Positions 1 through 64,000 are shown, counted from the first letter of the stretch. The stretch is DNA of 64,000 bases from Marinicella marina (GCF_030065545.1 NZ_JASJNC010000002.1:124001-188000), one strand, 5' to 3'. The notes: generated from the letters alone by a model not told the origin. Numbers and translations are program-made.

Positions 1-2165
1 TCAATGTAATAATTCCTACTTGGTAAATCGTTCACTTTAAAGGACACAACGTAGGCCTTACGATCATTGACTTCGGCTTTACCTGTGACAGTTAACTCAT
101 CGGCATGCTTGGCCAAATTCATGCTGATACTTGGGTGTTCAAGTTGTGCTTGTTTGCGGTAGGCGCCTTTGAATTCAGTGTAGGGGTTGATGCCATCAGT
201 TGCTGCTTGGTCTTCATTGGCAACCACGGTTATTTCACCAAATACCCCAAAATCCAGTTGTTGGCGATAACTGTATTCATCATCAAATTCCATCATAATT
301 TTGCCTTTGACACCCGAATTAACCATGTTGATTTCACCTTTGATTTGAAACCCGGCTTTTTGGCTCAACATATCACTGCGCTCCTTTGCCTGCATCAGCT
401 GCATCAGTGCCGCTACAGTAGGTAGCGGTTCAGTTTCTTTTGTGGTCATTTTCGGTGCGGTATCAACGACCTTTTGCTTGTCCCTGTAAAGTACCAAATG
501 GGTCACTTGGTTGGTCTCATCTGTGTCGAACTTGGCACTCATGTCGGACTTGATGCGGAATTGCCTGAAACCATCTTCATCGGGTAAATGCAGCTCAAAA
601 GCCATCTGATTTGGAACATCAAGGGTCAAGCGGTGGTTCTGAATCTTGGCTTTAATGGCGCCTTTGAATTGCTTGGATTGGTACTCACCAAGGAAGGGTT
701 GTAATTCACTGGCAGCTATTTCTGGCTTGATTTCTACGCCTTTTTTAGGCAGTTCAAAATCAAGGCGATTTTGGTGCATGCGCATGGCAGTGATGCTGTT
801 ATCCGCAGCACGATCAAAAGAAACAGCTATGGTATCGGTCAGTTTGAAATACCATTTACCGCTTTCATCTGGGTCTTTCAGCTCGTACACCATTTGTCCT
901 GGAACATCTACCGCAGGCACACCACTTTCATTGATCAAGAAGGTGAAAATGCTGTCTTTGAAGGTAGCAAAATTGGCATGGTATTCACCCACATACTCGT
1001 TGTAGTCTAAGGCCGTATCAACCGATGTTGTACCAGTTGCAGGTGCCGCAGTGGCCAAGTGATCCCAGACCATATTAATGGACTCTTGCTGCAGGGGGGT
1101 GGCGGTGTGGTTGGTTAATAGCACAAAACCCAAGTTTTCATCAGGTAATAAGGCCACTTGAGCGCCGTAACCATCGATGCTACCACCGTGTTCGATGACT
1201 TTTTTATCCTGCCACTGGCGCAGGAACCAGCCCATGCCGTAATTGATGTCGCCGGCAATGTTAATAGCAGGCTGCCAGGTGGCTTGCAGCTGTTCTGTTG
1301 AAACCAATTGTTGCTGCTGCCACTGGCCTTGATTGAGTAAAAGGCGCAGCCACTGTGCCATGTCATTGACGTTGGAGTAGATTCCACCGGCTGGTGCGAT
1401 GTTGTTGAGGTTGCGTCGAGGCATAAAGTCATTGGTTTCGGAGGCATCATTCCATTGGTAGCCTGTGGCGATGTTGGTATCAGCCAAGGCAGTCTCATGA
1501 ACTGATGTGGTGCTGGTCATACCCAATGGCTTGAGTATTTTCTCTGCCAATAATTCATTCCAATCCTGCTTGGCAACGGTTGCTGTGAGTTCTCCGGCTG
1601 CCAAATACATCACATTGTTGTAGTGGAAGTTTTTTCTGAATTCATCCCAAGGCTCAGCGGCTGTGGCTGTTTTTAGAATCAATTTGGAACTGGCTTGACC
1701 ATTGGCCCATAGTAAGTCATTGCGGGTGTAGCCGGTGCGATGAGACAGCATGTCCTTGATGGTTATGGGTAATGCTTCATCACCCACATTGAACTCATAT
1801 CTGGGTAAATAATCAGTGACAAGATCGTCCCAGTTGAGTTTATCAGCATCGACCATCATGGCCGCTAGGGTGGCGGTGAAGGCTTTGCTGGTTGAGCCAA
1901 TGGCAAACAATGTCTCAGCTGTCACTGGTTTGTTGTTGCTGGTATCCATCACGCCAAAACCATGGGCAATGATGACTTGATCGTTATGAACTACGGCCAG
2001 GGCCATACCTGGGATGTGGTGTTGTTGGCGCTTGGTCTCAAGCGCATCAATCAATGCTTTTATGTTGGTCTCATCGATATGGTTTTTTGCCGAAGAAGCA
2101 AAACCAATTGATAGCATCATGATTGTAATGAATAAACCAAAGGGGCTTGTCTTATTGTGACTCAT
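1..2165 (-). CDS. Secreted serine hydrolase, beta-lactamase/PBP-like family (C-terminus beyond left edge)
   Basis: Likely a periplasmic or secreted serine hydrolase (esterase, peptidase or beta-lactamase-like); the substrate cannot be told. The frame is open from the ATG at 2165 through the window edge, giving 721 residues. A signal-peptide-like N-terminus ends near residue 26. The active-site set of the family is visible: S91-T-S-K94 (SxxK), Y182-N-N184 (YxN) and H326-G-G328 (in place of KTG). The catalytic domain ends near residue 375. It is followed by at least two similar blocks of about 95 residues, beginning with VGEYH near 391 and LGEYQ near 490, resembling the small beta domains appended to such hydrolases. 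The RBS AGGAGA lies 7 nt before the ATG. The gene lies 19 nt downstream of the membrane-protein gene and is probably co-transcribed with it and the GntR regulator. Confidence 0.88.
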   Translation of the reverse strand, partial: MSHNKTSPFGLFITIMMLSIGFASSAKNHIDETNIKALIDALETKRQQHHIPGMALAVVHNDQVIIAHGFGVMDTSNNKPVTAETLFAIGSTSKAFTATLAAMMVDADKLNWDDLVTDYLPRYEFNVGDEALPITIKDMLSHRTGYTRNDLLWANGQASSKLILKTATAAEPWDEFRKNFHYNNVMYLAAGELTATVAKQDWNELLAEKILKPLGMTSTTSVHETALADTNIATGYQWNDASETNDFMPRRNLNNIAPAGGIYSNVNDMAQWLRLLLNQGQWQQQQLVSTEQLQATWQPAINIAGDINYGMGWFLRQWQDKKVIEHGGSIDGYGAQVALLPDENLGFVLLTNHTATPLQQESINMVWDHLATAAPATGTTSVDTALDYNEYVGEYHANFATFKDSIFTFLINESGVPAVDVPGQMVYELKDPDESGKWYFKLTDTIAVSFDRAADNSITAMRMHQNRLDFELPKKGVEIKPEIAASELQPFLGEYQSKQFKGAIKAKIQNHRLTLDVPNQMAFELHLPDEDGFRQFRIKSDMSAKFDTDETNQVTHLVLYRDKQKVVDTAPKMTTKETEPLPTVAALMQLMQAKERSDMLSQKAGFQIKGEINMVNSGVKGKIMMEFDDEYSYRQQLDFGVFGEITVVANEDQAATDGINPYTEFKGAYRKQAQLEHPSISMNLAKHADELTVTGKAEVNDRKAYVVSFKVNDLPSRNYYI

Positions 2166-2184
2166 GCGTATTCTCCTAATTAGT

Positions 2185-3036
2185 TTAAGCAGACTTATAA
2201 ACATCAAAGTCGATGTCTTCTATGCAGTTGTTATGCAGCATAAAACCCATTGATAAGATAACCAGAAGCTGTAAGAACAAGCTCATGATGATGGGCATGA
2301 TGGTTTTCAAATCAAAAGTAACCACCAATAAGGCCACTAACATGAAACCGCTGCATGCAATGATGGTATAACAAAATGTTTTTATTACCATCGAAACGGA
2401 TTTATGTCGGCTGTGCTCTGATTGGTAGGGGTCTTTCACTCTACCGCGAATCAGCCATCGAGACATGCCAATGAAAAACAGCATGCCTATCAACAAAATA
2501 CCACTCATGACCAAGGTCTTGCTTTCACTGGAAATAACAAAACCCTCCAGATACAGTCCAATTAAGATGAATCCAAAGTAACTCAAGATGACAGCCGCTA
2601 AGAGCTTGGCTGATACATAATCGGTGAGTTTACGCGGTTTTAACTGCGCAGATTTTTGTCGCCGCTGGTCTTGTTGCTTCATCAATTTTGCCAAACGCAT
2701 GCCAAAAAACTCCAACAATTGGCTGGGTATCATTTGCAGCATAAAGTAACCCCAGGGCAGCATGGGGTTAAGGCCTTTTTCGCCGACCAAGTAACCGGTA
2801 TAAATGAAGTACAGAAGAGCCAATCCCAACATCATATTGAAGATATTGACCCATTTATACAAGGTCATGGCCCGCTTGAAATACTGACTTGATTTAGGGT
2901 ACAACTTGGGGTGGGTGCTGGCTGGGTAGTTTTCAAGCACATATTGAGATCGGCGCAATATCCTCGATGGGAAATAAGCCGATAATAAAAATATCTGGGT
3001 CACAAAGACCAGCATAAATAATGTCATTTCGTTCAT
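2185..3036 (-). CDS. Seven-TM membrane protein of unknown function, partner of the GntR regulator
   Basis: An integral inner-membrane protein of 283 residues that I do not recognise. About seven hydrophobic segments are visible, starting near residues 5, 65, 95, 150, 185, 220 and 245, separated by short basic loops (for example KLMKQQDQRR). No catalytic motif stands out. The ATG at 3036 is preferred over an upstream in-frame TTG because CCGGAG sits just upstream and the ATG directly follows the GntR stop codon. Immediate linkage to a YtrA-type GntR repressor is the usual arrangement for membrane proteins or ABC transporters controlled by that subfamily. No ATPase gene is present, so a complete ABC transporter is not supported here. 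Confidence 0.8.
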   Translation of the reverse strand: MNEMTLFMLVFVTQIFLLSAYFPSRILRRSQYVLENYPASTHPKLYPKSSQYFKRAMTLYKWVNIFNMMLGLALLYFIYTGYLVGEKGLNPMLPWGYFMLQMIPSQLLEFFGMRLAKLMKQQDQRRQKSAQLKPRKLTDYVSAKLLAAVILSYFGFILIGLYLEGFVISSESKTLVMSGILLIGMLFFIGMSRWLIRGRVKDPYQSEHSRHKSVSMVIKTFCYTIIACSGFMLVALLVVTFDLKTIMPIIMSLFLQLLVILSMGFMLHNNCIEDIDFDVYKSA

Positions 3037-3037
3037 A

Positions 3038-3421
3038 TCAAACTCCGGTTGATTGGTTGAGCACGTCTGCAAAGGCGATGCGAATTTCCGAATCAGTCAC
3101 GCCAGCTTGGCGGAATGATTGTATGGTGTTGGTCAGTTCTTTTCTGACCCATTTATTCAAATCAATGGTGCAATTGGCTTGGGCTTCAGGATGGATAAAA
3201 GTACCGCGGTAGCCTTTGGCCACTATCACTGAATCACGTTCGAGTAAGCGGTAGGCTTTGGCCACTGTTTTATTATTCATGTCCAAATCATAGGCCAACT
3301 GTCTGATTGAAGGCAGTTGATCACCTGGCTTGACCTTTTCATCCTGAACAGCTTGTTTGATCTGCATAACCAGCTGAGAAAACAAGGGTGTTGCACTTTC
3401 TATGTCTATTGATATTTGCAT
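3038..3421 (-). CDS. GntR-family (YtrA-like) transcriptional regulator
   Basis: A short GntR-type repressor of about 127 residues. The N-terminal winged helix-turn-helix is clear: a PLFSQL segment, then GDQLPSIRQLA and the recognition-helix region NNKTVAKAYRLLE. The C-terminal part is only about 50 residues, too small for the FadR or UTRA ligand domains, which places it in the YtrA subfamily. Two ATGs are possible (3439 and 3421). Neither has a good RBS; the family's usual start (M-Q-I-S-I-D) favours 3421. The gene heads a three-gene minus-strand unit with the membrane protein and the serine hydrolase. A perfect 15-bp palindrome lies over its promoter, consistent with autorepression. Confidence 0.85.
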   Translation of the reverse strand: MQISIDIESATPLFSQLVMQIKQAVQDEKVKPGDQLPSIRQLAYDLDMNNKTVAKAYRLLERDSVIVAKGYRGTFIHPEAQANCTIDLNKWVRKELTNTIQSFRQAGVTDSEIRIAFADVLNQSTGV

Positions 3422-3439
3422 GGGTTTTATATGTTCCAT

Positions 3440-3804
3440 ATGTGCCGTGTGTACTAATGGTACAACTGGAACACCAAAAGAGTCAAGAAAAAATGATGAT
3501 TCAATGGTGCTTTTTTCGAATTTGAGCTCAGTTGAGACTCAAGAGATATAAGAAATGAGATTGTTGGGGCGCAAACATTTTCAACTCTTCTTAATTGGAA
3601 TTCATTGCATGCATGTCGATTATGGTTTGATTAAATTAAATATACATCAACCTAATTATTTAAAATCAAAAAATGAGTTTTAAGCCTTTTAAAAGAGGAC
3701 CATTTTTTTGGCCGAAATCTTATTGAAATAACAACGGTTTACAACGGGTTAGATTTTTAACTATGTTCTTGACAATAGCACCAATCAAGCGGATTATAAT
3801 TAAC
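3440..3804. other. AT-rich divergent intergenic region
   Basis: This gap separates the minus-strand GntR operon from the plus-strand repeat protein. It holds the GntR promoter and palindrome (3450-3486). The rest is very AT-rich, with homopolymer A and T runs between 3640 and 3720. A 42-codon ORF at 3555-3683 has no convincing RBS and is not called. I could not pick a clear promoter for the downstream repeat protein. Confidence 0.5.
3450..3486 (-). promoter_or_regulatory. Promoter and candidate operator of the GntR operon
   Basis: On the minus strand, TTGACT (3486-3481) and TACCAT (3462-3457) are spaced by 18 nt and form a plausible sigma-70 promoter. The perfect inverted repeat TGTAC-N5-GTACA (3450-3464) covers the -10 box up to the expected transcription start. 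GTAC-centred palindromes of this kind fit GntR/YtrA operators, so autoregulation is likely. The palindrome and spacing are seen directly; the binding protein is inferred. Confidence 0.55.
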
Positions 3805-5742
3805 ATGATTGCAAAAAAAAATTATTTCATTTGTGCCAGAAAAACCCTGATTTTTATTTTTCTATTTTTTAATCATGTTTATGCCGCGCCCAGTGATGAC
3901 TTTGTGATCAAGTTAGGTACAGATACCAACAGTGTTGAGATTGAGACAGTTGGCGCAGGTTACAACTATGATATTGACTGTAATGATGATGGCATGATTG
4001 ATGCAACCAATCTGACAAGTAGTTATTCCTGTCTATACCCAACACAAGGTGGAGTGCACACAGTCAGAATCATTGGCAGTTTTCCTCGCATGAAATTTGA
4101 TTGGGATTTTCAGCCCATAGAGGTCATTCAATGGGGAAGCCAACAATGGACATCGATGGAATCGGCATTTGCAGGATCTTATCAATTGATGATTTCGGCT
4201 TCTGATACACCTGACTTAACTCAAGTAACAGACATGAGTTTTATGTTTACAGGATGTTCGAATGGAGTATTTAACTCAAGTATCTCAAACTGGGATACCT
4301 CTCAAGTAACTAGTATGATGAGACTTTTCTCTGGTGTACAAAATTTCAATCAGCCTTTGAATAATTGGAACACTTCAGCTGTGACGGATATGTCCTGGAT
4401 GTTTGCAGGATTGAAAGCAAAAGATTTGAATTTACAAATTGAAAACTGGGATACATCAAATGTCATAGACATGAATCATATGTTCTCAAATGCCACTTAT
4501 TTCAATGAAGATCTTGGTGATTGGGATACCGCAAATGTCATGGACATGTCATCCATGTTTGATGGAGCTGAATTATTTAATCAGGATATTTCTCAATGGA
4601 ATGTTTCTCAAGTCGAAAATTTTTTTGGGATGTTTTGGGATGCAAAAGAATTCAATCAGAACATTGGCACGTGGAATACAACAAAAGTAAAAAGAATGTC
4701 ATTTATGTTTCATAATGCCCACCAATTTAATCAAAACATTGGATCATGGAACACGGGTAATGTTGAAGATATGCACAGTATGTTTGACAGTGCCTATGTG
4801 TTTAATCAAGACATTGGAAATTGGAATACCTCAAAGGTAAAGGAAATGACATTTATGTTTCAAGAAGCTTATGATTTTAACCAAAATATTGGTAACTGGA
4901 ATACCACATTACTTGAGGATATGTTTGGAATGTTCTTGGATGCAAACTCATTTAACCAGGACATCAGTCAATGGGACACCAGCAAAGTTACCCGTTTAGG
5001 TTATACATTTTTCGGTGCAGGTGGAGATGACTTTGACCAGAACATCGGTGAATGGAATGTCTCAAGCTTACTTACGGGTGGTAGCATGTTAGCTGGGTCA
5101 CAAAAAATATCTACTTCGTACTATGATAATTTATTGGCTAATTGGTCAGCTCAAAACCTCAATGACAACGTTGTTATCTCTCTGGGAAGCAGTTATTTCT
5201 GTTACGGCCTGGATGACAAAACCGCTCTGATAAACAACTACAACTGGAGATTATTTGATGGAAACCAGCATTGTTTGTTTGTCGAGTTTGGGCCCGATAC
5301 AAATGACAACTTTATAACAGGAAATAACCTCCCAAGGATAGTCATAAAAGGCGAAGTCATTGATAAAGCCAGTGTAATTATTAGAGATACACTGTTAGGA
5401 ACTGCATCTGAAGGCATTGATTACCAATTCAGTGCCAATCAAATAATTAACATCCCACGAGACATTTATGACGGTGGTTTATCTCAAAGTATTGAAATAC
5501 CTGGACTACAAATACTAGAAAACGCAGCTATTGAAAATGAAAAAACCATTATTTTTGAACTTATAAATCCCAGGGGTGAGAGCAGTATTGGAGATGCAGA
5601 TGGTGACCTTCAAAACAAACAGTTCGTGGCATATGTTATCAGAGGACAAGGTCAAGTGCAGTCGGTTCCAATACCTCATATACCTCTGTTCCTGGTGATA
5701 TTAATTTTGGCTACAGTTTTTATAAAAAGACCAATAAAATAA
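3805..5742 (+). CDS. BspA-like (DUF285) leucine-rich-type repeat surface protein
   Basis: An exported protein of 645 residues with a signal peptide ending near VYA-APS. Its centre (window positions about 4210-5090) holds eleven copies of a 25-residue repeat with consensus FNQDIxxWNTSxVxxMxxMF, the DUF285/BspA repeat described in bacterial surface proteins and in Mycoplasma and Bacteroidetes lipoproteins. A Calx-beta-like tail (RVVIKGEV to IIFELINPRGESS) follows. The C-terminus has the sorting-signal shape: Pro-rich VPIPHIP, a hydrophobic stretch, then KRPIK. Start 3805 is chosen because it gives a normal signal-peptide n-region; an in-frame ATG at 3763 is possible. The gene is visibly AT-richer than its neighbours and stands alone, suggesting horizontal origin. 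The partner or ligand is unknown. Confidence 0.85.
   Translation: MIAKKNYFICARKTLIFIFLFFNHVYAAPSDDFVIKLGTDTNSVEIETVGAGYNYDIDCNDDGMIDATNLTSSYSCLYPTQGGVHTVRIIGSFPRMKFDWDFQPIEVIQWGSQQWTSMESAFAGSYQLMISASDTPDLTQVTDMSFMFTGCSNGVFNSSISNWDTSQVTSMMRLFSGVQNFNQPLNNWNTSAVTDMSWMFAGLKAKDLNLQIENWDTSNVIDMNHMFSNATYFNEDLGDWDTANVMDMSSMFDGAELFNQDISQWNVSQVENFFGMFWDAKEFNQNIGTWNTTKVKRMSFMFHNAHQFNQNIGSWNTGNVEDMHSMFDSAYVFNQDIGNWNTSKVKEMTFMFQEAYDFNQNIGNWNTTLLEDMFGMFLDANSFNQDISQWDTSKVTRLGYTFFGAGGDDFDQNIGEWNVSSLLTGGSMLAGSQKISTSYYDNLLANWSAQNLNDNVVISLGSSYFCYGLDDKTALINNYNWRLFDGNQHCLFVEFGPDTNDNFITGNNLPRIVIKGEVIDKASVIIRDTLLGTASEGIDYQFSANQIINIPRDIYDGGLSQSIEIPGLQILENAAIENEKTIIFELINPRGESSIGDADGDLQNKQFVAYVIRGQGQVQSVPIPHIPLFLVILILATVFIKRPIK
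4210..5090 (+). repeat. Eleven tandem 75-bp coding repeats (25-residue DUF285 unit)
   Basis: Within the BspA-like gene the unit with Trp-Asn/Asp-Thr-Ser and Met-x-x-Met-Phe recurs every 75 bp. Repeats 5 to 9 keep an exact 25-codon period; the first three and the last two vary by a few codons. The DNA copies have diverged at many third positions, so recent slippage is unlikely. Confidence 0.85.
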
Positions 5743-6104
5743 TACACTCAAATAAGCAACTGTTTACTTTAAGGCACTAAAAAAACGAGCGTTTATCTGC
5801 AAAAAAACTAACTGCATACCCCTGGCTATTTTCAATATATTATTCTCGGTTGTTAGATGTTGTTATTTTTTGTCAATCTAGATTTTTGGTTTTTTTAGTG
5901 AGGTGTCATTGAAAGTCTAAACTGCTTAAAAGTGGCAATCATTGAAAATACCTAATTTCAACATAACCTCACATGCTTTTAACATTTCACTGAGAATTCA
6001 CCACCACTGTATTAATTTGTATAAAAGATTGGGGTGACTGGATCATGATGACGCGTTAGGTGATTGTTTTGATTCATTGAGTAACACAGACTGAGGCAAT
6101 ACAA
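5743..6104. other. Intergenic region with a candidate promoter
   Basis: No gene seen. The first 200 bases are AT-rich with several T runs but no strong GC hairpin, so a terminator for the repeat-protein gene is not evident. TTCACC (5997-6002) and TATAAA (6020-6025), separated by 17 nt, form a moderate promoter that would serve the small ORF starting at 6105. Confidence 0.4.
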
Positions 6105-6272
6105 ATGATCACTCACATCATCAATAAAAAAGACGCAGCAAAAAACAACATAGACCTTGATTTAGGTTCCATCAAAATAGAAGTTGAAGAGTTCATGAAA
6201 TTTGAAATAGATAAAATCAAGCCCAAAAACGTCAAGCCTGTGATTGAGCCACCCACAAAACATAAGAGCTGA
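6105..6272 (+). CDS. Small hypothetical protein, 55 residues
   Basis: An ATG with GAGG 9 nt upstream opens a 55-codon frame. The product is highly charged, with an acidic and hydrophobic middle (IKIEVEEFMKFEIDKIK) and a Pro/Lys-rich end. It has no signal peptide or membrane segment. A moderate promoter (TTCACC-N17-TATAAA) ends about 80 nt upstream. Its composition looks protein-like, but I know no family for it. It could be chance; conservation would decide. Confidence 0.4.
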   Translation: MITHIINKKDAAKNNIDLDLGSIKIEVEEFMKFEIDKIKPKNVKPVIEPPTKHKS

Positions 6273-6658
6273 ACCAAGCCGTTTCAACGGGTGTCATGAA
6301 CAGCATCGACAGCATGCTAAAACCTGGCCTCTGTTGGGCATTTGATACAGCAAAAAAACAACTAAAAACCTGTTCCATTTAAATCGTTCAATCTTTTTAG
6401 CGCCTATTTGCACCATTCTTAATCAACCAAATGGTGATGCTTTGACGATTAATTAGCCATGCCGATCCAAGGTGCAGCCTACAGGAATTCACATGACTAC
6501 CCACGGCTTGATCAGGCCAGCCACAATTATGTTGATATCTCAACATGTCATCGAGTACTTGTTTTCAATGCCTTGACTCATTTGTAACGGTTTTTAACTG
6601 TACATCTTAAAAGTGTGGGTTAAAATTAATCACACACCAATGCGATATGAGTAAGTAG
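6273..6658. other. Intergenic region upstream of hemX
   Basis: No gene or RNA recognised. A weak promoter-like pair, TGTACA (6599-6604) and TAAAAT (6621-6626) with 16 nt between, lies about 33 nt before hemX. In many gammaproteobacteria hemC and hemD precede hemX, but neither is found here. Confidence 0.4.
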
Positions 6659-7825
6659 ATGGACAAAGAACAGCCAATTGAAGAAACAGCGGAAAATTCA
6701 GCGACCGACGACACTGCAGTTGACTCGTATGAAAACCAAGAAGACACTGCTGTGATTGAAACAGAGACCGTGGTGGTCAAAAAATCAGGTGGCACATTCA
6801 GCTTATTGCTGTCATTGGTGGCCTTGGCTGCAGCCGGTTACGCCTTGTACCTCCAATGGCAAGCAGCTGAAAATGAGGCCGGTGAATCAAACCGCTTGAT
6901 AGCAACACAATTACAGCAGCTGGAAGCGGAACAGGCCAGCGCTGTCGCTGCCTTGCAAACAGTTCAAAACACCAACGAAAATCTGCGCCAACAAAGCACG
7001 GAACTGGCGACAAAAGTATCGAGTCTTGAGCGCCTGACTCAACAATTACAGGACGCAGGAATGAGTGGTGCTCAGCTGAGTGAAGAAAAGTTGTTCGATA
7101 ACTCCGCCAATGAAGTGGCACTGAGGCAATTGACGCTGCAGTTGCAAAATCAAGAGATTTTGATCAATCAATTACAAAGCCAATTGAACAGCCAAGTGGA
7201 TGAGCCGGCAACGAGTCAGGATGGGGTTGTTGATCAGGATCAATTACAAAGGGCACTGGCAGTCAAAGCCTTGAATCAGGCAGAAACACTGGTTGAACTA
7301 CATGACATTGAAACAGCCACTGTTGTATTGGAAAATTTTTTGCTGGCCACCAAATTGGACACATCTTGGCAAATAAAACTCAAGCAGTTGGTGGATGCAT
7401 TGGCAAGGACCGAACAGCCTGATATTCAGGCCATGCAACAAACGCTGAAAGGTCTTGATGGCGCTGTGAATCAAATTCAATTACAAACTGAGACAGCTGC
7501 AGCCGAAGGCAATTGGTATGACCGTTTTGTCAGTGTTAAAAAGATTTCAGATGATTCAAGTATCACATCATCTGCTGCGTTGGTTGAGCTAAAACTGAGC
7601 ATAAAAAGACAGCTTTACCTGGCTCATTTGATGCTCAGTTTGCAGGACCAAAGTGGTTGGCAGAACAGTCTCATGCAGGCTGCTGAGTTGATCACAGATA
7701 ACTTCCCTGAGCAAACACAATTAGCTAATGAAATCAAAACTTTGGCACAACTGTCACTGTTGCCAAAGGTGCCAAAGGAATTTGATACTCAAGCATTGAT
7801 TGCACAACTGAACGGGTTACGCTGA
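6659..7825 (+). CDS. hemX: HemX-like membrane protein (uroporphyrinogen-III C-methyltransferase-like)
   Basis: A 388-residue HemX homologue. It has an acidic N-terminal tail of about 43 residues, one TM segment (about 47-67, FSLLLSLVALAAAGYAL), then a long coiled-coil and helical domain rich in Gln and Leu. The C-terminal half carries the conserved WYDRFVSVKKI motif and a tetratricopeptide-like helical end. HemX is encoded with haem-biosynthesis genes but lacks the catalytic features of SAM-dependent methyltransferases; its exact role is unclear, possibly scaffolding. Its stop overlaps the hemY start (TGATG), so the two are translationally coupled. hemC and hemD are not adjacent. Confidence 0.85.
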   Translation: MDKEQPIEETAENSATDDTAVDSYENQEDTAVIETETVVVKKSGGTFSLLLSLVALAAAGYALYLQWQAAENEAGESNRLIATQLQQLEAEQASAVAALQTVQNTNENLRQQSTELATKVSSLERLTQQLQDAGMSGAQLSEEKLFDNSANEVALRQLTLQLQNQEILINQLQSQLNSQVDEPATSQDGVVDQDQLQRALAVKALNQAETLVELHDIETATVVLENFLLATKLDTSWQIKLKQLVDALARTEQPDIQAMQQTLKGLDGAVNQIQLQTETAAAEGNWYDRFVSVKKISDDSSITSSAALVELKLSIKRQLYLAHLMLSLQDQSGWQNSLMQAAELITDNFPEQTQLANEIKTLAQLSLLPKVPKEFDTQALIAQLNGLR

Positions 7826-9009
7826 TGCTGAAAACCATAAAAGTCATTCTATTAATTATCTTGTTGTTAGCGGTTGCTTGGCTGACGCCACAGTTGATCA
7901 AGAACCCCGGGCTGATTCAAGTTGAATTGTTGGGCTACCAAATTCAAATGACTGCCATTGCTGCCGGTATTTTGTTGCTGTTGGTTTTTGTTGCTATATG
8001 GTTTATCTATGGGCTGCTCAAAGCACCGAAAAAGGCCATCAATCACCTCACCGCGAACCACAGCAGGAAGAAGTTTGCACGCGGTTTATTGGCCTTAAGC
8101 GAGGGTAAGTGGTCAACAGCAGAAAAGTTACTTGTTGCATCGGCACAAAAAAGTCCAACGCCTGAATTAAGCTTCATGGCTGCCGCCAGAGCAGCGGTGG
8201 CACAAAACGACTTACAACGTGCTGAGGCACATTTGGATGAAGCAGAAAAAGTCATTGATAACCCTTTAACAGTTGATTTGACTCGCTGTGAGATTTGGGT
8301 TAAGTCGGGCCAGGCTGAGAAAGCATTGCCACTGTTAGCTACCATCCTTAACACCTACCCAAACAACCCCCGTGCGGTGCACTTACAAACCCAAGCCAGC
8401 CAACAGACACAGGACTGGAAGTTGTTACAATCAACCATTCCCAAGGCTGAAAAACTGGCAATAATCAATCACCAGCAAAGCAATGAACTGAAAACCAAAG
8501 TCACCTTGGAACGTTTTGCAGCAGCTTCATCAGAATCAGAACTGGATGACATTTGGCATGCTTTGAGTAAGAAACAACAACAAAGCTACCGACACAGTTA
8601 CTGTGAGACTGGCTTGCGCTTAGGGGCCTATCAACAAGTCACTGGTTTCATAGAGAAATCGATGAAGAATGAATTCGACGAACAAATGGTAACCTATTGG
8701 TCGGCCTTGCCCTATAACTTAAATCATCGCCTAAAAGTTGCGGAAAAATGGTTGGTACAGCATCCCAACCAAGCTGCAGTTTTGTTGTGTAACGCCAAGT
8801 TGCATGTTGAGAAAAAGAATTGGGACAAAGCCGAAAGCTTGTTATTGGAGGTTCTCAAAACCACACCCAGTCAGGAAGTGCATCAGCTTTTGGGTTTGAT
8901 ATACCAAGAAAAAGAACAGCCTGATGAGGCCTTGGCACATTTTCGCGCTGCCGTGTTGCCGAATGACAAAGCCCTCAGTGTCATTGAAGATTCAGATAAC
9001 ACCGAGTAA
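7825..9009 (+). CDS. hemY: HemY-like TPR membrane protein (haem biosynthesis operon protein)
   Basis: 394 residues with two N-terminal TM segments (about 6-24 and 42-64) joined by the HemY signature loop, then a cytoplasmic domain of TPR-type helices. The HemY N-terminal features RKKFARGLLALSEGKW and the alternating helix pairs (FMAAARAAVAQNDLQRA, NWDKAESLLLEVL) are visible. This is the gammaproteobacterial HemY, unrelated to protoporphyrinogen oxidase HemY of Bacillus. It is thought to act with HemX at the inner membrane during tetrapyrrole synthesis. It overlaps hemX by one base. Confidence 0.87.
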   Translation: MLKTIKVILLIILLLAVAWLTPQLIKNPGLIQVELLGYQIQMTAIAAGILLLLVFVAIWFIYGLLKAPKKAINHLTANHSRKKFARGLLALSEGKWSTAEKLLVASAQKSPTPELSFMAAARAAVAQNDLQRAEAHLDEAEKVIDNPLTVDLTRCEIWVKSGQAEKALPLLATILNTYPNNPRAVHLQTQASQQTQDWKLLQSTIPKAEKLAIINHQQSNELKTKVTLERFAAASSESELDDIWHALSKKQQQSYRHSYCETGLRLGAYQQVTGFIEKSMKNEFDEQMVTYWSALPYNLNHRLKVAEKWLVQHPNQAAVLLCNAKLHVEKKNWDKAESLLLEVLKTTPSQEVHQLLGLIYQEKEQPDEALAHFRAAVLPNDKALSVIEDSDNTE

Positions 9010-9041
9010 ATCACAGCAATGCAGCATGTGCTGTAGGCAAA

Positions 9042-9071
9042 TTCACATAATTACGAAACATACTGTATAAT
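9042..9071 (+). promoter_or_regulatory. Strong sigma-70 promoter implying a leaderless transcript
   Basis: TTCACA (9042-9047) and a perfect TATAAT (9066-9071) are 18 nt apart. The next gene's ATG is at 9078, only 6 nt after the -10 box, exactly where transcription should start. No RBS precedes that ATG. Confidence 0.6.
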
Positions 9072-9077
9072 GCATGA

Positions 9078-9752
9078 ATGACTCAATCAGGCGCTTCCAT
9101 TTTACCTAGATTTGCGGTGTTTTTTGTTGTTGTAACAATGGCCTTTATCGCCTGCGCCAATGATCAGCCAACAACACCCCAAGTTTGTGGCAACAACAAA
9201 GCAGCCACACAGTTGGCTGAGCTCATCAAAACACATCCCAGCCAGAAGCGTGAGGTTCTGAATTGTAATTCGCAATTATCAAAAATTGCCCAGAAGCGGG
9301 CTGAAGCATTGTCAAAAAATACAGCTGATCCTGAAATTACCGCCAATCAAATAGTGGCCAAGGGTGGTTTTAGATTCCCTGACTATTACCCCATATCTGG
9401 TAATCAAGTTGAAGCAGTTGCAAAATCTGCCGCCAATTCAGATAGTGTCTTAAACCATTTGGTAAATAGTGATAAACACCATAATCATATTTTAGGTAAA
9501 GGCGAGTTTTTTGTAATACAAACTGAGTTAGGGGTTGGCTATTATCAGGATGATGACCCCACCAATGAAACCCAGTGGGTGGTACTCATATCACAAGCAT
9601 GGGAGTCACCAAAATATAAATATACTCAAAAATTTGCTAAACCGGCCATCAGAGGCCCTGATGAATGTTACGACAAGAAGCAATTAAGAATGAGTCCAGA
9701 ATTAAAAGAAAAGTGCCGATCTATTGCTAACCGCAGCAAAAAAAAGGACTAA
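9078..9752 (+). CDS. Exported CAP-domain (SCP/YkwD-like) protein
   Basis: A 224-residue secreted protein with an N-terminal hydrophobic signal (about 10-26). A Cys at the end (FIAC) could be a poor lipobox. The CAP fold is suggested by SKIAQKRAEALSKN, the His-containing VNSDKHHNHILG segment, ELGVGYYQDDD and the closing WVVLISQAW strand, as in bacterial YkwD-type proteins. The lysine-rich C-terminal extension (about 175-224) is extra. Function is uncertain; CAP proteins are linked to extracellular interactions or peptidoglycan. The start follows directly on a strong promoter without an RBS, so a leaderless mRNA is possible. The gene is convergent with thrC. Confidence 0.75.
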   Translation: MTQSGASILPRFAVFFVVVTMAFIACANDQPTTPQVCGNNKAATQLAELIKTHPSQKREVLNCNSQLSKIAQKRAEALSKNTADPEITANQIVAKGGFRFPDYYPISGNQVEAVAKSAANSDSVLNHLVNSDKHHNHILGKGEFFVIQTELGVGYYQDDDPTNETQWVVLISQAWESPKYKYTQKFAKPAIRGPDECYDKKQLRMSPELKEKCRSIANRSKKKD

Positions 9753-9859
9753 AAAAGGTTGTTTTCAAATCACAACAAACTTTGAATTTAATTCGCTCAA
9801 AAAACACATACTGTAAGTTTTAAAATCAGCGTTCTTGGTAACTGCCTTATGACCTACAA

Positions 9860-11146
9860 TCAACCTAAAATATAATTTCTCAAAGAAACATAATCTGCCG
9901 ACATGTTGGTTGATAAATCAGTTTTTTCTGCACATTCCGCAATAGCATCTGGTAATGGTAATTCTATGTTTAAAATGGCTTCAACAGATGATTTGAATTT
10001 TGCAGGATGCGCGGTGCCCAAAAATATCCCCAACTCATCCTCGGCCAAACTGTCTTGCAAGCCTTGATAAGCCACCGCTGCATGTGGTTCACTGATGTAA
10101 CCCATTTGGTACAATGTTTTCAAGGTGTTTTCAGTTTGCATCTCGTCGACTGCCAAACCACTGAGGTCTTGGCGTGCAAACTGTCCTGACTCAATCATGT
10201 ATTCAATGCGTGGCCAATTATTTGGTTTGCTCACATCCATCGCATTAGACAAGGTTTCGACGGTGTCGTTGGGCGACCAAATGCCGTCTTTTAAATACCT
10301 AGGCACGGTGTCATTGAGGTTGGTGGAAGCGATGAAACGTTTGATCGGTAGGCCCATTGTTTGGGCCATGATGCCAGCACATAAATTACCAAAATTGCCA
10401 CTTGGAACAGCCACCACGCATTGATCACGTTGGGCAACTGGTAATTGGGCAACGGCATCGAAGTAATAACAAATCTGAGCGAATAATCGACTGACATTGA
10501 TTGAGTTGGCCGAATTCAGTCCGACAGCCCGAACCAAATCAACATCATCGAAACTTTGTTTGACTAATTTTTGGCAGTCATCAAAATCACCAGCTACTGC
10601 CACGGTTCTGATGTTGCCTGATAAAGTGGTGAACATCTTTTGTTGCAGTTCACTGATTTTGCCTTGAGGAAACAAAATAACCACTTCGATGTTATCCAGT
10701 CCATGAAAGGCATGGGCCACGGCCGCACCAGTATCTCCGGAGGTGGCGGTGAGTATGGTTATTTTCTCAGATGATTGTTGTTGTTTTGAGAAATGCTGCA
10801 GGCAGTTGGCCATAAAACGAGCACCAAAATCTTTGAATGCCAGCGTTGGACCATGAAACAACTCCAAGCAAGCCACTTGTTCATTGATTTTTTTCAATGG
10901 TGATTGGAAAGTGAACACATTAGCAATGATTGACCTCAAGGCATCATCCGAGATGTTGGCTTTGACTAATGGCTGCAGGATGTGGAAATTCCTTGCGGTG
11001 GTAGACATTGCCAGCAATTCATTCACATTCGGCAATTGCGGCACCTTGGGTGGGAAAAATAAGCCTTGGTTGTTGCCTAATCCGGTTTTAACTGCAGTGG
11101 CATAATCGACCATTTGGTTGGGGTCTTTGAGGTTATTTAATTGCAT
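9860..11146 (-). CDS. thrC: Threonine synthase
   Basis: Converts O-phospho-L-homoserine to L-threonine with PLP in the cytoplasm. 428 residues, the usual length for the longer proteobacterial form. The PLP lysine lies in TLAFKDFGAR (K105). The TATSGDTGAAVAHAF phosphate-binding loop and AVPSGNFGNLCAG are present. The RBS AGGA lies 7 nt before the ATG. It is the last gene of thrA-thrB-thrC, with 4 nt between the thrB stop and this ATG, and shares the upstream threonine attenuator. Confidence 0.95.
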   Translation of the reverse strand: MQLNNLKDPNQMVDYATAVKTGLGNNQGLFFPPKVPQLPNVNELLAMSTTARNFHILQPLVKANISDDALRSIIANVFTFQSPLKKINEQVACLELFHGPTLAFKDFGARFMANCLQHFSKQQQSSEKITILTATSGDTGAAVAHAFHGLDNIEVVILFPQGKISELQQKMFTTLSGNIRTVAVAGDFDDCQKLVKQSFDDVDLVRAVGLNSANSINVSRLFAQICYYFDAVAQLPVAQRDQCVVAVPSGNFGNLCAGIMAQTMGLPIKRFIASTNLNDTVPRYLKDGIWSPNDTVETLSNAMDVSKPNNWPRIEYMIESGQFARQDLSGLAVDEMQTENTLKTLYQMGYISEPHAAVAYQGLQDSLAEDELGIFLGTAHPAKFKSSVEAILNIELPLPDAIAECAEKTDLSTNMSADYVSLRNYILG

Positions 11147-11150
11147 TTGG

Positions 11151-12110
11151 TTATCCTATTTTTCGGGTGCCTTCGAGGTCTGGTTGACAAATTGCTACAA
11201 ATCCCTGATCGGTTTGCAGGTAGTTGGTTTTTAACCAATCTGCTTGTGCTTGCGCGGTGGCCAAATCATCACAGACAGAGAACAGGGTTGGACCTGAGCC
11301 TGAGATGCCCACAGCCATGCTGTTCATGGTCAATAATTGTTTCTTGGTGTCATCGTAATTTGGTAACAGCTCAGCCCGATAAGGTTCGGCAATCTCATCT
11401 TTTAAAAGGGCAAAGGCCAATGCTTGGTCTTGTTGGTAACAAGCAGCCACAAAGCCAGCCAAATTTTGTCCAAAGCGAATCAATGTTGAACGGTCGTATT
11501 GAGCCGGTAACAGTGCCCTAGCAGCTTGGGTGCTGACGATGACATCGGGGTAGGCCAATACCCAGTAGACGTCTTTAAAAACCGGTAATGGCGTCGTTAC
11601 TTGTTGTTGTGCGTTGAGCATCAACTGCATACCACCCAAGTAGCAGGGCGCGACGTTGTCGTAGTGCAGTGAACCACTGATTTGAGCTTCAGCTTGACCC
11701 ATCATCAATAACAATTCATGGTCATCAAAGGGTCGTTGATGATATTCATTCAAAGCCACAAATGCAGCCACCACAGAACATGCGCTGGAACCCAGTCCGC
11801 TGCAGACAGGAATGTTTTTATGTAATGTCAGTTTAACCTGTTGGGTGGGGAAGCCTCGGGTATCCATGGCTTGGTTAAAAGCCGCCAATACCGTCCAAAC
11901 AATGTTAGTTTCTCGGTCTTGTGGTAAGCGATTCGCAAAAGAGCCAGTCAACTCAAAATCATTGATGAGTGCAGTTTCGACACTGACCAAATCGCCTAAA
12001 AGTTGATTGTCAATGGGGCGCAAAGCCAACCCCAATGAATCAAAGCCAACACTGATGTTACCGATTGAAACAGGGGCAAAAACACTGGTTGTTTGATCAA
12101 TTAGGCTCAT
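11151..12110 (-). CDS. thrB: Homoserine kinase
   Basis: Phosphorylates L-homoserine with ATP in threonine synthesis. A GHMP-family kinase of 319 residues. The N-terminal SVFAPVSIGNISVGFD strand and the ATP-binding loop PVCSGLGSSACSVVAA are both clear, as is the C-terminal GISGSGPTLFSV motif. The ATG at 12110 starts right after the thrA stop (TGAAATG). A longer in-frame extension upstream would overlap thrA by more than 150 nt and has no family similarity, so it is rejected. Middle gene of the thr operon. Confidence 0.95.
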   Translation of the reverse strand: MSLIDQTTSVFAPVSIGNISVGFDSLGLALRPIDNQLLGDLVSVETALINDFELTGSFANRLPQDRETNIVWTVLAAFNQAMDTRGFPTQQVKLTLHKNIPVCSGLGSSACSVVAAFVALNEYHQRPFDDHELLLMMGQAEAQISGSLHYDNVAPCYLGGMQLMLNAQQQVTTPLPVFKDVYWVLAYPDVIVSTQAARALLPAQYDRSTLIRFGQNLAGFVAACYQQDQALAFALLKDEIAEPYRAELLPNYDDTKKQLLTMNSMAVGISGSGPTLFSVCDDLATAQAQADWLKTNYLQTDQGFVAICQPDLEGTRKIG

Positions 12111-12111
12111 T

Positions 12112-14562
12112 TCAGTACTCCTGTTCCCACGCCAAAGTACGCAGCATGTCGCCAAACAGGCCGGCGGCAGTGACTTCAGCTCCGGCACCATAACCGCGAA
12201 TAATGAAAGGCTTGGGTTGATAGTATTGGGTGTTGATGGCCAGGGCATTTTCTCCGGCTTCGATGTCATACAAAGGATGGGTCTTATCTACGGCCTGTAT
12301 CTTCACTGCGCATTTGCCATTTTTAATGATCGCTACATAGCGTAATTTTTGTTGTTGGTTTTCAGCCTGGTCGATTTTTTGTTGAAATTCTTGATCATAG
12401 GCCGGTAATTGTTGCATGAACGCATCGCCATCGGTGATCTCTGCCAGTGCTGGTGGTACCACGGCTTGCAGGTCAACATCGTTGAGCTCCAATGCCATGC
12501 CAGCCTCGCGAGCTATAACCAGCACTTTTCGCGCCACATCCATGCCATTCAGGTCCTCTGCTGGGTTGGGTTCGGTGTAACCTAAATCACGGGCCTTTTT
12601 GGTCGCCTCAGACAGGCTCAGACCTTGGTGAATCTCACCAAATATATAGGACAAAGAACCGGATAAGATGCCCTCAAATTGAATCAATTCATCACCGGCT
12701 CGCAACAAACTTTGCAGGTTATCAATCACTGGCAGACCAGCGCCAACATTGGTCTCATACAAAAACCTGCGCTGTCTTTTGGCGGCCATTTGATGCAATT
12801 GGTGGTAATAGGACAAGGTGTCGGTGTTGGCTTTTTTGTTGGCCGTGACTACATGAAAGTTGTGCTCCAGGTAACTCAAATAGTCCATCGCTATGCCTTG
12901 GTTACTGGTACAGTCAATGATGACTGGGTTGGTGATGTGTGCGGTGCGCACAAAATCTGCCAGCTTGGATAAGGAGAAACTGGTTTCGCTGTCGGTCAAT
13001 TGCTCTTGCCAATGTTCTAAATCCACACCATCGGCTTCGAGTAAGCATTGTCGGCTGTTGGCAATACCAATCAAGTTCAATTCAATGTTCTTTTGTTGTA
13101 ACCACTCTTGTTGTTTTTTGATTTGGGCAATCAGTTCACGGCCCACTGTGCCACAGCCAATCAAGAAGGCATCAATCCGTGGTTTTTTTAGGAACAGCTG
13201 TTGGTGACAAATCACCACCGCATCATCCACACGTTTGGCACGAACCACCGCAGAGATACTTCTTTCTGAAGAATCTTGGGCGATGGCAATGATGTTAACG
13301 CGGGCATGTGAGAGGGCACTGAAAAAACGACTGGCTGTGCCTTTTTGTTGGTGCATTTGGTCACCAATCAGGGTGATGATGGCTAAATTGTTACGGCGCT
13401 GAATCGGTTCTAATAAACCATTTTTTAATTCCAGTTTGAAAGTTTTTTCCAAGCGCCTCACGGCTTTAGTTGCTTCATCACCGGGCACACAAAAACTGAT
13501 GCTGTACTCGGATGAGGACTGGCTGATTAATATCACCGAAATTTGTGCCTCGCTCATGGTGGCAAAGACCCGAGCGGCCATTCCGACCATGCCTTTCATA
13601 CCAGGGCCTGATACATTGATCATCACCACATCAGACAGGTTGGATATGGCTTTGACCGCTTTGTGCTTGGCCGTTTCGGTGGTGATGGTGGTGCCATGGT
13701 GATCGGGGTTGTGGGTGTTCTTTATCACGCACTTGATTTGTTGATTTGCCAGTGGGGTGATGGTTTTGGGGTGTAAGATTTTAGCGCCAAAATAGGAAAG
13801 CTCCATGGCCTCCTGATAGGACATTTGTTCAATCAGTTGAGTTTCCGGCACCAAATGTGGATCGACGCTGTATATGCCATCCACATCGGTCCATATTTCA
13901 CAGGATTCAGCGTCCACACAAACAGCCAATATAGCGGCTGAATAATCTGAACCATTGCGCCCTAAAGTCACCAAGTCACCGCTGTGGTTCACGCCGTAAA
14001 ACCCCGGCATTACAGAGATATCAGTGATGGCTTGGTAATGCTTGTTGAACTCCTGTTGGCAGCGCGGTAAGTCGGCCACTGTGTCATTGACATCACTGTC
14101 GGTGTGGATGAATAAACGTGGGTCTAGGACCGTCACAGGGCTTTTCGTTCTCAGTAAGGTGGCCATCAATAATGTACTGAACTTTTCACCGCTGGAGAGG
14201 ATTTGCGCGGCAGTGATTTCAGGGCAAAAACCAATCAACTCACAACCTTGGGCCAAATGCCTCAGTTGATCTAACAAGCCCGCTGTTTGTTGCTGACTTT
14301 TACTGCTGTCAAAATCCGCTCGCAAAGCCACACAATCGGCACTGATGGTCAATAATTTTTGACTGATTAAATCCAATTGCGAAGTCAGGTTTTGTTGTTG
14401 GTTGATCAGTTCAATCAAAGTCACCAGATCATTGGTGATGCCTTGGGGTGCAGAAAACACTGCAGCAACGGGTTGTTGTTGCTGTTCAATCAAGGCGACG
14501 ACATGGTTAAATTTTTCTGCTGAGGCCAGTGATGAGCCCCCGAATTTCATAACTTTTATCAT
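12112..14562 (-). CDS. thrA: Bifunctional aspartokinase I / homoserine dehydrogenase I
   Basis: Catalyses the first and third steps of the aspartate-to-threonine pathway. 816 residues, matching E. coli ThrA (820). The N-terminal aspartokinase starts VMKFGGSSLAS and contains the GRNGSDYSAA substrate loop. Two ACT regulatory regions follow (VNVSGPGMKGMVGMAARVF and IITLIGDQM). The homoserine dehydrogenase begins at FLIGCGTVGRELI (NAD(P)-binding) and has the YETNVGAGLPVI and GILSGSLSYIF catalytic segments. First structural gene after a Thr/Ile leader peptide and attenuator, so transcription should fall when charged tRNA-Thr and tRNA-Ile are plentiful. Feedback inhibition by threonine is family knowledge. 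Confidence 0.96.
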   Translation of the reverse strand: MIKVMKFGGSSLASAEKFNHVVALIEQQQQPVAAVFSAPQGITNDLVTLIELINQQQNLTSQLDLISQKLLTISADCVALRADFDSSKSQQQTAGLLDQLRHLAQGCELIGFCPEITAAQILSSGEKFSTLLMATLLRTKSPVTVLDPRLFIHTDSDVNDTVADLPRCQQEFNKHYQAITDISVMPGFYGVNHSGDLVTLGRNGSDYSAAILAVCVDAESCEIWTDVDGIYSVDPHLVPETQLIEQMSYQEAMELSYFGAKILHPKTITPLANQQIKCVIKNTHNPDHHGTTITTETAKHKAVKAISNLSDVVMINVSGPGMKGMVGMAARVFATMSEAQISVILISQSSSEYSISFCVPGDEATKAVRRLEKTFKLELKNGLLEPIQRRNNLAIITLIGDQMHQQKGTASRFFSALSHARVNIIAIAQDSSERSISAVVRAKRVDDAVVICHQQLFLKKPRIDAFLIGCGTVGRELIAQIKKQQEWLQQKNIELNLIGIANSRQCLLEADGVDLEHWQEQLTDSETSFSLSKLADFVRTAHITNPVIIDCTSNQGIAMDYLSYLEHNFHVVTANKKANTDTLSYYHQLHQMAAKRQRRFLYETNVGAGLPVIDNLQSLLRAGDELIQFEGILSGSLSYIFGEIHQGLSLSEATKKARDLGYTEPNPAEDLNGMDVARKVLVIAREAGMALELNDVDLQAVVPPALAEITDGDAFMQQLPAYDQEFQQKIDQAENQQQKLRYVAIIKNGKCAVKIQAVDKTHPLYDIEAGENALAINTQYYQPKPFIIRGYGAGAEVTAAGLFGDMLRTLAWEQEY

Positions 14563-14584
14563 TATATTTATTTAAATTTTACTT

Positions 14585-14624
14585 AAAAAAAAGCCCGTGA
14601 AATGTTTCCATGTCACGGGCTTTT
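14585..14624 (-). terminator. Thr-operon attenuator (intrinsic terminator)
   Basis: On the minus strand, AAAGCCCGTGA (14623-14613) pairs with TCACGGGCTTT (14600-14590) around a 12-nt loop and is followed by an uninterrupted run of eight T (14592-14585). It lies between the leader peptide and thrA. The 5' arm segment AGCCCGTGAC (14621-14612) can instead pair with GTCATGTGCT in the leader (14653-14644), with 9 of 10 positions matched counting one G-U. That would act as antiterminator. Confidence 0.9.
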
Positions 14625-14641
14625 GCTGTTTTTTCAACGAG

Positions 14642-14704
14642 TCAGCACATGACGTTTTTTAGTCTTGTAATCGTTGTTCGGATTGTGCTTACTTCGCGGT
14701 TCAT
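14642..14704 (-). CDS. thrL: thr operon leader peptide
   Basis: A 20-residue leader peptide reading M-N-R-E-V-S-T-I-R-T-T-I-T-R-L-K-N-V-M-C. Residues 7-13 (TIRTTIT) contain all four Thr and both Ile, as in E. coli ThrL. The stop lies 18 nt before the 5' arm of the attenuator. Codons 6-7 (AGC ACA, 14689-14684) can pair with TGTGCT at the 3' end of the leader (14649-14644), completing the 1:2 / 2:3 / 3:4 arrangement of a ribosome-mediated attenuator. No strong RBS is visible (AAGAACC). Too short for routine gene callers. Confidence 0.88.
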   Translation of the reverse strand: MNREVSTIRTTITRLKNVMC

Positions 14705-14759
14705 GGTTCTTATGTTATTGACTTTAACTGCAAATTACAACAGTTGATTGAAAAAGCCA

Positions 14760-17700
14760 TCAATAGATGTCAAAAGACAGGCCCAAACTGAAGTCACGGC
14801 CTTTGGTGAATGTGCGAGTGATTTCGTCCCCTTGTAGGAACAGCACTTCATCATCCAATAAGTTTTTGGCTTTGAAACTCAGTTTCCAACGACCAGCAAA
14901 GGCATGGGTGTATACAAAGTCGACTTGTTGGAACGGTTGTTCATAGATATCAGGGCTGCCACTGGTGCCAGCTTCCGAAATCCGCTCACCAAACTGGTTA
15001 AACAGTAATGATGCGTTGATGCCGTTGTCTTTGTTGTCGTAACCAAATTGGATGTTGGCGACATAAGGTGATTGTCCTTGTAGGGGTCTGACGTTATTGG
15101 TTTGGCCAGAGGGCCCATCGGTGTCCAGCTGAATTTCTGAATCAATGTAAGCATAGTTGGCACTGACGTAGAAATTGGCAAAGCGTTCGCTGATGAAAGA
15201 AAATTCTTTGTAAACCTCTAACTCAACACCAGCATTTTCTGCGGCCAAAGCATTCTGAAAGCTGATGATGTTGGATGATCCCGGTAAAATGGTGACCTCA
15301 ATCGGTTGCTCAAACTCTTTATAAAATAAACTCAATGAAACAAACTCACCGGGAGAAAAGTATTTGTCCCAGCGTAAGTCATAATGGGTGATCCTACCTG
15401 CGACCAGGTCAGGGTTACCAATCACATTGCGATTCAGTACGGGGTCCTTAAACTGGGCTGAAGACAATTCTTTGAAGTCAGGTCGTGTGGCCGTCTCAGA
15501 ATAGTTGAAACGGAATTGATGTGACTCATTCATGATCCATGTGGATGAAAAGGCTGGAAACCATTCATCGTTCAACAAACTCGCAGTGACCGGACTTTGA
15601 TCGGGATCAAATAATCTGAATGTGGTGACTGATTGATTAAACACTTCACGCCTGGCACCCAAGGTAAAACGCAAATCTTCTTTGTAAGCATAATCAATGC
15701 CGTAATAGGTTCCTTTGATATCGAGGTTGGCGAAGTAGTTATCGGTGGCACGCGTGACTTCAATTAACTGGTAGCCATTGGGGCCAATGAAGTTGGGGTT
15801 GAGGATTTCACTGAGTGAATCAGATCGATCGGCTTCATCTGCCAGTGGGCCTGAATCTTCAAAAACAAAACGACGGATGTCGGAGTTACGTTCCTTTTTC
15901 ACCCAGTTCTGTCCAAACTGAAACAACAGGTCGTGGTTGTTACCGAAAGTCAGTGGAAAATCGAGGTCATAACGGACGTTGCGACTTTGATCAGCCAACT
16001 CACGGAAAACCCTCGAGTTGGAGTCATTTCTGGATGAAAACACAAAATCACCCTCATCACGTTGATCATAGCGGTATACCCGATTGTCTGGCTCTTCAAA
16101 GGTAGCCTCAGAATCGGTGAATTGCCAGTTCAGTTTGAGATCTCCTAAGACAGGATAACTGTGCTCCCCAAAGAACTGAGTCGATGTCAGGTCTCTCTCA
16201 GTCCAACGCAATTCATAGATTCTTCTCGAGTTTCCTAAATCTTCATTGAACCCCTCAGCAATTTCAGTGAAGTTTTGGGTGCTGCGCAACAACATGTAGT
16301 TGGCAGCTATTTCGTGTTGGTCATTGAACTCGATGCCAGTGGTTAAAAACCCACTGGCATTGATGTCGCGATTGGTGGTGGTTGAATTTTCTTCACTCTC
16401 CAAGCCCAATTCAGTGCCGGTAGAGACGTTGTAACTGCGACGCAATTCTGAGCGTGACTCAAAATCACTGCCATACTCTAAAGCAGCAGAGAAGCCCAAG
16501 GCTGTGCCTGACTCCAGATCAAAACGCATGCCGCCAGCGGCATCAAAGCCGACACCTGGATCTATGTTGGCAAACCTCAAATCGTAATTTGAATTCAATG
16601 ACTCACCAAAAATTTCAAGTTCCTCGGGGCTGAACCCACCATCGAAAAAAGGGTTGTTAGGTCGCAGTTCAGTATCACCTGCTATGGCATCAGCCAACAC
16701 GCGTGGCAGCGCCCGGGTGCCATCATCCATACCGGTCCAATCATCATCACCGCCCTGGTATTTCAGGCCTTTTTTGCCAGTGGTTTGCGAGTTGTGGCCA
16801 TAAGAAAGGCCGATGTTCAGAAAGTTTTCTTCTGGTACATTGATGGTGCGAAGCACCACCGTCCCACCTCCAAATTCAGCAGGTAAGTGCGAAGCATAAC
16901 CTTTCTGCACTTCGATGCTCTCAATGATGCTGGTAGGGAATAAATCCAGTGGAACCACGCGACGTGTGGGATCGGGACTGGGTAAGTTGGCACCGTTCAA
17001 AAGGGTGCTTGAATAACGTTCTCCTAAGCCGCGAATAAAGATGAATCGACCATCAACCAAAGTCAAGCCTGTCACCCGTTTCAAGGCGCCAGCAGCATCC
17101 GAGTCACCCGACTTACTCATTTGTTCCATACTCAGGTAGTTCGCCACCGAGTTGTTGGCACGGCGTTCCTCGAGCACCGAGGCCAAAGAGCCCTCAATGA
17201 AAGGTTCAACCACCACAAACTCAGGCAGCTCGGCACCGGCTGGGGTGAGTTCGATATTGATTTCATTGCCTGCTGGATCGGTGAGATTTAAATCATTTTT
17301 AATTTGACTGTTGAACTGCGCGTGTAACACGCTGATGTTGTAATTACCAGCGCTTAATTCAGTACTGAATTGGCCTTTTTCATTGGTGGTTAAATACGCT
17401 GATAGACCAGAGATATAGACTTTTGCGCCTTTCACAGGTCTTTGGTTTTCGGCATCAGTGACGGTGCCGTTGACCGGTACAGTGATGGCATCTTCTGCCA
17501 CCTTGGCAACACTTTCAGTTAAAGTTTTTTGGTCAACCGAACTTTCTACGTCAACCATTGGGTTTTCGTCACCTTTAACCTTGAAATCAATCAACAATTG
17601 CATCAACTCGCCGGCTTGCAAATTGAATTGATGCTGGTAGATCAAATCACCACTTGATTGGAAGTTAAGGGTGGTGGGTCCAGCGGGTAAATCAATTTGT

Positions 17701-17879
17701 GCCAAACCAGCGGCGTCCGTCACAGCAATTACTTCTTGATCGACAGTTATTTCAATGTCACTCAATGGACTGCCCTTGAGAAACATGAATATGTTGATTT
17801 GCGCATTTTGAGCACCGACCGCGCTGATGCTGAGCAGCATTAAACAGGAAAAAGCCACTTTTTGAATGGTTGTATACAT
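14760..17879 (-). CDS. TonB-dependent outer-membrane receptor with N-terminal carboxypeptidase-regulatory-like domain
   Basis: A 1039-residue outer-membrane active transporter. The signal peptide ends near SAVGAQ. Next comes a Thr/Asp-rich stretch and a carboxypeptidase-regulatory-like beta-sandwich (VNGTVTDAENQRPVKGAKVY, about 130-210). The plug domain (FIRGLGERYSSTLLNG, then RVVPLDLFPTSIIESIEVQKGY) leads into a large 22-strand-type barrel ending in an aromatic residue (LSFDIY). The GLGERY-type plug is typical of large receptors that travel with DUF3450/ExbB loci. ATG 17879 is chosen because it gives a proper signal peptide; a longer frame overlaps the TPR gene. It is the last gene of the TonB locus, 32 nt after the TPR gene. 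Ligand unknown. Confidence 0.92.
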   Translation of the reverse strand: MYTTIQKVAFSCLMLLSISAVGAQNAQINIFMFLKGSPLSDIEITVDQEVIAVTDAAGLAQIDLPAGPTTLNFQSSGDLIYQHQFNLQAGELMQLLIDFKVKGDENPMVDVESSVDQKTLTESVAKVAEDAITVPVNGTVTDAENQRPVKGAKVYISGLSAYLTTNEKGQFSTELSAGNYNISVLHAQFNSQIKNDLNLTDPAGNEINIELTPAGAELPEFVVVEPFIEGSLASVLEERRANNSVANYLSMEQMSKSGDSDAAGALKRVTGLTLVDGRFIFIRGLGERYSSTLLNGANLPSPDPTRRVVPLDLFPTSIIESIEVQKGYASHLPAEFGGGTVVLRTINVPEENFLNIGLSYGHNSQTTGKKGLKYQGGDDDWTGMDDGTRALPRVLADAIAGDTELRPNNPFFDGGFSPEELEIFGESLNSNYDLRFANIDPGVGFDAAGGMRFDLESGTALGFSAALEYGSDFESRSELRRSYNVSTGTELGLESEENSTTTNRDINASGFLTTGIEFNDQHEIAANYMLLRSTQNFTEIAEGFNEDLGNSRRIYELRWTERDLTSTQFFGEHSYPVLGDLKLNWQFTDSEATFEEPDNRVYRYDQRDEGDFVFSSRNDSNSRVFRELADQSRNVRYDLDFPLTFGNNHDLLFQFGQNWVKKERNSDIRRFVFEDSGPLADEADRSDSLSEILNPNFIGPNGYQLIEVTRATDNYFANLDIKGTYYGIDYAYKEDLRFTLGARREVFNQSVTTFRLFDPDQSPVTASLLNDEWFPAFSSTWIMNESHQFRFNYSETATRPDFKELSSAQFKDPVLNRNVIGNPDLVAGRITHYDLRWDKYFSPGEFVSLSLFYKEFEQPIEVTILPGSSNIISFQNALAAENAGVELEVYKEFSFISERFANFYVSANYAYIDSEIQLDTDGPSGQTNNVRPLQGQSPYVANIQFGYDNKDNGINASLLFNQFGERISEAGTSGSPDIYEQPFQQVDFVYTHAFAGRWKLSFKAKNLLDDEVLFLQGDEITRTFTKGRDFSLGLSFDIY

Positions 17880-17911
17880 ACAGGTTTTACTCAATTCTAG
17901 AATGTTGGTGC

Positions 17912-19057
17912 TTACTGGCAGCGCCAGACTTCGGCTGCACAATCAGCCATTATTTTTCTCACCTCGACTGCTCTTTGAAACAGTTGAGCATCAGTGATAC
18001 GAGACAGGTATGATTCTGCTTTGTCGTAGTCTCCAACCTTGAATAAGGCATATGCCAGGGCATATTGGATGTTTTCATCGTCATCGATGCGGTTACGCAA
18101 GATGTCTTGCTCCATGTTGGCGGCTTGTTCAAAATTACCCAGTTCAATTAACAGCCCCAAACGTTGTTTTAATTTTTGTCGCTGATCATCTACCAATGAA
18201 TTAACAGTCAAGGCCAAATGACGTTGTCCGGATCGACGGTACAGTTCAGCTGCTTCGCTCAGTAGGGCTTTATCAGTCAGCGCCAGTTGGTGCACCAAAC
18301 CAGCAGCTGCATGAAAAGATTGGTTGCTGATGTAAGTGGCAGCCAGTGCTTTGGCCACATCAGGGTGGTTGGGGAATTTCAATTTGGCTCGTTCTAAAAA
18401 ACGCAGCGCTAAAATCAAATTACCAGAGGCCCTTAAGGCATTACCGATACCGACATAATCATCGGCATCAGCTTGGTATTTTTCCAGGTATTCTAGACCA
18501 AGTTCAGCGGCTGTTGAATTTAGCCCCAACTCAATCAGGTAAAATATTTTTCGCCGCGGGAAAGCCGCATCTTGTGGAAAAATCAAACTGGCTTGGTCCA
18601 TCACTGCAATCGCCATGTCATATTGTTTGAGTAACCAATGAGACTGGCCTCGCATGTGATAAACCGAAGGAATTGTGGCCACAGCATCACCTGCACTGTT
18701 CAAGGCATCGATGGCCATTTGATACTGTTCGGTAGCAAATGCCGATTGTGCCAAGTAAACGTTGATAACTGAATCAACTTCACCCAATGTCTTGGCAGCG
18801 ACAAAGGCGTCAATGGCAGCTTGATTTTCACCTTTTCTGACTTGCAGCAGACCATTTAAAACATGGTACCGTTTGACATCAGTGTCCTCAGCGTCTAGAT
18901 CAACTGATGACAGCGCAATGGCAGCACGCTCGAGGTTGTTGTCTTTAAGCATCAGTGATGCCAGTTCCAAATAGTTCACCTCATCTGCATTGTCATCATC
19001 AGCAATCGCAGGTTGCAGTGCCAATAAAAGCAGTGTCAGTATCAACAGAAATTTCAT
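17912..19057 (-). CDS. Exported TPR-repeat protein of the TonB locus
   Basis: 381 residues with a signal peptide (MKFLLILTLLLLALQPAIAD) and a body of tetratricopeptide-type helix pairs, for example SVYHMRGQSHWLLKQYDMA, NHPDVAKALAATYISNQSF and NIQYALAYALFKVGDYDKA. It is expected in the periplasm. Start is the ATG at 19057 with GAG 7 nt upstream, inside the spacer after tonB. A periplasmic TPR protein between tonB and its receptor is a recurrent part of this locus type. It may help TonB recognise the receptor or stabilise the complex; that role is inference. Confidence 0.85.
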   Translation of the reverse strand: MKFLLILTLLLLALQPAIADDDNADEVNYLELASLMLKDNNLERAAIALSSVDLDAEDTDVKRYHVLNGLLQVRKGENQAAIDAFVAAKTLGEVDSVINVYLAQSAFATEQYQMAIDALNSAGDAVATIPSVYHMRGQSHWLLKQYDMAIAVMDQASLIFPQDAAFPRRKIFYLIELGLNSTAAELGLEYLEKYQADADDYVGIGNALRASGNLILALRFLERAKLKFPNHPDVAKALAATYISNQSFHAAAGLVHQLALTDKALLSEAAELYRRSGQRHLALTVNSLVDDQRQKLKQRLGLLIELGNFEQAANMEQDILRNRIDDDENIQYALAYALFKVGDYDKAESYLSRITDAQLFQRAVEVRKIMADCAAEVWRCQ

Positions 19058-19076
19058 ATCACTCAATCACAACAGA

Positions 19077-19721
19077 TTAACTTAAGTCGAAGCGGATGCG
19101 TTGTTTGGCCCATGATTTGACAGACTGGCCCTGGTATTGAGCTGGTTCAAACTTCCAGCTGTTGATACCTTGCATGGCCACTTCATCAAATATACCACTG
19201 GGATAAGACTCAACAATTTTAACTTGCTCAATCTCACCTGTGATACCAATCAGTAATGAGAAAACCACATAACCCTCAATGCCTTTGGCGCGTGCACGAG
19301 GCGGATAAACCATGGGTGCTTGCCACACGGCTTTGGGTGATTGATCAACGGTGTCATCAGTCATGATCACACCACTGCCGTTACCCAGAATGTCGCCATC
19401 CAAGCCGTTCAAACCGTCCATAGAGAAGTCAGGCAAGCCCAAATCTAAGCCACCTAAAGAACTGTTTAACCCAAGCAGCGGCGTCGGTGGGGCTTGACGG
19501 GCACGTTTTGGTTTTGGCTTCGGTTTTGGTTTTCTGATTTCTTGTTTCGGCTTTGGTTTTTGTTTTTGAATTTTGATGTTGGTGCCATCAATACTGTCCG
19601 CTTTGGTCATCAGGTTTTCTGAGTCATTGATTAATATCAACGTTCCTAAAACCAAAACAGTTCCAAACATCATGGAACCCAAAGCCGCTAAGTTGCGTTT
19701 CATTTTTTCTGCTTTTTTCAT
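19077..19721 (-). CDS. tonB: TonB-family energy transducer
   Basis: Transmits proton-motive-force energy from ExbB/ExbD to outer-membrane receptors. 214 residues: one N-terminal TM (about 11-31), a periplasmic Pro-Lys spacer (KPKPKQEIRKPKPKPKPKRA), and a C-terminal TonB domain with VYPPRARAKGIEGYVVFSLLIG and a SYPSGIFDEVAMQ-to-WKFEPAQYQG pattern (YP box). The start overlaps the exbD stop (TGATG). The locus has its own ExbB, ExbD and TtpC-like protein, so this TonB is probably dedicated to the linked receptor. Confidence 0.93.
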   Translation of the reverse strand: MKKAEKMKRNLAALGSMMFGTVLVLGTLILINDSENLMTKADSIDGTNIKIQKQKPKPKQEIRKPKPKPKPKRARQAPPTPLLGLNSSLGGLDLGLPDFSMDGLNGLDGDILGNGSGVIMTDDTVDQSPKAVWQAPMVYPPRARAKGIEGYVVFSLLIGITGEIEQVKIVESYPSGIFDEVAMQGINSWKFEPAQYQGQSVKSWAKQRIRFDLS

Positions 19722-20131
19722 CAGCCTGCTCCTACTTCTTTTATCGTTGCTACACCCACATCTGACGCACCGGCCAGACGGGCTTGGTCAACCACTTCAA
19801 CTAATTTGCCAGAGGGCACATTTTCATCGGTGACCACCAAAACCGATTTCTGGGTTTTGGTTTTCAATAAATCTCTTAATCTGGATTGAATTACCCAAGA
19901 ACGGATGCCCTCACCATCCATATAAACTTCACCCGCATTGTCGATGTACAAACGCACTGCTTTGGTCGAGGCAGCACTGGAAGATGAAGCGGCTGGACGT
20001 TCCAGGTCTAGTTTCATGTCTTTGACAAAAGTGGTACTGACCATAAAAAAGATTAACAGGATAAAAACCATGTCAATCAATGGTGAGATGTTTAAGTCTT
20101 GGACCGTTTCTTTACTTTCTCTGTATCTCAT
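19721..20131 (-). CDS. exbD: ExbD proton-channel subunit
   Basis: 136 residues with a single N-terminal TM carrying the essential Asp in ISPLIDMVFILLIFFMVSTTF, then the periplasmic ExbD/TolR domain ending GASDVGVATIKEVG. It works with ExbB to couple proton flow to TonB. The gene lies 19 nt after the small exbB and overlaps tonB by one base. Confidence 0.94.
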   Translation of the reverse strand: MRYRESKETVQDLNISPLIDMVFILLIFFMVSTTFVKDMKLDLERPAASSSSAASTKAVRLYIDNAGEVYMDGEGIRSWVIQSRLRDLLKTKTQKSVLVVTDENVPSGKLVEVVDQARLAGASDVGVATIKEVGAG

Positions 20132-20150
20132 ATAATTTCTCTCTATGACC

Positions 20151-20762
20151 TCAAGCTGTTTTGGGTTGAATGTCAGGGATTGGGCAACACAAATAATCTT
20201 TTAGTTGTGCCATTTCAATTTCTAATGTTTTTTGTTTTTTATCTAATATGCCATTGACAATCAAACCAGGAATTGACACGGCCAAGCCCATTTGAGTAGT
20301 TATCAGTGCTTGAGAAATACCGCCTGCGATACCACCCGACTGAGAAAACAACGACATGTCTCCCAGCGAGTCAAACGTTTCAATCATGCCTGATACAGTG
20401 CCAAGCAAGCCCAACAAAGGTGCCACCAGAACTATGGTGGTGATGAGCACTTTGTATTTTCTGATTTCATTGGCTTCTTCAGCAAAAGCATCATCTAAAT
20501 AACGACGCAAATCAGGCAGGTTTTGATCTCGTAACTTCATGCCTTTTTTCAGCACTCGGGTCAACACGCCTTGATTGGTTGGTAATATGCCTTGCATCTG
20601 ACGATCAACCATCACCCGAGGGCTGCGCAGAGAACCTCGTCGCAGTGCCATCATGCGGTAGCCCAGTGTCCACCACAAAACAACCGTAGCAACAAGCAAT
20701 GGTGGCATGACATAACCACCTGATTGAAAGTAACCCAGTAGTTGTTGAATGACATCACTCAT
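20151..20762 (-). CDS. exbB: ExbB / MotA-TolQ-family proton-channel protein (short form)
   Basis: 203 residues with three TM segments: about 15-35, then the paired channel helices around VAPLLGLLGTVSGMIETF and ISQALITTQMGLAVSIPGLIVNGIL. The cytoplasmic loop between TM1 and TM2 is family-like. It forms the ExbB pentamer around ExbD. It follows a larger ExbB-like protein (TtpC type), giving the two-ExbB arrangement known from Vibrio TonB2 systems. Confidence 0.92.
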   Translation of the reverse strand: MSDVIQQLLGYFQSGGYVMPPLLVATVVLWWTLGYRMMALRRGSLRSPRVMVDRQMQGILPTNQGVLTRVLKKGMKLRDQNLPDLRRYLDDAFAEEANEIRKYKVLITTIVLVAPLLGLLGTVSGMIETFDSLGDMSLFSQSGGIAGGISQALITTQMGLAVSIPGLIVNGILDKKQKTLEIEMAQLKDYLCCPIPDIQPKTA

Positions 20763-20781
20763 GATTCAATCACGCGTCCAA

Positions 20782-22173
20782 TTAAGAAAAAACTTTTTTG
20801 TAGACGTTGATGGCACGCAAAGCGGCTTTTTCCATGTCGTCTTTGATGCGTTCTGCCCACCCTGACAGCATGTTGCCAAACAACAACGCAGGGATAGCAA
20901 CTGCCAGACCCACTTCAGTGGTTACCAGGGCGATTGAAATACCACTTGAGAGTAATTTAGGGTCGCCAGTACCAAATTCAGTGATGATGTCGAATGTTGA
21001 AATCATGCCAGTCACTGTGCCTAACAGACCCAACAGTGGTGCCACCGTGGCAATCACTATGATCATCGAACCAAAGCGGTTTAATTGGCTTGACTCGTGC
21101 AAGATGGACTCAGAAACAATGTCCTCTATGTGGTCACGATCGCGATCAATGTTACGCAAGGCTGAGAGCAATACGCGTGATGATGATGAGGATTCTTTGT
21201 GGGCCAGTTGGATCGCTGCATCAACATCTTTCTGTTCAATTTTGTTGACCACTTTGGTCAGCAGCTTTTCAGTGCTGGCAGATGCGCGGTTCAAAAAGAA
21301 CGATCTGAGTATGATTAACAACAAAGCAACCATACCCAAAGCAGCAATGATCCAAGCAATGATGCCACCAGAGTTGATAACGCTGAGGATGCTCTTTTGT
21401 TGTTTCTCCTCAATCGCTTTGATCGAAGATTCATACAAAAAGATGGGTAATAAGCCGCTGGAGTTACCATTGAATAAGCCTTCAACGGCTGCCGGGTCAC
21501 TGTCCTGCCAAACTTTGAATTGTTTTTCACCGGCTGGTGCCAATACGCCTGAACCTTTGGCGCTGTTACCATAAGAGGCAATGTTGCCTACTTTCATGAT
21601 GGTGCCGTTAACCGCGGTACCGTCGGTCAAGAAAAATTCACCCGCTTGGGTGGTGATATTGGATTTTTCAGTGAGGGTTTGAGTGGCTAAATTTACCAGC
21701 TCTTTGACCTTGTCCAAATCAGATGGTGCTTGCTCAGCTGCCTCTGGGAAACCTTCGAAGCCAAATTCGCTCATGGTAGATTGTGCCTGTATGATGGTTG
21801 ATTCCAGCAGTCCTTGGTTGTCTTGAGCAGATTCAGAGCTTCTTTGAATGGCAAAAATTTCATCTTCCAATTCACCGGCAGTCGCTTCTGCGTTCAACAA
21901 TTGATTTTCAAGGGCTGAAATTTCAGTTTCAATCTGACGTTTTTCAACAGCGGTGCTTTGTTGGTACTCGGCCAAACGTTTTTTGATGTTATTGACTTGC
22001 GATGTTAAGAATGCGTATTCTTTCTTGTAAGCCAAGTTCAAATCTTGTTGCGCTTGCGCTGGGTCGGCTGCTGGCACGAGTGGTTCAGCAGCAGGCTCAA
22101 CTGCTTGGTTGTTATCTTGTGCGCTAACTACAGGGCAAATAATGAACAGCAATAGGTATAAATAATTTCTCAT
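20782..22173 (-). CDS. TtpC-like protein: ExbB/MotA domain with long periplasmic coiled-coil extension
   Basis: 463 residues. A signal peptide (ending VVSAQD) is followed by a periplasmic coiled coil (about 40-130, for example EISALENQLLNAEATAGELEDEI) and a beta-rich linker. The C-terminal MotA/TolQ/ExbB domain has TM helices near 268 (IIAWIIAALGMVALLLIIL) and a channel pair at IVIATVAPLLGLLGTVTGM and SIALVTTEVGLAVAIPALLFG. This architecture matches TtpC, the fourth essential component of Vibrio TonB2 systems. RBS AGGAAG 5 nt before the ATG. It lies 14 nt downstream of the DUF3450 gene. Confidence 0.88.
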   Translation of the reverse strand: MRNYLYLLLFIICPVVSAQDNNQAVEPAAEPLVPAADPAQAQQDLNLAYKKEYAFLTSQVNNIKKRLAEYQQSTAVEKRQIETEISALENQLLNAEATAGELEDEIFAIQRSSESAQDNQGLLESTIIQAQSTMSEFGFEGFPEAAEQAPSDLDKVKELVNLATQTLTEKSNITTQAGEFFLTDGTAVNGTIMKVGNIASYGNSAKGSGVLAPAGEKQFKVWQDSDPAAVEGLFNGNSSGLLPIFLYESSIKAIEEKQQKSILSVINSGGIIAWIIAALGMVALLLIILRSFFLNRASASTEKLLTKVVNKIEQKDVDAAIQLAHKESSSSSRVLLSALRNIDRDRDHIEDIVSESILHESSQLNRFGSMIIVIATVAPLLGLLGTVTGMISTFDIITEFGTGDPKLLSSGISIALVTTEVGLAVAIPALLFGNMLSGWAERIKDDMEKAALRAINVYKKVFS

Positions 22174-22187
22174 GGTACTTCCTGTGA

Positions 22188-22994
22188 TTATTGAGATGAA
22201 CTCAAGTCCAGTGGCAAACTGAAATAGCCCTGTCTGATTTGTTTTTTCAAAGAGTCGAATAAGGTTGCCACTGATTGTGTGGCTTTTTCGTCAGTCAGCA
22301 ATTGGTATTGCCATGTACCGCCGTTGTTCACTGCTTGGCCATAACGATCATCCCTGGTTTTAAAGTACATCAACACGGTACCTAACTTGGCCACATCAAC
22401 CAAAACTTGTTCGCCTGCTAAGGTGATGGTTTGTGAATAAATCGCATTCTCTCGGGTCAAACGCATCTCATCTTCTAAAAATGCCCACAAGCGGTTGATG
22501 GCACCTTGTGCTGAAACCTTTCTGCCTTCTATATCACGCATGATGTCCTCAATCACGCTGCTGCGTTCTTTATATTTGAAGGGGATGCCGCTGTCGATGA
22601 CTGTTTTTATTTGTGCTGCCATTTGCAGCACTTCAGGAATCATTTGTTCAGAATCGAGACCCAAAGATTTGATGTTTTCTTGTAAGTTAACCACTTCTGC
22701 TTGTGTCTGTTTGATTTGCAGTTGTTTGCGGTCAATGTTGGCCTCTAACTCAGTTTTTCTGATATTAAGGTAGCTCATTGATTGGGTGTGTTCAGCTTTT
22801 AAAATTTGCATCTCTGCTTGCAAATCTTCAACCTGGCCACGTAACTGGATTAAGTTGTTAACGATTTCATCGGTGTCTTGTTGTGCCATGACCGGCAAAT
22901 ACGAGGATGAACAGCCCAAGATGAGTGACCATTTCACCCAATGCATGGAACGGTTGAATTTAACTTTTTGCGACATGATTAATCTGATTGACAT
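22188..22994 (-). CDS. DUF3450 periplasmic coiled-coil protein of the TonB locus
   Basis: 268 residues with a signal peptide (ending near PVMAQQ), then a long coiled coil (about 50-110: LIQLRGQVEDLQAEMQILKA and the following heptads) and a C-terminal globular part. It fits the DUF3450 family, which is almost always encoded next to TtpC/ExbB/ExbD/TonB genes. Its biochemical role is not established; a periplasmic scaffold beside the TtpC coiled coil is my inference. First gene of the seven-gene minus-strand operon (DUF3450 to the receptor). ATG 22994 is used; an ATG at 22976 is possible. Confidence 0.85.
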   Translation of the reverse strand: MSIRLIMSQKVKFNRSMHWVKWSLILGCSSSYLPVMAQQDTDEIVNNLIQLRGQVEDLQAEMQILKAEHTQSMSYLNIRKTELEANIDRKQLQIKQTQAEVVNLQENIKSLGLDSEQMIPEVLQMAAQIKTVIDSGIPFKYKERSSVIEDIMRDIEGRKVSAQGAINRLWAFLEDEMRLTRENAIYSQTITLAGEQVLVDVAKLGTVLMYFKTRDDRYGQAVNNGGTWQYQLLTDEKATQSVATLFDSLKKQIRQGYFSLPLDLSSSQ

Positions 22995-23016
22995 TTAAGA
23001 TGCGGCAAATTTTAAG
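22988..23016 (+). promoter_or_regulatory. Candidate promoter of the beta-helix protein gene
   Basis: A consensus TTGACA (22988-22993) and TTTAAG (23011-23016) are 17 nt apart. The -35 overlaps the start codon of the divergent DUF3450 gene. A start near 23023 would give a leader of about 160 nt. Confidence 0.45.
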
Positions 23017-23042
23017 AACCTAATGTGACAGTATGGTTACCT

Positions 23043-23158
23043 TTACGGTTAAATTTTCTTATTAGCTATTTAATAAGGAGTGATGTCGCTGTTGTCACAG
23101 AAACTTCATAAACTGGTCACTTAATTGAAACATCTGAACCGTAACATTTCGGTTTTTT
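23043..23158 (+). promoter_or_regulatory. Possible leader-controlled attenuator upstream of the beta-helix protein
   Basis: TTACGGTT (23043-23050) is the exact reverse complement of AACCGTAA (23137-23144). The first part of the latter, AACCG (23137-23141), also forms a hairpin with CGGTT (23150-23154), ending in six T (23153-23158). The two pairings exclude each other, as antiterminator and terminator would. Between them lies a 13-codon ORF (23083-23124). The terminator stem is only 5 bp, so this is tentative. Confidence 0.35.
23083..23124 (+). CDS. Possible leader peptide, 13 residues
   Basis: Reads M-S-L-L-S-Q-K-L-H-K-L-V-T. AAGGAG precedes the ATG, but with only 2 nt spacing, which is short. 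Four of 13 residues are Leu. It sits between two segments that can pair with each other (23043-23050 and 23137-23144). It may be chance. Confidence 0.25.
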   Translation: MSLLSQKLHKLVT

Positions 23159-23182
23159 GTAATTCCTACACGAGGTGTTTTG

Positions 23183-24934
23183 ATGAAATTGGGTATTTTA
23201 AAAGCCGCATTATTGGGCGGTGTATTGGTAGCGGGTTCGGCAGCAGCAATCACTGTTGATGAGAACTTTGAAGGTCAGTGGTACAACGGTCCAGCTGGTG
23301 ATAATGGCACAGGTTGGCAGTTTGACTACATTAAAACCGGTCCAGAAAGAGGTGTAATATTTGTTACTGGATTCGTTTACGGTGATGATGGCAGCCCAAC
23401 TTGGGTAACGGGTAACAGCGTTGTTTTGGACGGTGAATCTAACTTGTCAATCGACTTGATTGAAGTGACTGATGGTGCTTTTGTGGGTGCCAGTGATCGT
23501 GCAGTTAATGCCTTTGGTTCAGCTGAACTGGACTTCAAATCGTGCCGTTCTTTGTCGATGGACATCAGCAACATCAGCAGTGCGTTTATATCTGAGACTG
23601 AAGCTTCATTCGACTTGCAACCGGCTGATGAAATTGGTGGTTTTGTCAGAGACGCTTCGGTTTGTCCTTACCAAACTGAATTCACCGGTTGTCCAGCTTT
23701 TGCTACAACCACTGCTCAACCTAAAACTTGTGCCATCTCAGGTACTTTAACAGGTGATGTGACATTGACTAACGACACCAACTGGGTATTGCAGGGTGGT
23801 GTATTTGTTGGTGAAGACGGTGGCGCAACGGCCAACTTAACTGTTGAGCCAGGTACTCGCGTATTGGGCGTTACAGGTAATGACTTCCTAGCGGTACAAC
23901 GTGGTTCTAAAATCTTTGCAGAGGGTACAGCCAATGCGCCTGTGGTATTCACAGGTCCGTTCAATGCATCAGACCCGTCAGCCGGTGCTGGTAACTGGGG
24001 TGGTTTGGTCATCAATGGTCAAGCGCCTATCAACATTTGTGGTGATGAAGTGCCATTCGCTCAATGTGAAGACGTGGGTGAGGGTGGTTCTGGCAACTTC
24101 GGTGGTGATGATCCAACTGACTCAAGTGGTGTATTGAAATACGTTCGTGTGCAGTTCGGTGGATTCAGAATCAACGATGAAGACGAGTTGAACGGTATCG
24201 CTTTCCAAGGTGTTGGTTCAGGCACAACGGTTGAGTATGTGCAAGTGCATGCCAATGAAGATGACGGCATCGAATTCTTTGGTGGTACAGTCAATGCCAA
24301 GTATTTGGTATTAACGGGTATCAGGGATGATTCTTTGGATTGGACTCACGGTTGGGACGGTAATGTACAGTATGTGTTGGTGCAACAAGACCCAAATGCC
24401 GCAGCCGACAAAGAGCGTGGTATTGAAGCGGATAACTTCGAAGACAACAATGATGCCACACCTCGTTCGCAGCCAAGCATTGCCAACGCCACTTTCATTG
24501 GTGGGCCATCTGACAACAAAACCACCACTGGTATGGTGTTACGACGTGGAACGGGTTTCAACATGACCAACGTGATCGTAACTGGTTTTGAACGTTGTTT
24601 AGACCTTGATTCAGATGCGACTTTTGCAGCAGCTGGTTCACCTGATAATCTAACAGGTACAGCCACCATGGAAAACACCATCATCAGCTGTGATGTGAAT
24701 TTCGATGAAGAAGCTGAAGACGCGTTTTCAGTACAAGCTTTCTTTGAAGCACAAATGGGTAACCAAGTGGCTGATCCTGCATTGGATGGCATCTACCCAA
24801 CAGCCAACACACCAGGTGTGATGGCGATCGACAGCGATAAGTTTGGTTCATTTTTTGATAAAACCAATTACGCGGGTGCCTTCAAATCGCAAGTAGGTGC
24901 TTGGACCAATGGCTGGACTGAGTTCTTGGATTAA
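23183..24934 (+). CDS. Secreted beta-helix-like protein divergent from the TonB locus
   Basis: 583 residues, exported (signal MKLGILKAALLGGVLVAGSAAA). Residues about 28-75 form a small W/G-rich domain (WYNGPAGDNGTGWQ, then DDGSPTW) that recurs in the large secreted protein at 51399-55886. From about 180 on, the pattern of short strands, Asn/Asp/Gly turns and phrases such as LTVEPGTRVLGV, GGLVINGQAPI, LKYVRVQFGG and NEDDGIEFFGGTV suggests a right-handed parallel beta-helix. Ending as SQVGAWTNGW. Paired cysteines occur. The ATG at 23183 has GAGG at 7 nt. Divergent from the DUF3450-TonB operon, it is a candidate extracellular partner of that receptor, possibly for substrate capture; function unproven. 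A strong terminator follows. Confidence 0.8.
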   Translation: MKLGILKAALLGGVLVAGSAAAITVDENFEGQWYNGPAGDNGTGWQFDYIKTGPERGVIFVTGFVYGDDGSPTWVTGNSVVLDGESNLSIDLIEVTDGAFVGASDRAVNAFGSAELDFKSCRSLSMDISNISSAFISETEASFDLQPADEIGGFVRDASVCPYQTEFTGCPAFATTTAQPKTCAISGTLTGDVTLTNDTNWVLQGGVFVGEDGGATANLTVEPGTRVLGVTGNDFLAVQRGSKIFAEGTANAPVVFTGPFNASDPSAGAGNWGGLVINGQAPINICGDEVPFAQCEDVGEGGSGNFGGDDPTDSSGVLKYVRVQFGGFRINDEDELNGIAFQGVGSGTTVEYVQVHANEDDGIEFFGGTVNAKYLVLTGIRDDSLDWTHGWDGNVQYVLVQQDPNAAADKERGIEADNFEDNNDATPRSQPSIANATFIGGPSDNKTTTGMVLRRGTGFNMTNVIVTGFERCLDLDSDATFAAAGSPDNLTGTATMENTIISCDVNFDEEAEDAFSVQAFFEAQMGNQVADPALDGIYPTANTPGVMAIDSDKFGSFFDKTNYAGAFKSQVGAWTNGWTEFLD

Positions 24935-24958
24935 TTGCAACAAACAATGGAACTGTTG

Positions 24959-24984
24959 AGGCGCTCTTCGGAGCGCCTTTTTTT
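24959..24984 (+). terminator. Intrinsic terminator after the beta-helix gene
   Basis: AGGCGCTC (24959-24966), loop TTCG, GAGCGCCT (24971-24978), then T to 24984. A perfect 8-bp GC-rich stem with a stable tetraloop. Confidence 0.93.
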
Positions 24985-25079
24985 GTGCCTGTGATGGTTT
25001 CCCGAACAATTGAGGTTTTGTTCAGTTTTGGTCAATTTAAATCAGGTAAAATGAAGTAGATTCAATCAAGGTGAAGACA

Positions 25080-25505
25080 ATGAAACAGTTGATTATTTTA
25101 ATGCTAATAATGGGGTTGGTTGGCTGCAATCAAAACAAGCACGCTCGTGTCAATTATGCTGAGTTCATAGCACAAAATAACTTGCAACCCCAACGCGATG
25201 TCAGTCAGTTCAGGTTCCAAGGCTGGCAGCCCTTGAGTGATCGTTTTTTGATTTTACGCAGCAACCAACAAAAAAGCTACCTGATCCAATTGATGTCACC
25301 TTGTGTTGATTTGCCGTTTGCCAACAACATTGTATTGAAACAAGATATGAGTAATCGCTTACAGGCTAAATTTGACAGTGTGGTTGTACCGGGTCAATTC
25401 AGGCAAAGTTGTCGCATTGATTCAATTTATGAAATGGACCGTGAATTGAAGCAGGATTTATTGGAGTTTGGTCAGCGAAAAGAACAAATCAGGGTGAACA
25501 ACTGA
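25080..25505 (+). CDS. Lipoprotein, DUF6491-like
   Basis: 141 residues with a lipoprotein signal (MKQLIILMLIMGLVGC; Cys16 as lipidation site). The mature part has FRFQGWQPLSDRFLILRSN, a central Cys-containing stretch and a late Cys (FRQSCRIDSIYEM), the pattern I associate with DUF6491 proteins of gammaproteobacteria. Function unknown. The ATG at 25080 follows AAGGTG; an in-frame GTG at 25071 is less likely. Confidence 0.7.
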   Translation: MKQLIILMLIMGLVGCNQNKHARVNYAEFIAQNNLQPQRDVSQFRFQGWQPLSDRFLILRSNQQKSYLIQLMSPCVDLPFANNIVLKQDMSNRLQAKFDSVVVPGQFRQSCRIDSIYEMDRELKQDLLEFGQRKEQIRVNN

Positions 25506-25592
25506 GGCCCAGTGAGTTGATGAACTCTCTTAACAAAAGTAAAACTCAAGTTATGTTAGCATGTGTTTTTTTTTAATCTTCAGCAGTTACCT

Positions 25593-26120
25593 ATGAGAAA
25601 AACTATATCACTGCTTGGTTTGTTGGTGGTTTTTGGCGCCACGGCAAAGTCCAAGCAAGAAATAAATATCTTGGCAGATGCCACCATGCAAAGGTTCACT
25701 GAGGAAGTGGTCGGTGGACAACAGTTCCTTAATGGCGCCGCCGCTTACTTGGTTTTTCCACAAGTGCTCAAGGCAGGTCTGGGTATTGGTGGTGAATATG
25801 GCGAAGGGGTGTTGCGTGTAGGTGGACAAAACCTCGCTTACTATTCAACTGCTGCTGCTTCCATTGGCTTTCAGGCCGGGGCGCAATCAAAATCTGTGGT
25901 GGTGGTTTTCATGAGCCAAGAAGCATTGGATAATTTTCGCAATAAAAAAGGCTGGAAAGCCGGCGTGGATGGCTCTGTAGCAGTGATTAAATGGGGCGTG
26001 GGAGAAGACATCAACACTTTAGATATCAAGGATCCTGTGGTCGGTTTTGTCTTCAGCAACAAAGGACTGATGTTTAACCTAACGCTTGAAGGTTCTAAGT
26101 TCACTGAAATCAAGCGTTGA
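25593..26120 (+). CDS. SYLF/YSC84-domain protein
   Basis: 175 residues with a signal peptide (MRKTISLLGLLVVFGATAKS). The SYLF (YSC84) lipid-binding domain covers most of the rest: AAYLVFPQVLKAGLGIGGEYGEGVL, YYSTAAASIGFQAGAQSKSVVVVFM and the closing GVDGSVAVIKWGVGE. Eukaryotic members bind phosphoinositides; the bacterial role is not known, probably membrane-associated in the periplasm. ATG 25593 gives a normal signal peptide, so an upstream in-frame GTG is disfavoured. Convergent with the amidohydrolase, 16 nt apart. Confidence 0.85.
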   Translation: MRKTISLLGLLVVFGATAKSKQEINILADATMQRFTEEVVGGQQFLNGAAAYLVFPQVLKAGLGIGGEYGEGVLRVGGQNLAYYSTAAASIGFQAGAQSKSVVVVFMSQEALDNFRNKKGWKAGVDGSVAVIKWGVGEDINTLDIKDPVVGFVFSNKGLMFNLTLEGSKFTEIKR

Positions 26121-26136
26121 GTTTGAATATAAAGTT

Positions 26137-27393
26137 TTAGTTCTTGTAGATTTTGCCACCTTTCATCACAAACTGAACATTTTCAGTGGTTTTGATGTTT
26201 TCCAATGGGTTTTCATCGACCGCAATGAGGTCTGCAAGCAAGCCCGCTTTGATTTGTCCACGGTCAGCTTTCCCTAACAAGTCAGCGGCATTGATGGTGG
26301 CTGTGCGCAGTGCATCTGCCGCATCCATACCATGTTCCATCATGGCAGATAACTCATAAGCGTTTTGTCCGTGTGGAATCAAAGGTGAATCCGTACCCAA
26401 AGCAATCGGCACACCTGCTTTGATGGCTTTTTTCAAATTGGCTTGTGCCAAGGGCAATACGTATTCAGCTTTCTCAGCCAATTTTGGGTGTAATGTACTG
26501 GTGTCAATAAAGTCATCACAACCGGTGGTGGGCACCAAGTAGACTTTGTTTTTCTTCATCATTTTGATGCCTTCATCATCCAATAAGGAGCCGTGCTCAA
26601 TTGAGTGAACCCCAGCACGAATTGCTGCTTTGATGCCTTCGGTGCCGTGCGCATGGGCCGCCACGCGCATGCCATGCCGGTGGGTTTCTTCCACAATGGC
26701 TTGCATTTCAGCGTCACTGAGTTGTTGCGCACCGACTGAATCTTCCATTGAAAGCACCCCCGCGGTGGCGTGCATTTTAATCACTTTGGCGCCATTTTTG
26801 ATTTGGTAACGAACCGCGGCAATGGCTTCATCAGCACCATTGATGATACCATTTTTAGGTGTTTGCTCGATCAAGTCGGCAGCCAACCCCAGCGTTAAAT
26901 CGCCATGTCCGCCCTGGATACTGATCATGTGTCCGGCTGGGATGATCCTGGGTGCAACAATCCAGCCAGCATCGGAGGCTTGTGCTAAGGCCACATCAAT
27001 CATGTCAGTGGTGATATGCACTTGACCAATGTTTCTGACCGTAGTGAAACCAGCCAATAAAGTTTTTTCGGCATTCTTAGCGCCCCTTAATGCCCCTTTG
27101 CTGGCGGATTCTTTGGTCAAGATGTCATCAAAGCCACCATTGAAATCCAAATCTAAATGGGCATGCATGTCCATCAAGCCAGGTAAAATAATCTGTTCTC
27201 CCAGATCAATGACTTTGGCCTCAGCAGGTAAATTTTGAGGGTTGACAGCAGTGATCGTTTCGCCATCAATGACGATGTTTGCAGGCTGAATCAACTGACC
27301 TTGCTGCACATCAATGTAACCCTTGGCTTTAATCAATGTGGTTTCTGCTTGTAGGTTCAAGCTAATTGCTAACAGTATTAAAAATAATTTCAT
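26137..27393 (-). CDS. Exported amidohydrolase (imidazolonepropionase/prolidase-like)
   Basis: A metal-dependent hydrolase of 418 residues with a signal peptide (MKLFLILLAISLNLQA). Metal ligands of the amidohydrolase superfamily are visible: HAHLD after GLMDM, the Lys in KVIKMHATAG (carboxylated lysine candidate), VAAHAHG, SIEHG and the Asp in ALGTDSPL. Close relatives hydrolyse dipeptides (Xaa-Pro, Xaa-Arg type) or cyclic amides; the substrate cannot be assigned from the sequence. ATG 27393 directly follows an in-frame GTG; GGA is upstream. Confidence 0.88.
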   Translation of the reverse strand: MKLFLILLAISLNLQAETTLIKAKGYIDVQQGQLIQPANIVIDGETITAVNPQNLPAEAKVIDLGEQIILPGLMDMHAHLDLDFNGGFDDILTKESASKGALRGAKNAEKTLLAGFTTVRNIGQVHITTDMIDVALAQASDAGWIVAPRIIPAGHMISIQGGHGDLTLGLAADLIEQTPKNGIINGADEAIAAVRYQIKNGAKVIKMHATAGVLSMEDSVGAQQLSDAEMQAIVEETHRHGMRVAAHAHGTEGIKAAIRAGVHSIEHGSLLDDEGIKMMKKNKVYLVPTTGCDDFIDTSTLHPKLAEKAEYVLPLAQANLKKAIKAGVPIALGTDSPLIPHGQNAYELSAMMEHGMDAADALRTATINAADLLGKADRGQIKAGLLADLIAVDENPLENIKTTENVQFVMKGGKIYKN

Positions 27394-27522
27394 CACTTAT
27401 CCACTTGGTTTTTTGTTAAATTCTAACAGAGCAGGGCTTGTCATGGTGAGGTGATTTTGAATGGCGAGACTGGTTGTTGTGAATTGGTTTTCTGTTGCTC
27501 TATTTTATCAGCAATGAAATTA

Positions 27523-27552
27523 TTGCTGTTTGCCCAATCAGGTTTGTATAAG
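27523..27552 (+). promoter_or_regulatory. Candidate promoter of the lrgA-lrgB pair
   Basis: TTGCTG (27523-27528) and TATAAG (27547-27552) with 18 nt between, about 70 nt before the GTG start of the LrgA-like gene. Confidence 0.4.
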
Positions 27553-27630
27553 ATAGTAAAATTGAGGCGATTTAGACCAATGGCAACTGATGGTAGTTAA
27601 AGCAACCGATTCATTAGCGGAGGGCAGTTT

Positions 27631-27999
27631 GTGAAACTGATAATTGGCGTGATGGTGTTGATCACTTATGACCAAGTGGGAAAATGGTTGATGCAATCAT
27701 TGGACTGGCCCATTCCTGGATCAGTGGTGGGTATGATGTTGTTGTTTATCAGTTTGGTGTTGTTACCAAAGCCACCAGCGGCCTTGGTTCAATCATCGAA
27801 GTTTTTGCTGCGGCATTTGGGTTTGTTGTTTGTGCCTGCAGGTGTTGGCATCATGTTGTTGTATGACTTGGTGGCTGATGAATGGTTGGCGATGTTGGTC
27901 AGTATGGTGCTGAGCACTTTTGTTTCGCTGGTGTTCACTGCCTATTTGATGCAAGCCATGATACCGGTTGATGGCACAGAGGAATCTGATGGAAACTGA
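27631..27999 (+). CDS. LrgA/CidA-family holin-like membrane protein
   Basis: 122 residues with four TM segments and the CidA/LrgA features WPIPGSVVGMMLLF and LGLLFVPAGVGIM. Members oligomerise in the inner membrane and, with LrgB, affect cell lysis or export of small carboxylates such as pyruvate. The start is GTG with GGAGGG 6 nt upstream; no ATG fits. It overlaps the LrgB gene by 11 bases. Confidence 0.9.
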   Translation: MKLIIGVMVLITYDQVGKWLMQSLDWPIPGSVVGMMLLFISLVLLPKPPAALVQSSKFLLRHLGLLFVPAGVGIMLLYDLVADEWLAMLVSMVLSTFVSLVFTAYLMQAMIPVDGTEESDGN

Positions 28000-28717
28000 G
28001 TGGCTTGAGTTTTTATCTGACTGGTTTCCAAGTAATCCATTGTTTGGTTTGCTGGTGACTTGGCTGATTTATTGGTTGATTCAACAACTTTATTTGCGCC
28101 AACAGGCAGCGCCTTGGCTGCATCCGGTATTGTGGTCGATTGTGCTGATTATCATCCTGCTTTCAGTGGTAAAAATAGACTATGAGGTTTATTGGTCAGG
28201 TGGCCAAATACTGCATTTCTTTCTGGGGCCTGCCACGGTTGCTCTGGCTTGGCCCTTGTATCAACATTTAAACACCATCAGAAAATTGTGGTTGCCGGTG
28301 CTGGTCAGTGTCAGTTCAGGCGTTCTGGTCGGTGCCACCTCCGTCATTTATCTGGCGCAGTTGCTGGGAGCCAGTGAATTAACTCAGTTATCATTGGCAC
28401 CCAAATCGGTGACCACACCAGTGGCCATAGCCGTGACAGAACAGTTGGGTGGCTTGACTGCTCTGACCGCAGGTTTTGTTATCATCACTGGAGTGGTCGG
28501 GGCGATGTTTGGGGCGATGATTTTCAAAGCACTGGGCATTGTCGATCAGCGGGTCAAAGGCATAGCCATGGGTGTTTCAGCACACGGTGTTGGCACAGCC
28601 AGGGCTTGGCAAATTGATCATACCATGGGTGCATTTTCAGGATTGGCGATGGCCTTATCGGCCTTTTTGGTGGCTTTCATACTGCCACCTTGGTTGGGTA
28701 TATTAGGGATTCTTTGA
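27989..28717 (+). CDS. LrgB/CidB-family membrane protein
   Basis: 242 residues, multi-pass, with the LrgB core LAPKSVTTPVAIAVTEQLGG and the Gly-rich GVSAHGVGTARAWQ. It works with the overlapping LrgA-like protein. The ATG at 27989 has AGAGGA at 5 nt, which decides against an upstream in-frame TTG or ATG. It ends 8 nt from the convergent MscS-like gene, with no terminator hairpin in between. Confidence 0.92.
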   Translation: METEWLEFLSDWFPSNPLFGLLVTWLIYWLIQQLYLRQQAAPWLHPVLWSIVLIIILLSVVKIDYEVYWSGGQILHFFLGPATVALAWPLYQHLNTIRKLWLPVLVSVSSGVLVGATSVIYLAQLLGASELTQLSLAPKSVTTPVAIAVTEQLGGLTALTAGFVIITGVVGAMFGAMIFKALGIVDQRVKGIAMGVSAHGVGTARAWQIDHTMGAFSGLAMALSAFLVAFILPPWLGILGIL

Positions 28718-28724
28718 AGGTTGC

Positions 28725-29783
28725 TTATTGTATGGCTTGGTGGGTCAATGGAGTGGCCAGTGACAAGCCATGTTCGGTTTGTAAATCATAGGCTGCACGG
28801 TTGATGGCGAACCTGGCTTGGACGATGCGATATACCGATTCAACCCGATAATTCATGCGCCACTGGATGGCATGATCGCCCGGATTGACCAGCACCAATC
28901 TGGGCGTTTTTTCAGGGTCTAATTGTTTTTCCATCTCGCAGGCTTTTTGCCAAACGGCCTGGATGTAGGCCTCGACTTGTTCGGATGGGGTGTCATAACC
29001 AATGTTAAATTCAACATAGTCGTTCCAATAGTTGGCGTCGGTTTTGTTTAATATTTCAACCGGTACGGCGCGCAGTTTAGAGTTGGCGACGATGATGCTG
29101 TGTTTTTGAATCAAGTGATGAAAAGTGGTTTCTGTCAATGACATGCGTTTGATCACCGCCAATATATCCATCGAGGGGATGCGACAAACCACGCCGGGTG
29201 AAATTTGGCCTTGGTGTAGCATGATTAAACCGCTGACCGCATCGTGTGCCCAAGCTTCTTTGGTACCAAATAAAATCACCAGAATGCCACCAATCACTCC
29301 AGTGGCCTGTAACCAGGAAGTGACTTGCCAAATATTGATGATTAATAACAGCGAAACAGCGATGGTAATCAAAGTAATGATGATGAAACCCATTTCTGAT
29401 TGATAGGTTCGGGTCTTGGTATCCTTGCCATCAATGGTGCGTTGTTTGCCGTATTTCTTGATGGTCCAGGAATGGCCGAACTGGGTCAGCAAGTAACCCA
29501 ATAAAAAAACCAAACCTGTCTGTGAGACTTGTTTGAGGAATTCGCGTTGTCCGTAATCGTTGATGACATAATTCCACAACCAATCAAACAAATAGATTGA
29601 CAACAAAAAGATGTTCATCAGACGCAACAAACGGGCGCGTTTTGTATTCAATTCATCAGAGCCTGAAGGCACCACATGCTTGAACAGGAATCCTGCAATA
29701 ATAAATATGCTGATGTTCAACACAATGGCCAATTTGCCAAAAACTGACAGGCCGGTGAAGTAAGCTATCAGTGACTCAATCAT
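28725..29783 (-). CDS. MscS-like mechanosensitive channel family protein
   Basis: 352 residues. Four to five TM segments (about 17-37, 53-73, 85-105, 130-150, 155-175) precede an MscS-type pore and beta domain: TGVIGGILVILFGTKEAWAHDAVSGLIMLHQGQISPG, read here as the pore helix and start of the beta domain, then IKRMSLTETTF and VANSKLRAVPVEI. The C-terminal alpha/beta domain has EFNIGYDTPSEQVEAYIQ. The pore helix is less glycine/alanine-regular than E. coli MscS, so gating may differ. The start ATG overlaps the stop of the upstream dehydrogenase (ATGA). Last gene of the glyA operon. Confidence 0.82.
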   Translation of the reverse strand: MIESLIAYFTGLSVFGKLAIVLNISIFIIAGFLFKHVVPSGSDELNTKRARLLRLMNIFLLSIYLFDWLWNYVINDYGQREFLKQVSQTGLVFLLGYLLTQFGHSWTIKKYGKQRTIDGKDTKTRTYQSEMGFIIITLITIAVSLLLIINIWQVTSWLQATGVIGGILVILFGTKEAWAHDAVSGLIMLHQGQISPGVVCRIPSMDILAVIKRMSLTETTFHHLIQKHSIIVANSKLRAVPVEILNKTDANYWNDYVEFNIGYDTPSEQVEAYIQAVWQKACEMEKQLDPEKTPRLVLVNPGDHAIQWRMNYRVESVYRIVQARFAINRAAYDLQTEHGLSLATPLTHQAIQ

Positions 29784-30862
29784 ACCGCTTTGATGTTGAT
29801 GTTGTGAGTGGCCAACTCTGACATGATGTGTGCAAACCAGCTTGGGTTTTGTCCGATGATCTCTGGCGGTAACACCCCCTTGGGTAATTCATTGTTCAGC
29901 GCCAACCTGACACCTGCGGCACAGGTATAACCAGTGGTTCTGGCCATGGAGGAAACGTTGTTTTGCTGGTCGTAGTGATCAATTAATTGGTAGGTTTCGG
30001 CATGTGGTTTGCCATTCTTGACACCTGAGGCGGAGATTTCCATGACGGTTAAATCTGGCTCGTTTTCATCGAATTGCCATTGTTCCAGTAAGACCTTGGC
30101 GGTGGCATCTCGGTGTTCGGGTTTGAAAAATCCGGCGTCGATGAGTTGTTGGATTAAAGTGGCATGACCGTTGTAACGCACGGTTTTTTCAGCCATGGTG
30201 GGGATATTGACGGTTTGTAGCAATGAGCGCAAACCGTCGGTATTAAAGGCTTCCATATGGCCCACACCTTTGAAATACAAAGACTCTATTTCACTCATCG
30301 CAGGCAAGATTATTTCTTTGCCTTCACGACGCATGCGTGCAGGGCGGGTATATTCTTCGATCACATCCAATGGTGCGAATGGCGCTTTGTATTCAAATGG
30401 TTTGAGTCGTTCCACCGGTACACCACCGACTTTACAAGCAAAAGCATCTACTTGGTCAAACTGTTGCACAAAGTGACCCGCGTATAAATTTGAAATACCT
30501 GGAGCCAGGCCAAAATCAACCAGTGCGGTCACACCGTTGGTTTTGGCCAGTTCATTCAAGGCCAAAGCATCCTCAGCAAAGAATGAAATATCAACAATCA
30601 TTTTGTTCAATTCAATCAGTGCTTTGAGGCGATCAAAGCCAAGCAAACTGGGTAGTGCTCCCACCACCACGTCAAAAGGTTGTACTAGATTTTTCAGGCT
30701 TTCATCATCACAAGCATCAGCTGCCACCAACTGACAATCTGAGTGCAAATAATCCAAGTGGTCAATACTTAAGTCTGCCAGCGTCACAGCATGATCTGCA
30801 CTTAAGTTCTTGGCGATCGCTGCACCAATTCTGCCACCACCCAATACCAATACTTTTTTCAT
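29780..30862 (-). CDS. Saccharopine dehydrogenase-like NAD(P)-dependent oxidoreductase
   Basis: 360 residues. An N-terminal Rossmann fold (KKVLVLGGGRIGAAIAKNL) and a second-domain pattern (VDISFFAEDALALNELAK, DFGLAPGISNLYAGH) match the saccharopine dehydrogenase / lysine 6-dehydrogenase family. The C-terminal domain includes KGVGHMEAFNTDGLRSLL and ARTTGYTCAAGVRLAL. The substrate is probably an amino-acid-derived imine, but cannot be fixed. The ATG overlaps the pgpA stop (TGATG). Fifth gene in the compact glyA-nusB-thiL-pgpA operon. Confidence 0.85.
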   Translation of the reverse strand: MKKVLVLGGGRIGAAIAKNLSADHAVTLADLSIDHLDYLHSDCQLVAADACDDESLKNLVQPFDVVVGALPSLLGFDRLKALIELNKMIVDISFFAEDALALNELAKTNGVTALVDFGLAPGISNLYAGHFVQQFDQVDAFACKVGGVPVERLKPFEYKAPFAPLDVIEEYTRPARMRREGKEIILPAMSEIESLYFKGVGHMEAFNTDGLRSLLQTVNIPTMAEKTVRYNGHATLIQQLIDAGFFKPEHRDATAKVLLEQWQFDENEPDLTVMEISASGVKNGKPHAETYQLIDHYDQQNNVSSMARTTGYTCAAGVRLALNNELPKGVLPPEIIGQNPSWFAHIMSELATHNINIKAV

Positions 30863-31356
30863 CAATAATAACTCACAATTAAATACAAAATCAGCCAGGC
30901 ATAGAGCCCAGCAATCACATCATCTATCATGATGCCAAAACCGCCTTTGACATGCTGATCTAACCATTTTATCGGAAAAGGCTTGATGATATCAAAAAAC
31001 CTGAACAGCACAAATCCCAGTAACAACCACTGCCAATGCCAAGGAATCAAAAACATGGTGAGCCAAAAGCCAACGAATTCATCCCAAACAATACCACCGT
31101 GATCATGTACCCCCAGGTTCTTACTGGCTTGCTCACAGATATAAACTCCGGCTACAAATGTCACCACCAACATCAATAGATAATATGGCCAACTCAAGCC
31201 CATCATCAGCAGATACAAAGGAATAGCTGCCAGGGTACCAAAAGTACCCGGTGCTTTCGGGGCCAAGCCGCTGCCAAAGCCAAAAGCCAAAAAGCCAGTT
31301 GGTGTGGTTAATGCCACTTGTTTGGTTCTGCTCGTTAAATCAGCGTTTTTCATCAT
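30862..31356 (-). CDS. pgpA: Phosphatidylglycerophosphatase A
   Basis: Dephosphorylates phosphatidylglycerol phosphate at the inner membrane in phospholipid synthesis. 164 residues with the PgpA motifs GFGSGLAPKAPGTFGTL, ASKNLGVHDHGGIVWDEFVGFW and RFFDIIKPFPIKWLD, ending GGFGIMIDDVIAG. The start (ATG at 31356 or 31353) lies inside the 3' end of thiL, a thiL-pgpA overlap common in gammaproteobacteria. Confidence 0.95.
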   Translation of the reverse strand: MMKNADLTSRTKQVALTTPTGFLAFGFGSGLAPKAPGTFGTLAAIPLYLLMMGLSWPYYLLMLVVTFVAGVYICEQASKNLGVHDHGGIVWDEFVGFWLTMFLIPWHWQWLLLGFVLFRFFDIIKPFPIKWLDQHVKGGFGIMIDDVIAGLYAWLILYLIVSYY

Positions 31357-32275
31357 CGAAATGTTGGTAACCTTTGAAGTTGGTGGTGATGGGTTGGTGG
31401 TGATGCAAAACCATCACCACATCAGATTCTTTGTTGGGCGGTTCAATAATTTGGCCAATGATGTGACAATCCTCAGGCAGCTCGTCTTCAGCCTCGGCAT
31501 TGATGGTGAAGCACAATTGATAATCATCGCCACCAGCCAACACATAGGCCATCCAGTTTTTGTCTTTTTGAATGATCGAGTTAATGGGGACCTGCGATAA
31601 TTCAATCACTGCGGCCAAGTTGCTGGCGCGACAAATGTGACCCAAGTCAACCATCAAACCATCAGAGACATCAATCATGGCGGTGGCTAGGTGGGTGATG
31701 TTCTTGGCCACATCCAAACGGGGTTCAGGTTGTTTTAATTGTTGGTTACAGGCTTTTGATCGTCGCGGATTGTGCAAAGCAAAGGCGGCTGAACCTATTT
31801 CACCGGTCACCACCACCAAATCATGCAAATTCGCACCATCACGACGAATGGCATTGGAGGTTTCGCCCATTACAGTCACCGCAATGCTCAGAGGTCCCTG
31901 AGTGGTATCACCGCCAATCAACTGCACTTGGTACTTGGCCAACAGCGCCGCAAAGCCTTTGATGAAGCCATTGATCCATTTGCGGTTGATATCTGGTAAA
32001 GTCAGGTTCAACAGCACCCATTTCGGCGTCGCTCCCATGGCCGCCATGTCACTTAAATTAACTGCCAAGGCTTTGTGGCCAATGTGTATAGCTTGATCTG
32101 TCTCTTTGAAATGTACGCCAGCGACCAATGTATCAGTGGATACAGTGAGTTGGCAGTCGGGGTTGGGCTGTAGGATGGCAGCGTCATCTCCAATCCCTAA
32201 AACAGTGCCAGCAGTGGTGGTGTCACACTGGCGTTTGATTTGTTCAATGAGGTCAAATTCAGCGATAAATGACAG
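31340..32275 (-). CDS. thiL: Thiamine-monophosphate kinase with a non-canonical start codon
   Basis: Phosphorylates thiamine monophosphate to thiamine pyrophosphate. About 311 residues. N-terminal EFDLIEQIKRQ, the metal/ATP motif LGIGDDAAIL and STDTLVAGVHF, then LNLTLPDINR and the late VLAGGDDYQLCF all match ThiL. There is no ATG, GTG or TTG between the nusB stop (TAA, 32287-32285) and TTG 32128, and starting at 32128 would remove the essential GDD motif. The annotated start is CTG 32275, which sits directly after AAAAGG; ATC 32266, 9 nt after AGG, is the alternative. nusB and thiL share one reading frame, separated only by that TAA. Confidence 0.88.
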   Translation of the reverse strand: MSFIAEFDLIEQIKRQCDTTTAGTVLGIGDDAAILQPNPDCQLTVSTDTLVAGVHFKETDQAIHIGHKALAVNLSDMAAMGATPKWVLLNLTLPDINRKWINGFIKGFAALLAKYQVQLIGGDTTQGPLSIAVTVMGETSNAIRRDGANLHDLVVVTGEIGSAAFALHNPRRSKACNQQLKQPEPRLDVAKNITHLATAMIDVSDGLMVDLGHICRASNLAAVIELSQVPINSIIQKDKNWMAYVLAGGDDYQLCFTINAEAEDELPEDCHIIGQIIEPPNKESDVVMVLHHHQPITTNFKGYQHFDDEKR

Positions 32276-32284
32276 CCTTTTGTT

Positions 32285-32749
32285 TTACTTGGTTTGTGCT
32301 GCTATTTCAGCCTTTCTGGTGGCAGCTGCCACTTTGGTCAGAACCCCATTGACGAAAATGTGTCCGCCTTCGGCACCAAACTCAGTGGCCATTAAAATGG
32401 CCTCGTTGATGATCACTTTGAATGGTGTTTCAATGTGTTTGATCAGTTCGTAAGTGGCCATGGTCAGCACCGCATATTCGACCGCCCCCAAAGATGATTT
32501 TTCACGTCCCAGATGAGGATCAATGTGGGCCTCGATTTCATCTTTATTGGTTTCAATGTAGCGCAAGGCTGATTTGAAGAATTCAGTGTCTACTTTGTTG
32601 AAATCTTGTTCTTCTAAGAATTGATCAATGACCACACGAGCCGTCATGTCGTTGTAGTGAATCTGGTACAAAGCCTGTACCAAGCGTTTACGGGCGCGGT
32701 GTTTTCTGGCCAGCGGTTCAGGGATTCTTTTGGTTTTTTTATGCATCAT
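32285..32749 (-). CDS. nusB: Transcription antitermination protein NusB
   Basis: 154 residues, all-helical NusB fold: ARKRLVQALYQIHYN, the IDPHLGREKSSLGAVEYAVL core and the INEAILMATEFGAEGGHIFVNGVL C-terminal helix pair. It forms the BoxA-binding NusB-NusE complex in rRNA antitermination. It lies 3 nt after glyA's stop, rather than behind the riboflavin genes usual for nusB. The thiL frame continues in the same phase after its stop. Confidence 0.94.
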   Translation of the reverse strand: MMHKKTKRIPEPLARKHRARKRLVQALYQIHYNDMTARVVIDQFLEEQDFNKVDTEFFKSALRYIETNKDEIEAHIDPHLGREKSSLGAVEYAVLTMATYELIKHIETPFKVIINEAILMATEFGAEGGHIFVNGVLTKVAAATRKAEIAAQTK

Positions 32750-32752
32750 GTT

Positions 32753-34006
32753 TTATCCGTAAACTGGAAACTCACGGCACAGTTTCGACACTTTGTCGCG
32801 AACGGTGGCGGTGGTTTCTTCGTTGTCCATGTCATCAAGGATATCACACATCCAGTGGGTCATGGCAGTGAATTCTTCCTCTCCAAAGCCTCTGGTGGTG
32901 CCAGCTGGGGTGCCGAATCGTAAACCACTGGTTACAAACGGTGATTTAGGGTCATTAGGCACCGAGTTTTTGTTGACTGTGATGTGTGCTGCGCCCAAAC
33001 GTGCTTCGGCATCTTTGCCGGTGATGTCCTTGTCTACTAAATCAAGCAAGAACAAATGGTTTTCAGTGCCTCCTGAGACCACTTTGTAGCCGCGTTCCAT
33101 AAACACCTTTGCCATCACTTGGGCATTTTTTATCACTTGTGCCTGATAGGTCTTAAATGCCGGTTCCAAGGCTTCTTTGAAAGCCACCGCCTTGGCAGCA
33201 ATGACATGCATCAAAGGTCCACCTTGGATGCCAGGGAAGACCAATGAGTTTAATTTCTTTTGTAGTTCTGGATTGGCCTTGGCCAAGATAATACCGCCTC
33301 TGGGACCACGCAAAGTTTTGTGGGTGGTGGATGTGGTGACATCCGCAATGTTAACGGGTGAAGGGTATACGCCTGCAGCAACCAAGCCAGCGACATGCGC
33401 CATATCCACTAAGAAGTAGGCACCCACTTCATCGGCAATGTCTCTGAATTTTTGCCAGTCAATGCGTTTAGAGTAAGCTGAAAAACCGCCAATGATTAAT
33501 TTAGGCCGATGTTCCAGTGCCAATTTTCTGACTTCATCAAAATCAATTTCACCAGTTTCCTCATCAATGCCGTATTGGATGGCGTTGTATAGTTTACCGG
33601 AGACATTGACCTTGGCACCATGGGTTAAATGGCCGCCATGCGCCAATGACATACCTAAGATGGTATCGCCGGGTTGTAACAAAGCATGAAAAACCGCTTG
33701 ATTGGCCTGTGAGCCGGAATGAGGTTGGACATTGGCGTAGTCGGCTTGAAATAATTCTTTCACGCGAGCAATGGCCAATTCCTCTGCCACATCAACGTGT
33801 TCACAGCCGCCATAATACCTTTTGCCTGGGTAACCTTCGGCATATTTATTGGTCATTTGTGAGCCTTGTGCTTCCATCACGGCTGGCGAAGCATAATTTT
33901 CTGAAGCGATCAGTTCAATGTGGTCTTCTTGGCGTTGGTCTTCTGCTTCGATGGCTGCAGCCAACTCCGGGTCAACTTGGGCTATGGTTTTTCTTTTATC
34001 AAACAT
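32753..34006 (-). CDS. glyA: Serine hydroxymethyltransferase
   Basis: Interconverts serine and glycine with tetrahydrofolate, supplying one-carbon units. 417 residues, the standard bacterial length when started at ATG 34006 ([10 protein letters not shown] aligns with E. coli MLKREMNIAD). [24 protein letters not shown] and the PLP lysine in [15 protein letters not shown] are all present. An ATG at 34024 would lie only about 7 nt from the likely transcription start. First gene of the glyA-nusB-thiL-pgpA operon. Confidence 0.96.
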
Positions 34007-34037
34007 GGTGTTCAGTGGATACATTCAGGAAAGCGGT

Positions 34038-34066
34038 ATTTTACCTTGATAGTTGCTCAGTGTCAT
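34038..34066 (-). promoter_or_regulatory. Promoter of the glyA operon
   Basis: On the minus strand ATGACA (34066-34061) and TAAAAT (34043-34038) are 17 nt apart, each 5 of 6 to consensus. The expected start near 34031 gives a 25-nt leader to the glyA ATG at 34006. Confidence 0.6.
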
Positions 34067-34113
34067 CAATAGATGAGCGTGCTTTTCAGACGATGTTGAA
34101 ACCTCAGCCTGGG

Positions 34114-34545
34114 CTAAAAAGGTTTGGCAATCACCAGATAAATGATAGCGAATAAGGCAAAAGCAGGAATTTCGTTGAACACGCGGAACCACACGTGGCT
34201 GCGGGTTTCAGTTCCGGCATTGAAGTTGTGGTGAATTTTGATGCACCAATAATGGTAAAAAACCAGTAAGGCCACCAATATCAATTTGGCGATCAGCCAG
34301 CCCTGTTGGATATAAACTAACCAACTGCCACCGGCCAAGGAGTACACCAACAAAACAGCTGATATCAATGTGCCCCAAAAAGTGAATCGCATCATTTTAA
34401 TCAGTCGGTGCTCCATACCAGCTAGTAAAGCCACTTCCTTGGCGTCGGTGAGGTTGGCGTGATTTACAAACAGCCTGGGTAAATAAAACAGGCAGGCAAA
34501 CCAACTGACCACAAAAAAGATATGAAAGGTCTTAAACCATAACAT
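34114..34545 (-). CDS. hemJ: HemJ-type protoporphyrinogen IX oxidase (UPF0093)
   Basis: 143-residue membrane protein with four to five TM segments. The N-terminal MLWFKTFHIFFVVSWFACLFYLPRLFV (His and the FYLPRLFV motif) and the C-terminal WFRVFNEIPAFALFAIIYLVI are diagnostic of HemJ, which oxidises protoporphyrinogen IX in haem synthesis. ATG 34545 with AAGGA at 8 nt excludes an in-frame TTG further up. It precedes glyA in the same direction but the glyA promoter lies between them. Confidence 0.9.
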   Translation of the reverse strand: MLWFKTFHIFFVVSWFACLFYLPRLFVNHANLTDAKEVALLAGMEHRLIKMMRFTFWGTLISAVLLVYSLAGGSWLVYIQQGWLIAKLILVALLVFYHYWCIKIHHNFNAGTETRSHVWFRVFNEIPAFALFAIIYLVIAKPF

Positions 34546-34633
34546 TGGATGGTTCCTTTGAAACAAATATGTTCATATAGGGGTGCGGTTGATTCTGCAT
34601 CGGTGTCTGTTTAACCTGATTCTACTGTGCTGG

Positions 34634-34642
34634 TGGTATAAT
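34634..34642 (+). promoter_or_regulatory. Extended -10 promoter of the DUF6776-bactofilin-erpA unit
   Basis: TGGTATAAT (34634-34642) is a perfect extended -10 element. The start would be near 34649, 24 nt before the GTG codon. No good -35 is seen, which extended -10 promoters tolerate. Confidence 0.5.
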
Positions 34643-34672
34643 GCCGTTTTTTTACTCAAACAACAAGTCTAA

Positions 34673-35419
34673 GTGGCCATTAAAACCCCTAAATACGTGA
34701 TACTGAACGCGGATAAAAAACCTTCTTTTATTCGTGCGCATTGGTTGTTGGTTTCTTTGCTGGGTTTGGCCGTGGTGACATTTTTGTTGGGTCGATACAG
34801 TCACTTGGGTGTATTGCAAGCATTCAAAGGACAAAAAACCACCTGGGTTGAGGTCAACCAACAACTCACTGAACAAAACGAAGCCAATCAAAAAACCATC
34901 AGCCAACTGCAAACAGCGGTTAAAATCAAAGAACAAGCGATTTTAGAACTGCAACAAAACATGAACAGCATCAGTGATGACAACGCTGCCTTGAAAGCTG
35001 AGTTGTCGTTTTATGAGAACCTCCTCAGCCACAAAGATGAAATCAAGAAACTTAGGGTGTTTGAGGTGACGGCGGAACCGCTGGCTGAGTTGTATCAGCT
35101 TAAAGTGGTTTTGGCGCAAAAACTACAACGGGCGAATGTGGTCAAGGGCCAATTGGCACTGAAATTAAAGGGTATCAAAGATGATGCAGGCCAGACCATT
35201 GATTTGGTTGAGCAGTTTGATTTAGAAAATGATTTTGAATTCAAATATTTTCAAATCAAAAAATACGCATTCAGTTTGCCCAAAGGTTTTAATCCCACCA
35301 TGCTTTTAGTAGAATTGAAAAGCAATAAAAAAGTGATTTCAGAGGAATTTCAGTGGTCTGAAATCGCAGGTGGTTCTGCCCAAGAACTGAATGACGACAT
35401 CATTGTGACGCAAAATTAA
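34673..35419 (+). CDS. Membrane-anchored coiled-coil protein, DUF6776-like
   Basis: 248 residues: a cytoplasmic N-terminus, one TM (about 22-42, AHWLLVSLLGLAVVTFLLG), a coiled coil (about 58-115) and a periplasmic beta-rich domain (FEVTAEPLAELYQLKVVLAQK to KVISEEFQWSEI). This layout matches the DUF6776 family found upstream of bactofilins in gammaproteobacteria. The start is GTG 34673; no ATG occurs before residue 95. Probably a cell-envelope or shape factor acting with the next gene's bactofilin, which is inference from linkage. Confidence 0.8.
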   Translation: MAIKTPKYVILNADKKPSFIRAHWLLVSLLGLAVVTFLLGRYSHLGVLQAFKGQKTTWVEVNQQLTEQNEANQKTISQLQTAVKIKEQAILELQQNMNSISDDNAALKAELSFYENLLSHKDEIKKLRVFEVTAEPLAELYQLKVVLAQKLQRANVVKGQLALKLKGIKDDAGQTIDLVEQFDLENDFEFKYFQIKKYAFSLPKGFNPTMLLVELKSNKKVISEEFQWSEIAGGSAQELNDDIIVTQN

Positions 35420-35445
35420 ATCATTGATACAAATTTGGAAACAGT

Positions 35446-35871
35446 ATGTTTGGCTCAAAAAACAACAAAGAAAATATTATGGCAAATAACAATCAGGTAA
35501 ATAACGTAGATACCATCATCAGCCAAGAAACTCAGATCAAAGGGGATGTTTCATTCTCTGGCACCATGCATTTATTGGGTCGGGTCGAAGGTTCGATTAC
35601 ATCAGAAACTGATAATGACATGTTGGTCATCAGCGAAACAGGCAGTGTCAATGGTTCCATTAAGACTGGTAACTTGGACATCAATGGCACCGTTGAAGGT
35701 GACATCACTGTTACCAGCAAGATGGAAGTGTCATCAAAGGCACGCATCAATGGCAACATTTATTACGTCAACATTGAGATGGAAACAGGTTCCCAAGTCA
35801 ATGGACAATTAATTTACCAAGGCGGCGAAATAACCCCTTTGGTCAATAAAAAAGCAGAGAAGAATGAGTAG
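35446..35871 (+). CDS. Bactofilin
   Basis: A self-polymerising cytoskeletal protein of 141 residues. The central right-handed beta-helix shows the family's short Gly-rich turns: [43 protein letters not shown] and [24 protein letters not shown]. The N- and C-terminal tails are polar and disordered. It lies 26 nt after the coiled-coil gene and overlaps erpA by 8 bases. Confidence 0.93.
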
Positions 35872-36199
35872 TAATCAAATACATTTATCAGGCGCTGCAG
35901 CCAATAAAATCAATCAGCTGGTTCTGGAAGAAATGAATCCTGATTTAAAATTCAGGGTGTACATCATTGGCGGTGGTTGTTCGGGGTTTCAATACGGTTT
36001 TGCCTTTGAGGAAGAACAAACCGACGGTGACATGATCATGGAAGAACATGGCGTACAAATGATGGTCGATCCGATGAGTTTTCCTTATTTGATGGGGTCA
36101 ACCGTTGATTTTCTTGAGGATTTACAGGGTTCTCGATTTGTGGTCAGTAACCCCAACGCCAAGTCCACTTGCGGTTGTGGCAGTTCCTTTGCCATATGA
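35864..36199 (+). CDS. erpA: Iron-sulfur cluster insertion protein ErpA
   Basis: An A-type Fe-S carrier of 111 residues that delivers clusters to apoproteins. The three ligand cysteines are in [11 protein letters not shown] and the C-terminal [14 protein letters not shown]-like FRVYIIGGG and [16 protein letters not shown] are family signatures. The start is within the end of the bactofilin gene and the stop overlaps the nudC start (ATGA), so the three are co-translated. Confidence 0.95.
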
Positions 36200-37080
36200 G
36201 TTCTGATCAAATACATTTCATTCGAACCGAGTTGGATCGTTGTGCCAATATGCGCGAACAAAAGCAACGCATCAATCAACTGCGGAAGTTCAAAACTTGT
36301 CATTACGTACCTGTCTACAAGGGCAACCACATCTATCCTGACTCTGACGATCAGTTTTACATTTCAAAACAGCCATTGGGTGCCGAGAAGCACCAAAGTT
36401 TTTTAGGTATCTTAGAAGATGAGTTGTGGTTCAGCTGCAGTCTGACTGAAAAAGAGGCCTTGGCACTGGAATCTCAATTGGATTGTCATTTCGAATCCAT
36501 TCGTCAGTACGCCATGGTTTTGGCCGATGATTTGGCCCACATTGCTTTGTATTCGCGCGGTCTTGATTTGTGGCAGCGCCGCAAAAAATACTGCTCGGTC
36601 TGTGGCACTGAAAATCACTTGGAAAGTTCAGGGCATAAGATGGTTTGTGAAAATGGCCATGAACAATTTCCAAGGATTGAACCAGCGGTCATTGTGTTGG
36701 TGACCAAAGGTGATCAATGCTTATTGGGCAGAAAGCATTCTTGGCCGCCCAATGTCTATTCGACCTTGGCAGGATTTGTTGAAGCGGGTGAGTCGATTGA
36801 AGATTCGGTGCACCGTGAAATCTATGAAGAGTCCAACGTACGCATCAAAGACGTAACTTATTTTGGCTCTCAACCATGGCCATTTCCATCATCATTGATG
36901 CTGGCATTCAATGCAGAGGCTGTTTCAGATGATATTCGCTTGGATGATGAGATGGAAGATGTACGCTGGTTCAGTAAAGAAGAACTTTTGAAATGGTCGA
37001 AAGATGGCTCCATCATCTTATCGCCCAGGTTCACTGTGGCCAATAACCTCATCAGTAATTTCCTGGGCCAAAGGATTTGA
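36196..37080 (+). CDS. nudC: NAD+ diphosphatase / NAD-RNA decapping hydrolase NudC
   Basis: Hydrolyses NAD(H) and removes NAD caps from RNA. 294 residues. The zinc site is CSVCG followed by VCENGH, where the fourth E. coli Cys is replaced, probably by His. The Nudix box runs [21 protein letters not shown] (with Ser for the usual Gly after EE). The NudC-specific [11 protein letters not shown] follows. ATG 36196 overlaps the erpA stop. Confidence 0.94.
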
Positions 37081-37122
37081 TGTCTATTATGACTTCCAAA
37101 TCATTTTCAGCAGGATATTTGT

Positions 37123-37938
37123 TTGCCTGAATTACCCGAGGTTGAGACCACACTCAAAGGTGTGACGCCGTGGACTTTAGGTGAGCGCATCAGCGCCATA
37201 AAAGTACACAATGCATCCCTGCGATGGCCCATTCCTGAAGCGGTTAATAACTTGCAAGGTCTGACCATCAGAAGGGTATACAGGCGTGCTAAGTACCTCT
37301 TGTTTGAACTCTCAGATGGACAACATTTAATGATTCATTTGGGCATGTCAGGTGTGATTAGGGTGGTTTCCCAGCAGGCCGAGTTACTCAAACATGATCA
37401 CTTTGAAATGTATTTATCCAATCAACGAGTGATGCGGTTGAATGACCCACGGCGTTTTGGTTGTGTGTTGTTGGTGGGCAAAGAACCGAATAAACACGTG
37501 TTACTGGAAAAGCTCGGTCCAGAACCGCTCACCGATGAATTTGATGGCCTCTGGTTGAAAACCTTGTCCAAAGATAAAAAAGGCCCGGTGAAAAACTTCA
37601 TCATGAATAATCATGTGGTGGTTGGTGTGGGTAATATCTATGCAGCTGAATCATTATTTTTATCAGGCATTCATCCCAAACGATCAGCTAGAAACATCTC
37701 CTTGAAACGTTATGAAAAACTGGCCAAAAATATCAAGAAAGTGCTGTCTCAAGCCATCACCGCTGGCGGCACCACACTCAATGACTTCAAGAACACCGAC
37801 GGCAAGCCAGGTTATTTTAAACAAGAGTTGAATGTTTATGGCAGGGCGGGAGCGCCATGTGTGCAATGTGGCCGAGCCATTAAAAACTTGGTCATCGGGC
37901 AGCGTGCCAGTTGTTATTGTGGTAATTGTCAAACCTGA
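37123..37938 (+). CDS. mutM: Formamidopyrimidine-DNA glycosylase (Fpg/MutM)
   Basis: A bifunctional glycosylase/AP lyase that excises 8-oxoguanine. 271 residues. The start is TTG 37123, fixed by the catalytic N-terminal PELPEVETT (Pro1 after Met removal) and AGGA 7 nt upstream. RAKYLLFEL (catalytic Lys), MIHLGMSG, NDPRRFG and VGVGNIYAAE are present. The C-terminal zinc finger reads CVQCG...CYCGNC. Confidence 0.95.
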   Translation: MPELPEVETTLKGVTPWTLGERISAIKVHNASLRWPIPEAVNNLQGLTIRRVYRRAKYLLFELSDGQHLMIHLGMSGVIRVVSQQAELLKHDHFEMYLSNQRVMRLNDPRRFGCVLLVGKEPNKHVLLEKLGPEPLTDEFDGLWLKTLSKDKKGPVKNFIMNNHVVVGVGNIYAAESLFLSGIHPKRSARNISLKRYEKLAKNIKKVLSQAITAGGTTLNDFKNTDGKPGYFKQELNVYGRAGAPCVQCGRAIKNLVIGQRASCYCGNCQT

Positions 37939-38081
37939 GAGGTTCCGCCATTGGCGTTTACTTCTGATCATTGAGTCTGGGGAGCAATTTGATTGAACCC
38001 TAAGCCATGTTGTTGCTTGTATTGACTGGGTTATTTGGTTAATATCAATGATATGAAAGGGTATATAATAAGGAAAAGGGG

Positions 38082-40835
38082 ATGAAAAACTGGCCCAAAT
38101 GGATTGGCATTAATATCATCATAGGTTGTGTGTTTGCGGCGTTTTGTTATGTGGCCAGTCAATACATGATCAGACCCACGCTTTCTATTTCGATTTGGCC
38201 CGCAGCTGGACTCGGTGTTGGGGTGATACTGATATGGGGTAAAAAAGCCATTCCTGGCATCATGCTGGGTGAAATACTCAACAGCATCATTCTGTATAAC
38301 ATTCACATCGATTTTGGTTGGGATAAGTCTTCCTTGTATGATGTGCTGCTGTTGCTGAATAACTTCTTCCGGCCTATTTTTGCGGGCATGTTGGCACGTC
38401 ATGTGATGGGGCACGCACCCCACCTGGTTCAGGTCAAAGACATCCTTAAGTTTTTCACCTTTGGGGCCTTGATACCGTGCTTCATTTCCACCGTTATTTT
38501 TGTTATTCTGCTCAGTGGGGCAGGGTTTTATGGTGCCGATGATTTCTTTAGCAAAGGCGTCTTGTGGTATTTGGGCGACATCATGAGTGTGTTGATTTTT
38601 ACCCCAATCCTGATGTCATTTTTCGCGCGACCGAGGCGCATGTGGCAACCACGTATTTTTAATGTTGCTTTGCCTATTCTGGCTGGCTTTATCATGGTGT
38701 TTTTGTTGTTTAACTCATTCAAGGGCTATGAGGAACGGCGCATCAATGAGTTGGTTAAAACACACCTGAACTACATCATTCATCAGAGCCAGTCACAGGC
38801 CACGAATTATCAAGCAATGGTAGATTTCATTGAAACGGAAGCCGAAGCAATGAATTTAGATGATTTCAAAATCAGCATTGCCAAAGCGGTTGCAGATGGT
38901 TATGAAATTGAGTACCAAAGTAAGGATGTGGTGACCAGGCGTTACGATGATTATTCTCAATCGGCTTTGTTTTCAGTCAACGGGGAACGTTTTGAGTTAT
39001 CAATCGTCCCCACACCGGCATATTTTAATCGTGATTCTACCTGGGGCCTGTGGTTGACGTTGTTGATTGCTTTGGCTTTCACTGGTTTCATCGGCGTGGG
39101 CATGCTGGCATTGACTGGGCGGCATGTGATTGTGGCCCGTGAAGTGAAAGAGCGAACCTTGCAGTTAAACATGATCAACAGACAGTTACAGGAACGCAAC
39201 TCAGATTACCAAAGAATCATTGAAAACCAGCCGGTTATTTTTTGGAAAGTGGACATGGGGCTGGATAAGGTCACATTTGTCAGTCAGGAGGCTGAAGCCA
39301 TTTTGGGCTATTCCATAGATCAATGGCTTAATGAGCCTCATTTCTTTTCAAATAAAATTCACCATGATGATTTGACCATGGTTAAAGATACCATGCATTC
39401 TTTGGGAAAGAAGCGCACGCACGGTGAAATTGAATACCGAATTTTGCATGCCGATGGTCAGTACAGGTGGTTTCGAGATGTGTTGAATAAACCGGATGAT
39501 GAGGATGTGAATCAAGTCATCATGGGCATGCTGATTGACATCACTGCAGAAAAGAATGACGCAGAAAAAATTCATCATTTGGCATTCCATGATTATTTAA
39601 CTCAACTACCCAATCGACAGCAGTTTCAAAATGTCTTGAACCAACTGATCATTAAAGGACTTGACGAGGGTCATTATGGTGCGATGCTGTTTCTAGACAT
39701 GGATCGTTTTAAAGTGTTGAATGATGCTTTGGGGCATCACTTTGGTGATCAGTTGTTGCTTAAAATTGCTGCCAGACTAAAAAGTTTTCAAGACGATTTT
39801 AAAGTGATGGCCAGGTTTGGTGGGGATGAATTTGTGCTGGCGACTGATTGTGATTACCAGAACCAGAATGATGCAGCCGTCCAAATCATCATGTTGGCTG
39901 AAAAAATCATCACCCGCTTGGCCGAACCTTATAACATCAATAACCAACAGCATGTTTGTACTGTCAGTATGGGAATCAGTGTCTATCCCTTTGAGCAAGC
40001 CACAGTTAATGATGTCATCAGACAAGCCGATGTGGCCATGTACCGTTCCAAAGAACAGGGCCGCAATCAAGTGACCATGTACCATACCAGCATGAAGAAA
40101 GAGAACGACAAAATGCTTTATGTGGAACAGGTGTTGCGCAATGCAGTCAGTAACGACAGCTTTATTTTAAAATACCAGCCAATTGTTAATGTCGAAAGGG
40201 AAATCATCTGTTTTGAATCACTGATTCGTATTTTTAATGAACAACAAACCATGTTTCCAGATGACTTCATTCCAGTGGCTGAGGACACTGATTTGATTCA
40301 ACCTGTCGGGCGTTGGGTGATTTCCAATGCCTGCCTTAAAATCATGGATTGTCACCACAATGTTTCGGTGAACGTCAGTTCTAAACAATTCCACCAACAA
40401 GGATTCATCAAATACATTGAACAAATTCTTAAAAGATTTAATGTGGGCGAGGGGCGTTTAACCATTGAATTGACCGAAGGTGTCGTGGTGGGTAATTTGA
40501 ATGAAATTCAGTACAAATTTCAACGCCTCAAGGAAATGGGCGTATTGATTGCGATTGATGATTTTGGCACCGGTTATTCATCACTCGAGTATCTGCGTCA
40601 GCTACCGATTGATTACTTAAAAATTGACAAAAGTTTTGTCACAGATTTGAACAACGATGAGTCCTCACGAGTGATTATTGAAACCATCATTTCTATGGCT
40701 AAACACCTTAACCTACAAACCGTGGCTGAGGGAGTTGAGACAGAGGAACAATTTACCGTGTTAAAACAAATTGGCTGTGATTTGTTCCAAGGCTATTTGT
40801 TCGGCAAGCCGGGTGACTTCATCATCAACCATTGA
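38082..40835 (+). CDS. MASE1-PAS-GGDEF-EAL cyclic-di-GMP signalling protein
   Basis: A 917-residue inner-membrane sensor. Residues about 1-215 form a MASE1-type multi-TM domain (RPTLSISIWPAAGLGVGVIL, GDIMSVLIFTPIL), followed by a periplasmic-like loop and another TM near 325. A PAS domain (about 380-500: IENQPVIFWKVDMG, EYRILHADGQYRWFRD) precedes GGDEF (580-584, intact RFGGDEF) and EAL. The EAL domain has FESLIRI in place of EAL, then NVSSKQF, LTEG, AIDDFGTGYSSL, LKIDKSF and AEGVETEEQ. Both cyclase and phosphodiesterase sites look usable; no RxxD inhibitory site is visible before GGDEF. Confidence 0.95.
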   Translation: MKNWPKWIGINIIIGCVFAAFCYVASQYMIRPTLSISIWPAAGLGVGVILIWGKKAIPGIMLGEILNSIILYNIHIDFGWDKSSLYDVLLLLNNFFRPIFAGMLARHVMGHAPHLVQVKDILKFFTFGALIPCFISTVIFVILLSGAGFYGADDFFSKGVLWYLGDIMSVLIFTPILMSFFARPRRMWQPRIFNVALPILAGFIMVFLLFNSFKGYEERRINELVKTHLNYIIHQSQSQATNYQAMVDFIETEAEAMNLDDFKISIAKAVADGYEIEYQSKDVVTRRYDDYSQSALFSVNGERFELSIVPTPAYFNRDSTWGLWLTLLIALAFTGFIGVGMLALTGRHVIVAREVKERTLQLNMINRQLQERNSDYQRIIENQPVIFWKVDMGLDKVTFVSQEAEAILGYSIDQWLNEPHFFSNKIHHDDLTMVKDTMHSLGKKRTHGEIEYRILHADGQYRWFRDVLNKPDDEDVNQVIMGMLIDITAEKNDAEKIHHLAFHDYLTQLPNRQQFQNVLNQLIIKGLDEGHYGAMLFLDMDRFKVLNDALGHHFGDQLLLKIAARLKSFQDDFKVMARFGGDEFVLATDCDYQNQNDAAVQIIMLAEKIITRLAEPYNINNQQHVCTVSMGISVYPFEQATVNDVIRQADVAMYRSKEQGRNQVTMYHTSMKKENDKMLYVEQVLRNAVSNDSFILKYQPIVNVEREIICFESLIRIFNEQQTMFPDDFIPVAEDTDLIQPVGRWVISNACLKIMDCHHNVSVNVSSKQFHQQGFIKYIEQILKRFNVGEGRLTIELTEGVVVGNLNEIQYKFQRLKEMGVLIAIDDFGTGYSSLEYLRQLPIDYLKIDKSFVTDLNNDESSRVIIETIISMAKHLNLQTVAEGVETEEQFTVLKQIGCDLFQGYLFGKPGDFIINH

Positions 40836-40855
40836 GTTTAATAAGCATTAAACTT
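40834..40855 (+). terminator. Weak terminator-like hairpin after the GGDEF-EAL gene
   Basis: AGTTTAAT (40835-40842), loop AAGC, ATTAAACT (40847-40854): a perfect 8-bp but AT-rich stem starting at the stop codon, with a T run about 10 nt later. Terminator function is doubtful. Confidence 0.3.
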
Positions 40856-40915
40856 GAAATGAATTTTTTTTTGCCTATGATGAGTCAATTGTTCTAATCA
40901 GATGAGTTTTTATCT

Positions 40916-42892
40916 TTGCTTAATCCCCCTCAAAAAGCGGCAGTAGAATCAGTCAATTATCCGTTGTTGGTGTTGGCAGGTGCTGGTTGTGGTAAAACCC
41001 GCGTGATCACAGAAAAAATGGCCCATTTGGTGCGGGTTGACTATTGTTTACCTGAACAAATTTTCGCCATCACATTCACCAACAAAGCAGCCAAGGAGAT
41101 GCATGCCAGGGCGGTCAAACTGGTCAGTGGTGGCGATGCACTGAACATTTCTACCTTCCATGCGCTGGGCTTGCGCATTTTGCAGCAAGAAGCTGAGCAC
41201 ACGCCCTACCACCGAGGTTTCAGTATTTTGGACACTTCAGAATGTCAGAAAGTACTGCAGGGATTATTACCCAAAGGCATTAAAAAAGACGTGGCCAATC
41301 AATTGCAGTGGCAGATATCAGGTTGGAAAAATGCCGCATTGAAACCCAATGAGGTGGTCTCAAAAGTGCCGGTCGCAGTTGAAATTTATCAGCATTACCT
41401 CGATTACATGGTGAGTATCAATGCGATGGATTTTGATGACTTGATTCTTCAGCCATTGTGGCTTTTGAGTCAGTCTTCAGCTGTTTTAAGTCGCTGGCAA
41501 AGTAAAATCAAATACATGCTGGTTGATGAGTACCAAGACACCAATGCCAGCCAATACCAACTGCTAAAAATGCTCATGGGTAGTGGGCAGCATTTGACTT
41601 GTGTGGGCGATGATGACCAATCAATTTATGGTTGGCGTGGCGCGCAAGCAGAAAATTTGCAATTACTGCAACAAGATTTTACCGGCTTGAAAGTGGTTAA
41701 ACTTGAGCAAAATTACCGCTCAACCAGCACCATTCTCTCCGCCGCCAATGCAGTGATCAAAAATAACCCACACCCCATTGAAAAGAAAATTTGGAGTGAC
41801 TTGGGCGAAGGTGACCCCATTCAAATTTTGGCCTACCCCAATGCCGAAACAGAAGCCGAACAAGTCATTGCTGATATCAGGTTCAATCAACGAGCCAATC
41901 AAAAAAACTTCAATGATTTCGCTATTTTATACCGCTCAAACCACCAGGCCAAATTGTTGGAACAAGCCTTACGCATGAATGATGTGCCCTATCACATGTC
42001 TGGCGGTCGTTCATTTTTTGATTACAGTGAAATCAAAGACGTGATGGCATACATTCGTTTGTTGGCGAATCCACGTGACAATGCAGCTTTTTTGCGGGTA
42101 ATAAACACGCCAAAACGCGGTATTGGCATGCAAACTGTGCAACACATTTCAGCGGCAGCCAAGGGCATCGGTCAATCATTTCTGGCAGCCAGTAAAAATG
42201 CTCAAGTGCTACAAGGACTGCCCGCCGCTGCACAGGATAGAGTCAAAGCATTTACCAGTCTGATTCATCAACACCAAAAAATGCAGCATTCAGCAGAAAA
42301 AGTGATCTCATCATTGCTGCAGCAAATCGACTACATCAGTTATGTCAGTCAATCTGCTAATAATAAGTTAGCCAAGATGAACAAAACCAAACTGGTTCAA
42401 GATTTCATTAAATGGATTGATGCTTTGGGGCGTGACCAACATTTAGCCATTGATGAATTGCTTAACTATTTATCACTGCAAACCTCGCAAGAAGACGATA
42501 ACCAAGAGGATGCGGTGCGCATGATGACTTTACATGCTGCCAAAGGCTTGGAATTTGAACATGTTTACTTGGTTGGAGTTGAGGAGGGTATATTGCCTCA
42601 TGCCAACTCTCTGGAGGAGTCAGAAACTGAGGACGATGCGGTGGAAGAAGAGCGCCGCTTGATGTACGTTGGCATGACCAGAGCCATGCAGCAGTTAAAG
42701 ATTTCTTTTGTCAAAAAACGCAAAAAACGTTTCGCCGATGACAACACCGCAAGTTACTCTGGCGCGAGTCGGTTCTTGGATGAAATACCGCATGAATTAA
42801 GTAATGGTCACCCCAAAGTGAAAAAAACCGCAGCAGAACAACAAGCCAGCAACAAAAGCAACTTCGCGGCAATCAAAGCCATGCTGGAATGA
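40916..42892 (+). CDS. rep: ATP-dependent DNA helicase Rep
   Basis: A 3'-5' superfamily 1 helicase that helps replication forks past obstacles. 658 residues (E. coli Rep 673). Walker A is AGAGCGKT (21-28), with Cys for the usual Ser. Then ITFTNKAAKEM, STFHALGLRIL, LVDEYQDTN, GDDDQSIYGWRGA, LEQNYRST, MTLHAAKGLEFEHVYLVGVEEG and RRLMYVGMTRA complete motifs Ia-VI. The start is TTG 40916; no in-frame ATG lies upstream near enough. Confidence 0.94.
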   Translation: MLNPPQKAAVESVNYPLLVLAGAGCGKTRVITEKMAHLVRVDYCLPEQIFAITFTNKAAKEMHARAVKLVSGGDALNISTFHALGLRILQQEAEHTPYHRGFSILDTSECQKVLQGLLPKGIKKDVANQLQWQISGWKNAALKPNEVVSKVPVAVEIYQHYLDYMVSINAMDFDDLILQPLWLLSQSSAVLSRWQSKIKYMLVDEYQDTNASQYQLLKMLMGSGQHLTCVGDDDQSIYGWRGAQAENLQLLQQDFTGLKVVKLEQNYRSTSTILSAANAVIKNNPHPIEKKIWSDLGEGDPIQILAYPNAETEAEQVIADIRFNQRANQKNFNDFAILYRSNHQAKLLEQALRMNDVPYHMSGGRSFFDYSEIKDVMAYIRLLANPRDNAAFLRVINTPKRGIGMQTVQHISAAAKGIGQSFLAASKNAQVLQGLPAAAQDRVKAFTSLIHQHQKMQHSAEKVISSLLQQIDYISYVSQSANNKLAKMNKTKLVQDFIKWIDALGRDQHLAIDELLNYLSLQTSQEDDNQEDAVRMMTLHAAKGLEFEHVYLVGVEEGILPHANSLEESETEDDAVEEERRLMYVGMTRAMQQLKISFVKKRKKRFADDNTASYSGASRFLDEIPHELSNGHPKVKKTAAEQQASNKSNFAAIKAMLE

Positions 42893-42894
42893 GC

Positions 42895-43569
42895 TTATGG
42901 TTGTGCTGCTTTGCTGTTGAGCATTTGGGCCCATTGGGCATAGAGAAATTTGGGGTGACTGAGTAAGTTGACTTTTAAATCACCTTTGCGACTGGCCAAA
43001 CATTGGTTGCCCAAACCACCGCCCATGTTCTCATCTGTCAAGTTGATGCAGGGGTCATTGTGTGCCATGTCCATCAATGTGGCAGTGAACTCATTGGGTG
43101 CAATGATAGCTGAGAGCTGTTGGCGCAAAGTACTGGCACACCCCATGTCATTTTGTTCACAAGCCAAAAAGTCTATTTCTGATGGGGCCACCAACAACTC
43201 CTCTCGCTGTAATAAGCGCACTTGTTTGGCTGTTTCTTGGCGGTAGATGGGGTGGACATAAGCCCACAGCAATATGGGCTTGAGGATGTTTTGTTGGGCT
43301 GGGTTGTAATGGTGAAAGTTTTTGATCAGTTTTTGGCTGTTGCTGATCAATTGATAAGGTTGGTTTTTTATTGCCAACATATAGAGGTTAATGATGTTAC
43401 TGTTTTTAACCGACATCGGTAATTGTGCTTTGCTGGCTATGATTTGACTGGTTTCTTGGGCGACCAACGCTGCGATCAACGTTTGTTGACGGTCAACCGG
43501 CGGTTTTACTGGCGCACCACATGCGCTGAGCAATAAAATAAAAAGGCCTGTTGTCAGTATTTTAAGCAT
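42895..43569 (-). CDS. Lipoprotein of unknown function
   Basis: 224 residues. A lipoprotein signal (LKILTTGLFILLLSAC) with Cys17 as the lipidation site. The mature part is alpha-helical, with three Cys in its second half (FLACEQNDMGCAS, NDPCINL). No family recognised. ATG 43569 is preferred over an in-frame GTG at 43578. Convergent with rep (2 nt gap) and divergent from the ECF sigma operon, so its promoter shares that 150-bp region. Confidence 0.75.
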   Translation of the reverse strand: MLKILTTGLFILLLSACGAPVKPPVDRQQTLIAALVAQETSQIIASKAQLPMSVKNSNIINLYMLAIKNQPYQLISNSQKLIKNFHHYNPAQQNILKPILLWAYVHPIYRQETAKQVRLLQREELLVAPSEIDFLACEQNDMGCASTLRQQLSAIIAPNEFTATLMDMAHNDPCINLTDENMGGGLGNQCLASRKGDLKVNLLSHPKFLYAQWAQMLNSKAAQP

Positions 43570-43635
43570 AAAACTCACTATAATTCGGGATAATGCCGAA
43601 GCTTAATATAATTTTGTGTTTATTTTTTAGGTATT

Positions 43636-43660
43636 TGTAACAAAATGGGTAATTAACCGT
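43636..43660 (+). promoter_or_regulatory. Candidate autoregulatory ECF-sigma promoter
   Basis: TGTAAC (43636-43641), 16 nt, CGT (43658-43660) followed by ATT. The AAC -35 and CGT -10 with 16-nt spacing are characteristic of ECF-sigma promoters. It lies 61 nt before the linked sigma-factor gene, as expected for autoregulation. Confidence 0.5.
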
Positions 43661-43721
43661 ATTAAATATTGAAAACAAGGCATCTTGGTCGCAGGGTTAG
43701 ATAATAATAGAGTTATTGGGC

Positions 43722-44213
43722 ATGAGTATTTGGTACCGCTTACAAGTTAATAAGCACCAGCATGGGCTGTATGCCTTGGCACATCAGATGCTGGGCAATC
43801 AACTCGAGGCTGAAGATGTGGTGCAAGATACTTTTATCAAACTGTGGCAAAGGCGAGAAAAAGGTGGCAAGTTTGAAAAAGCTTGGCTCTACAAAGTAAC
43901 CAGAAACCAATGTTTGGATATCATACGTCGACGCAAGCACGCCAATGAATACCAGCTGGCAGCTGCCGCAGGCAGTGATGTGTCTCCCTCATCGGTGGAT
44001 GTGGTGCTGAATGATGAACTCTCTGGTGAGATTGGTAAAGCCATCAACCAGTTAGATGAACCTTATCAATCACTGTTGGTGATGCGTGAGGTGAATGGCT
44101 TAAGTTATCAGGTGTTGGCCGACGCCTTGGATTTGAGTTTATCGCAAACCAAAGTGTATTTACACAGGGCCAGAAAACAACTTAAAGAAAGTTTGGAAAA
44201 AACATATGCGTAA
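43722..44213 (+). CDS. ECF-type RNA polymerase sigma factor
   Basis: 163 residues: sigma region 2 (YALAHQMLGNQLEAEDVVQDTFIKLWQRR, then WLYKVTRNQCLDIIRRRK) and region 4 (LDEPYQSLLVMREVNGLSYQVLADALDLSLSQTKVYLHRARKQL, family-typical) with a short linker. Directs RNA polymerase to a stress or envelope regulon not identifiable here. ATG 43722 lies just after an in-frame TTG. It overlaps the next gene by 8 bases; that gene encodes a probable anti-sigma factor. Confidence 0.92.
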   Translation: MSIWYRLQVNKHQHGLYALAHQMLGNQLEAEDVVQDTFIKLWQRREKGGKFEKAWLYKVTRNQCLDIIRRRKHANEYQLAAAAGSDVSPSSVDVVLNDELSGEIGKAINQLDEPYQSLLVMREVNGLSYQVLADALDLSLSQTKVYLHRARKQLKESLEKTYA

Positions 44214-44601
44214 GCAAAACATAGAACAACAAGTATCGGCAGAATTGACAGACTATTTTGAGCAAGCTCGAAAGGTCAAATGTCCGCCGAGTATGCAACG
44301 TAAGCTTTTTGTCCGTTTGGGCATCACGCCGCGAAAAAACTGGTGGCAAAGTAGTTGGTTTCAACCAGTGCTGGCTTTTTCTTTTGTGGCGGTGTTTTCA
44401 TTGGGCTTGGTGTGGCATCAGAACCAGCAATTTCAGCAACAGCAATTGGCTGATGCTGAACGTGACATGCAAATAGCCATGCACTACATGCAAAAAGTCA
44501 GTACCAAAACGTTGGAAGATGTGAACACCCATGGCATCAAACCAGCCATTATCGTACCAGTTTCCAAGTCAATGTCACAGATGGCCATGACACAGATATA
44601 G
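44206..44601 (+). CDS. Probable membrane anti-sigma factor
   Basis: 131 residues: a cytoplasmic N-terminal helix bundle (QQVSAELTDYFEQARKVKCPPSM), one TM (about 49-65, QPVLAFSFVAVFSLGLVW), then a Gln-rich periplasmic coiled segment. It has no canonical zinc anti-sigma HxxxCxxC motif. Position and overlap with the sigma gene support an anti-sigma role, which is inferred from context. Confidence 0.7.
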   Translation: MRKQNIEQQVSAELTDYFEQARKVKCPPSMQRKLFVRLGITPRKNWWQSSWFQPVLAFSFVAVFSLGLVWHQNQQFQQQQLADAERDMQIAMHYMQKVSTKTLEDVNTHGIKPAIIVPVSKSMSQMAMTQI

Positions 44602-44612
44602 TGGAGTTTAAA

Positions 44613-45128
44613 ATGAAGAATATATTATTACTGTTGGGTCTGTTACTGCTTTCATCGCAAAGCAAAGCAGAAGACATATTGCAAAAGCTACAATCCATGG
44701 TGAACATTGAACCATCGGTTGAAGTGAACTTAGGCGCTGCCATGTTGGGCTTGCTCAGTGGCATGACCAGCGAAGAAGAGCAAGTTTCCAATGTGATGAA
44801 AAACCTGACTGAAATTGCGGTGCGGGTTTATGACTTGGATGATGAGGCATTTGATGGTGATTTGGTGCAAATCAAATCGTTCATCAACGCCACAGCAGAT
44901 GAAATGAAGTCCCTGGGCATGCAACAACTCGCTGCGATTCGTGAAGATGACTCTACGGTTTATATCATGGCTGAAATGGGGACTGATAAAATGCAAGGCT
45001 TATCGGTGATTGCCTTGGATGACGACTCTGAACTGGTTGTGATTAAAATAGGAGGTCAAATTATGATGAAAGATCTTGCTGGTTTGATGAATCGTTTTGA
45101 TGTCGATCTCAGCGACATCGACATGTAA
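44613..45128 (+). CDS. DUF4252-domain exported protein
   Basis: 171 residues with a signal peptide (MKNILLLLGLLLLSSQSKAE). The DUF4252 pattern is visible: SVEVNLGAAMLGLLSGM, then IAVRVYDLDDEA, TVYIMAEMG, ELVVIKIGGQIMMKDLAGLM. Function unknown. GGAG 6 nt upstream decides ATG 44613. Third gene of the sigma/anti-sigma operon, an arrangement seen for DUF4252 proteins in other bacteria; it may feed envelope status to the anti-sigma factor. Confidence 0.85.
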   Translation: MKNILLLLGLLLLSSQSKAEDILQKLQSMVNIEPSVEVNLGAAMLGLLSGMTSEEEQVSNVMKNLTEIAVRVYDLDDEAFDGDLVQIKSFINATADEMKSLGMQQLAAIREDDSTVYIMAEMGTDKMQGLSVIALDDDSELVVIKIGGQIMMKDLAGLMNRFDVDLSDIDM

Positions 45129-45159
45129 TGACTGCTGATTAAAAAACCTCAAAGCGGGC

Positions 45160-45188
45160 TTTACTTTCCCTTAACATGACATTACAAT
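45160..45188 (+). promoter_or_regulatory. Candidate promoter of the L31 type B gene
   Basis: TTTACT (45160-45165) and TACAAT (45183-45188) are 17 nt apart, 38 nt before the ATG. I looked for a Zur-type palindrome overlapping it and saw none. Confidence 0.4.
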
Positions 45189-45225
45189 ACGCCGTCACGT
45201 TCGATACAGTACATTGGAAACAATT

Positions 45226-45471
45226 ATGAGAAAAGATATTCACCCAGAATACAGAGAAGTGGTATTTCAAGATGCCGGTGCAGATTTTGCGTTTTTGACT
45301 CGTTCATGCATCCATTCTAAAGAAACCATTAAATGGGAAGATGGCAATGAGTACCCATTGGTGAAAATTGAAATTTCTTCAAAGTCGCACCCTTACTACA
45401 CTGGCCAACAAAAAGTGGCCGATTCGGGTGGACGTGTTGACCGCTTCAAGCGCAGATACCAAAGAAAATAA
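45226..45471 (+). CDS. rpmE2: 50S ribosomal protein L31 type B
   Basis: 81 residues: [16 protein letters not shown], then SCIHSKET and [13 protein letters not shown], ending [12 protein letters not shown]. It lacks the CxxC zinc ligands of type A L31 and so is the zinc-independent form, often made under zinc limitation. ATG 45226 with GGAAA upstream is chosen over in-frame TTG 45214. A terminator follows directly. Confidence 0.93.
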
Positions 45472-45487
45472 ATCCCAGTATTCAAAC

Positions 45488-45517
45488 AAAAAAAACCCGA
45501 CGTGTTCGGGTTTTTTT
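45488..45517 (+). terminator. Intrinsic terminator after rpmE2
   Basis: AAAAAAACCCGA (45489-45500), loop CGTGT, TCGGGTTTTTTT (45506-45517). The A and T tracts flank the stem on both sides, so it can work in either direction. Confidence 0.9.
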
Positions 45518-45682
45518 GTGGCTGCGAAAAATGGCCATCAATGCGACCATGGTATATAGCTAAACTGCTTTTCATGTTCACAGCTAAGATGTTAAAATGA
45601 ACGATTGTTTGAAATGTTATCAGCACCCGCGTTCACATGCCCGTGTTTATAATTAAAAATACCCTAATTTGGAGAGTTATCA

Positions 45683-46987
45683 ATGAGTGAAGCCTCAATC
45701 AATAAAGATGTCGTAAAAGTCACAACCCCTGAAGGCAAAGTTGCCGAATTGCCAGTCATCCGAGCTGAAATGGGCCCGCCCACTTTTGATATCAAAACTT
45801 TACAGAAACAAACCGGATACTTTACTTACGACTCTGGTTTTGCAGCCACTGCCGCTTGTAAAAGTGACATCACTTTTATTGATGGTGGCAAGGGCGTTTT
45901 ATTGTACCGCGGTTATCCGATTGAACAATTGGCTGAAAGCAGCAACTTCATGGAAGTAACTTATTTGCTGATGAATGGCGAGTTGCCGAACAAAGAGCAG
46001 TATGAATCATTTGATAATTTGATTACCAGGCATACCATGGTACATGAGAAAATTCGTTCGTTCATGAATGGCTTTCAGTACGATGCGCATCCGATGGCGA
46101 TGATGATGAGTGTGATTGGTTCTTTCTCGGCTTTTTATCATGACAGCATGAATGTCAACGATCCTAAAGATCGACACATAGCTGCAATCAGGCTGATTGC
46201 GAAAATGCCAACAGTAGCAGCTGCTGTTTACAAAAACTATGTCGGTCAACCATTCATGTACCCACAAAACCAACTCAACTTCACCGAGCGGTTGTTACAT
46301 ATGATGTACGGGGTTCCAGCTGAACCTTATGAAATCAATCCAGTGGCTGCGAAAGCTTTGGACTTGTTGTTCATACTGCATGCCGACCATGAACAAAATG
46401 CCAGTACTTCTACAGTGCGACTGGTAGGTTCAACCGGCGCCAATCCATTTGCATGTATTTCAGCGGGTATCGCCTCTTTATGGGGCCCAGCTCACGGTGG
46501 TGCCAATGAAGCGGTATTGAACATGTTGGATGAAATTGGTGATGTGTCGCAGATTGATAAGTATGTCGCAAAAGCCAAAGACAAAGACGATAAATTCAGA
46601 TTGATGGGTTTTGGTCACCGTGTTTATAAGAACTTTGACCCACGAGCCACCATCATTCGCAAAGCCTGTCATGAAGTGTTAGACGAGCTAGGCGTGCATG
46701 ACCCACAATTAGAATTGGCGATGAAACTAGAGGAAATAGCATTGAAAGATGAATACTTTGTATCCAGAAAGCTTTATCCTAACGTCGATTTTTACTCGGG
46801 CATCATCTATAAAGCGCTTGGCATACCGGTACAAATGTTTACCGTGATGTTCGCCATTGCCAGGACTGTTGGATGGACCTCACAGTGGTTAGAACAATAC
46901 GAAACCCCTGACACTAGAATTGGTCGACCCAGACAAGTTTACGGCGGCGCCAAAACCCGCGATTACGTCGGCATTGATAAACGCTGA
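45683..46987 (+). CDS. gltA: Citrate synthase (type II)
   Basis: Condenses oxaloacetate and acetyl-CoA in the TCA cycle. 434 residues, typical of the hexameric NADH-sensitive type of Gram-negatives. [36 protein letters not shown] (catalytic His), [26 protein letters not shown] and [14 protein letters not shown] are all clear. RBS GGAGAG 7 nt before the ATG. A TATAAT (45648-45653) precedes it without a clear -35. Confidence 0.97.
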
Positions 46988-47696
46988 GCCTTTGCCAGCA
47001 TCCACCCAACAGCGTTTGGCGCAATTAGACCTCAGCGCTGACGCAGTGGTTGCGGCACTTCCAGCACACTTAACCCTGTCATTGATTGATGGGGTTTTGT
47101 CGTTATGTGATCCACAGAAAACACAATCCACTTTGTCTGTCAGTTTCAACCAAGCCGATTTGCTGTATCGAGCACAAGGCCACTTGGGTGGCGAACACGT
47201 GGTCAAAGCCTGCCAAATCAGAGGGCAAAAAAACATCAAGCTTCTGGATGCCACTTGTGGTTTGGGTATTGATAGCTATTTGTTGCATCAAGCTGGTTTC
47301 GTAGTGACGGCGGTGGAACGTCACCCGCTGATTCATGCTTTGTTGAAAGATGCATTGGTTCGGTATGAAAACGAACACCAACGTCAGTTATTTCAGTTGT
47401 TATACCAAGATTCAAAATCATTGATGGACCAAGAGGTGTATGATGTGATTTACCTTGATCCCATGTTTCCGCCCAAGAGGAAATCTGCCAAAAATAAAAA
47501 AGGCATGCAGTTGTTCCAAGATTTAAATCACAGCCACGCTGATGAAGCCGTTGAGATGGTTGAACACGCCCTTAAGGCACGCACCAAAAGGGTTGTGATT
47601 AAAAGGCCACAAAAGGCCCCAACAGTGACAAAGTTTAAACCCACCTTTCAAATACCCGGAAAAACATGTCGATTTGATGCCTATCAGGTCGGTTAA
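46974..47696 (+). CDS. rsmJ: 16S rRNA (guanine1516-N2)-methyltransferase RsmJ
   Basis: Methylates G1516 of 16S rRNA using SAM. About 240 residues. The SAM motif is [19 protein letters not shown], followed by [16 protein letters not shown], the catalytic-type [24 protein letters not shown] and [12 protein letters not shown], all RsmJ signatures. The start is unresolved: no ATG is available near the N-terminus. TTG 46974 (14 nt overlap with gltA) is used; TTG 46920 or 46992 are alternatives, none with a good RBS. Probably translated by coupling to gltA. Confidence 0.88.
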
Positions 47697-47773
47697 AGTC
47701 ACATTTATATATATTTTGTGGATTTTTGCACTGAATTTTACAATTCGTGATAATTCAAAAGGCCATTTGTGTC

Positions 47774-47779
47774 TATAAT
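47774..47779 (+). promoter_or_regulatory. -10 element upstream of the DUF6502-like gene
   Basis: A perfect TATAAT 31 nt before the ATG at 47811. No convincing -35 at 16-18 nt. Confidence 0.35.
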
Positions 47780-47810
47780 AGTTGGTGTGTAAATAAAAAC
47801 GTGTGTGCAA

Positions 47811-48362
47811 ATGAAAAATAACCAAGACAGTTCCGTGCTGCTGCGTGATGCAGTCTCGGAAGTTGCTAGAGTGATGGCTGTGGCAACCCTAAAGAATGAC
47901 ATTTCCTACAAAGAATTTGTTGAGTTTTACAAAATGCATATGGTCAAGTTGGCCAAAGATGCAAAGAAAAAATCAACAGTGGTGGAAATCTCAGCGCGAA
48001 CCGGCATCGATCGCCGCTTCATCGCCCCTTACCTGAACAGTGATCAAGTCAAAGTAAAGCCATCCAAGGTAGAAAAAGTATACCAAGACGTGTTGGCTTA
48101 TTGCGATAAGAACAACACCAAGAAGATATTGAAAATTGACCACAAGGATTCTTTTGAGGCCCTGTGTCAAAAACATGCCAACGGTTCACTGACTCCCAAA
48201 GCGATTTATACCGAATTGTGGCGCCTGGGTCTGATGAAAGATGTCGGTACCCATTACAAGCTAAAAAAACCCAAAGTGGCAGAAAAGAAAATGGCCAAAG
48301 CGGCTGAACGAATGACGCAAGTCAGCGATGCCATCAACACCGCTGTAGAGGATTTGTTGTAA
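47811..48362 (+). CDS. DUF6502-like helix-turn-helix protein
   Basis: 183 residues, cytoplasmic. The pattern DISYKEFVEFYKMHMVKLAKD followed by STVVEISARTGIDRRFIAPYL resembles the N-terminal HTH of DUF6502 proteins, where a conserved SRlAvlTGl.RkeV motif occurs. The C-terminal half is Lys-rich and helical. Probably DNA-binding, but the targets are unknown. ATG 47811 is chosen over an in-frame GTG 6 nt upstream. Convergent with the peptide-binding protein gene, with adjoining stop codons. Confidence 0.65.
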   Translation: MKNNQDSSVLLRDAVSEVARVMAVATLKNDISYKEFVEFYKMHMVKLAKDAKKKSTVVEISARTGIDRRFIAPYLNSDQVKVKPSKVEKVYQDVLAYCDKNNTKKILKIDHKDSFEALCQKHANGSLTPKAIYTELWRLGLMKDVGTHYKLKKPKVAEKKMAKAAERMTQVSDAINTAVEDLL

Positions 48363-49853
48363 CTATTGCCTCTTACTTAAATAGCGGCTGAGGTGGCGAT
48401 CCATCCTGTTGTCGACAAATCCAGACATTTGGGGGTTTACCAAATGTCTGGAAACATAGTGGTACAAAGGTATGACCGGAATTTCTTGCTGGATTATTTC
48501 TTCGGCTCGGTTGATTAGTTCGGTTTTATTGGTGTTGTTGCGACGCAGTGCTTCGATGATGGCATCGTATTGTTTGTTGTTAAAAGCATAGAAATTGAAG
48601 TTAGATTGGCTGTGGAATAACTCAAGAAAGTTCAAAGGGTCATAATAATCAGCAATCCAACCTGATCGAAATACTTGTTTGTTTTCGGTTTTTCTGGTGT
48701 TGACGAAAACTTTCCATTCTTGGTTTTTAAGCTGGCTGCGAATACCTAAGTTTTGGCGCCACATGGCGGCCACAGCCAACGCCACTTTCTTCTGGTTATT
48801 GCTGCTGTTGTAGAGAATTTCTAGCCGATCTGTTTTTGGCTTGAAGTGACTTTGTGCCAGAGCGGCTTTGGCGCGACTTAAATCATAGGCCACATCACCC
48901 TTAAGGCTTTGATCAGTGGGGATGATTCTATGGGCTACCATTTGGCCGGTCTTGAGTACTTTATCTACCAAGATTTGGCGGTCAATCGAGGCACTCAAAG
49001 CCACCCGCAAATGTGGGTCACTCAAGTGCTCATCATTCAGATTCAGACCCAAAAAGAAGGTGCCGTAGTATGGCGCTATTCTCAAGGCATCAGGCAGGTG
49101 CTCACGTAACCATGTGATTTTGTTATCAGGGATGGTTTCGGTGATGTCCAACTCGCCTGCGCGAAAACGCAGTAATTCACTGTTTTGATTCTCTGTTACC
49201 CAATAGTTTACAGTCGTTGTAAAGACATCATCTGCGGCATGAAAATGAGGGTTTTTTTCTAAGGTGATGCGTTCTTGGGTGCGCCATTGAATCAGCTGAT
49301 AAGCGCCATTGCTGATGATTTGACCCTCATTATTGGGGCGTGTGGGTAGAAAGATCGGTAATAGTAACTTACTCAACAGACCGCTATCAGCTTGGTTCAA
49401 GTCAAGTTGTAAGTGGTGTGGGTTTTTACTGCTGACCTGTAATTGGTTGTTTTTAACTAAGTTATTCATGACTTGCCGGTAGGGTGCCGCCGTGGCCGGT
49501 GCATAGGCCAGCTGCCAGCTGTTGATAAAATCACTGGCCGTCACAACCCGGCCATCGCTCCATTTGGCTGCAGGATTTAAGTTGAACTGCCATTGGCTGT
49601 GGTCATCGTTTACCGTGTGGCTGATGGCAACACCATAAGTGGGTTCGCCATTGACATCAAAAGTCATCAACCCCTCATACATATCCAACAGAATATTCAT
49701 GCTGTTGAGTCCTTGTGCCAAATGTGGGTTCAGTGAATCGGGTTCAGCGCCATTGCCACGATTGATGACATCGGTGTTAGCGGCCGAAGCCAGCAATTGC
49801 CAGGCCAACGCAGTAAGTAAAAAAACTGGTTTCATGGCATGAGATTTAAGCAT
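48363..49853 (-). CDS. Periplasmic peptide-binding protein (OppA/DppA-like, SBP_bac_5)
   Basis: 496 residues with a signal peptide ending near LLASAANT. Family 5 solute-binding features: INRGNGAEPDSLNPHLAQG, LLDMYEGLMTFD, KWSDGRVVTASDFINSWQL, the FFLGLNLND region and EEIIQQEIPVIPLYHYV. It binds oligopeptides for ABC uptake in known members, yet no permease or ATPase gene is adjacent. ATG 49853 used; ATG 49835 gives an equally good signal peptide. Confidence 0.9.
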   Translation of the reverse strand: MLKSHAMKPVFLLTALAWQLLASAANTDVINRGNGAEPDSLNPHLAQGLNSMNILLDMYEGLMTFDVNGEPTYGVAISHTVNDDHSQWQFNLNPAAKWSDGRVVTASDFINSWQLAYAPATAAPYRQVMNNLVKNNQLQVSSKNPHHLQLDLNQADSGLLSKLLLPIFLPTRPNNEGQIISNGAYQLIQWRTQERITLEKNPHFHAADDVFTTTVNYWVTENQNSELLRFRAGELDITETIPDNKITWLREHLPDALRIAPYYGTFFLGLNLNDEHLSDPHLRVALSASIDRQILVDKVLKTGQMVAHRIIPTDQSLKGDVAYDLSRAKAALAQSHFKPKTDRLEILYNSSNNQKKVALAVAAMWRQNLGIRSQLKNQEWKVFVNTRKTENKQVFRSGWIADYYDPLNFLELFHSQSNFNFYAFNNKQYDAIIEALRRNNTNKTELINRAEEIIQQEIPVIPLYHYVSRHLVNPQMSGFVDNRMDRHLSRYLSKRQ

Positions 49854-49980
49854 AAATCTGCTTTGGATGACACCATTGCTTGTACTGTTAAAGTACGAAT
49901 AAAAAAATGTGCGCCTTTGTGAGGGCTATTTTGGTAAGATGAATATTCGTTTATCAATCGGTCGTTATTGACCGCGAAAC

Positions 49981-51330
49981 ATGAAAAAACAACACATCAA
50001 GGCAAAAAACCAATTGGTTGACTATTTGGCTTCAGGTTGCAAACCGAAGTCTGAATGGAAAGTAGGCACAGAACACGAAAAGTTTGGTTTTCATCGAGAC
50101 AACAATCAGCCGTTACATTATGCTGAACCTGGCGGTATCAGAGACATCTTGAATGGATTGGCTGAGCAGTTTAATTGGCAGCCCGAATATGAGGGTGACG
50201 ATGTGATTGCTCTGAAAAGAGATGGTTGCTCAATCACTTTAGAACCGGGTGGACAGTTGGAATTATCGGGTGCACCGCTGGCTGATGTGCATTTAACTTG
50301 TAGCGAAACTGGGTTACATTTAAAAGAGGTCAAAGCAGTTGCCGAACCCCTAGGCAGTGCTTTTCTGGGTATGGGTTTTCACCCCACTGCGGCCCGTTCA
50401 GACATCGAGTACATGCCAAAGGGGCGTTATGGCATCATGAGTAATTACATGCCTAAGGTCGGCAGCTTAGGTTTGGATATGATGAAAAGAACTTGTACCA
50501 TTCAAGCCAATTTAGACTTTTCATCTGAAGCAGATATGGTCAAGAAATTCAGGGTTTCATTGGCATTGCAGCCGATAGCCACAGCGTTGTTTGCTAACTC
50601 TCCTTTTACCGAAGGGCGCAGCAATGGCTTTGTCAGTTACCGTTCGCACATATGGACTGATACCGATGCCGATCGTTGTGGCATCATACCATTCGTCTTT
50701 GAGGATGGAATGGGCTTTGAGCGATACGTAGATTACATGCTTGATGTGCCGATGTATTTTGTCTACAGAGATGGAAAGTACATCGATGCAGCTGGCTTAT
50801 CATTCAGAGATTTTATGGCAGGTAAGTTATCGGTTCTGCCGGGTGAATTGCCCACGATGAAAGATTGGGAGGATCATTTGACCACTGCATTTCCGGAGGT
50901 CAGATTAAAGAAATTTCTGGAAATGCGCGGTGCTGATGGCGGACCTTGGCGCCGCATTTGTGCTTTACCGGCTTTGTGGATTGGCTTGTTGTATGATCAA
51001 GAGCAGTTGGATGCAGCCAGTGAAATGGTCAGTGATTGGTCTTTGGCAGAACATGAGCATCTGCGCAATGAGGTGCCTAAACTGGGCTTGAGCACGGCTT
51101 TCAGAGGTGGTAACGTCAGGGATTTGGCCTTACAGATGCTGGATATGGCACGCAAGGGCTTGGTTAAAAGAGCGATTAAATCGCCCTGTGGTAAAGACGA
51201 GAGTATATTCCTCGAACCACTACAGGTAATCGCTGATACTTACGCCACACCGGCGGAAAGAAAACTGGGTAAATACCATGGCGTGTGGAACAAAAACTTG
51301 GATGAGCTGTTTGACATTTACGCTTACTGA
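49981..51330 (+). CDS. gshA: Glutamate-cysteine ligase, plant/alphaproteobacterial type
   Basis: Makes gamma-glutamylcysteine, the first step to glutathione. 449 residues. [50 protein letters not shown] and [13 protein letters not shown] match the plant-type ligase (two-Cys class) rather than the E. coli GshA family. That type occurs in alphaproteobacteria and xanthomonads. No gshB is adjacent. A bidirectional terminator separates it from the convergent large protein. Confidence 0.94.
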
Positions 51331-51350
51331 AGCTGTAGTATTTTAATTAT

Positions 51351-51382
51351 AAAAAAACCCAGTCAAAAGACTGGGTTTTTTT
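51351..51382. terminator. Bidirectional terminator between gshA and the large secreted protein
   Basis: AAAAAAACCCAGTC (51351-51364), loop AAAA, GACTGGGTTTTTTT (51369-51382). A perfect 14-bp inverted repeat with A and T tracts on either side, placed between convergent genes. Confidence 0.93.
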
Positions 51383-51398
51383 ACACCTGATACTTGGG

Positions 51399-54300
51399 TT
51401 AATGTTCTTGTAACAGATTCATGATTTTGCTGTTATTCCTGAGCCACCTGCCGCCTTCAGCACCTTGGTAAGTGATATCAATGCTGGTGGTGCCATCAGT
51501 ATCTAAGTCCCTGAAAGTGTTGGACAGATTCAAGGTGATGCTGCCATTGGGTACAAAGCTTCTCTCGACCAGAGACTGCGTGCGGCCATAACCAAATACA
51601 TCTGCCATTGGGACAGTGATGTCTTGACCAGCTTTGAATCCTTCTTTGAAGCCAGTAGACCAACGTGGTTTGCCTTCGGCATCGTAATAAAAGATATAAG
51701 CAATCATCAAGTCATTGACTTGAGCCAGAGAATAACCCCAGCCATTATCATTCGGACCAGCCCACCAGCCGGTACCAAAATCATGATCTGGACGATTCTT
51801 GTTAGCCACTAAGGGTTCAATACACCACGAACGGGTTACGTCATCCAACTTCCAAGTGGCCAATGCGGCGAAATCTAAGTTGCGAGGCGTACCATCTAGG
51901 CAAGCGGGATCGTTTCTGATTTCAGCGTTATTGAAATTTATGGTTAATCGGCCATCTAATTGGGTATCCAGTATCAGTGGATCAACCTCAGCAGGATTCA
52001 CATCGGTGTTATAAGTGAATCCGTTGATGGTGCCCGCAGCAAATTCAGGATTCAAAACCCCATTTTCCAGTGTGGTCAATGAATTGAACCATTCTGGATT
52101 GCCTTGATCATCAAAAGTATAAAACATGGTATAAAACAGCATGTCCCTACCAAATGATTCAATGATAAAGCCGTGGCCATCACGTGCCGGATCATACCAT
52201 GGGCCTCTGTTAGGAACCAGGCTGTTGGCATCGCTGATGCATTCATCACAGGTCAATGATGCAGGGGCAATCACGCGACTGATGGTGATGTCATCTAACC
52301 AAAAACCTTCTTGAGCGGTGTTGGTATCAGACACCATGCGCCACCTGATTTGTGCGGTTTTTCCAGCATACTCAGATCCGAGGTTGATTGAAGCATCACG
52401 CCATTCCAGTTGCGTTCCTGACCAGGCGAATTGTGCTTGGGCGGTGTTGTTGGTGTTCAATTGACCGTCATATGGCACCGAGCTGAGGTGGCCGATATCA
52501 AACCACAAATCAGAACCTTTGAGGCGCATTTCCAAGACCAAACCATCCCAATATTGTGAGGTATCGCCTTCGGTGTCATAGGACATGGCGAAACGAATGA
52601 CGTTGCCGCCGGCATCAAAAGTCAACCAAGGCGTAATAAGTGATTTATCTGAATAGGCATTTTCATTGGTGGTGAACCAGCTGCTGTCGCCCGAATTCAC
52701 GTTGTCAGAAACCCTGATCCAACCGTCATTACCAAAGGCCAGCACAGATTTTAATTGGCTGTCATTGGTTTCAGCATCGTCGCTGAATGTGGTTGAGGTG
52801 GTAAAGGCTTGATTGGCTGCAGTGGTTAGGCTGATGCTGGTTTCATAAGTGAGATCACCAGTATCGACACTGACTGGCACATTCAAATCAGCCAAACAGG
52901 CTGCCCCAGCGTCCAATTCGACAGGGATAGAAATCTGTTGTGCCGCAAATCCATCTAAGGCGATGGTTTGGTTGGCGTTGGTGAAACCGATAACACCGGG
53001 CAGATCAAATGACACGTTCACACTGTCGAAGTTTCTGGCTGATTGATTGGTCAGAGCAACAATCAGCTCGCCGGCTTCGCCGCGATCCAAAAAGTTATCG
53101 GTGTCACAGCTGGAATTATCAGCAATGAATTTAACCAGTTCAACCTCAATGGCAGCCTTGGTGGCTTTGAAAGTGCCGCGGCCATGGGTACCAATATAAA
53201 GGGCATCGTTGCGCCAGACCAAATCAATCACGCGAGTGAATGCACTGCCGTAATCGAATTGTTCCCAGTTGTAGGTATTGCTCGACTGGGTGCCCACCCA
53301 TAAGCCTAACTCACTGCCCACATACAGTACATTGGCATCGGTAGGGTCATTGATCACTTGCCACAACGGCATGTTGGGTAAATCATTTGAAATGCTGGTC
53401 CAGCTGTTGCCGCCGTCGGTGGTTCTCAAGATTCTGTTACTGAAATAGCCGCCAAACGTGGCATAAACCGTATTTCCTGACGTATCAAAAGTATCAACTT
53501 TGATATCTGTCACCACGGTACCATCAACACCTAAACTGTTCGGTGGACCAATATCAGTGACCGTATTGGTTGAGCCCAAGCCACTGATGCGAATGATTTG
53601 GTTAGTGCCTAATGCATCTGACGTAACCATACCCGCGTAGGCAACATTACTTTGGTGGGGGTTGAATGCCAATGCCGAAACACCTGTACCGTTGATGGAG
53701 CCAGTTAAATCAGTCCAAGTGGCTGAGGCCAGCGATCGGGCATTGTTGGTGAAATAAACTTTATCGGTACCTACAAGCAATCTATTGCCATTTTTTTCAT
53801 CTAAGACAAATGGTTGAATGAATCGAGCACCCTCAGTATCTGGCAACTCCATACGCTGAATTGATAAGCCTCCATCATTTGAACCATAAATCTCACCATT
53901 AGGAAATGAGCCGTAAATGAACTGAGGCTGCTGTTGGTCCCATCCACTGTAACCACCATCACCCCCAGCCCATGGTAACCAGGTTTGCTCATCTCCAAAA
54001 TAGAGTTTGGCACCGTTGTCTTGGGTGCCTGAAATCACTTGACTGCCATCAGGGCTGACATCAATGCCGTAACTCTGAGATATATTCAGACCATTATTTA
54101 ATGCCATCCAACTGTCACCGCCATCTTCGGATTTGGCCACGCCACCGTCATTAACCACATATATGTGCTCAGTGTTGAAAGGGCTGAAAAAGTAGCCGTG
54201 ATGATCGGCATGAATGTAACGATCTGTGAAACCAGGGGGGGAAAACCAAAAGGTATTGCGGTCAATGAAGTCACCGCCATTTTGGGTGCTGTACAAATCA

Positions 54301-55886
54301 ATGGCACCCATGATGACATGATCAGAGTCACTGGGATTGACCGCTATGGCCATGTCATACCAGCCTTGTCGTTCGATGAAGTTGGTGTTGGATGCGGTTT
54401 TTTCAAAATTTTGATTATCCGAACCAATGGAGCGGTACAAACCGATCGTGCCGTTGGTGCCACCATTTTCTAAATCTTCTGCGTCTTTTGATGCAGCGAT
54501 ATAGGTTTTCCCATCACTACCAAAACCAATTTCCATGCGCAAGACATCAAGTTCTGGCAGTCCGTTATTATCTAATTTAGACCAAGCATCGCCACCATCC
54601 TCTGTTAGCAAGATGTAACGCTCAAGTGAAAGTTGATCACTGGCATTGATAGATACATTGACTGTAGTTCCCGATTCTATGAAACGATCACCGTCATTTT
54701 TTGCAATCATCAAGGCAGGAATGTTGATGTTTTCAGCAGTGCCGCCCATAGTAAATGGTGCTTCATTGGAGTTTTGATAGACTACTACCGCTATCGCACC
54801 GGCATCCTGTGCGTTGAGAACTTTCTGGGTGAAGTTACAACTGCCTCTCTGAATCAAGGCAATCTTATCTGTCAAATCGCTAATCATGCGATCACAACCG
54901 TCACGACCCGGGCTTACAATGTCCTGAACTAATAAAAGCTCTCCAGCAATCACATTGGTGTTGATGCTGGGTCCAAAGCTTGCAGGGATAGCGTCATAAT
55001 TTCCAGCTAGATTAGCAGGTGCGTTAACATTAAAGTTTACAGTGGCAGTATTTTCATTTCCAAAGTGATAAGCCAATAAATGATTTGGATTTGAAGGGTT
55101 AATTTGTAAGTCAGTAAAACCTCTACCAGTTACATTTACTCCACTGACCTCATTCCATTGCTGCCCATTGTTATCGGTTTTCCAAATGCCAGTGGAAGTG
55201 GCTGCTAAGAGTTCATTGCTGTTGGGGATTTTGACCATGCGGTTGACATAGTGAAAATCGGAGCCAGTAGTGGCCCCAAAACGTTGCCAAGTTTCACCAA
55301 AATCTTCTGATACGAACATACCAAAACCACGGGCGGCATCAAAATTAAAGAAGCCTTCTCCGGTGCCTAAGTAAACTTTTTCCGGGTTATCTGGGTCTAT
55401 CAGCATACTACCAATGGCAATGTTTTCCAGAAAGTCGGTTTTAGCCTCCCAGCTCTGACCATCATCGGTGGATTTCCACACGCCACCAGATACGCCACCA
55501 GCCAACAAATGACCTTCACGTTCTGGGTGCATGACAAAACCCCTGATGCGTCCGCCAAACACCCCTGGTCCCAGTTCTTCAAAGGCCAAGGCTGGTAGGT
55601 TCTGATTATTTTTACTGGCTTTGGCTGCTTTGATTTCAGCTTGGTATTGCAGGTTCAATTGGGCGGGTGTAAAGCCCTTGGGTGTGGTCAATCCTTCTGC
55701 AATCCATGCCGCTGCTTCACCGGGTTTATCAAATTGTTTTTTCGATTTTTTGCTGCTATAGATTTGTTTATTTTGCAAAAAAGTTGTTTGATCAATGGTG
55801 CTGGTCTGGGGTACTGATATTTCATGGTTAACTGCCGTGATAGCAATAAAAGTACATAGCACAATAAGGGGTTTAATGAGTTGCAT
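51399..55886 (-). CDS. Large secreted BNR/VPS10-like protein with PA domain and C-terminal W/G-rich repeats
   Basis: 1495 residues, exported. An N-terminal propeller of sialidase/sortilin-type BNR repeats shows many S-x-D-x-G-x-x-W motifs (STDDGQSWE, SEDFGETWQ, TEDGGDAWS, SEDGGDSWM, TTDGGNSWT). A protease-associated (PA) domain is inserted near 290-390 (CDRMISDLTDKIALIQRGSCNF, AGAIAVVVYQN). After the propeller come a CARDB-like stretch (RGEAGELIVALTNQSARN) and a jelly-roll/MAM-like domain (about 1080-1220). Two copies of the small W/G-rich domain end the protein (PWYDPARDGHG at about 1228; WWAGPNDNGWGY at about 1370). Likely cell-surface or released, possibly a substrate-binding or protease-associated protein. 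No catalytic protease motif was found. Confidence 0.85.
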   Translation of the reverse strand: MQLIKPLIVLCTFIAITAVNHEISVPQTSTIDQTTFLQNKQIYSSKKSKKQFDKPGEAAAWIAEGLTTPKGFTPAQLNLQYQAEIKAAKASKNNQNLPALAFEELGPGVFGGRIRGFVMHPEREGHLLAGGVSGGVWKSTDDGQSWEAKTDFLENIAIGSMLIDPDNPEKVYLGTGEGFFNFDAARGFGMFVSEDFGETWQRFGATTGSDFHYVNRMVKIPNSNELLAATSTGIWKTDNNGQQWNEVSGVNVTGRGFTDLQINPSNPNHLLAYHFGNENTATVNFNVNAPANLAGNYDAIPASFGPSINTNVIAGELLLVQDIVSPGRDGCDRMISDLTDKIALIQRGSCNFTQKVLNAQDAGAIAVVVYQNSNEAPFTMGGTAENINIPALMIAKNDGDRFIESGTTVNVSINASDQLSLERYILLTEDGGDAWSKLDNNGLPELDVLRMEIGFGSDGKTYIAASKDAEDLENGGTNGTIGLYRSIGSDNQNFEKTASNTNFIERQGWYDMAIAVNPSDSDHVIMGAIDLYSTQNGGDFIDRNTFWFSPPGFTDRYIHADHHGYFFSPFNTEHIYVVNDGGVAKSEDGGDSWMALNNGLNISQSYGIDVSPDGSQVISGTQDNGAKLYFGDEQTWLPWAGGDGGYSGWDQQQPQFIYGSFPNGEIYGSNDGGLSIQRMELPDTEGARFIQPFVLDEKNGNRLLVGTDKVYFTNNARSLASATWTDLTGSINGTGVSALAFNPHQSNVAYAGMVTSDALGTNQIIRISGLGSTNTVTDIGPPNSLGVDGTVVTDIKVDTFDTSGNTVYATFGGYFSNRILRTTDGGNSWTSISNDLPNMPLWQVINDPTDANVLYVGSELGLWVGTQSSNTYNWEQFDYGSAFTRVIDLVWRNDALYIGTHGRGTFKATKAAIEVELVKFIADNSSCDTDNFLDRGEAGELIVALTNQSARNFDSVNVSFDLPGVIGFTNANQTIALDGFAAQQISIPVELDAGAACLADLNVPVSVDTGDLTYETSISLTTAANQAFTTSTTFSDDAETNDSQLKSVLAFGNDGWIRVSDNVNSGDSSWFTTNENAYSDKSLITPWLTFDAGGNVIRFAMSYDTEGDTSQYWDGLVLEMRLKGSDLWFDIGHLSSVPYDGQLNTNNTAQAQFAWSGTQLEWRDASINLGSEYAGKTAQIRWRMVSDTNTAQEGFWLDDITISRVIAPASLTCDECISDANSLVPNRGPWYDPARDGHGFIIESFGRDMLFYTMFYTFDDQGNPEWFNSLTTLENGVLNPEFAAGTINGFTYNTDVNPAEVDPLILDTQLDGRLTINFNNAEIRNDPACLDGTPRNLDFAALATWKLDDVTRSWCIEPLVANKNRPDHDFGTGWWAGPNDNGWGYSLAQVNDLMIAYIFYYDAEGKPRWSTGFKEGFKAGQDITVPMADVFGYGRTQSLVERSFVPNGSITLNLSNTFRDLDTDGTTSIDITYQGAEGGRWLRNNSKIMNLLQEH

Positions 55887-56040
55887 GGGTTATGATTTTT
55901 ATAAGGAATTAAAATTTTAGCAAAAAAATGCCGCCATGAGTAACAATCGCGTTGTTTTTTAGTCTGGTGTATGTCTTTCTTATGATGATTTACCTGGACT
56001 TATACTGAGCCCAACAGTCGGATTGATTTACAATGGGCAC

Positions 56041-57045
56041 ATGCGCTTGATCATTCAACACATAAGCGGCATGGCATTAACGGTTGGACTGGTTTTGTTG
56101 TGTCTGCTACTGCAGCCTCAGATCGGTATCAATTCGACCTTGGCTGCGATCATTTTGGGTTTCATGGTGGCTAATTTATTGCCCATACCTGCTGTTTATG
56201 ACGCGGGTATCAAATGGTGTGAGTCACATGGCTTGTCGATTGCAGTGGCATTACTGGCCTTGCAACTTGATTGGCAAGTGATGGCTGCTGTAGATAACCT
56301 GGTGTTGTTGTTCATTGGCTTGTCTGTGCTGTTTACTTTTATGATGGCGCGGCTGTTGGCCCGACCTTTCGGTTTATCCGTGCAGCAGACCACTTTGGTG
56401 GCCAGCGGTCAAGCCATCTGCGGCTCCGCGGCAATTATGGCTGTACAGAAAGTCATTAAGGCTCCGAGCCTGGCTGCTTCTCAGGCGCTGGTATTGGTTA
56501 ATTTCTTGGGCTTTGTCGGGATTTTTTTTCTGGCCTGGTTGTTGCCTTGGGTGTTTGCTGATTTGGTTAAACAAAAAGGCATCATGATTGGTAACACCCT
56601 ACAGTCCATGGGCCATGTGGTGGCTGCGGGTTTTGCGGTTAATGAGGGGGTGGGGCAGACCGCTGTACTGATTAAGATGTGTCGCATCTTGTTGTTGTTG
56701 TTGCCTTTGTTGTTATTGTTGCTGTTAAAAGGCAAGTACTGGGGACGTGAGAACAGCCAAGGTACTGACGCCACAACAGGGTCATGGCTGCGCTGGATAC
56801 CTTGGTTCATTTGGGCCTTTGTGGCGCTGATGGTGATTGATCAGTTGCATTGGATCGGTGAGTCACAACGTAACTGGCTGATTGAAGTCGGCGATTTCTT
56901 TTTTCTCGTTGCCATGGTAGCCATAGGGTTGGGCATTCGTTTGCGTGCATTTTTCGCCCAAGCACACCGTTTGTTGCTGTTTGGTGTGGTGCTGTTTGCT
57001 TTACAGCTGGTTTTCAGTGGTGTTTTTTTGTATTACCTGTACTGA
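56041..57045 (+). CDS. YeiH/UPF0324-family membrane transporter
   Basis: 334 residues with about ten TM segments. The family's central GQAICGSAAIMAVQK motif and the ALLALQLDWQVM and NTLQSMGHVVAAGFAV segments are visible. YeiH proteins are proposed anion (sulfate or sulfite) exporters; substrate unproven here. ATG 56041 is chosen over an in-frame TTG at 56023. Its last 45 bases overlap the end of the convergent MOSC gene. Confidence 0.85.
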   Translation: MRLIIQHISGMALTVGLVLLCLLLQPQIGINSTLAAIILGFMVANLLPIPAVYDAGIKWCESHGLSIAVALLALQLDWQVMAAVDNLVLLFIGLSVLFTFMMARLLARPFGLSVQQTTLVASGQAICGSAAIMAVQKVIKAPSLAASQALVLVNFLGFVGIFFLAWLLPWVFADLVKQKGIMIGNTLQSMGHVVAAGFAVNEGVGQTAVLIKMCRILLLLLPLLLLLLLKGKYWGRENSQGTDATTGSWLRWIPWFIWAFVALMVIDQLHWIGESQRNWLIEVGDFFFLVAMVAIGLGIRLRAFFAQAHRLLLFGVVLFALQLVFSGVFLYYLY

Positions 57046-57837
57046 CTGTCCAACAGATAACTGCATGTTCTGACCGTTATGAATGTTGGGTATGGCATTG
57101 ATGCCAAAGATGGCTTGGCCATTTTGTGGTCGTTCATTGGCTAACGTTTTCAGCACAGTACTGCCGGTTTGTTGACCTTTTTGTTGGTCAACACCGGTCA
57201 TGACACAGCGTGTACATGGTTTGACTAAATCTGCTTGAAAACTTTCGGTGCTGATGCTTTGCCATTGCATTTCAGCCCAAGGGGCTTGCTCGGTTTTTAC
57301 CACCACATTGGCTCTGAAACGGTCCATGCCAACAGCTTTTGGCAGCAGTTGGTTCAAGTCTGCCAATGAAGCTTCATGGGTCACTAAAATAGGGTAGCCA
57401 TCAGCAAAAGCCACTGTTTCACCTTGAATGGCATAGGCAGAATCAATCGGGCGTTGACTCTCTGTACCGTAATGGACCAATGCAACTGTCTGTTTGAGGT
57501 AGGTTGATAACCATTGACTCAAATCGTTATCTACCAGATGGGCTTGTAATGAATCCTTCCACACCGTGACTGTTTTAGTTGCATTTGAATCAGCTGCTGA
57601 TACCGTGATGTTCGGCATGCCAGGTGCTGAAAGTGACAAGTTAGTGGCTGTCAGTTCAGGTTTAATCAGGGCCATTTCAGGGTGTTTTCTTTGTGACAAG
57701 AACACCCCGTCTTCATCAACGACCATGTATTGGCGATCTCCAGCCAGCCCCATTTCATTGACTACAATGTTTTGGTGGGAGATGGCCGCACATGATTTGA
57801 TCGGGTAGGTGTTCAGTTGGGTGATGATGGCATGCAT
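57001..57837 (-). CDS. MOSC-domain protein (YcbX-like)
   Basis: 278 residues. The N-terminal MOSC beta-barrel (LNTYPIKSCAAIS, GLAGDRQYMVVDEDG) and the MOSC domain proper (RFRANVVVKTE, LVKPCTRCVMTGVD, with the Cys that binds molybdenum cofactor) fit the YcbX/mARC group, which reduces N-hydroxylated compounds. It lacks the ferredoxin domain that E. coli YcbX carries at its C-terminus, so it would need a separate electron donor. It starts 3 nt after queC. Confidence 0.9.
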   Translation of the reverse strand: MHAIITQLNTYPIKSCAAISHQNIVVNEMGLAGDRQYMVVDEDGVFLSQRKHPEMALIKPELTATNLSLSAPGMPNITVSAADSNATKTVTVWKDSLQAHLVDNDLSQWLSTYLKQTVALVHYGTESQRPIDSAYAIQGETVAFADGYPILVTHEASLADLNQLLPKAVGMDRFRANVVVKTEQAPWAEMQWQSISTESFQADLVKPCTRCVMTGVDQQKGQQTGSTVLKTLANERPQNGQAIFGINAIPNIHNGQNMQLSVGQSVQVIQKNTTENQL

Positions 57838-57840
57838 GAC

Positions 57841-58533
57841 TTACTGCTCAGAGCTGACAACGTACCTGGTGGGATCATCAATGCCGGCCTCCTTGAATCC
57901 TTGGCGGCGGTAATGACATGAATCACACACACCACAGGCCTCACCAGCGGCGTTGGCGCTGTAACAGCTGACCGTTTGGCTGTAATCAAAACCCAATGAA
58001 TCACCCAGCTGAATGATTTTGGCTTTGTCTAAATCAATCAACGGTGTGACGATTTTAAGCAAGTTACCTTCTACTCCAGCTTTGGTGGCTAAATTAGCCA
58101 TGGTCTCAAAGGCTTGGATGTATTCGGCGCGACAATCGGGGTAGCCTGAATAGTCCACCGCTGTGACGCCAATATAGATGGCTTGGGCACCCACCACTTC
58201 GGCATAGGCCAGTGCTGTTGATAAGAAAATGGTGTTTCTTGCTGGCACGTAGGTCACCGGAATTTCAGTTTGAGCCGCATCAAAATCAGGCACATCTATG
58301 TCACTGTCGGTCAGTGCCGAGCCACCAATTGAATCCAAGTTGATTTGTACTACTTTGTGCGGATTGTCACTCATGCTGTTGGCGATAGTGGTTGAGGCGT
58401 TGAGTTCTGCCAAGTGTCTTTGGCCGTAATCTATTGACAGGGTAAAGCAGTCATAACCGGCATTTTTAGCCACCGCCAAACAGGTTGAGGAATCAAGTCC
58501 ACCTGACAGTAAAACCACACATTTTTTATTCAT
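57841..58533 (-). CDS. queC: 7-cyano-7-deazaguanine synthase
   Basis: Converts 7-carboxy-7-deazaguanine to preQ0 in queuosine synthesis. 230 residues. The PP-loop ATP site [35 protein letters not shown], and the zinc site [25 protein letters not shown] (four Cys) are present. RBS AGGA 8 nt before the ATG. Between queE and the MOSC gene in one operon. Confidence 0.96.
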
Positions 58534-58544
58534 GTTTCTATCCT

Positions 58545-59198
58545 TTATGTACCTGGTTGGTCACCCCAAAGGTGTTTATGCAGTTGAATCTGAAACCTCA
58601 CAGGCAGTTGATCGCGCAGGATCCATTCAGCCAATTGTTTCGGTGCCAACACATCAGCCACGGGTGACAGTAAGACCTGACATTTTTGTTGCAGTTGGTG
58701 TTCATCGATGATGGACTTACTCCATGCATAGTCTTTTTCATCGGCGACCACAAATTTAACTTGGTCCGCTGGGTTCAGTAATGATAAGTTTTCATAATGG
58801 TTTTTGGTCTCTTCACCGGAGCCGGGCGCTTTCATATCAATCACTTTGATGACCGCAGGATTAACCTCAGCCACAGGAATAGAGCCGGCGGTTTCAAGTG
58901 AGACCGTAAAGCCCTCACCAACCAGCAGATCTAATAAACCCAACACCCGTTTTTGCGCCAATGGTTCACCACCGGTGACACACACATAAGGTGTGCCATG
59001 TAGCTTAATGCTGGCCAAAATGTCATCAAAATGCATCCACTCACCGCCAAAAAAAGCATACTCAGTGTCGCACCAAGTACAGCGCAGTGGACAACCGGTC
59101 AGACGCACAAAAACAGTCGGCAGACCTGAAAAATTACTTTCACCTTGTAGTGAGTGAAAGATTTCAAAAATCTTCAGTTGTTTGTCGCGTTTCGGCAT
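58545..59198 (-). CDS. queE: 7-carboxy-7-deazaguanine synthase
   Basis: A radical-SAM enzyme of 217 residues making 7-carboxy-7-deazaguanine. [22 protein letters not shown] and the [4Fe-4S]-SAM motif [10 protein letters not shown] (CxxxCxxC) are clear, with the VTGGEPLAQ glycine-rich motif. Its ATG overlaps the cpoB stop (TGATG); queC follows 11 nt downstream. Confidence 0.95.
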
Positions 59199-60082
59199 CA
59201 GTTAATTTTGCCTTCTCGGCGTAATAGGTTCAGACGATTCTGTGCCAAGCGAGCCACTGATTCATTGGGGAATGATTCAACCACTTTATTCAGTGCCTGT
59301 TGGGCTTGTTGGAAGTCTTCCAGCTCATGGTAGGTGTAACCAATTTTCAGCAAGGAATCAGCCAATTTACTGCTCAGTGGAAATTCATTCGCCAAAGTTT
59401 GAAAAGCCGACAAGGCCAATGGGTAATTGCGCGTGACGTAATAACTTTCACCCAACCAGTAATAGGAGTTGTCGGTGAGTTCATGATTCGGGTTGGCTTG
59501 GATAAAGTCTTCAAACAACCGTGCTGACTCATTGAAACGACCGGCTTTTAATTGGCTGAAGGCATTTTGATAGGCTTGGTCAATCGCTGGGTCGGTGGTA
59601 TTGGAGGTGGCATTAAGACTGGCCTGGTTGAGGCTGTTGGTCGATAACTGGGCATCGACCGACTCTCGCACTTCAGGTGGTGTGATGGCAGCACGCCCCA
59701 ATTCAGGTGGTGATAACCTGACGGTGCTGTCAGCTTGGTCACCGGCACTGCTGTCGACCACCAGTTCGTTGTTGTTATTCACTGCACCAGCCAATTTACC
59801 TTGTTCTAATTGGGTGAGCCTCGAATCAACATCCACATACAAAACCTTTTGACGCTCTTGTAGCTCTGAAATTTTAAAGTTCTGCTCTTCGATGGTGCCC
59901 TGTAATTGAGCGATTTGGGCTTGTAACTGCTGTACCTGAATCACCAAGTCACCAACGTTGTTATTGCTTTGGCCTGCGGTTTCTTGTTCCAGTTTGAGCA
60001 GGCGGTCTTGGATTGACATTTTTTGGGCTGTGGCCACTTGTGTGATCAGTAAAGACAAAGCCATGATTGTGATGTGTTTCAT
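59198..60082 (-). CDS. cpoB: Cell division coordinator CpoB (YbgF)
   Basis: A periplasmic protein of 294 residues that links Tol-Pal and PBP1B during division. Signal peptide (MKHITIMALSLLITQVATAQ), trimerising coiled coil (about 50-95, LVIQVQQLQAQIAQLQGTIEEQ region), then TPR domain from about 165 (AYQNAFSQLKAGRFNESARLFEDF, NSYYWLGESYYVTRNY). AGAGGT 6 nt upstream decides ATG 60082 over a longer frame. It lies downstream of pal, but a terminator hairpin separates them. Confidence 0.93.
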   Translation of the reverse strand: MKHITIMALSLLITQVATAQKMSIQDRLLKLEQETAGQSNNNVGDLVIQVQQLQAQIAQLQGTIEEQNFKISELQERQKVLYVDVDSRLTQLEQGKLAGAVNNNNELVVDSSAGDQADSTVRLSPPELGRAAITPPEVRESVDAQLSTNSLNQASLNATSNTTDPAIDQAYQNAFSQLKAGRFNESARLFEDFIQANPNHELTDNSYYWLGESYYVTRNYPLALSAFQTLANEFPLSSKLADSLLKIGYTYHELEDFQQAQQALNKVVESFPNESVARLAQNRLNLLRREGKIN

Positions 60083-60116
60083 AAGCACCTCTGTAAATTG
60101 TTCAATGCGTGGATGT

Positions 60117-60143
60117 AAAAAACCCGACATAAGCCGGGTTTTT
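60117..60143 (-). terminator. Terminator-like hairpin between pal and cpoB
   Basis: On the minus strand AAAAACCCG (60143-60135), 8-nt loop, CGGGTTTTT (60126-60118), then one more T. It lies 37 nt after the pal stop and 34 nt before the cpoB start, so it would reduce cpoB-queE-queC expression from the pal promoter. Confidence 0.75.
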
Positions 60144-60180
60144 GACCATCAAAATTGATGAAAGTTTATCAATCAGCTGT

Positions 60181-60714
60181 TTATTTAGCGGTGTAGATGA
60201 TAACGCCACGACGGTTCTTAGACCAACATGAATCGTTACTACACATTTCTTCAGGTCGCTCTTCACCGTAGCTGACTACAGCCACTTGACCCACTGCAGC
60301 ACCTTGTGCACGCAATAAGTTAGCAATGGCATAACCACGTTTCTCACCCAGCGCCAAGTTGTACTCGCGTGAACCCCTTTCATCGGCGTGACCTTCAATG
60401 GTCATGCGAGCTGATGGGTTTTGTTGTAAATAGCGGGCATGCAATGACAACATTTTGCGGTACTCAGAGCGGATGGTTGACTGGTCGTAATCAAAGTAGA
60501 CCTTGCGCTGTGATAACAAGCTATCTGGGTTTTCCAGATCCGCAGGGTTACAACAAATCATGCCGTCGGTTGGTACCGGTGTGGTCTCAACCACAGTGGT
60601 GTCAGTATCGGTGTTATTGTTGTCGGTTTCGACAGGCGGTTTTACGTCTTTCTTACATGCACTCATCGCTAGGGCAAAGATCAGTACAATGGCTAATTTA
60701 GTTAATTTTTTCAT
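60181..60714 (-). CDS. pal: Peptidoglycan-associated lipoprotein Pal
   Basis: An outer-membrane lipoprotein that binds peptidoglycan in the Tol-Pal complex. 177 residues. Lipobox in IFALAMSAC; an acidic Thr-rich linker; the OmpA-like domain has VYFDYDQSTIRSEYR, MTIEGHADERGSREYNLALGEKR and VSYGEERP. GGAG 6 nt upstream fixes ATG 60714 over an in-frame GTG. tolQRAB, its usual upstream partners, are not here. Confidence 0.95.
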   Translation of the reverse strand: MKKLTKLAIVLIFALAMSACKKDVKPPVETDNNNTDTDTTVVETTPVPTDGMICCNPADLENPDSLLSQRKVYFDYDQSTIRSEYRKMLSLHARYLQQNPSARMTIEGHADERGSREYNLALGEKRGYAIANLLRAQGAAVGQVAVVSYGEERPEEMCSNDSCWSKNRRGVIIYTAK

Positions 60715-60900
60715 AGTCACTCCAAGGCTGTTAGTGAAATATCATTCAACGGTGTAGTTTACAACAAATGCTTGATAATTGAATGGTTTTTTCTTATTTA
60801 TCATTGAACCGAGCATTTAAGCCCAGTTTCAGTTCAAATTCTGTGAAAAGGTGCAAGTTCTTCAGCATATAAAATTTCTACTAATTGTTGAACGCCCGTT

Positions 60901-61455
60901 TTATGGTTTAACTGCAATCGGCCCTTGGTTTTCTGGCTTTTTGCCTTTCACGCCAGCGAAAAATTCGCCGATGATTTTCATGTCCTCATGGATGTTGCCG
61001 GTCGGCATAAAGGCGTTACCCAGCCGCACCATTTTATTACCAAAATCCAGTGTGCCCATGGCGATCGGTACGCCAGCTTTGTAGGCGATGTGATAAAAGC
61101 CTGATTTCCAAAAATCCAAGTAAGCGCGGGTGCCCTCTGGTGACATCGCCAGTATCATTTTTTCTCTTTGGTTGAACTGTTCAACCATTTGGTCGACCAT
61201 GTTGAGTTTTTTCTTGCGGTAGACTGGAATACCGCCCAAGGCACGAAAAAACCAACCAAAGGGGGAGTCAAACAACGCCCCTTTACCTAAATAGTTGAGT
61301 TTTATTTTTTCTGAAAACTTAACCAACAGCCCCAATGGAAAATCCCAATTACTGGTATGGGGTGCAGCTATCAACATGTATTTTTTTTCATCTGGTAACT
61401 CGTTGATGACTTGCCAGCCAAGTATTTTAAGAATGAATTTTGAAATCCAAGACAT
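60901..61455 (-). CDS. PlsC-family acyltransferase (1-acyl-glycerol-3-phosphate type)
   Basis: 184 residues. The acyltransferase motifs are HTSNWD (HX4D catalytic pair), GGIPVYRKKK, and AMSPEGTRAYLDFWKSGFYHIA. Likely transfers an acyl chain to a glycerolipid or another membrane acceptor; acceptor unknown. GGAG 6 nt before the ATG lies within the end of the upstream paaZ gene, 3 nt gap, so the two are co-transcribed. Confidence 0.9.
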   Translation of the reverse strand: MSWISKFILKILGWQVINELPDEKKYMLIAAPHTSNWDFPLGLLVKFSEKIKLNYLGKGALFDSPFGWFFRALGGIPVYRKKKLNMVDQMVEQFNQREKMILAMSPEGTRAYLDFWKSGFYHIAYKAGVPIAMGTLDFGNKMVRLGNAFMPTGNIHEDMKIIGEFFAGVKGKKPENQGPIAVKP

Positions 61456-61458
61456 AAC

Positions 61459-63507
61459 TCACTCCGCAAAGGGTTCGCTGTTTGATGCCACCATGGTTAA
61501 AATATCGTAAGCTGCCACCACTTCATCATGCTGGTTAATGGCTTGTAAATCCCACCGCACTTCGCCGTAACCCTTACCCCGGCGGTAAGATTTTTGTTTG
61601 CAGGTCAGTTGAATGGTGATGACATCACCGGGATAAACCGGTTCAGTAAAGCGCAAATCATCCAAGCCATAATTAGCCAATACAGGGCCCTCGTCGGGAT
61701 AAACAAATAAACCGGCAGCCATTGAAACCAAGAAATAACCATGGGCCACACGCCCATCAAAAAACGGGTTGCGGGCAGCGGCATCCTCATCCATGTGGGC
61801 ATAAAAATGATCGCCCGATAAATCAGCAAAGGCTTCGATATCACCCAAAGTAATCTCTCGACTGGCTGTGGTGATGGCTTGACCCACTGCTAATTCTTCA
61901 TAGTGTAATTTGAATGGGTGCGTTGGTGGCTCAATGGTGGCTGCTTTGGGCATGTATTTTGCAGTCAGTTTAGTCAGGGTAGTTGGTGAGCCTTGGATGG
62001 CTGTGCGTTGCATGTAATGTTTAACACCACGGATACCACCCATCTCTTCACCACCACCGGCGCGGCCCGGACCACCATGTACTAGATGAGGCAAGGGCGA
62101 ACCGTGGCCTGATGATTCACCAGCTGAATCGCGGTTGATCAACATCAAACGACCATGGAAGGCAGCGGTGCGATTAACCAATTCACATACCGCATCATCG
62201 TCTTGGCCAAAAATAGAACCCACCAAAGAACCTTGGCCCAAGTTTGCCAGCTGTCCAGCTTCTGCCAGCGTGTCATAGGGCATCAAAGTGGAAACCGGTC
62301 CAAAAGCTTCGATGTCATGGGCTTGGTGGTGAACCAACGGTTGTTTATTTAATAACAAAATTGGTGAGACAAAAGCGCCGGCTTCGTCATTGGCGCCGGT
62401 GACTGCCACTTGATTGGGGTCGCCATAGATCAATTCACAGCTTTGTTGTAACTCAGCCACCCGTTCTCTGACTTCTTGTTGTTGTGCCATGCTGGCCAAC
62501 GAACCCATTTTTACACCTTCTATTGTGGGGTCACCGATGGTGACTTCAGCCAATTCTTTGCTGATGGCTTGGGCCACGGCATCGGTCAGTTCGGCTGGCA
62601 CAATGGCCCGTCTGATGGCGGTACATTTCTGTCCGGCTTTAACGGTCATTTCCCTGACCACTTCTTTGACATACAAATCAAATTCCGGAGTGTCAGGCGT
62701 GGCATCAGGGGTCAGAATAGAACAGTTCAATGAATCAGCTTCCATGGTGAACCGCACGGCATTTTTGGTGATGTTATCTCTGGATTTGAGGTACTGACCA
62801 GTGGCTGCTGAACCGGTGAATGCCACCACATCTTGGCAAGTCAATAAGTCCAATAAATTACCGGTTGAACCACAGATAAGTTGCACCGAGCCTTCAGGTA
62901 ACACCCCTGAATCTATCATCGCCTGGAACATCAATTCAGTTAAGTATGCCGTGTCTGATGCCGGCTTAACGATGGCGGGTACGCCACCCAGAAGACTGGG
63001 AGCCAGTTTTTCTAACATGCCCCAACAAGGGAAGTTAAAGGCGTTGATATGAATGGCCACGCCTTGTAGCGAGGTGCATATGTGCTGCGCCAAGAAGGTA
63101 CCGTTTTTAGAAATGTGTTCAGGTGGACCGTCTAACAAAATGTGGTGGTCTGGCATTTCTCGTCGGCCTTTGCCCGAATAGACAAACAAAGTGCCGATAC
63201 CACCATCGATATCGATCCATGAGTCCAGTTTGGTGGCACCAGTGGCAGCCGATAATTGATAAAATTCTTTTTTCCTTGAGGTCAGGTAAAGTGCTAATTC
63301 TTTCAGCATCAAGGCTCTTTCGTGGAATGTCATTTTGGCCAAAGCAGCTTGGCCAGTGGTTTTGGCATAGTCCAACATGCCAGAAAAGTCTAGGCCGGCG
63401 CTGGAAATCTGCGCAATGGCTTGGCCATTGATGGCGTGGTTACAGGTCTTAAATCCTTCTTTGGCAGTGTGCCATTGTCCTTTGGCATAGCTTTTTAATT
63501 GATTCAT
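61459..63507 (-). CDS. paaZ: Bifunctional oxepin-CoA hydrolase / semialdehyde dehydrogenase (PaaZ-like)
   Basis: 682 residues, as in E. coli PaaZ (681). The aldehyde dehydrogenase part (about 1-515) has NAFNFPCWG, FTGSAATG, a glutamate in FTMEADSLN and the catalytic cysteine in KAGQKCTAIRR. The C-terminal MaoC hydratase domain (about 535-675) has DLSGDHFYAHMDEDAA and FFDGRVAHGYFLVS with the catalytic Asp/His. In phenylacetate breakdown it opens the oxepin ring and oxidises the aldehyde. No other paa gene is in the window. ATG 63507 is chosen to match the family start (MNQLKSYAKGQW). Confidence 0.93.
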   Translation of the reverse strand: MNQLKSYAKGQWHTAKEGFKTCNHAINGQAIAQISSAGLDFSGMLDYAKTTGQAALAKMTFHERALMLKELALYLTSRKKEFYQLSAATGATKLDSWIDIDGGIGTLFVYSGKGRREMPDHHILLDGPPEHISKNGTFLAQHICTSLQGVAIHINAFNFPCWGMLEKLAPSLLGGVPAIVKPASDTAYLTELMFQAMIDSGVLPEGSVQLICGSTGNLLDLLTCQDVVAFTGSAATGQYLKSRDNITKNAVRFTMEADSLNCSILTPDATPDTPEFDLYVKEVVREMTVKAGQKCTAIRRAIVPAELTDAVAQAISKELAEVTIGDPTIEGVKMGSLASMAQQQEVRERVAELQQSCELIYGDPNQVAVTGANDEAGAFVSPILLLNKQPLVHHQAHDIEAFGPVSTLMPYDTLAEAGQLANLGQGSLVGSIFGQDDDAVCELVNRTAAFHGRLMLINRDSAGESSGHGSPLPHLVHGGPGRAGGGEEMGGIRGVKHYMQRTAIQGSPTTLTKLTAKYMPKAATIEPPTHPFKLHYEELAVGQAITTASREITLGDIEAFADLSGDHFYAHMDEDAAARNPFFDGRVAHGYFLVSMAAGLFVYPDEGPVLANYGLDDLRFTEPVYPGDVITIQLTCKQKSYRRGKGYGEVRWDLQAINQHDEVVAAYDILTMVASNSEPFAE

Positions 63508-63765
63508 AGTTTTCTTATTTGGCAGCAGGCATAGCAACGTATTCAATCGTGCGCTCAATCAAGCACAACGTTGATGCCAAGCATTGTGGAGTTTTTGTCC
63601 CGGTGATTTGAATCATCAAATCGTTGCACGATTATAACATGTGATGCCACCTTGCAAATTCAGAAAATCAGTTGGTTTTAAGTTATGATAGTCACAGGAC
63701 AATTAGTTAAAGCTGTCTACTCGGGCAGACCTGATTGGCAGCTCAACATTCTGGATACCTGAAGC

Positions 63766-64000
63766 ATGAACCCAATGACAGCATCTGTAACCTACCAAAA
63801 AGTGGCCTTTATTCTGAGCATGATATTCGCTGGTGCAGTGTTCGCTGAAATCAGTTCAGTCAAATTTGTCAACATCGAAGTCTATGATACTTACGAGGGA
63901 TTGGCTGGCAATAAAGTCACACAAATAGAACAAGATTCAGATGGTTATATGTGGTTTGGTACCCACGGTGGTATGAGTCGATTTGACAGTCAAAACTTTG
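63766..64000 (+). CDS. Two-component-type sensor propeller protein, N-terminal fragment
   Basis: Only the first 78 codons are inside the window. A signal peptide (FILSMIFAGAVFA) is followed by YDTYEGLAGNKVTQIEQDSDGYMWFGTHGGMSRFD, a first Reg_prop (two-component regulator propeller) blade with its WFGT motif. Such proteins usually continue into a periplasmic propeller, a Y_Y_Y domain, a TM and a GGDEF or histidine kinase output. Which output follows cannot be seen. Confidence 0.75.
   Translation, partial: MNPMTASVTYQKVAFILSMIFAGAVFAEISSVKFVNIEVYDTYEGLAGNKVTQIEQDSDGYMWFGTHGGMSRFDSQNF

Follow-up and report, generated by a model that had tools for sequence, protein, structure and literature searches.

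A putative PhoB-controlled outer-membrane uptake system with a private TonB2-type motor and a secreted β-helix partner in Marinicella marina

The locus lies within a 64,000-nucleotide stretch of the Marinicella marina genome (hereafter, the window) and consists of eight ORFs, each found at the coordinates given here. Seven share the minus strand and are transcribed in the order DUF3450, TtpC, ExbB, ExbD, TonB, TPR and receptor. The leading gene (22188–22994) encodes a TtpB-like periplasmic coiled-coil protein, which matches Pfam DUF3450 with 95 bits against a cut-off of 32.6 and falls, in a tree, into a divergent clade linked to the secreted protein described below. A ttpC-like gene (20782–22173) follows. 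Its product is the longer of two Pfam MotA_ExbB proteins and joins a MotA/TolQ/ExbB domain to a long periplasmic N-terminal part; the other is the exbB-like proton-channel subunit (20151–20762). The exbD-like product (19721–20131; Pfam ExbD) has the conserved Asp in its membrane segment (LIDMVFILLIFF), and the tonB-like product (19077–19721) has a TonB C-terminal domain (Pfam TonB_C). The ttpD-like gene (17912–19057; Pfam and start analysis) encodes a periplasmic TPR protein and most likely starts at 19057. The last gene (14760–17879) encodes a TonB-dependent receptor with an N-terminal domain, a CarboxypepD_reg domain (PF13715, 49.8 bits; PF13620, 62.9 bits), a TonB-box-like EFVVV, a plug (48.7 bits) and a barrel. 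Its ORF spans 1,060 amino acids; the most likely start is ATG 17879, which provides a signal peptide, rather than an overlapping TTG at 17942. A hairpin between the receptor gene and thrA was rejected as the operon terminator; a threonine-operon attenuator fits better. The first-pass annotation had described seven same-strand genes that supply all the TonB parts and a receptor, with a secreted β-helix gene diverging from them. ORF coordinates, Pfam matches and structural modeling bear this out. Chance adjacency of the eight genes is ruled out by the recurrence of the same gene set across phyla.

The divergent gene, on the plus strand, is separated from the operon's first gene by a promoter region of 188 bp (22995–23182). 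It begins at ATG 23183 (23183–24934) and encodes a 583-amino-acid secreted protein, here called BHP, with an SPI-type signal peptide. Neither Pfam nor NCBIfam contains a match to BHP, nor does the PDB at the sequence level. Its AlphaFold2 model (mean pLDDT 85) predicts a right-handed β-helix over about residues 165–540, preceded by a β-barrel-like N-terminal domain (about 32–147) for which Foldseek returned designed barrels, lipocalins and an avidin. The model matches tailspikes, NosD, AlgE4/AlgG and PL6 lyases with Z of about 22 and an rmsd of 3–4 Å, in keeping with the earlier description of the protein as β-helix-like. Assignment to a known enzyme by fold was rejected; the best Foldseek E-value was 1e-3 and the β-helix matches were generic. 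The β-helix core is common to BHP and 100 loci, and some relatives carry repeated β-helix domains and reach about 1,370 amino acids. A C-terminal motif, YxGA...W...GWT, is conserved. Among 34 family members, N337, D360, D361, E364, D382, D383, D386, E415 and D417 are kept in all or nearly all, with D417 mostly conserved. The acidic residues are spaced by about one helix coil and so would form an acidic ladder along one face, a possible site for Ca2+ and, by way of the ion, for a phosphate-bearing ligand.

BHP is apparently a member of the family that includes ElpS and the Flavobacterium proteins FI–FIII, as judged by synteny and by the published similarity between FI–FIII and ElpS. ElpS (CC0170) of Caulobacter crescentus is a surface lipoprotein induced by phosphate starvation; its gene adjoins the receptor CC0171 and type II secretion genes, and type II secretion is required for its release rather than for its surface display (PMC2996285). 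The co-occurrence of CC0170 and CC0171 was already remarked by those authors (PMC2996285). Flavobacterium FI and FII are induced by Pi depletion, FII lies in a phoBR cluster beside a TonB transporter, and FI, FII and FIII resemble ElpS with 31–36% identity (PMC8115612). A Caulobacter-like arrangement was found in Indioceanicola profundi, where the order is BHP-receptor-gspC-D-E-F-G, and a secretin gene lies near BHP in nine other alphaproteobacterial loci. A lipobox pattern is present in 65 of 99 BHP relatives. Inspection of the signal peptides revealed none in the BHP of the window or in that of Marinicella meishanensis. We therefore regard BHP as a probable homologue of the ElpS family and, because the lipobox is absent, do not label it an extracellular lipoprotein. 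Because BHP lacks a lipid anchor, its retention at the surface is uncertain.

Two predicted Pho boxes lie in the divergent promoter region. The one facing BHP (23092–23120, plus strand) has three 11-bp repeats, TTGTCACAGAA ACTTCATAAAC TGGTCAC, in the layout TTGTCAC-N4-ACTTCAT-N4-TGGTCAC. Its score was matched by none of 3000 dinucleotide shuffles. A single half-site pair in this promoter is only mildly unusual, being equaled in 3% of shuffles, and it is the triple repeat that bears the weight. The box facing the TonB operon (23025–23042, minus strand; AGGTAACCATACTGTCAC) has the layout AGGTAAC-N4-CTGTCAC, with a TGACA core that is invariant in four aligned promoters. Both boxes are kept in M. 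meishanensis. Only the cores are kept in two further loci (L062 and L078), which have a divergent layout like that of the window and pstB and phoU on the flank. The same three-repeat geometry is found at the host pst promoter (TTGTTACAAAAATGTCATAAAACTGTCAC), and no comparable Pho site was found at the host's general TonB2 operon. The best PhoB candidate of the host scores 289 bits, slightly below the cut-off (296) but well clear of the next response regulator (203); PstB scores 405 bits. With its own pst operon, a PhoB candidate and boxes in the promoters, the genome contains the elements of a Pho regulon. Iron regulation was rejected, as the best Fur-like site in the common promoter has only 11 of 19 bases.

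The same association is seen across the loci. Pho-box scores upstream of BHP genes have a median of 21.5, against 16.2 for 908 other genes of the same loci. The enrichment is significant upstream of BHP (p about 7e-28) and of TtpB (DUF3450; 1.5e-8), both p values being inflated by the kinship of the loci, and no enrichment was found in these loci upstream of the operon-internal TtpC (0.41). Under strict thresholds, at least one of PhoB, PhoR, Pst, PhoU, Ppk1 and Ppx is encoded in 28 of 100 loci, and pst/phoU or phoB plus phoR in 23 of 100, from Alpha- and Gammaproteobacteria, Myxococcota and other phyla. By our estimate, roughly half a percent of 20-kb stretches drawn at random from a 4-Mb genome would do so. 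The neighbors of BHP counted here (PhoB, PhoR, PstS, PstC/A, PstB, PhoU, Ppk1 and Ppx) were verified with NCBIfam models. A looser count, which places PhoB-like proteins in 26 loci, takes in other response regulators, and the stricter count is preferred. The signal indicated by the predicted boxes and the synteny is phosphate, which the first-pass annotation overlooked.

We examined how strictly BHP and its neighbors travel together. BHP relatives occur in 20 of 274 genomes of the class and receptor orthologues (E ≤ 1e-20) in 18, all 18 of which also have BHP. The BHP of the two genomes without the receptor (G202 and G240) differs in form: in place of a signal peptide it has an N-terminal stretch and a membrane segment. 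Scanning named genomes added 80 further BHP loci, the closest relative being that of M. meishanensis (86%). Receptors of this kind with their own motor occur in Pseudomonadota, Bdellovibrionota and Myxococcota. The receptor lies within 400 bp of BHP in 67 of 86 loci; where it is farther off, it is mostly the six-gene operon that separates the two. The earlier proposal of a single dedicated transport system in which BHP is the partner is borne out by the pairing. Whether BHP occurs apart from the TonB locus has a divided answer. Among 64 loci flanked by at least 7 kb on either side, the receptor adjoins BHP in 60, whereas at least four motor parts are adjacent in 28. By these counts, it is the receptor that constantly accompanies BHP, and the motor is an optional addition to the pair.

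The motor itself follows a known plan. The Vibrio vulnificus TonB2 operon has the order ttpB-ttpC-exbB-exbD-tonB-ttpD, and its DUF3450 and TPR proteins, TtpB2 and TtpD2, are essential for siderophore uptake (PMC6957404). The six motor genes of the window follow this order, from DUF3450 at the start to TPR at the end. Because the gene order matches, we take the DUF3450 protein, by analogy, to be TtpB and the TPR protein to be TtpD. The roles of both had been described as not established; given TtpB2 and TtpD2, neither protein is wholly uncharacterized. At another place in the host genome (G000:C12, about 414.8–419.9 kb) lies a further complete set of the six genes, an operon with neither a receptor nor BHP. 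The genome also has 11 TonB_C matches above the cut-off and about 15 plug-domain proteins, that is, about 14 besides the receptor of the window. The second, receptor-free operon could serve those other receptors. Since it sits elsewhere in the genome, the window locus is apparently an additional, dedicated copy of the motor.

This specialization is mirrored in the DUF3450 tree. One clade of 25 rows, including the window and spanning Gammaproteobacteria, Bdellovibrionota and Myxococcota, is linked to BHP in 25 of 25 cases, a count to be read with the fact that the rows were gathered partly via BHP. A count free of that bias agrees: the 274 genomes contain nine full-length divergent DUF3450s, and none is more than about 12 kb from BHP. 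The other clade contains 26 general and 16 linked copies, the latter mainly from Alteromonadales. The tree demands at least three label changes, or two if only well-supported branches are counted, and because of this the motor and the BHP-receptor pair were probably joined on more than one occasion.

With moderate confidence, we propose that the locus encodes a system under PhoB control, with a motor of its own, that takes up a phosphorus-containing ligand across the outer membrane. Gene content, homology, near-obligate pairing, Pho boxes, pho/pst linkage and the TtpB clade provide the computed support. When phosphate is low, PhoB would bind both predicted boxes and activate the seven-gene operon together with the BHP gene. 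The signal peptide would direct the export of BHP, which would act at or near the cell surface; the host genome contains type II secretion genes. The acidic ladder of the β-helix would bind or process the ligand, perhaps via bound Ca2+, and the dedicated receptor would then carry the ligand, or a product of it, inward across the outer membrane. Energy would come from the system's own TonB-ExbB-ExbD motor together with TtpC, TtpB and TtpD.

Some observations count against uptake. Under half of the loci have a motor nearby, and in Caulobacter the receptor gene is reportedly constitutive and no shift in intracellular phosphate was detected (PMC2996285). We consider it unlikely, though worth weighing, that BHP is instead a surface enzyme (a lyase, hydrolase or phosphodiesterase) which frees a phosphorus-containing fragment that the receptor imports without contacting BHP. 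The β-helix fold is common to many polysaccharide lyases, hydrolases and epimerases, the invariant acids of BHP lie on successive coils, and ElpS overproduction is tied to alkaline phosphatase activity in supernatants (PMC2996285). Against this, we identified no catalytic signature that would place BHP in a known family, and the Foldseek matches are as weak as noted above. Because NosD has the same fold and belongs to an ABC transporter complex, the fold is insufficient to call BHP an enzyme. An ordinary second TonB2 system for iron or siderophores, beside an unrelated secreted protein, would account for the six-gene order shared with V. vulnificus TonB2 (PMC6957404). We find it highly improbable, given predicted Pho boxes rather than a Fur box, the synteny with phosphate genes, the strict pairing with BHP, the separate TtpB clade and the second, general copy in the genome.

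Transport could also run in the other direction, with BHP as the cargo of a TonB-powered receptor and its phosphate-related role lying outside the cell. The precedent is Oar, which defines a receptor subclass with a CarboxypepD_reg extension and plug and secretes PopC (PMC6434023). The receptor of the window has this architecture, the pairing of one receptor with a single secreted protein is as expected of a cargo and its exporter, and deletion of type II secretion in Caulobacter leaves ElpS at the surface (PMC2996285). We nevertheless regard export as quite unlikely. Two thirds of the relatives are lipoprotein-like, which an anchored cap fits better, and the forms with repeated β-helix domains would be a very large cargo. 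CarboxypepD_reg is just as typical of SusC importers, the host has type II secretion, and deletion of cc0171 in Caulobacter leaves ElpS production intact (production rather than localization was reported). The broader corollary, that receptor and private motor form a phosphate-starvation protein exporter representing widespread TonB-powered secretion in several phyla, seems to us slightly less credible still.

Uptake, which we favor, would have consequences beyond this locus. Phosphate and phosphoesters are usually taken to pass the outer membrane via porins. A PhoB-linked receptor with a proton-driven motor suggests that many bacteria pay energy for a phosphorus compound that is specific, large or scarce. 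The BHP-receptor pair and its link to phosphate starvation are already known in outline from PMC2996285 and PMC8115612. The private motor is the new part of the system. In the open-access literature searched, no earlier description turned up of a TonB2-type motor that is dedicated, has a TtpB clade to itself and is under Pho control, nor anything relevant on a TtpC/ExbD system under PhoB. The uptake reading supplies a concrete hypothesis about ElpS and FI–FIII, unexplained proteins that are prominent in low-phosphate exoproteomes. The divergent DUF3450 clade gives a sequence marker for finding such systems, and import versus export becomes directly testable.

Comparison with known systems places the locus between several of them. 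It resembles ElpS/CC0171 in pairing a secreted protein tied to phosphate starvation (in the window, through predicted Pho boxes) with a TonB-dependent receptor. It differs in that ElpS is a lipoprotein beside type II genes, whereas BHP lacks a lipobox and has a private TonB motor instead. FI, FII and FIII of F. johnsoniae are likewise Pi-depletion proteins beside TonB transporters, modeled as polygalacturonase-like and related to ElpS, but are Bacteroidota lipoproteins; the part of PMC8115612 considered here describes no adjacent TtpB/C/D motor. Oar-PopC of Myxococcus xanthus also combines a CarboxypepD_reg receptor with Ton genes of its own and one secreted protein dedicated to it, although PopC is a protease exported through Oar, whereas export of BHP is conjectural. 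The SusC/SusD importers, including PusCD, share a CarboxypepD_reg receptor with a partner that is often surface-lipidated, but the partner in the window is modeled as a β-helix and has no SusD Pfam match. The TonB2 and TonB3 systems of V. vulnificus have the same six genes in the same order as the window. TonB2, which has a predicted Fur site, is induced by iron limitation and works for several siderophores (PMC6957404), whereas the window locus has predicted Pho boxes, includes the receptor in its operon, is partnered by BHP and carries a TtpB from a divergent clade.

The secreted right-handed beta-helix protein (BHP) encoded divergently from the TonB operon contains one beta-helix unit and many of its other relatives contain two; those of 1,300–1,410 amino acids (L086, L090, L093, L102, L105, L106, L110, L112 and others) appear to contain three. 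Relatives of a second kind, found at L040–L043 (L042, 9351–11354) and L047 (18446–19999), are not accompanied by a receptor. Their N-terminal stretch is non-secreted and they have a membrane segment; at L047 pst and phoU genes adjoin the relative. This second kind is possibly an inner-membrane, phosphate-related beta-helix protein. Within the Marinicella marina genome itself, a 616-residue secreted protein (L137, 6738–8585) shows weak similarity to the BHP N-terminal domain; its gene is followed by a response regulator and then a histidine kinase.

The receptor gene of the TonB operon is separated from thrA (window 12112–14562) by a gap whose minus strand holds a possible threonine-operon attenuator (14585–14704), in which a strong hairpin with a T run (−21.7 kcal/mol) comes after the leader peptide MNREVSTIRTTITRLKNVMC. 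No Rfam family matched. DUF285 repeats occur four times (334 bits) in a 659-residue protein encoded elsewhere in the window (3763–5742, plus strand); the family was described from Mycoplasma, and here it is found in a gammaproteobacterium.

In Alphaproteobacteria, type II secretion genes lie directly downstream of the BHP–receptor pair (L064, L065, L069, L070, L074, L076, L091, L094, L133 and L184), the same layout as that published for ElpS (CC0170) and the receptor CC0171 in Caulobacter (PMC2996285).
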